Assembly: GCA_014799525.1 (NCBI GenBank)
Contig: JAAVHW010000052.1
Coordinates: forward strand, 1 to 19,198
DNA: 19,198 nt
Reading direction: 5' to 3'
Origin: Clostridiales bacterium
GTDB taxonomy: Bacteria; Bacillota; Clostridia; Christensenellales; CAG-917
Shown: positions 1 to 19,198 of the stretch, piece by piece
Position numbering within the stretch: the first letter of the stretch is position 1
Layout of the letters: every line of letters starts with the position of its first letter
Made by a program: the position numbers and the translations under genes
Notes under the pieces: model-generated
What the model was told of the DNA's origin: nothing
The model's database searches: none
The model's input: only the letters and a program-made list of their open reading frames with translations

Positions 1-187
1 CCTTAATTTGCCGATTGTACACAATCCCTGCCCAATGAACCACGTAAGCAAACGCGAGTACGTCAAGGACCTTATAAAGCATATCTGCCAGGACGTCCCA
101 TTCGCCAAAGACCGCATACTCGGCGCAATCTACCACCCCGAACGCAACAATTTATGGCACCCTGTTTCGGATAGGAGCGATAATTAA
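1..187 (+). CDS. PP-loop tRNA-thiolation protein (TtcA-like), C-terminal fragment
   Basis: An open frame enters from the left edge (codons in phase with base 2) and runs 61 residues to a TAA at 185-187. It contains NLPIVHNPCP, then SKREYVKDLI and AKDRILGAIYHPE. This resembles the C-terminus of TtcA/TilS-type PP-loop ATPases, where a Pro-Cys-Pro segment is followed by a Lys-Arg-Glu helix and a Lys-(Asp/Glu)-Arg-(Ile/Leu)-x-Gly-Ala-Ile motif. Proteins of this family adenylate and thiolate a tRNA base; the Cys of NPCP may match a conserved metal-binding Cys of TtcA. The ATP-binding PP-loop itself would lie upstream, so the assignment rests on the tail only. A strong hairpin terminator follows 33 bases after the stop. 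Codon use and composition look like those of the neighbouring ribosomal genes. Confidence 0.6.
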   Translation, partial: LNLPIVHNPCPMNHVSKREYVKDLIKHICQDVPFAKDRILGAIYHPERNNLWHPVSDRSDN

Positions 188-220
188 AACTCGAGCAACA
201 AAATATATAGGCATTGCTAT

Positions 221-249
221 ATAAAAGTCGTGAATATCACGACTTTTAT
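221..249 (+). terminator. Intrinsic terminator of the PP-loop gene
   Basis: A perfect 12-bp stem, ATAAAAGTCGTG at 221-232 with CACGACTTTTAT at 238-249, closes a 5-nt AATAT loop and is followed by a T-rich run to about 258. A smaller hairpin, ATATAG 205-210 with CTATAT 217-222, lies directly upstream. Polarity and position fit termination of the plus-strand gene ending at 187. Confidence 0.85.
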
Positions 250-365
250 TTATTTTTTTACATGATATTTAGTGTATTTACATACAGGATATCTGCCATA
301 TTGTAAAATCATTTCAGAAACATCTAATCTTATAAAAATGTTCTACAAACAACTTTGTACTTGCT

Positions 366-392
366 CACAAGTATACATGTTTGTGATAAGAT
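366..392 (+). promoter_or_regulatory. Candidate extended -10 promoter with dyad operator for the XRE gene
   Basis: TGATAAGAT at 384-392 fits an extended -10 (TG-n-TAAGAT); a poor -35-like TTGCTC lies at 361-366. The 20-bp dyad CACAA-10 nt-TTGTG (366-385) overlaps the promoter spacer, which is where a small Cro/C1-type repressor would act on its own gene. The dyad arms are only 5 bp, so the operator call is an inference. Confidence 0.3.
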
Positions 393-430
393 ACGGCAAA
401 AGCATAAATACGATAGGAGATTTATAAAAT

Positions 431-640
431 ATGGATATCTCATTTTTTGGCAAGAATTTAAGAAACCTGCGATTGGAACTAAATATGAGTCAAGCGAAAT
501 TCGCGCAAATATTGGATGTGAGTCAATCTCAAATAAGCAAATTAGAGTGCGGCAAAACCGAGCCCACGGTGAATATTGCGTTTGCTATCGTACGCAAATT
601 TGATATAAGCTGGGAAGAACTTTTTGACGGAATAGAATAA
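431..640 (+). CDS. Small XRE-family helix-turn-helix regulator
   Basis: This 69-residue protein is essentially one Cro/C1-type HTH domain. The start of the HTH is near residue 19 (MSQAKFAQILDVSQSQISKL), followed by ECGKTEPTVNIAFAIVRKF and a short acidic tail, WEELFDGIE. The order Gln-Ala-x-Phe-Ala then Ser-Gln-Ser-x-Ile-Ser-x-Leu-Glu is the classic helix 2/helix 3 pattern with the following Gly. An AGGAGA at 415-420 lies 10 nt before the ATG. It has no visible ligand-binding or protease domain, so it probably acts as a simple DNA-binding dimer; its targets are unknown. It stands alone, converges on the ribosomal cluster, and has a dyad at its own promoter that suggests autoregulation. Lone XRE genes of this type occur in phage remnants, toxin-antitoxin loci and as housekeeping regulators; nothing here decides between these. 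Confidence 0.85.
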   Translation: MDISFFGKNLRNLRLELNMSQAKFAQILDVSQSQISKLECGKTEPTVNIAFAIVRKFDISWEELFDGIE

Positions 641-650
641 AGTTATAAAG

Positions 651-850
651 GAACTTAAAATTACAATACTGTTCTCAAGTTGATTTAAGCGCAAATTTTT
701 GTATAGTAACTTAAAATTGAAAGTAAGCGCAAATCTTTTGCTTTCTATTATAATTTTAGAAACGTAAAATTGCAATATTTAATCTCAAGCCGATTTAAGC
801 GCAAATATTTGTATAGTAACTTAAAATTGAATTTAAGCGCAGATATTTTG
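651..850. repeat. Degenerate ~110-bp direct repeat with internal 20-bp motif
   Basis: Two units, about 651-740 and 759-850, align with a 110-bp period across the best-conserved part. Each contains TCTCAAG-N2-GATTTAAGCGC, then TTTGTATAGTAACTTAAAATTGA, then a second TAAGCGCAAAT-like block 40 bp further on. The 20-bp motif ATTTAAGCGCAAATATTTTG therefore occurs four times in one direction (683-701, 721-740, 793-811, 831-850, with a few substitutions or 1-nt deletions). A fifth copy lies inverted at 941-960. No open frame of note crosses the array. With the element at 831-960 it fills the gene-free gap between the XRE gene and rplQ. Confidence 0.85.
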
Positions 851-960
851 ATGCAGAGCGCGAAAAAGCCCTTTTCACTCACAGCCTAACGTACTGAAGT
901 ACGTGACTGTGTGGGGAAAGGGCTTTGACAATGCTATGCGCAAAATAGTGGCGCTTAAAT
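831..960 (-). terminator. Long nested hairpin at the rplQ 3' end (foldback element copy 1)
   Basis: Outer arms 831-850 and 941-960 pair over 17 of 20 positions (10 bp, 3 mismatches, 7 bp). Inside, a second pair of 20-nt arms, 865-884 and 907-926, pairs over 17 positions, and a terminal stem ACGTAC 889-894 / GTACGT 899-904 has a TGAA loop. Read on the minus strand, the inner stem ends GGGCTTTTTCGCGC, giving a five-T run expected of an intrinsic terminator; the plus strand has only three T. The right outer arm includes the rplQ stop codon (955-957). The element shares its boundary and loop motifs with the one at 17114-17240. It probably terminates the ribosomal operon and may also stop plus-strand transcription from the XRE gene. 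Confidence 0.8.
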
Positions 961-1473
961 CAGCTTGAGAATGCAAGTTTCGGCTGCGTCGCCACGGCGA
1001 ACACCCGTCTTAAGTATTCTCGTATATCCGCCACCTTGACCGAGCTGCTCCTTACGAGCGTCGTACTTGGGTGCGTACTCCTTGAAGAGCTTCTCGATGA
1101 GGGGGTGCTTGGTGTCCTTAATGCGCGCTCTGAATGCCGCCTTGGATTCCTTCTCGCCCTTCACCTCTTGAAGGTCTACAAGCTCTGCCATGAGTCTACG
1201 ACGAGCGGCAAGCTTCTTCGGTCCGTCATTTGTAAACTCGACTTCGGACTGAGTTGCAACGCCCTTTGCGTTTTTGGTGGTGACGGTCTTTGTAACCTTT
1301 ACGTCATCCTTGTATGCTCTCATAGCGATAGTGATATATTTTTCTGCAAGACTTCTGACTGCCTTAGCGCGGTCAACGGTGGTCTTAATCTCGCCGTACC
1401 ACAGCAATTCAGAAACCTGATTTTTAAGCAAAGCCAATCTTTGGTCAGTGCGTTTTCCTAATTTTTTCGGCAT
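955..1473 (-). CDS. rplQ: 50S ribosomal protein L17, enlarged form
   Basis: The 172-residue product begins MPKKLGKRTDQRLALLKNQV, like L17, and ends with GGGYTRILKTGVRRGDAAE, the conserved L17 C-terminal motif. L17 lies near the exit tunnel of the large subunit. Typical bacterial L17 is about 115-130 residues; here roughly 45-50 extra residues, rich in Lys, Thr and Glu, lie between the RAYKDD segment (near residue 55) and the KEYAPKYDARK segment (near residue 130). The frame is open throughout, so this is a true insertion rather than a fusion of two genes. It is the last gene of the cluster, 10 nt after rpoA, with its own Shine-Dalgarno (AGGAGG). Its stop codon is embedded in the outer arm of the downstream hairpin. 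Confidence 0.95.
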   Translation of the reverse strand: MPKKLGKRTDQRLALLKNQVSELLWYGEIKTTVDRAKAVRSLAEKYITIAMRAYKDDVKVTKTVTTKNAKGVATQSEVEFTNDGPKKLAARRRLMAELVDLQEVKGEKESKAAFRARIKDTKHPLIEKLFKEYAPKYDARKEQLGQGGGYTRILKTGVRRGDAAETCILKLI

Positions 1474-1483
1474 ATTATCCTCC

Positions 1484-2440
1484 TTAGTCCTCTTGCGTTT
1501 TCAAGCCCAAGCCGAGGTCTTCAAGTTTCTTGACGACTTCTTCGAGCGACTTCTTACCGAGGTTTCTCACTTTGAGCATATCGTCCTCGGTGCGTCTTGT
1601 GAGGTCATCCACGGTGTGAATGTTCGCGCGCTTCAAGCAGTTGTATGAACGCACGGACAAATCCAAGTCCTCAACAGACATCTCAAGCACCTTAATCTTG
1701 CTGTCCGCTTGCGGCTCGACGAGAATTGCCTTTTCAGCCATATTCTCAACGAGGTCAACGAAGAGCTTTGCATGGTCGTTCAAAATCTTTGCGGCAAGCG
1801 ACGTGATTTCCTTTGCGGAAGTCGTACCGTCGGTTGTCACTTCAAGCGTGAGCTTGTCGAAGTCGATGCTTTGCTCAACACGGGTGCTTTCAACAGCGTA
1901 GTTTACCTTCACAACGGGAGTGTAGATTGAGTCAATCGGAATGTAACCGATTGGTTCAAGCACTTCCTTGTTGCGCGCGGCAGGCACATAGCCTCTTCCG
2001 CACTTGACGTAAATTGACATATCAATCACTGCGCCCTCATCAAGAGTGCAGATAACTTGGTCGGGGTTCATAACCTCAATACCTGCTGCACACTCAATAT
2101 CGCCTGCAGTCACAACGCCAACACCCTCTGCGTGCAAATGGCACTGCTGTCTGCCAGCCTTCTCCAAGGTGCTTACGGCCTTAAATCTGACAGTTTTGAG
2201 GTTGAGGATGATTTCGGTCACTTCCTCTTTTACGCCCTTGATGGTGGAGAACTCATGTTGAGCTGCGGGAATCTTGGTGCCGACTGCCGCCGCACCAGGA
2301 AGTGCAGAGAGAAGAATACGACGCAAGCTGTTTCCAATGGTCGTACCAAAACCGCGCTCAAGCGGCTCGACGACAAATTTGGCATAATTTTTGCTTTCGT
2401 TCTCCTCGAATGTTATCTTCGGACTCTTTATCTCCATCAT
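1484..2440 (-). CDS. rpoA: DNA-directed RNA polymerase subunit alpha
   Basis: This 318-residue alpha subunit has the usual length. The N-terminal dimerisation domain shows FVVEPLERGFGTTIGNSLRR (near residues 22-41) and LLSALPGAAAVG. IPIDSIYTPV lies in the second half of the NTD. The C-terminal domain starts near residue 254 (MSVEDLDLSVRSYNCLKRAN) and ends with the conserved KVRNLGKKSLEEV helix; the Arg of RSYNCL corresponds to the residue that contacts UP-element DNA. The alpha dimer nucleates assembly of core polymerase. Two adjacent ATG codons (2438-2440 and 2435-2437) are possible starts; GGAGG lies 9 nt before the first, which I chose. It sits between rpsD and rplQ, the normal alpha-operon position. 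Confidence 0.97.
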   Translation of the reverse strand: MMEIKSPKITFEENESKNYAKFVVEPLERGFGTTIGNSLRRILLSALPGAAAVGTKIPAAQHEFSTIKGVKEEVTEIILNLKTVRFKAVSTLEKAGRQQCHLHAEGVGVVTAGDIECAAGIEVMNPDQVICTLDEGAVIDMSIYVKCGRGYVPAARNKEVLEPIGYIPIDSIYTPVVKVNYAVESTRVEQSIDFDKLTLEVTTDGTTSAKEITSLAAKILNDHAKLFVDLVENMAEKAILVEPQADSKIKVLEMSVEDLDLSVRSYNCLKRANIHTVDDLTRRTEDDMLKVRNLGKKSLEEVVKKLEDLGLGLKTQED

Positions 2441-2460
2441 TACCGTAATCCTCCATCAGA

Positions 2461-3090
2461 TTATTTCGAGTACAACTCGATGATGAGATGCTCTTTAATA
2501 TCGACGTCATTGATGTCCGCTCTTTCGGGAAGCGATACGACCGAGCCTGTCAGTGTGGTGTTGTCAAAGGACAGCCACTTGACGATGCTGAGGTTCTTTG
2601 TTTCCTTTACAGCAGTCCAAAGCTCGCTATCTCTCTTGCTCTCCTTTACGGAAATTACGTCGCCAGCCTTCACGAGGTAGGACGGAATGTTGACCGACTT
2701 ACCGTTGACCGTGATATGACCGTGGTTGACAATCTGGCGAGCCATAGCTCTTGATGCGCCAAGACCAAGACGGTACACTACGTTGTCAAGACGTCTTTCG
2801 ATAAGTATAAGCATGTTCTCACCGGTGACGCCGCGCATTTCAGACGCTCTGTCATAGTACATCTTGAACTGCTTTTCCGTCACACCGTAGAAGCGCTTAG
2901 CCTTTTGCTTTTCACGCAACTGAACGGAATAGCCGCTGTTTTTCTTTCTGCCCTTGCCATGGTCTCCAGGAGGTGCGTAATGCTTGCCGCTAATCGGACA
3001 TTTCTCGCTGTGGCACTTTGTTCCTTTCAAATAAAGTTTGCAACCCTCGCGTCTGCAAAGACGGCAATCGGGTCCTGTATACTTAGCCAT
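2461..3090 (-). CDS. rpsD: 30S ribosomal protein S4, zinc-binding form
   Basis: The 209-residue protein begins MAKYTGPDCRLCRREGCKLY and contains C9, C12, C26 and C31, the four-cysteine zinc site of the C+ form of S4. The S4 RNA-binding domain follows (ERRLDNVVYRLGLGASRAMA, then ARQIVNHGHITVNGKSVNIP), matching the family. S4 is a primary 16S rRNA binder that nucleates assembly of the 30S body. In enterobacteria it is also the repressor of the alpha operon. Its place here, between rpsK and rpoA, keeps it in one transcript with rpsM, in contrast to Bacillus subtilis where rpsD is a separate, self-regulated gene. This makes the structured rpsM leader at 3921-4021 a plausible S4 target. Confidence 0.97.
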   Translation of the reverse strand: MAKYTGPDCRLCRREGCKLYLKGTKCHSEKCPISGKHYAPPGDHGKGRKKNSGYSVQLREKQKAKRFYGVTEKQFKMYYDRASEMRGVTGENMLILIERRLDNVVYRLGLGASRAMARQIVNHGHITVNGKSVNIPSYLVKAGDVISVKESKRDSELWTAVKETKNLSIVKWLSFDNTTLTGSVVSLPERADINDVDIKEHLIIELYSK

Positions 3091-3108
3091 AATCTCTTTC
3101 TCCTCCTC

Positions 3109-3504
3109 TTACAGTCTTCTCGCCTTAGGCGGACGGCAGCCGTTGTGAGGAATGGGGGACACGTCCTGAATGAGCGTGACTTCCAAACCGACGTTGCCGA
3201 GTGCGCGGACAGCAGACTCTCTGCCTTGACCGGGACCCTTGACGTAAACTTCAACCGTTCTCATACCCTGCTCGTATGCGAGCTTTGCTGCATCCTCGCT
3301 CACCATCTGTGCCGCGAACGGAGTGGACTTACGGCTGCCGCGGAGCTTGAGCTTACCTGCTGACGACCAAGACACTGCGTTGCCGTTCATGTCGGTGATT
3401 GTGACGATTGTGTTGTTGAAAGAAGCATGAATGTGCACTTGACCTCTTTCAACGCGCTTTATATCCTTTCTTTTCTTTATCGCTTTTCTTGCAATACCTG
3501 CCAT
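3109..3504 (-). CDS. rpsK: 30S ribosomal protein S11
   Basis: At 131 residues this is the normal size for S11. Visible family segments are [20 protein letters not shown] (near residues 22-41), [20 protein letters not shown], and the C-terminal [18 protein letters not shown], which contains the asparagine-glycine pair of the family. S11 helps form the 30S platform near the E site and the Shine-Dalgarno helix. The gene follows rpsM by 12 nt with a GGAGG site and precedes rpsD by 18 nt, as in other alpha operons. Confidence 0.97.
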
Positions 3505-3516
3505 AATCGCGCCTCC

Positions 3517-3882
3517 TTATTTCTTACGGCTTACAGTACGCTTCGGACCCTTTCTTGTACGAGCGTTCTGTTTTGTGCTCTGACCACGTACGGGAAGACC
3601 CTTTCTGTGGCGCACTCCGCGATAGCAGCCGATTTCCATAAGTCTCTTGATATTAAGACCGACCTCACGCTTGAGGTCACCTTCGACGTGCAGATTTTTT
3701 TCGATGTAGTCACGAATGAGACTGACCTGCTCCTCCGTCAAATCCTTGACTCTGATGTCGGGATTGATGCCGGTGGTTTGCAGAATTTTTTGAGAAGTCG
3801 GAAGACCGATACCGTAGATATAGGTCAAACCGTACTCAACTCTTTTGTCGCGTGGAAGGTCCACGCCGGCGATTCTTGCCAT
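3517..3882 (-). CDS. rpsM: 30S ribosomal protein S13
   Basis: The 121-residue product starts [20 protein letters not shown], the highly conserved S13 N-terminus, continues with [14 protein letters not shown] (helix-turn-helix fold) and [20 protein letters not shown], and ends in the basic tail [13 protein letters not shown] that reaches the P-site tRNA. S13 sits in the 30S head and bridges to the 50S subunit. A GGAGG (minus sense of 3889-3893) lies 6 nt before the ATG. The upstream spacer to rpmJ is the longest within the cluster and can fold; see the leader feature. In enterobacteria this gene is the target of S4 feedback. Confidence 0.97.
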
Positions 3883-3920
3883 TTTCTACCTCCGATTAAG
3901 TATAAAAATATATTTATCTA

Positions 3921-4021
3921 TATGCCACGCATAGGTAGTTGCCAAAAATTTGGAATGAGGCAACCAGCCGCCCTACGCATAATTCCATAGTTAGCCTTGA
4001 AGCACATATGCGCTTCAAAGC
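3921..4021 (-). promoter_or_regulatory. Structured rpsM leader with possible pseudoknot
   Basis: Minus-strand RNA can form three features. First, a 10-bp hairpin, 4021-4012 with 4003-3994 and an 8-nt loop. Second, a two-part stem: GCGUAGG-type pairing of 3979-3972 with 3935-3928, and GUUGCC 3964-3959? read in minus sense against GGCAAC at 3943-3938. Third, pairing of UGGAAU (3987-3982) with AUUCCA (3956-3951) in the loop of the second stem, which would make an H-type pseudoknot. Two pairs in the outer stem are mismatches on the plus strand but G-U wobbles in minus-strand RNA, which supports an RNA-level structure in that sense. No T-run follows either stem, so it is not an ordinary terminator. 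It lies about 30-35 nt before the rpsM Shine-Dalgarno. An S4-responsive leader is inferred from position only. Confidence 0.5.
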
Positions 4022-4036
4022 ACGAAAAGACTGTTA

Positions 4037-4153
4037 TCAGCCTTGACGTTGTTTGTGATTGGGATACTTTGAGCAGATAACCATAACTCTGCCGTTTCTT
4101 TTGATAACCTTGCATTTGTCGCACATAGGCTTTACACTGGGTCTGACTTTCAT
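4037..4153 (-). CDS. rpmJ: 50S ribosomal protein L36, zinc-binding form
   Basis: A 38-codon gene: it begins [17 protein letters not shown], continues [16 protein letters not shown] and ends RQG before a TGA at 4037-4039. C11, C14, C27 and H33 form the zinc knuckle of the C+ type L36. GGAGG lies 7 nt before the ATG. It sits directly after infA, as in most Bacillota. A longer overlapping frame in another phase covers the same bases, but the L36 match is residue for residue and decides the frame. L36 stabilises 23S rRNA helices at the base of the L7/L12 stalk region. Confidence 0.97.
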
Positions 4154-4189
4154 AGTGAACCTCCAATATGTCCTTATTTTTTGTTGACC

Positions 4190-4408
4190 TTACTTGTTGC
4201 GGTAGATAATTCTGCCTTTTGTCAGGTCGTATGGCGACATTTCAATTTTGACCTTGTCGCCCTCTAAGATTCTGATGTTGTTTATACGTAGCTTTCCGCC
4301 GAGATACGCCAATATCTCATGACCGTTGTTGAGCACAACTCTAAACTGGGTTTTCGGCAAAACTTCAACCACTTTGCCTTCGGTTTCAATCACGTCTTCC
4401 TTTGACAT
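4190..4408 (-). CDS. infA: Translation initiation factor IF-1
   Basis: The 72-residue product begins [20 protein letters not shown] and contains [20 protein letters not shown] and the C-terminal [11 protein letters not shown], the complete S1-like OB fold of IF-1 at its usual length. IF-1 binds the 30S A site during initiation. An in-frame ATG at 4511-4513 would add 35 residues that overlap the upstream KOW gene and do not match the family; the ATG at 4406-4408 has an AAGGAAGG just upstream and gives the canonical N-terminus, so I use it. It lies between the KOW-domain gene and rpmJ. Confidence 0.96.
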
Positions 4409-4418
4409 AGAACCTTCC

Positions 4419-4685
4419 TTATTCTTGATTTTCGTTGTAAAAACGGAGTGCGCTATACAGCTCTGCGTCGAACACCTGCGTTCCGTTTTTGAGTTTTTCC
4501 GCAATCTTGGCAAGCACGTCGCCGTTTGATTGCAGATGCTTTATATTTTTTAACTTTGCCTTCTTTATGCGCCTTGTATTGCCGTCTGCGATTTTTACCC
4601 TATCCTCTCCGACAAGCTCGACTACGGCATAATACTTTCCGCTGTCGCGTCCCGCCTTTGAGAATACTATCTGACCAAGCTCCAT
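4419..4685 (-). CDS. KOW-domain RNA-binding protein (L14e-like)
   Basis: This 88-residue protein starts [20 protein letters not shown] and continues [20 protein letters not shown], a short SH3-like KOW fold resembling archaeal/eukaryotic L14e. A basic segment, [11 protein letters not shown], follows. Small KOW proteins of this kind are regularly found between map and infA in Clostridia and are thought to bind RNA or the ribosome; a precise role is not established. GAGGA lies 6 nt before the ATG. The gene is 33 nt after map and 10 nt before infA. Everything about the function beyond KOW-type RNA binding is inference from family and position. Confidence 0.85.
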
Positions 4686-4718
4686 ACAAGTCCTCGCACA
4701 CTCCGCAATATCGCGCGG

Positions 4719-5456
4719 TTATAAAGTCAATATTTCCGCGCCGTGTTCGGTGAGCGCAACCGTGTTTTCGTAGTGAGCGGATGGCTTTCCGTCCTTCGTT
4801 TTACAGCTCCAGCCTTGCTCTACCGTCTGCCATGTGCCCAAGTTTACCATAGGCTCTATTGCAAGCACAAGTCCGACTTCAAGCTTTATGCCGTGTCCCG
4901 CCTTTCCGTAGTTTGGAACGGGTGGGTCCTCATGCATCTCTCTGCCAATGCCGTGTCCGACCATGCTTCTCACGATTCCGTAGCCGCGCGCCTCGCAATG
5001 CTCCTGTACGGCGTGGGAGATATCTCCCAATCTGTTGCCGACCTTAAATTGCTCTACACCCTTGAAAAAGCTCTCTCTCGTTGTTTCAACAAGCAGCTTC
5101 TTCTCGTCGCTGACCTCACCTATGAGTACAGTCCTCGCTGCGTCCGCTTGCCACCCCTTATATATGAGTCCGCAATCGATGCTGAGTATCTGTCCTTCCT
5201 GAAGTCGCTTATCCGACGGGAATCCATGCACGACCACATCGTCCACCGAAGCGCATATCGTGCCGGGGAAGCCGCCGTATCCGAGGAAGGATGGCTTGCA
5301 GTCATGCCTCAGTATATAGTCGTGCGCAAATTCGTCAAGTCTTTTTTTTTTTTTTCCTTGCTTTACTCTTTCCTCCAGGAAGAGGAGACAATCTCTTAAG
5401 ATTGCACCAGATTTGCGCATACACTCAATTTCGGCAGGGCTTTTGAGAGTTATCAT
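4719..5456 (-). CDS. map: Methionine aminopeptidase, type I
   Basis: The 245-residue enzyme removes the initiator Met from nascent chains. The metal ligands of type I enzymes are all in place: D94 (LSIDCG), D105 (GWQADAARTV), H168 (GHGIGREMHEDP), E201 (AIEPMV) and E230 (HYENTVAL); H77 (VVVHGFP) is the substrate-side histidine. Its start overlaps the adk stop as ATGA, implying translational coupling. Oddity: codons 34-39 contain an uninterrupted run of 14 A (T run at 5342-5355 on the plus strand), encoding GKKKKR just before LDEFAHD, where most homologues read a Gly-x-Thr/Ser-Thr-type segment. The frame stays open at 14 A; a one-base slip would break it. Confidence 0.97.
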   Translation of the reverse strand: MITLKSPAEIECMRKSGAILRDCLLFLEERVKQGKKKKRLDEFAHDYILRHDCKPSFLGYGGFPGTICASVDDVVVHGFPSDKRLQEGQILSIDCGLIYKGWQADAARTVLIGEVSDEKKLLVETTRESFFKGVEQFKVGNRLGDISHAVQEHCEARGYGIVRSMVGHGIGREMHEDPPVPNYGKAGHGIKLEVGLVLAIEPMVNLGTWQTVEQGWSCKTKDGKPSAHYENTVALTEHGAEILTL

Positions 5457-6073
5457 TGAAGCACCTTTTTGACGTCCGCAAATATCTCTTCAATCGTGCC
5501 AGTTGCAGGCACGTCCACGAGCTTGCCTTGAGCGCGATAGTAGCTGATAAGCGGCTCGGTCTGCTCCTGATAAACTCTGAGTCTGTTTTGAACAGTTTCG
5601 GGCTTATCGTCGTCACGGATGAAAAGCTCGTCGCCGCACGCCTTGCACTTCGTTTCACCGTTCAACGTTGAAACGTGGTAGGTTGCGCCGCACTTGCAGA
5701 CTCTTCTTCCGCCAAGCCTTGACACTATCATCTCAAACGACACGTCTATGTTGATTGCCATATCGATGCTTGCAACTCTGTCAAGCGCTTCAGCCTGTGC
5801 AATCGTACGGGGGAAGCCGTCAAGCACATAGCCGTCCTTGCAGTCGGCATTTGCAAGTCTGTCCTCAACCAAGCCGATTACAACCTCGTCGGGAACGAGC
5901 GCACCTGCGTCGATATACTCCTTTGCCTTCACGCCAAGGGGAGTTCCCTCCTTGATGTTGCGCCTAAGTATATCACCCGTGGAAATGTGGGGAACATTAT
6001 ATTCCTCACATATCAGTGCCGCTTGCGTGCCTTTTCCTGCGCCGGGAGCGCCCAAGAGAATTACATTTTTCAT
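5453..6073 (-). CDS. adk: Adenylate kinase with zinc-type LID
   Basis: The enzyme converts ATP + AMP to 2 ADP. The P-loop GAPGAGKGT is at residues 8-16, the AMP-binding STGDILR at 31-37 and DGFPRT at 85-90; the LID carries RLGGRRVCKCGATYH and CKACGDEL, then RDDD and RLRVYQEQT. Four cysteines (C126, C128, C143, C146) suggest a zinc-stabilised LID, but the first pair is spaced Cys-X-Cys, one residue shorter than the usual Cys-X2-Cys. Total length, 206, is about ten residues below typical long-form bacterial Adk. The gene lies after secY, its normal place, but behind an 88-nt spacer with a hairpin and a promoter-like sequence, and it lacks a clear Shine-Dalgarno before the ATG at 6071-6073. Confidence 0.96.
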   Translation of the reverse strand: MKNVILLGAPGAGKGTQAALICEEYNVPHISTGDILRRNIKEGTPLGVKAKEYIDAGALVPDEVVIGLVEDRLANADCKDGYVLDGFPRTIAQAEALDRVASIDMAINIDVSFEMIVSRLGGRRVCKCGATYHVSTLNGETKCKACGDELFIRDDDKPETVQNRLRVYQEQTEPLISYYRAQGKLVDVPATGTIEEIFADVKKVLQ

Positions 6074-6081
6074 ATTTTCTT

Positions 6082-6110
6082 ATTTTAGCAGATATTTGCC
6101 CTAAAGGCAA
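6082..6110 (-). promoter_or_regulatory. Candidate internal promoter for adk
   Basis: In minus sense, TTGCCT (6110-6105), a 17-nt spacer and TAAAAT (6087-6082) make a sigma-A-like promoter, with TG one base before the -10 (extended -10). Transcription would begin about 1-3 nt before the adk ATG at 6073, so the message would be almost leaderless. This fits the missing Shine-Dalgarno, but no start site has been mapped. Confidence 0.35.
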
Positions 6111-6145
6111 CCGATTCAAAGACCGATTTGAGCCTTAGGGGCAAA
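6095..6145 (-). other. Imperfect hairpin in the secY-adk spacer
   Basis: TTTGCCC/GGGCAAA and AAGGC/GCCTT pair between 6095-6108 and 6132-6145, with a 2x2 internal mismatch. The 23-nt loop contains a further 5-bp TCAAA/TTTGA pair and a repeated AATCGGT. No T-run follows in minus sense, so it is not a standard terminator; it may be an RNA processing or stability site, and its downstream arm overlaps the candidate adk -35. Confidence 0.55.
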
Positions 6146-6161
6146 ATATGTCGCTTTTTGC

Positions 6162-7502
6162 TTATTTGAGGAAGCCCTTGTAATGCTTCATCATTATCTG
6201 TGATTCCAACTGCTTGTTCAGCTCCAATGCAACCGACACGACAATCAGAAGTCCCGTTGCCGAGAAGGAGTTTGCAAGTCCGAGGTCGGGCGCACCCGCC
6301 GTATACTGGTTGGACAGCGCTTTGAATATAAACGTAGGAATAAGCGCTATTATCATCAGGAACACTGCACCGAACAACGTAATACGATTGTTTATCTTGC
6401 GCAGGAATTCGCTTGTAGGTTTACCAGCTCTTATACCAGGGATAAAGCCGCCGTACTGCTGGATATTCTTGGATACGTCCTCGGGATTGAACTGAATCTG
6501 CGCATAGAAATACGAGAAGCCCAATATGAGGAGTGCAAGCAATACGTAATACACTGCGGAATCCGAACCCATATACTTAGCATACCATGCCGCCGCAGGA
6601 GTCGTGCTGAAGAACAACTGAATTATCATCTGCGGGAACATGAGCAAGGATGATGCAAAGATGATTGGCATGACGCCGCTGCCGTTTACGCGAATCGGAA
6701 TATACGTCGTCTGACCGCCATACATCTTGTTGCCCTTAATCTGCTTGGAGTATTGAACTGCAATTCTTCTTTCCGAGCTGTCAATAAACACGATGAAGAA
6801 GAGAATTGCAACAACAACAAGGATATAACCAAGCAAGTTCCAAACATACACCCAGTTATCAGTTGCATCCGTCATAACCTTAATGGCGTTTGCGATGCTC
6901 GTGCCTGCCGTTGCAAGAATACCGATGAAGATGATGATTGACGTTCCGTTGCCGATGCCGTACTCGGTGATTCTTTCACTCAGCCACATGACCATCGTGC
7001 TACCGCCAACGAGCATTACGATTGTAATTGCCATCGTAAGAATAGGCGCAGTTTCGGAATTCTTCTCATAATCGAAAAGCGGATTGATGACGTTGCTGCT
7101 GTTCAGCATAACGACGATACCGATAGCTTGAATTATTGCAAGAATGATTGCAACGATTCTCGTAATCTGCGTAATCTTCTTTCTGCCTTCCTCGCCTTCT
7201 TTTGAAAGTCTTTCAAGAGGTCTGATGACCAAGGTGAGGAGCTGCATGATAATGAACGAGTTGATAAACGGCAATATACCAAGCGAGAACAAAGTCGCGT
7301 TTGACATAGCGCCACCCGTTATTACCGACAACACGCCAAAGAAGTCGCCCGTATTTGAAAACCAATTCTCAACTGCGTTAGGCGCCAGCGTTGGCAATGG
7401 GATGTAGCATCCTATACGATAAACAAGGATAAGAGCCAGAGTGAAGAAAATCTTCATCCTGATATCTTTCGACTTGAATGCATTTTTGAGCGTTTCAAAC
7501 AT
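6162..7502 (-). CDS. secY: Protein translocase subunit SecY
   Basis: This 446-residue membrane protein is the channel subunit of SecYEG. It shows the usual ten hydrophobic segments, the first near residues 17-36 (KIFFTLALILVYRIG). The plug/second-segment region includes ITGGAMSNATLFSLGILPFI. WLSERITEYGIGNGTS precedes TM5. The large cytoplasmic C5 loop has YGGFIPGIRAGKPT and the protein ends with a basic tail, MMKHYKGFLK. The ATG shares one base with the rplO stop (TAATG), typical of spc-operon coupling. It is followed by an 88-nt structured spacer and adk. Confidence 0.97.
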   Translation of the reverse strand: MFETLKNAFKSKDIRMKIFFTLALILVYRIGCYIPLPTLAPNAVENWFSNTGDFFGVLSVITGGAMSNATLFSLGILPFINSFIIMQLLTLVIRPLERLSKEGEEGRKKITQITRIVAIILAIIQAIGIVVMLNSSNVINPLFDYEKNSETAPILTMAITIVMLVGGSTMVMWLSERITEYGIGNGTSIIIFIGILATAGTSIANAIKVMTDATDNWVYVWNLLGYILVVVAILFFIVFIDSSERRIAVQYSKQIKGNKMYGGQTTYIPIRVNGSGVMPIIFASSLLMFPQMIIQLFFSTTPAAAWYAKYMGSDSAVYYVLLALLILGFSYFYAQIQFNPEDVSKNIQQYGGFIPGIRAGKPTSEFLRKINNRITLFGAVFLMIIALIPTFIFKALSNQYTAGAPDLGLANSFSATGLLIVVSVALELNKQLESQIMMKHYKGFLK

Positions 7503-7948
7503 TAGAGCACCTCTGCTGTGCCGCCTGCCTTTTCGATTTTTTGAATTGCAGATGCGGTGAATTTGTTAGCCTTTATGGTAAGCTTCTTTTCAAGTACGCC
7601 GTCACCCATAACTTTAAGACCGTAGTTTTCTGCCTTTTTGACGATATTCGCCTCAATGAGCTTGTTGATATCAACAACTTCACCGTCCTCAAATCTGTTG
7701 AACACTTCGACGTTCACCGCGTTATAAACGTGAGCGAATCTCTTGTTGTTGAAACCGACCTTCGGAAGTCTTCTCGTCATCGGCATCTGTCCGCCTTCAA
7801 AGTTGGGGCGAACGCCGCCGCCGCTTCTTGCCCATTGACCCTTGTGACCGCGAGTGGATGTCTTGCCCGTACCCGAGCCTATGCCGCGGCCAACTCTCTT
7901 GGATGCGGTTTTTGCTCCATCTGCAGGTTTGATATCTTGAATATTCAT
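7502..7948 (-). CDS. rplO: 50S ribosomal protein L15
   Basis: At 148 residues, L15 is of normal size. It opens [20 protein letters not shown] and has the glycine-rich N-terminal arm [19 protein letters not shown] and [20 protein letters not shown], followed by the globular part ending [12 protein letters not shown]. The extended arm threads through 23S rRNA during late 50S assembly. AGGAGG lies before the ATG, the gene follows rpmD by 14 nt and its stop overlaps the secY start by one base. Confidence 0.97.
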
Positions 7949-7962
7949 AGTCCTATTCCTCC

Positions 7963-8145
7963 TCAGATTTCTTCAACCTTTACAAGGTGAGAAACCTTTG
8001 CAAGTTTACCTCTAAGGCAAGCGTTGTCAACAAAAGTCTTTGTCTGACCAATCTTGTGCAAGCCCAATGCTTCGAGGTTTGCTTTTTGATTCTTGAGAAT
8101 ACCGTACACGCTTCTGACAAGAGTTACTTTTATGGTCTTTTCCAT
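7963..8145 (-). CDS. rpmD: 50S ribosomal protein L30
   Basis: The 60-residue product starts [20 protein letters not shown] and contains [12 protein letters not shown], the L30 signature. An in-frame ATG 63 nt upstream (8206-8208) would add residues reading back into rpsE with no family match; the ATG at 8143-8145 has AGGAGG 8 nt before it and is the canonical start. L30 binds 23S and 5S-proximal rRNA. It lies 13 nt after rpsE and 14 nt before rplO. Confidence 0.96.
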
Positions 8146-8158
8146 ACTTATTTCCTCC

Positions 8159-8677
8159 TTAGTCACCCACGACTTCGACGCCGCGAAGCTGTGCGATTTC
8201 CTCTGCATTACGCAGACTGCGCAGACCCTCTATAGTGGCCTTTGCACTGTTGATGGGGTTGTTAGAGCCGAGGGACTTCGTTCTGATATCCTTGACGCCT
8301 GCGACCTCAAGCACCATACGCACTGCACCGCCAGCGATAACGCCGGTACCTTCTTCAGCGGGAAGCAGAAGCACTTGTCCGCGTCCGAATTTGCCAGTCG
8401 TTGCGTGAGGAATGGTGTTGCCCTTAAGGGACATAGCCTGCAAATTGTGTCTTGCCTGCTGGGAAGCCTTCTTGATTGCTTCGGGAACCTCAGCCGCCTT
8501 ACCCATACCGAGACCGACCTTGCCGTTGCCATCGCCGACTACCACGAGTGCGGAGAAACGCATATTTCTGCCGCCCTTGACCGTCTTTGTGACGCGGTTT
8601 ACGCCAATGAGCTTTTCGGTCAAGCCGTCGTTCTCTTCTCTGTTTCTATCGTTTCTTCTGTCACGATTGTCTGCCAT
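8159..8677 (-). CDS. rpsE: 30S ribosomal protein S5
   Basis: The 172-residue protein has a charged N-terminus ([20 protein letters not shown]), then the double-stranded-RNA-binding-like S5 domain: [40 protein letters not shown]. The C-terminal domain has [19 protein letters not shown] and [19 protein letters not shown], including the SNN segment of the family. S5 contributes to decoding accuracy and helicase activity of the 30S entry tunnel. The gene lies 8 nt after rplR with a GGAGG site. Confidence 0.97.
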
Positions 8678-8685
8678 AATTCCTC

Positions 8686-9054
8686 CTAAAACTCAAGACC
8701 GGCTTCTCTTGCGCCGTCCGCCAAGGCTTGAACTCTACCCGTGTAAAGATAGCCGCCTCTGTCAAATACGACTTGCTTGATGCCGAGTGCCAAAGCCTTC
8801 TTGGCAACTGCTGCGCCAACAATCTTGGACGCTTCGGTCTTTGTAGCCTTTGCAATCTCAGCAGCAACTTCCTTTGACATCGTAGATGCCGAGCAAAGTG
8901 TGTTGCCCTTTACGTCGTCGATAATCTGAGCATAGATATGGTTGGTGCTCCTGTACACGCTGAGACGGGGTCTTTCAGCAGTGCCGCTGACCTTTTTCCT
9001 GACTCTTGCGTGACGGATAATTCTATCTTGATTTTTATCTTTCTTTGTTATCAT
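8686..9054 (-). CDS. rplR: 50S ribosomal protein L18
   Basis: The 122-residue product begins [20 protein letters not shown] and contains [20 protein letters not shown] and [20 protein letters not shown], both hallmarks of L18. L18 carries 5S rRNA into the 50S together with L5. Size is typical. The gene lies 16 nt after rplF, with GAGGTGA before the ATG at 9052-9054, and 8 nt before rpsE. Confidence 0.97.
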
Positions 9055-9070
9055 AGTATCACCTCACTCA

Positions 9071-9613
9071 TCACTTCGTGGCTCTCTTGCCGACCTTCTT
9101 GATGACGACCTCATCCTTGTAGTGGATACCATAGTTGTGATACGGTTCCACAGGCTTGTACGCCTTTATCGTTGCGGCTGTCTGACCGACAAGCTGACGG
9201 TCGATACCCTTGACAACGATTTCAAGAGGCTGGGGAAGCGCAAACGTGATGCCCTCGGGAGCTACCACCTCGATGGGATGGGAGAAGCCGATGTTGAGCG
9301 TCATCTTGTTGCTGCCGTTGAGCGTCACCTTGTAACCTACACCGCTGACGATGAGGGACTTCTCAAAGCCCTTCGTTACGCCTACTACCATGTTGTGGAT
9401 AAGCGCACGGTACAAACCGTGAAGCGCGCGGTGCTCCTTGTCGTCGGAGTGACGCTTGCACAAAACGTGTCCGTCCTCAAAAACGACGTCAATGGACTTG
9501 TCTACCTTCTGCGTCAACTTTCCGAGAGGTCCGCTGATGGTGACGAGATTGTCATTGTTCTCAAATGTAACTCCTGCGGGGAGCACGATTGGAGTTCTAC
9601 CAATTCTTGACAT
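9071..9613 (-). CDS. rplF: 50S ribosomal protein L6
   Basis: This 180-residue protein has the two-domain L6 form. It starts MSRIGRTPIVLPAGVTFENN, contains ISGPLGKLTQK in domain 1, and the C-terminal GIDRQLVGQTAATIKAYKPV and EPYHNYGIHYKDE (the family usually reads EPYKGKGI) near the rRNA-contacting end. L6 sits near the sarcin-ricin loop. The variation NYGIHY for the commoner KGKGIRY is conservative in position but reduces basic charge. It follows rpsH by 11 nt. Confidence 0.97.
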   Translation of the reverse strand: MSRIGRTPIVLPAGVTFENNDNLVTISGPLGKLTQKVDKSIDVVFEDGHVLCKRHSDDKEHRALHGLYRALIHNMVVGVTKGFEKSLIVSGVGYKVTLNGSNKMTLNIGFSHPIEVVAPEGITFALPQPLEIVVKGIDRQLVGQTAATIKAYKPVEPYHNYGIHYKDEVVIKKVGKRATK

Positions 9614-9624
9614 AGCCTACCTCC

Positions 9625-10020
9625 TTACCATACATAGGCGAGCACTTCGCCGCCGATGTGCTGGGCCTTTGCCTCTTTGTCTGTGAGGATGCCCTTAGAG
9701 GTGGAAAGAATGGCAATACCCATACCGTTCAACACCTTGGGGAGGTTGTCCACGCTTGCGTACACGCGCAAACCAGGGGTGGAAACTCTCTTGAGTCCCG
9801 TAACAACCTTTTGATTCTTGTTCGGTGCATACTTCAAGGTGATAAGAATGGTGTTCTGAACTTCACCCTCTATAATTTCATAGCCCTTGATGTAGCCCTC
9901 TTTGACCAGAATATCCGCGATAGCAACCTTCATCTTGCTCGCAGGCACTTCAACCGTTTCATGCTTAGCGGTCAAAGCGTTTCTGATTCTTGTAAGCATA
10001 TCTGCAATTGGGTCAGTCAT
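9625..10020 (-). CDS. rpsH: 30S ribosomal protein S8
   Basis: The 131-residue S8 begins [20 protein letters not shown] and ends GEVLAYVW, with ISTSKG-like segment [13 protein letters not shown] near residue 107. An upstream in-frame codon at 10041 would overlap rpsN and add seven unmatched residues; AGGAGG lies 7 nt before the ATG at 10018-10020, so I use that. S8 binds the central domain of 16S rRNA. In E. coli it represses the spc operon by binding near the rplE start; no clear copy of that site was recognised here. Confidence 0.97.
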
Positions 10021-10034
10021 AGTCTTACCTCCTC

Positions 10035-10220
10035 TTACCAACTTGCTTTCTTTACGCCCGGAATCTCACCCTTGTAGGCAAGGTTGCGGAAGCAAACTCT
10101 GCAAATACCGTACTTCTTAAGCACGGAGTGGGGACGACCGCAGATACGGCAACGCGTATACTCACGAGTGGAGTATTTCTGAGGTCTTTGTTGCTTTATT
10201 TTCATTGCTGTTTTGGCCAT
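10035..10220 (-). CDS. rpsN: 30S ribosomal protein S14 type Z
   Basis: At 61 residues with C24, C27, C40 and C43 ([10 protein letters not shown] and [12 protein letters not shown]), this is the short zinc-binding form of S14 found in many Gram-positive and thermophilic bacteria. It ends GVKKASW, the canonical C-terminus. S14 sits in the 30S head near S3 and S10. Some genomes carry a second, zinc-free copy used under zinc limitation; none lies in this window. It is 14 nt after rplE. Confidence 0.97.
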
Positions 10221-10234
10221 AGTTCACACTCTCC

Positions 10235-10840
10235 TTACTTGGCGAAAGGCATACCGAGGAGCTTGAGAAGCTCACGTGCCTCTTCGTCTGTCTTTGCGGT
10301 CGTTACGACGCAAATGTCAAAGCCGCGTACCTTTTCCACCTTGCTGTAATCGATTTCGGGGAAAATGAGTTGTTCCTTGACGCCGACGGCGTAGTTGCCT
10401 CTGCCGTCGAATGACTTTGCGGAAATTCCGCGGAAGTCACGGACTCTGGGGAGAGCAATTGATATGAACTTATCCAAGAAGTCATACATTCTGTTGCCGC
10501 GAAGAGTAACCTTTGCGCCAATGTTCATGCCCTCTCTGACCTTGAAGTTTGCGACTGATTTCTTTGCTGTTGTGATAACCGGTTTTTGACCTGCAATCAG
10601 CTTCAACTCTTCCACTGCGAGCTGCAGGGATTTGCTGTTGTCTTTGCAGTCGCCAAGGCCCATGTTGAGGACGATTTTTTCAAGGCGCGGAACCTCGTTC
10701 ACGTTCTTGTAGCCAAAGCGTTTGATGAGAGCCGGTACAACCTCTTCGGTGTACTGCTTTCTCATACGATATCTTTCAGCATTACCAGCATTCTTATCGG
10801 TTGCAGTTGCGTTAGCAACCTGATTATTGATGTCTGCCAC
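10235..10840 (-). CDS. rplE: 50S ribosomal protein L5 with N-terminal extension
   Basis: The 201-residue product contains the L5 core from [20 protein letters not shown] (residue 26) through [36 protein letters not shown] and a C-terminal [21 protein letters not shown]5 binds 5S rRNA and helix 84 and touches the P-site tRNA. About 25 residues rich in Ala and Asn precede the core. The start is GTG at 10838-10840, with GGAGG 7 nt upstream; no comparable site precedes the ATG of Met26, so the extension is probably translated. It is 28 nt after rplX. Confidence 0.95.
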
Positions 10841-10868
10841 GATATTACCTCCGATTTATTAGTCCCTA

Positions 10869-11267
10869 TTATTTGTCGGACTTTTCTGTCTTTTTCTTAG
10901 CCGCTTTCTTAGCTGCTTTCTTAGCGGACGCCTTCTTCTCGTCGAGAGCAGCTCCGCACTTGGGGCAGACGCGAACGGACTTTTGCTTGCCGTCTACGTC
11001 CTTTACTTCATGCTTGACTCTGATGACTTCACCGCAGGAGCTGCACACGTGCATGACGTTTGATACGTCAATCGTGCCCTCTCTCTTGATGATGCCGCCC
11101 TGGTCCTGCGCGTTTCTGGGCTTCTTGCTTCTTGAAACAATGTTGACGCCCTCAACGTAAATTCTGTTGGTGTCGGGATTGACTGCAAGAACCTTGCCGA
11201 CCTTACCCTTATCCTTACCAGTGATAACCATTACGTTATCGCCCTTCTTAACACTCATATTTGCCAT
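10869..11267 (-). CDS. rplX: 50S ribosomal protein L24 with zinc ribbon and Lys/Ala tail
   Basis: The N-terminal KOW domain reads KKGDNVMVITGKDKGKVGKV, followed by YVEGVNIVSRSKKP. C75, C78, C101 and C104 (HVCSSCGE and RVCPKCGA) form a zinc ribbon, the C+ version of L24. The protein then ends in a low-complexity tail of repeated Ala-Ala-Lys-Lys units (about residues 112-132), giving 132 residues against the usual 100-110. L24 is an early 50S assembly initiator near the tunnel exit. AGGAGG lies 9 nt before the ATG used. The tail is encoded by near-identical repeats at 10885-10930. Confidence 0.96.
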   Translation of the reverse strand: MANMSVKKGDNVMVITGKDKGKVGKVLAVNPDTNRIYVEGVNIVSRSKKPRNAQDQGGIIKREGTIDVSNVMHVCSSCGEVIRVKHEVKDVDGKQKSVRVCPKCGAALDEKKASAKKAAKKAAKKKTEKSDK

Positions 11268-11284
11268 AATACTTATCCTCCTTC

Positions 11285-11653
11285 TTACAGCACTTCCGGA
11301 GCAAGCGAGATAATCTTCATGTAGTCTCTGTCACGAAGCTCTCTTGCGATTGGCCCGAAGATACGAGTGCCTACGGGTTGCTTTTGGTTGTCGATGATGA
11401 CAGCTGCGTTGTCGTCAAACTTGATGTAGCTGCCGTCCTCGCGCTGAATACCAAACTGCGTACGCACGATAACTGCCTTTACGACGTCGCCCTTCTTTGC
11501 CTTACCGCCTGGGATAGCCGACTTGACGGATGCGACGATGACGTCACCGATGTTGCCGCTTCTTCTGAAAGAGCCGCCCAAGACTCTGATGCACATAATT
11601 TCTTTGGCGCCGCTGTTATCTGCGACTTTAAGCCAAGACAATGGTTGAATCAT
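11285..11653 (-). CDS. rplN: 50S ribosomal protein L14
   Basis: The 122-residue protein has the classic start [20 protein letters not shown] and continues [11 protein letters not shown] and [20 protein letters not shown]; it ends [10 protein letters not shown]14 lies at the 30S interface and is the binding site for the silencing factor RsfS. The spacing is 12 nt from rpsQ and 17 nt to rplX, with AGGAGG-type sites at both. Confidence 0.97.
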
Positions 11654-11665
11654 AGCACTCCCTCC

Positions 11666-11923
11666 TTACTTCGCCTTCTCGATTATCTCGACAAGTCTCC
11701 AACACTTATCCTTTGAAAGAGGACGTGTTTCTGCAATGCGTACCTTGTCGCCAATTCCGCATGAGTTGTTCTCGTCATGCGCCTTGCACTTCTTGGTACG
11801 GCTGACTATCTTCTTGTAGAGGGGATGCTTGACGCGCTCGCTGATAGCGACGACGATGGTCTTGTCCATCTTGTCGCTAACTACGATACCCACTCTTTCT
11901 TTTCTAAGATTTCTTTCTTCCAT
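11666..11923 (-). CDS. rpsQ: 30S ribosomal protein S17
   Basis: At 85 residues this is a normal S17. [20 protein letters not shown] and the OB-fold segments [20 protein letters not shown] and [20 protein letters not shown] match the family closely. S17 binds the 5' domain of 16S rRNA and is an early assembly protein. It follows rpmC by 12 nt. Confidence 0.97.
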
Positions 11924-11935
11924 ATTCTCCTCCGA

Positions 11936-12154
11936 TTAGCCCTTTGCCTCGGCTTTCTTAGCACGAGCAAGCTCTCTTTGGCGGATGACGGTCTTAACGC
12001 GAGCAATGTCGTGTCTCGTTTCCGTCAACTCCTTGGTGTTGCTGAGCTGATTAGTGGCGTTCTTGAAGCGAAGGAAAAACAGTTGAGATTTGAGCTCGTT
12101 GAGCTTATCCTGCAATTCCTTATCATTCATTTCCAAAACTTGTTTCGATTTCAT
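11936..12154 (-). CDS. rpmC: 50S ribosomal protein L29
   Basis: This 72-residue protein is a two-helix coiled structure: [20 protein letters not shown], then the helix 2 motif [18 protein letters not shown]29 sits at the tunnel exit next to L23 and takes part in the docking platform for SRP and trigger factor. Its ATG overlaps the rplP stop as ATGA. A short charged tail, RAKKAEAKG, follows the second helix. Confidence 0.97.
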
Positions 12155-12588
12155 TGCTCACCGCCTTCGGCTTTAACCGTTTCCTCAGCCTTTACAAACT
12201 TACACTTGACGGGCAACTTGTTTGCAGCAAGACGCAAAGCTTCTCTTGCCACTACTTCGTCAACCCCTGCGATTTCAAACATTACGCGGCCCGGCTTGAC
12301 CACTGCAACCCAGTATTCGGGAGAACCTTTACCTGAACCCATACGAGTTTCAGCAGGCTTCTCTGTGACAGGCTTGTGGGGGAAGATGTCCACCCATACC
12401 TTACCGCCTCTGCGGATATATCTCGTCATTGCGACACGGGCTGCTTCGATTTGGTTGGAGGTAATCCAGCCCGGCTCAAGTGACATAAGTCCGAATTCGC
12501 CGTATGCGACGATATTACCCTTTGTCGCTTTGCCCTTCATTCTGCCACGCATTTGGCGGCGTCTTTTGACGCGTTTAGGCATTAACAT
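12151..12588 (-). CDS. rplP: 50S ribosomal protein L16
   Basis: The 145-residue L16 begins [20 protein letters not shown] and contains [20 protein letters not shown] and [20 protein letters not shown], both strong family signatures. L16 helps place the A-site tRNA and completes the 50S late in assembly. The chosen ATG (12586-12588) shares one base with the rpsC stop and has AGGAGG 9 nt upstream; Met3 is a possible alternative. The stop overlaps rpmC (ATGA). Confidence 0.97.
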
Positions 12589-13253
12589 TATTGATTTCCT
12601 CCTTCAAGTGGATTCTTGCCAAGGACTTCACCCTTGTATATCCAGCACTTGACGCCGATTGCACCGAACGTCGTGTGTGCTGTCGCCACACCGTAGTCAA
12701 TGTTTGCACGGAGTGTCTGAAGTGGGATTGCGCCCTCGCGATATTGCTCGCTTCTTGCGATTTCCGCACCGTTGAGACGGCCGCTAACCATCGTCTTGAT
12801 ACCCTTAGCACCAGACTTCATAGCCTTTGACATAGCCTGCTTCATGATGCTGCGGAAGTTGCCCTTGCCCTCAAGCTGCTTTGCAATGTTCTCTGCAACG
12901 AGCTGAGCGTCTGCGTCGGGCTGTCTGACTTCCATGATATTGATGCTGACCTTCTTGTCGGTCTTGCCAAGCAGCTTCTCAACTTCTTTCTTAATCTGCT
13001 CAACGCCTGCGCCTGCCTTACCGATGAGGGTTGCAGGACGGGAGGTGTGAATGCTTACTACAAACTTGTCCGCCGCTCTCTCAATGGTTATCTTGGAGAT
13101 AGCGTTTTCATAGTATTTCTTCTTGATGAACTTACGCACCTTGTTGTCTTCGACAAGATTGTCGGCGAAGTGCGCCTTGTCGGCATACCACGTGGAGCTC
13201 CAAGGTCTGATGATACCTGTTCTAAGACCGTTTGGGTCTACTTTCTGTCCCAT
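12588..13253 (-). CDS. rpsC: 30S ribosomal protein S3
   Basis: The 221-residue product starts [20 protein letters not shown] and has the KH domain with [20 protein letters not shown] (the GxxG loop reads GKAG), followed by the C-terminal [20 protein letters not shown] and [20 protein letters not shown] segments. S3 lies at the mRNA entry site. The stop overlaps rplP by one base. It follows rplV by 11 nt. Confidence 0.97.
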
Positions 13254-13264
13254 GATTTACCTCC

Positions 13265-13651
13265 TTATGCCATTGAGTCAAGCACGACTGTTACGTGGCT
13301 TGTTCTCTTGTTGATGCGATACGCTCTGCCCTTAGACACAGCCTGTATGCGCTTGAGGGTCGGGCCCTCGTTTGCATAGCACTCTGCGATATAAAGGTCG
13401 TTTCTCGCAAGGTTCTGATTGTTCTCTGCGTTTGCCGCTGCGCTGTTGACGACCTTGAGAAGCACCTCGCTTGCCGCCTTAGGTGTGTTTTCAAGGATAG
13501 CAATTGCTTCCGTCACGGACTTGCCCTTGATTATGTCAAGTACAATTCTCACTTTGTAGGGAGAAATTCTGACATATTTAGCAGTTGCGCAAGGTCTTGT
13601 ATCCGCCTTTGCCTGGCGTTCCAAGGCTTTTTGTTTACTTCTTGTAGCCAT
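13265..13651 (-). CDS. rplV: 50S ribosomal protein L22
   Basis: The 128-residue product begins [20 protein letters not shown] and has [20 protein letters not shown] and the hook region with [20 protein letters not shown], which lines the exit tunnel and bears macrolide-resistance positions in other bacteria. A longer in-frame start (ATG at 13727-13729) would overlap rpsS by 65 nt and adds unmatched residues; AGGAGG 7 nt before 13651 supports the shorter form. The first ~20 residues precede the usual L22 core, making the N-terminus slightly longer than average. Confidence 0.95.
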
Positions 13652-13664
13652 ATCTCTCCTCCTC

Positions 13665-13943
13665 TTAGCGCTTGCCGGTGGTCTTGTCGCCTGCGTGACC
13701 CTTGAAGGTACGCGTAGGTGCGAACTCACCCAGCTTGCAGCCTACCATATCCTCGGTGATGTACACCGGAACGTGTTGCTTGCCGTTGTGCACCGCAATC
13801 GTGTGTCCTACCATCTCGGGGAAGATTGTTGAACTTCTCGACCACGTTTTGATGGATTGACGTTGACCCGATGCATTCATAGCATTGATTCTGTTCATAA
13901 GGCGCTCCTCAACATAGGGGCCTTTCTTAACGCTTCTACTCAT
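13665..13943 (-). CDS. rpsS: 30S ribosomal protein S19
   Basis: At 92 residues, this is a normal S19: [20 protein letters not shown], then [20 protein letters not shown] and [20 protein letters not shown], ending [20 protein letters not shown]19 pairs with S13 in the 30S head near the A-site tRNA. It lies between rplB (13 nt) and rplV (13 nt), each with AGGAG-type sites. Confidence 0.97.
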
Positions 13944-13956
13944 TTCTCTCCTCCGA

Positions 13957-14784
13957 TTAGTTCACACGCTTGATGATGAACTTGCTTGACGCTTTCTTCT
14001 TCTTTCTCGTCTTATAACCCAAAGCAGGCTTACCCCAAGGAGTGACAGGTGAAGGCATACCGACTGGCGACTTGCCTTCGCCACCGCCGTGCGGGTGGTC
14101 GTTCGGGTTCATGACGACACCACGGACGGTAGGACGTACGCCCATGTGACGCGTCTTACCTGCCTTACCGACGCGAACGATTTCGTGGTCGATGTTGCCG
14201 ACCTGACCGACAGTCGCTCTGCATCCGATAAGGATGTATCTCATTTCACCGCTGGGAAGACGTACGATTGCATACTTGCCTTCCTTTGCCATGAGCTGTG
14301 CCGCATTGCCTGCCGCTCTTGCAATGATGCCGCCGTTGCCAGGTTGCATCTCGATGTTGTGAATCATTGTACCAACAGGGATTGCAGACAGGGGAAGTGC
14401 GTTGCCGACCTTGATGTCTGCGTCCACACCGCTTTCAAGCACGTCGCCGACGTTCAAGCCAAGAGGTGCAAGGATGTATCTCTTCTCGCCGTCAGCATAG
14501 TGCAGAAGTGCAATGTTTGCAGAACGGTTCGGGTCGTACTCAATCGTTGCAACCTTTGCAGGTATGCCGTCCTTGTTACGCTTGTAGTCGATGATACGAT
14601 ATTTGTTTCTGTTGCCGCCGCCGATGTGACGAACGGTGATTCTGCCCATAGAGTTTCTGCCGCCCGTCTTGTTGAGCGACACGAGGAGTGAACGCTCAGG
14701 AGTGGTGCAGGTAATCTCATCAAAAGCGGATACCGTCATGAAACGGCGCGCAGGAGAAGTTGGTTTATATTTCTTAATAGCCAT
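13957..14784 (-). CDS. rplB: 50S ribosomal protein L2
   Basis: This 275-residue protein has the complete L2 layout: [20 protein letters not shown] at the N-terminus, [20 protein letters not shown], the [23 protein letters not shown]-binding segment, and the C-terminal [20 protein letters not shown], which carries the conserved histidine near the peptidyl transferase centre, then [16 protein letters not shown]2 is needed for subunit joining. GGGAGG lies 7-8 nt before the ATG. It follows rplW by 18 nt. Confidence 0.97.
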
Positions 14785-14802
14785 TTATATACCCTCCCTT
14801 GC

Positions 14803-15093
14803 TTATGCGAGGCTCTCGAAGAACTCGATTGCTTTGCTCTCGGCAGTCAAGGTGACGATTGCCTTCTTGTATGCGGAACGTCTACCCTCGTTTCTGCCCA
14901 TTCTCTTCAACTTGCCGTCGTAGTTGACGGTGTTGACCTTTTCAACTCTTACGCCGAAAATCTGCTCGACCGCAGCCTTAATCTGCGACTTCGTTGCGGA
15001 TTTCAACACCTTGAAGGTGTACTTCTTATCAGGAATACCGTCAAAGCTCTTCTCTGAAAGAATCGGCTGAATTATGATGTCATATGCTGTCAT
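14803..15093 (-). CDS. rplW: 50S ribosomal protein L23
   Basis: The 96-residue protein starts MTAYDIIIQPILSEKSFDGI and shows KYTFKVLKSATKSQIKAAVE and FGVRVEKVNTVNYDGKLKRM, all L23 signatures. L23 is the docking site for trigger factor and SRP at the tunnel exit. Its ATG overlaps the rplD stop as ATGA (15090-15093), so it is probably translationally coupled to L4. Confidence 0.97.
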   Translation of the reverse strand: MTAYDIIIQPILSEKSFDGIPDKKYTFKVLKSATKSQIKAAVEQIFGVRVEKVNTVNYDGKLKRMGRNEGRRSAYKKAIVTLTAESKAIEFFESLA

Positions 15094-15710
15094 ACGTTTG
15101 CCTCCTCAATCTGCTTGATTGCGTCAACCGTGAGGACAAGGTTCTTTGTGGATACGATGTCATAGACGTTGAGCGTTCTTGCTTCACAGACGCTGACCTC
15201 GGGAATGTTTCCACTCGCAAGAAGTGCGTCTGCATTATGTTCACCAAGCACGAACAATACCTTGCCGCTGGGAGCAAGAGCCTTCGCCGCTGCCGCCACG
15301 TGCTTTGTCTTTACCTCGGCAAGCTCAAACTTGTCAAGCACGACAATCTCGTTTTGACGGAGCTTCTCCGACAGAGCGGAATAGAAAGCCGTCTTGTTCA
15401 TACGCTTGTTGATTTTCTGTGAAAAATCTCTGGGCTTCTTTGCAAACACCACGCCGCCGCCGACATACTGCGGTGCAACGATGGAGCCTTGACGAGCGCG
15501 ACCCGTACCCTTCTGGCGATAAGGCTTCGCACCGCCTCCGCGAACTTCAGTTCTCGTAAGGTTGCACATTGTGCCTTGACGCTTGTTGGCAAGCTGAGAA
15601 ACAACTACCTGATGTACGAGTGCTTCTTTATAATCGCATCCAAAGATAGAATCGTTGACTTCAACGCTACCGACCTTAGTTCCGGACATATTCAACACGT
15701 CTAATTTCAT
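15090..15710 (-). CDS. rplD: 50S ribosomal protein L4
   Basis: The 206-residue product contains the tunnel loop NKRQGTMCNLTRTEVRGGGA and KPYRQKGTGRARQGSIVAPQ (near residues 43-82), whose tip narrows the exit tunnel, and the globular C-terminal part beginning near EIVVLDKFELAEVKT. In E. coli L4 also represses its own S10 operon through the leader RNA. Here a candidate leader with two hairpins precedes rpsJ, but no E. coli-type L4 site is recognisable. It lies 13 nt after rplC. Confidence 0.97.
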   Translation of the reverse strand: MKLDVLNMSGTKVGSVEVNDSIFGCDYKEALVHQVVVSQLANKRQGTMCNLTRTEVRGGGAKPYRQKGTGRARQGSIVAPQYVGGGVVFAKKPRDFSQKINKRMNKTAFYSALSEKLRQNEIVVLDKFELAEVKTKHVAAAAKALAPSGKVLFVLGEHNADALLASGNIPEVSVCEARTLNVYDIVSTKNLVLTVDAIKQIEEANV

Positions 15711-15723
15711 ATTCTACCTCCGC

Positions 15724-16353
15724 TTAGCCCTTTACAGACTGTTTGACTGTCACAAGTCCACCCTTCGGGCCAGGGACCGCGCCCTTTACCAAAAGGAGAT
15801 TTCTCTCGACGTCTACGCGTACAACCGTAAGGTTTTGCACCGTCACCTGCTCATGGCCCCATTGACCAGCCATGTGCTTGTTTTTAAACACTCTCGACGG
15901 AGAGGAACACGCACCCATAGAGCCTACGCCTCTGTGATAACCAGAACCGTGTGCCTTAGGACCAATGTGGTTGTTCCATCTCTGAACGACGCCCGAGAAG
16001 CCGTGACCCTTTGACGTACCAGTGACGTCAACCTTGTCGCCTATCGCAAACACGTCGCATTTGATTTCCTGTCCGACCTGATAGCTTGCGCTATTTGCAA
16101 GACGCAATTCGCGCAGATACTTTCTGACAGTAACGCCTGCTTTCTTGAAGTGGCCGCTGACGGGCTTGTTGACTCTGGTTTCCTTAACCGTGCCGAAGCC
16201 CACCTGAACCGCTTCATAGCCTTCATTCTCCTTGGTCTTTACCTGCACCACGGGGCAAGGACCTGCCTCGACAACCGTGACCGGAATGACCTTTCCATCT
16301 GGAGTGAAGACTTGACTCATTCCCAATTTCTTTCCGATGATTGCTTTATCCAT
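15724..16353 (-). CDS. rplC: 50S ribosomal protein L3
   Basis: I call a 209-residue L3 beginning [20 protein letters not shown], the canonical N-terminus. Family segments include [20 protein letters not shown] and [20 protein letters not shown], with the W-loop reaching towards the peptidyl transferase centre. An in-frame ATG at 16366-16368 adds MNFII. It directly abuts the AAGGAGG (spacing zero), whereas the chosen ATG is 15 nt away; neither spacing is ideal, so the start is slightly uncertain. Confidence 0.95.
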
Positions 16354-16388
16354 AATTATAAAGTTCATCCTCCTTGATTATTTTCCGC

Positions 16389-16697
16389 TTAGAGTTTGAT
16401 TGAGATATCAACACCCGCCGGCAAATCAAGCTTCATCAATGAATCCACTGTCTTGCTCGTCGGATTGTAGATGTCAATCAAACGCTTATGTGTTCTGAGT
16501 TCAAATTGCTCGCGGCTGTCCTTATACTTGTGCGTTGCGCGCAAGATAGTGACAATTTCCCTATCCGTAGGAAGAGGAATTGGACCGGAAACCTTCGTGC
16601 CGGTCTTTTTCACGGTCTCAACGATTTTCTCTGCGGAAACGTCGATGAGATTGTGGTCGTACGCTTTGAGCTTTATTCTTATTTTCTGTCCAGCCAT
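16389..16697 (-). CDS. rpsJ: 30S ribosomal protein S10 / NusE
   Basis: The 102-residue product begins [20 protein letters not shown] and has [20 protein letters not shown] and the C-terminal [16 protein letters not shown], exactly the size and motif set of S10. Besides its place in the 30S head, S10 (NusE) pairs with NusB in antitermination and contacts NusG to couple transcription with translation. It is the first gene of the cluster; AGGAGG lies about 12 nt before the ATG, and a sigma-A-type promoter lies about 120 nt upstream. The str operon genes often found upstream (rpsL, rpsG, fusA, tuf) are absent. Confidence 0.97.
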
Positions 16698-16808
16698 TTT
16701 TTAGATTAGCCTCCTATAAATGTTGCAGTTGTACACACTCATCCGCGTGTGTCATTTATTTTTTTATCGTTGCGAGGCAACGAAATAGACGTATCCTATA
16801 AGACACGC
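16698..16808 (-). promoter_or_regulatory. rpsJ 5' leader with two hairpins
   Basis: The probable untranslated leader of about 110 nt holds a 7-bp hairpin (TCGTTGC 16767-16773 / GCAACGA 16777-16783, loop of 3) and a 6-bp hairpin (ACACAC 16733-16738 / GTGTGT 16747-16752, 8-nt loop). On the minus strand the first is followed by an A-run, not a T-run, so it is not a terminator in that sense. AGGAGG follows near 16710. Its position matches that of the S10 leader controlled by L4 in enterobacteria, but no sequence resemblance is claimed. Confidence 0.45.
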
Positions 16809-16814
16809 TCCTAT

Positions 16815-16843
16815 ATTTTACATATTTGTCAAATTTGAGTCAA
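16815..16843 (-). promoter_or_regulatory. sigma-A-type promoter of the ribosomal cluster
   Basis: In minus sense, TTGACT (16843-16838), a 17-nt spacer and TAAAAT (16820-16815) match the housekeeping consensus closely. Transcription would start near 16808. It is the best promoter match upstream of rpsJ and is oriented to read the whole cluster. AT-rich DNA lies just upstream (16844-17000), as expected of UP-element-like sequence at a strong ribosomal promoter. Confidence 0.75.
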
Positions 16844-17018
16844 GCAAATTACTTAACAATTTTCAATGATTTTAAAATATTTTTTGCGCTTGTGTAGGCG
16901 CATAAAGCCCAACACAAAATGTAGTATATATTGATTATTTTATATTCCTATACTTATTATATTATAATAATGTGGTCTTTGAAAGCCGTATCATACAAGT
17001 TTGTGTAGAACTAAAAAT
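16844..17018. other. AT-rich spacer upstream of the rpsJ promoter
   Basis: No gene is visible. The stretch is strongly AT-rich with several TATAAT-like strings (for example around 16955-16970), and one weak stem (ACACAA 16912-16917 / TTGTGT 16890-16895). I see no convincing second promoter here; it may act as upstream promoter DNA. Confidence 0.5.
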
Positions 17019-17099
17019 CACGACATTTGGATGCAGGGCGCGCGCCCTGCACGCGCGGTGCAGTCTCTTGAATAGCGACTCGTCGTGTTCACATCCAAA
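17019..17099 (-). repeat. GC-rich foldback element (third, divergent copy)
   Basis: An 18-bp perfect palindrome GCAGGGCGC/GCGCCCTGC (17033-17050) is followed by a second hairpin CTGCAC-5 nt-GTGCAG (17047-17063). Outer arms TTTGGATG 17026-17033 and CATCCAAA 17092-17099 pair, as can CACGAC 17019-17024 with GTCGTG 17082-17087; the two outer pairings interleave. The left boundary GATGCAGGGCGCG and the right TTGAATAGCGACTCG resemble those of the elements at 831-960 and 17114-17240. In minus sense GTCGTG is followed by ATTTTT, so it could also act as a terminator. Confidence 0.55.
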
Positions 17100-17113
17100 C
17101 TTATATAAAACAC

Positions 17114-17240
17114 AAAAATTGCGTTATTGAGATGAAGAGCGCGAAAAAGCCGCCTGTTTGACAAGCCTAATGTACATATCGTACATGACTTGGCAGACAG
17201 GCGGCTTTGACAAAGCTATTCGCTCAATAACACAATTTTT
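17114..17240 (-). terminator. Long nested hairpin after the ABC permease gene (foldback element copy 2)
   Basis: Outer arms 17114-17131 and 17223-17240 pair over 17 of 18 positions; the single mismatch becomes a G-U pair only in minus-strand RNA. Inner 20-nt arms 17146-17165 and 17189-17208 pair over 18 positions, and ATGTAC 17170-17175 / GTACAT 17181-17186 forms the tip. In minus sense the inner stem ends GGCTTTTTCGCGC and the outer one is followed by TTTTTGTGTTTT, so it should terminate the permease gene, whose TAA touches the outer arm at 17240. Confidence 0.8.
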
Positions 17241-19198
17241 TAGTCTACGCGGAGAGCATCAACAACATTCTTCCTCGACGCACTAATCGCAGGTATAACA
17301 CCTGAAATTACGGTCATGGCAAGGCTTGCAACGACAAGCAGGAAGGCATGCAAGGGGTGGAAGTGCAGGAGGTCGCCTACACCGGATACTGCGCCTATGA
17401 CAAGGCTTATGAGCGGGCAGAGAATGTAGGTTATCACAATGCCCATGATGCCGCTGGTGAGACCAACTATTGACGTTTCGGTGATGAATACGTTTCTTAT
17501 ATCACGCTTACGCGCGCCAAGGCTTCGCAGTATACCAATTTCTCGGATACGCTCTATGACGGAGTTGGAGGTTATGACGCCAATCATGACGGTAGATACG
17601 ACGAGCGAGATTGAAGCAACCGCGACAAGGATTATTGACATAAGGTCAATCATCACACGGAGCATGTACACTGTCATCTCAGATACGTCAAGATATCCAA
17701 CGGCGTTGCTGCCGTCTGCCTGCTTGTGCGTTTCATTCCACTTTGCAATATACTTTGCGGCGTTCTCCTTCTGCTCATAGGTTTCGGGATAGACGTTGAT
17801 GTAGGTCGGTGCCTTTGTTGCGCCGATAGCCTTAAGGTGTGACGTCCATTCAAGCTTTGCGGTTGTTATAAGGTTGATAATCTGTGTATTTTCAGTAATC
17901 TCATCGTCCTTGATGTCGCCGCCAAATACCGTCCTATGCTTTAACTGAGTGCCATCCTCCTTTGCAATAAGGTCACGCTGCGCCTTTGCGATGTTGCTTT
18001 CATAAGCTTGATTGACAACGTAATCCGCAAGCTCGGGGGTATAGCAGATTGCGCTTGAAACATAGTTTGACGCATCGTCCTTCTTGGGACGGATGACACC
18101 GACTATCTTAAGCTCCTCGCCCTTGTTGTAACGAGCCTCAAGCGTGGATTGCTCCTCGTTCGGCTCATGGAACAACGTGCTGTCCGAGGGGTCAGGAATA
18201 TAGTAGTCATTGTTTGATACAAGTTTAAGCGATACTGGGTTGTTAAGGAAGTAATCAATGTCAAGCTGAATGTTTTCATCGACAATACTTTCTACTGGCT
18301 TAATTTTCCCATCCGCAGTTTTGATATACTCTACGCCGAAGTCCTTAAACAGTGTCATAGATATCTCATTATTGGGACCGACGCACAGCACAAGCTCGTT
18401 CTTGTTTTGCGGATAGCGACCGCCAAGCACGTCATAGGACTTGAGCATATTTGCCTCGTCGCCAACCAAAACCTGCCAGTTTGCAGGCTGCACGCCGCTC
18501 TCACCGATTATACTTGTCGTAATCGTCAATGCTGATGAAGTCTCGGGTTTTTGCGACGCATTTGCATAGATAAACTCGCCGTTTCTGTTTATTGTCTTTG
18601 CAATGATATTGTATTGCACGCCGTAGTATGGATTGTACACCGAATAATAATCCTTCGGCATTTTTCTAAGATACTGGTCAAACTCCTCTGTCAAATCGTT
18701 TCTGGAAACAGACTTGAACAGCGAGCTCATAACCGCATTAACGTCCGTACTTCCGCCAACTGGACCTTCTACTACGTTGATGTCGCTGCTGTCGGGATGC
18801 GAACCCTCGCTGACTACAGGCTGCATCATGTTTGACATAACGTCCATGATTGCGGAGACCTCTACGTTGTATTCATACATACCAAGAGGAACGCCTGCCA
18901 TCATCTCCGTTTGCATTTTGTCAACGAAGATGTTAAAGCCGTTTGAAATTGAAAGCACGAGTCCAAGACCTATGATGCCGATACTTCCTGCAAACGCGGT
19001 GAGGAGTGTACGCTTTCTCTTTGAAACGAGGTTGCGGATACTAAGACCGAACGCCATAGCCGCACTCATTGACGTGGGCTTGAAGGTCTTGCTCTTCTTT
19101 TCCGCTTTCTTCTTTTGCTTGCTAAGGCTGTTGAGTCCAAGCTTGTCGAACACCTCGTGCGTATCAACGTGCATCTTGCGCATCTGCTTTTTGCGCTT
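17240..19198 (-). CDS. ABC transporter permease, FtsX/MacB type, C-terminal part
   Basis: The frame is open to the right edge (codons reading KRKKQ precede the first internal Met), so the N-terminus is missing. A Lys-rich linker (KKKAEKKSKTFKPTS) leads to a first membrane segment, LLTAFAGSIGIIGLGLVLSI, then an extracytoplasmic domain of about 400 residues. Three closing membrane segments follow, with the FtsX-type cytoplasmic motif RIREIGILRSLGARKRDIRN, and the protein ends ASRKNVVDALRVD. Relatives in Bacillota carry an ABC ATPase fused in front of the linker, so the full protein is probably a combined ATP-binding/permease polypeptide. Such MacB/LolCDE-like systems act mechanically on peptides, lipoproteins or antibiotics; the substrate here is unknown. 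Not functionally linked to the ribosomal cluster. Confidence 0.85.
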   Translation of the reverse strand, partial: KRKKQMRKMHVDTHEVFDKLGLNSLSKQKKKAEKKSKTFKPTSMSAAMAFGLSIRNLVSKRKRTLLTAFAGSIGIIGLGLVLSISNGFNIFVDKMQTEMMAGVPLGMYEYNVEVSAIMDVMSNMMQPVVSEGSHPDSSDINVVEGPVGGSTDVNAVMSSLFKSVSRNDLTEEFDQYLRKMPKDYYSVYNPYYGVQYNIIAKTINRNGEFIYANASQKPETSSALTITTSIIGESGVQPANWQVLVGDEANMLKSYDVLGGRYPQNKNELVLCVGPNNEISMTLFKDFGVEYIKTADGKIKPVESIVDENIQLDIDYFLNNPVSLKLVSNNDYYIPDPSDSTLFHEPNEEQSTLEARYNKGEELKIVGVIRPKKDDASNYVSSAICYTPELADYVVNQAYESNIAKAQRDLIAKEDGTQLKHRTVFGGDIKDDEITENTQIINLITTAKLEWTSHLKAIGATKAPTYINVYPETYEQKENAAKYIAKWNETHKQADGSNAVGYLDVSEMTVYMLRVMIDLMSIILVAVASISLVVSTVMIGVITSNSVIERIREIGILRSLGARKRDIRNVFITETSIVGLTSGIMGIVITYILCPLISLVIGAVSGVGDLLHFHPLHAFLLVVASLAMTVISGVIPAISASRKNVVDALRVD

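Follow-up and report, generated by a model that had tools for sequence, protein, structure and literature searches.

Two long hairpins in the 19,198-nucleotide stretch of DNA analysed here (the window) belong to a real family that carries no label in Rfam or in a limited literature search. Its members, which occur in uncultured gut Clostridia, are structured 3′-end hairpins, mostly stop-anchored, and most likely terminators with an additional conserved core. Among the three candidates named in the preliminary description, a structured terminator or 3′-end RNA family fits best, given the stop anchoring and the occupation of the terminator slot. The best reading, which is probable though by no means certain, is that of such a family spreading and recombining in the manner of an interspersed repeat. 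Stem-loop repeats at gene ends are already known; what is unusual here is the conservation of structure over sequence and the anchoring at the stop codon. Bacterial stem-loop repeats are usually recognised by a conserved sequence, whereas in this family the shape is kept and the sequence drifts. The family offers many natural replicates for asking what produces paired changes in hairpins, be it selection, template switching or gene conversion.

Both window elements are described by one hairpin of about 124 nt with 51 pairs on the minus strand, at positions 834–957 (copy 1) and 17115–17239 (copy 2). The span first given for copy 1, 831–960, exceeds the modelled hairpin by 3 nt on each side. With a few flanking bases, the minus strand of copy 1 has a predicted folding energy of −56.3 kcal/mol (z −8.4) and that of copy 2 one of −65.8 kcal/mol (z −11.5); 0 of 200 shuffles were equally stable in either case. 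The covariance model matches the copies with 118 bits (model positions 1–124) and 134.7 bits, respectively. The motifs originally quoted recur in both: GATGCAGAGCGCGAAAAAGCC and GATGAAGAGCGCGAAAAAGCC at the left, AGCCTAAYGTAC and GTACRTGACT in the tip, and GGCTTTGACAAWGCTATKCGC at the right. All parts are read on the minus strand. In copy 1, the 5′ outer arm (941–957) and the 3′ outer arm (834–850) are defined by complementarity, fold and alignment. The alignment places the conserved middle motif at 926–941 on the 5′ side (GCGCATAGCATTGTCA) and at 850–865 on the 3′ side (TTTCGCGCTCTGCATC). The inner arms, found by an inverted-repeat search, occupy 907–926 on the 5′ side of the sense strand and 865–884 on its 3′ side. 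The tip stem ACGTAC-TTCA-GTACGT, followed by a conserved 2-nt bulge, TA, lies at 889–904 (fold and alignment). In copy 2, the outer arms (complementarity and fold) are 17223–17239 on the 5′ side and 17115–17131 on the 3′ side, the latter ending in a T-run; the aligned middle motif is GCGAATAGCTTTGTCA (17208–17223) and TTTCGCGCTCTTCATC (17131–17146), and the tip stem is ATGTAC-GATAT-GTACAT (17170–17186, fold). The complementarity reported for the 20-nt inner arms is borne out, with 85% or 17 pairs for 865–884/907–926 and 90% or 18 pairs for 17146–17165/17189–17208. The outer arms are complementary too, at 85% for 831–850/941–960 and 94% for 17114–17131/17223–17240. Both elements begin at a minus-strand stop codon, as had been noted. 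The first three bases of copy 1 are the TAA (955–957) of rplQ, encoding ribosomal protein L17 (open reading frame 955–1473; PF01196), and the TAA of an FtsX-like permease gene (17240–17242; open reading frame 17240–19183; PF02687) directly precedes copy 2. The T-run ascribed to both copies is clear in copy 2 (TTTTTGTGTTTT) and weak in copy 1 (GCGCTTAAATTCAATTTTAAG). Downstream of copy 1, the region 640–850 holds two 68-nt direct repeats 110 nt apart as well as extra inverted copies of the rplQ gene end. The first repeat (673–740, minus) is degenerate and resembles the 3′ arm and tail of copy 1; the second (783–850, minus) overlaps that arm and is 90% identical to the first.

The genome of origin (G000) is a draft of 1.12 Mb, 75.55% complete. 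A covariance model search, proposed when the pair was first described, located copies in it at about 27 places; the 41 rows returned comprise 27 places with E < 1e-6, 12 opposite-strand repeats and 2 weak matches. Because there are only about 27 copies, most transcription units of this genome must end otherwise. The left motif (up to two mismatches) has 10 matches in this genome and the right motif (up to three mismatches) 17, with no match to either pattern read backwards; at least one of these right-motif matches, L023, lacks a right-hand partner and resembles a chance match. Copy numbers from the genome scans are lower bounds, as the scans score part of the first-look candidates, and some places are read on both strands. 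A 263,167-base sample of the genome outside the window holds 2 good copies, whereas 27 copies in 1.12 Mb would lead one to expect about 6; their distribution is thus uneven, with an enrichment in the window. Thirteen copies from this genome align nearly gap-free; those carrying tip inserts or truncated at a contig end were excluded. Chance terminators are excluded by the motif counts against reversed patterns in this genome and by the covariation in the 13 copies described below; there are further copies, and covariation extends beyond the first two sequences.

Throughout the family the element is anchored strand-specifically at the stop codon, an observation that goes beyond the preliminary description, in which only the stop codons were noted. 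The count covers 131 of 154 copies, those flanked by 250 nt or more on each side (23 excluded); the 154 were made distinct by sequence only, and sites fetched twice, such as L027/L035, L095/L189 and L099/L174, count twice. The first base of a same-strand stop codon lies at −6 to +2 of the hairpin start in 97 of the 131 copies, an antisense stop at the other end in 7, and 14 of 776 control positions satisfy the same definition. Thirty-four copies fall outside this range, and several copies with no upstream stop are second members of tandem pairs. Genes were taken as long open frames, not from annotation, and ortholog groups were formed by C-terminal similarity with some paralogs merged. The genes followed by an element include those for ribosomal proteins L17 and S9, EF-P, GAPDH, class II aldolase and the FtsX-like permease. 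Stop codons of 119 element genes are TAA in 108, TGA in 10 and TAG in 1. In the own genome TAA ends 20 of 21 element genes, a count affected by twice-fetched sites, versus 112 of 229 sampled genes, among them the two window genes.

Pairing extends over the stop codon, and in many copies over the preceding base, but no further. In 133 copies (the 154 minus those in which under 9 of 12 outer pairs form or the flank is shorter than 25 nt), the first two positions outside the model have a complementarity of 0.81 and 0.54, and those after them stay at shuffle level; a general copying of coding sequence by the outer arms is thereby ruled out. Pairing outside the model extends 12 nt into the gene in L139 (after rplQ) and 5 nt in L199. 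The distance from stop to core is nearly constant (the stop sits at model position 1 and the middle motif starts at 18), and this spacing, together with the 108 TAA codons in 119 element genes, could point to an element that acts on the terminating ribosome or on mRNA decay, not on RNA polymerase. Its core, about 17 nt after the stop, would then lie close to the front edge of a ribosome whose A site contains UAA, judged by the ribosome footprint. Such a role is improbable. A hairpin of fixed length starting at the stop explains the constant spacing equally, TAA pairs with the U-run anyway, and a weak class-level relative (L264) directly follows a tRNA gene, where there is no stop codon.

Two groups of orthologous sites, at which the presence of the element was judged by eye, bear on termination. 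At rplQ, 9 of 18 genomes have the element or a remodelled form, all with TAA, and the 9 others have a short hairpin instead (2 TAA, 7 TGA). At the permease gene, 6 of 20 genomes have the element and G003 has a 5′ remnant, all 7 with TAA; the 13 without it are divided between TAA (7) and TGA (6), so TAA alone does not mark the element. Short terminators were sought by a scan with loops of 3–10 nt, to which the long element itself is invisible. They were found at 21 of the 22 element-free sites (9 of 9 at rplQ and 12 of 13 at the permease gene, some of them weak), whereas the scan matched 13 of 220 shuffles and, within the genes, 2 of 22 stretches. The 14 element sites scanned (8 rplQ, the G006 copy being cut by a contig end, and 6 permease) gave no match in 9 cases and a match only in the element's own tip stem in 3 (G007 and G004 at rplQ, G004 at the permease gene). 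The remaining 2, rplQ in G001 and G003, are remodelled plain terminators; the G003 permease remnant also has a terminator. Since element-free sites have a short terminator and element sites mostly have none, the element fills the terminator slot. The conserved core is evidently not needed at rplQ in G001 and G003, because there the copy has become a plain hairpin with a T-run. In these loci (L119 in G003, L120 in G001) the 5′ half of the element is now the plain terminator GCGACCTG-CTTTGT-CAGGTCGC plus T-run, and remnants of the 3′ half are still present.

The element thus shares with intrinsic (Rho-independent) terminators its gene-end position, a G+C stem and a U-run, and at two orthologous genes it stands where other genomes have a short terminator. 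Its U-run is brief, frequently broken up (TTTTAC), and comprises only four U in several copies. Unlike intrinsic terminators, the element is several times longer and has fixed internal loops, a bulge and a tip that are common to different genes and species. If the preferred reading of a structured 3′-end RNA is right, and if the element is transcribed, each copy would form the 3′ untranslated end of a transcript. Folding of the RNA would begin at the stop codon, with UAA and often the preceding base pairing to the downstream U-run, and would produce one 51-pair hairpin with fixed internal loops and tip, ending in a short U-run. This structure would most likely terminate transcription and protect the mRNA 3′ end; termination is suggested because the element stands where an ordinary intrinsic terminator would otherwise be. 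A protein or RNase partner would probably read the fixed internal loops and tip, as a plain terminator needs neither. Were the core protein-bound, dozens of transcripts per genome would come under a single 3′-end control point.

The fixed internal loops form the middle motif, whose 5′ half is close to CDKYGUCA and whose 3′ half is close to UUYCNNG; the tip is fixed as GUCAYGUAC-loop-GUACRUUAGGC. Once identical copies and those shorter than 115 nt are removed from the 154, there are 144 distinct copies. Of these, 131 fit a middle-motif expression (C, then three positions that vary, then G[UC][CU]A, nearly always GUCA) and 121 fit the full-tip expression GUC[AG]YGUA..UAC. Length is 118–127 nt in 140 of the 144 and 122–127 nt in 136; the 4 longer copies, of 164–193 nt, have tip inserts. 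In an alignment of 88 distinct family rows, the G-C and A-U pairs inside the middle motif are nearly invariant, and a U·G wobble near the tip (columns 60/86) is kept in 80. In the tip of some copies a further palindrome stands as if inserted (ACCCCACAAAACAGGGACGTTTTGCGGGGACCCC in L037, CCCCGGGGTCCCCATCAAAACGCGTAGCGTTTTCATGGGG in L055 of G014). Loci with tip palindromes are L037 (G000:C1:9345-9508), L049 (G000:C50:26-202) and loci in G014.

Outside this core the arms covary. The selected fold proposed from two sequences, with fixed motifs and covarying arms of constant length, holds both in the 13 own-genome copies and in the 88 family rows. In the former, 96.4% of 661 cells are paired and 33 of 51 pairs are changed on both sides, with a covariation score of 0.522 against 0.053–0.112 for slid partners. 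In the latter, 92.1% of 4454 cells are paired, 44 of 51 pairs are changed on both sides and the score is 0.577 against 0.074–0.120; this alignment was fitted to the model, so that its counts lean towards structure, and 1 of 90 rows (L051, minus) was on the wrong strand. Shuffled alignments reached the observed value in 0 of 500 trials on four of five measures and in 1 of 500 on the fifth for the 13 copies, and in 0 of 500 on all five for the 88 rows; shuffling does not preserve the relatedness of rows, whereas sliding does. The permease copy (window 17115–17239) differs from its G006 ortholog at both sides of 7 of 51 pairs, 6 of which are still paired. Random placement of these changes gives 1.7 double-changed pairs, with a maximum of 7 in 20,000 trials. 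Four pairs of the G000 structure are broken in the G006 copy. With two fixed wobble pairs excluded, G·U appears 156 times on the sense strand versus 112 times for A·C, an excess (p 0.009, rows not independent) that points, modestly, to folding of the sense strand.

How the arms come to change together is a separate matter. Template switching can create and maintain RNA hairpins, according to the available text of PMC8794818, and must enter any account of arm change. In its strongest form the argument would make the covariation mainly mutational, with template switching at quasi-palindromes and gene conversion re-creating complementary arms in one event. Consistent with it, the last base of the gene is often paired (0.54 of the 133 copies, 0.30 when shuffled), pairing in L139 runs 12 nt into the gene, and inner modules are swapped as wholes. 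Of the four orthologous sites compared between G000 and G006, moreover, three have a closer match in a non-orthologous copy. That the fixed loops persist nevertheless (middle motif 131 of 144, tip 121 of 144) is hard to square with template-switch repair, which should erase mismatches, and the same holds for the U·G pair in 80 of 88 rows and for the constant length of 122–127 nt in 136 of 144 copies. A mainly mutational origin is very unlikely; the persistence of the fixed loops speaks for selection as well.

The same gene often keeps its element across species with quite different arms. Identity between G000 and G006 orthologs is 81% for the permease copy, 97% for aldolase, 72% for GAPDH and 73% for a site at which the gene's last residues are ISGLF. 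At every one of these sites except aldolase, the ortholog is less similar than some other copy from the same genome, in a comparison that drew on 27 entries from G000 and only 7 copies from G006. Part of the apparent compensation is therefore whole-module replacement. Among pairs of 143 elements, 31 are alike in both modules (including twice-fetched sites and orthologs), 17 share the inner module (at least 93%) without the outer, most of them from the single genome G014, and 140 share the outer without the inner. Identical cores stand inside different outer arms in L055/L072. Near-identical copies at four places in G014 (L093, L094, L097 and L098) show recent spread. Downstream regions are mosaic-like, with degenerate copies and further palindromic modules. 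A structured 3′-end RNA of this kind would appear to be homogenised within genomes, with near-identical copies at different places and inner modules exchanged; it would evolve like an interspersed repeat, its copies presumably moving between sites, while selection maintains the fold. Immediately downstream of the hairpin, five loci in three genomes carry a second module that begins with GTGAACACGAYG: window 17016–17110 (minus), L029, L049, L112 and L143. It is mostly followed by TTCAAG and a GCGCG-rich hairpin, and the window copy has a fold z of only −2.0.

A palindromic miniature mobile element had also been proposed for the pair, and this agrees with the amplification and recombination of the element in genomes; sequence-conserved ends and an empty site were not found. 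At the DNA level, the element could be a BIME-like mosaic, the substrate of a transposase or recombinase that inserts at gene ends, its fold serving mobility. The range of 0–76 matches per genome within the genus would suit such an element, as would the near-identical copies at four places of one genome, the identical cores in different outer arms, the tandem and degenerate copies, the second palindrome in tips and downstream, and a 101-nt relative (L265) within a larger element with inverted-repeat-like ends. The outer ends, however, vary in sequence, unlike usual terminal inverted repeats. The outermost four pairs are mostly A-U, with U on the 3′ side (63, 78, 84 and 80 of 88 rows), but MITE-type conserved terminal inverted repeats were not found: pairs 5–13 of the outer arm show 3–6 standard pair types in the 88 rows, and mean outer-module identity among pairs of the 143 elements is 0.61. 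TA..TA occurs at both ends of many copies and is also part of the hairpin. No target duplication was established and no alignable empty ortholog found at the two sites compared (rplQ and permease). The Y1 transposase family PF01797, to which the transposase search was limited, was found in 4 of 20 genomes, G005, G011, G015 and G017 (with 0, 17, 12 and 8 element matches); the 10 genomes that exceed 20 element matches, several of which are incomplete, gave no match to it. Anchoring on one strand (97 sense and 7 antisense of 131), the presence of the element after the same genes in several species and the lack of any exact match to the tip pattern in viral_contigs likewise speak against mobility as the purpose of the fold, which is an unlikely explanation. 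Carriage by viruses was rejected on the same absence of exact tip-pattern matches in viral_contigs.

Comparison with known kinds of element gave likenesses but no identity. None of the 4227 Rfam families (release 15) matches the window at or above its gathering score. A permissive scan of four loci with copies gave, as the sole match over a copy, the microRNA precursor family MIR1882 (30.2 bits, E 0.009, gathering score 107); Rfam membership was rejected for both the window and these loci. ERIC elements are about 127 bp long and conserved in sequence, whereas it is the fold that is conserved in the present element. An integron attC site was rejected with reference to the attC consensus: GTTAGGC recurs near the tip, but many copies have A in place of the G, and the box does not lie at the hairpin base. 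As far as the available text of PMC2267715 describes them, ERIC and other stem-loop repeats resemble the element in being dispersed, mostly intergenic and endowed with a common predicted RNA fold; the terms 'stop codon' and 'compensatory' are absent from that text. Among the open-licence PMC papers listed, none was found to name the family in its title or available abstract, the thousands of candidate RNAs in PMC8040213 lying outside the comparison.

Nearest in function and position, on the available text of the sources, are the SPRITE and BOX repeats of the pneumococcus, along with the broader group of stem-loop repeat families (PMC3049150, PMC2267715). SPRITE of Streptococcus pneumoniae is described there as terminator-like, with an 18 bp duplex and a U-rich tract, and enriched near the 3′ ends of coding sequences; BOX is modular, and 36 of 58 overlapping coding sequences have it at their extreme 3′ end, where it encodes the stop (PMC3049150). 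Like the element, both are interspersed repeats predicted to fold if transcribed. In the same partial comparison (PMC3049150), the element differs in arms that change sequence yet pair, in its length of about 124 nt, in its uncultured clostridial hosts and in having its 5′ end, for 97 of the 131 copies, at a same-strand stop codon. Neither 'covar' nor 'compensatory' appears in that text. The suggestion of a REP-like element did not survive. In the portions of PMC2817692 and PMC3733652 that are available, REP/BIME palindromes with RAYT are, like the element, palindromic, intergenic and high in copy number, with mosaic arrays and tandem and degenerate copies. The REP palindrome, however, measures 20–40 bp compared with about 124 nt here (118–127 nt in 140 of 144 distinct copies), the arms of the element are variable in sequence, and its high-copy genomes have no Y1 match; REP/RAYT was rejected by length and by the distribution of the Y1 transposase.

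The element was matched in 18 of 20 genomes of the genus (zero in G005 and G008), in 31 of 43 genomes and 4 of 10 genera of the bacterial family, in 27 of 297 genomes of the order under stricter filters, and in 10 of 391 genomes of the class, where the nine other than G000 have weak matches. A pattern scan of named genomes gave at least 92 stretches, 80 of them listed as loci; among the listed matches are metagenome bins of uncultured Clostridia or similar, including Christensenella sp. UBA1260 and UBA1262, the former assigned to Christensenellales by NCBI. The window's own taxon may be akin to Christensenellales. The weak class matches examined share features of the middle motif, and one (L262) directly follows TAA. 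A novel gene-end RNA class can be imagined, tentatively and with considerable doubt, in which an ancient core, the middle motif, is read by a putative protein. Fused in Clostridia to stop codons and sometimes to tRNA 3′ ends, it would control the release of polymerase or ribosome and the lifetime of the mRNA. In one family of the order it would have become a set of genome-wide exchangeable cassettes (outer arm, core, inner arm and tip) in which pairing is kept.

Among the weak matches, L264 (about 1501–1707, minus) lies directly after the 3′ CCA of a tRNA and is followed by the apparent start of another copy. Six are a 101–102-nt form without the tip motif (L263, L265, L266, L267, L268 and L271). 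At L265:1350–1640 (G347) the 101-nt relative is contained in an element of about 290 nt with inverted-repeat-like ends, CGGCGGTACTTCTTAGGG..CCCTAAGAAGTACCGCCG, between two convergent genes. In L263, L266, L267 and L268, from other clostridial families, a hairpin of 101–102 nt is set in flanks similar to those of L265.
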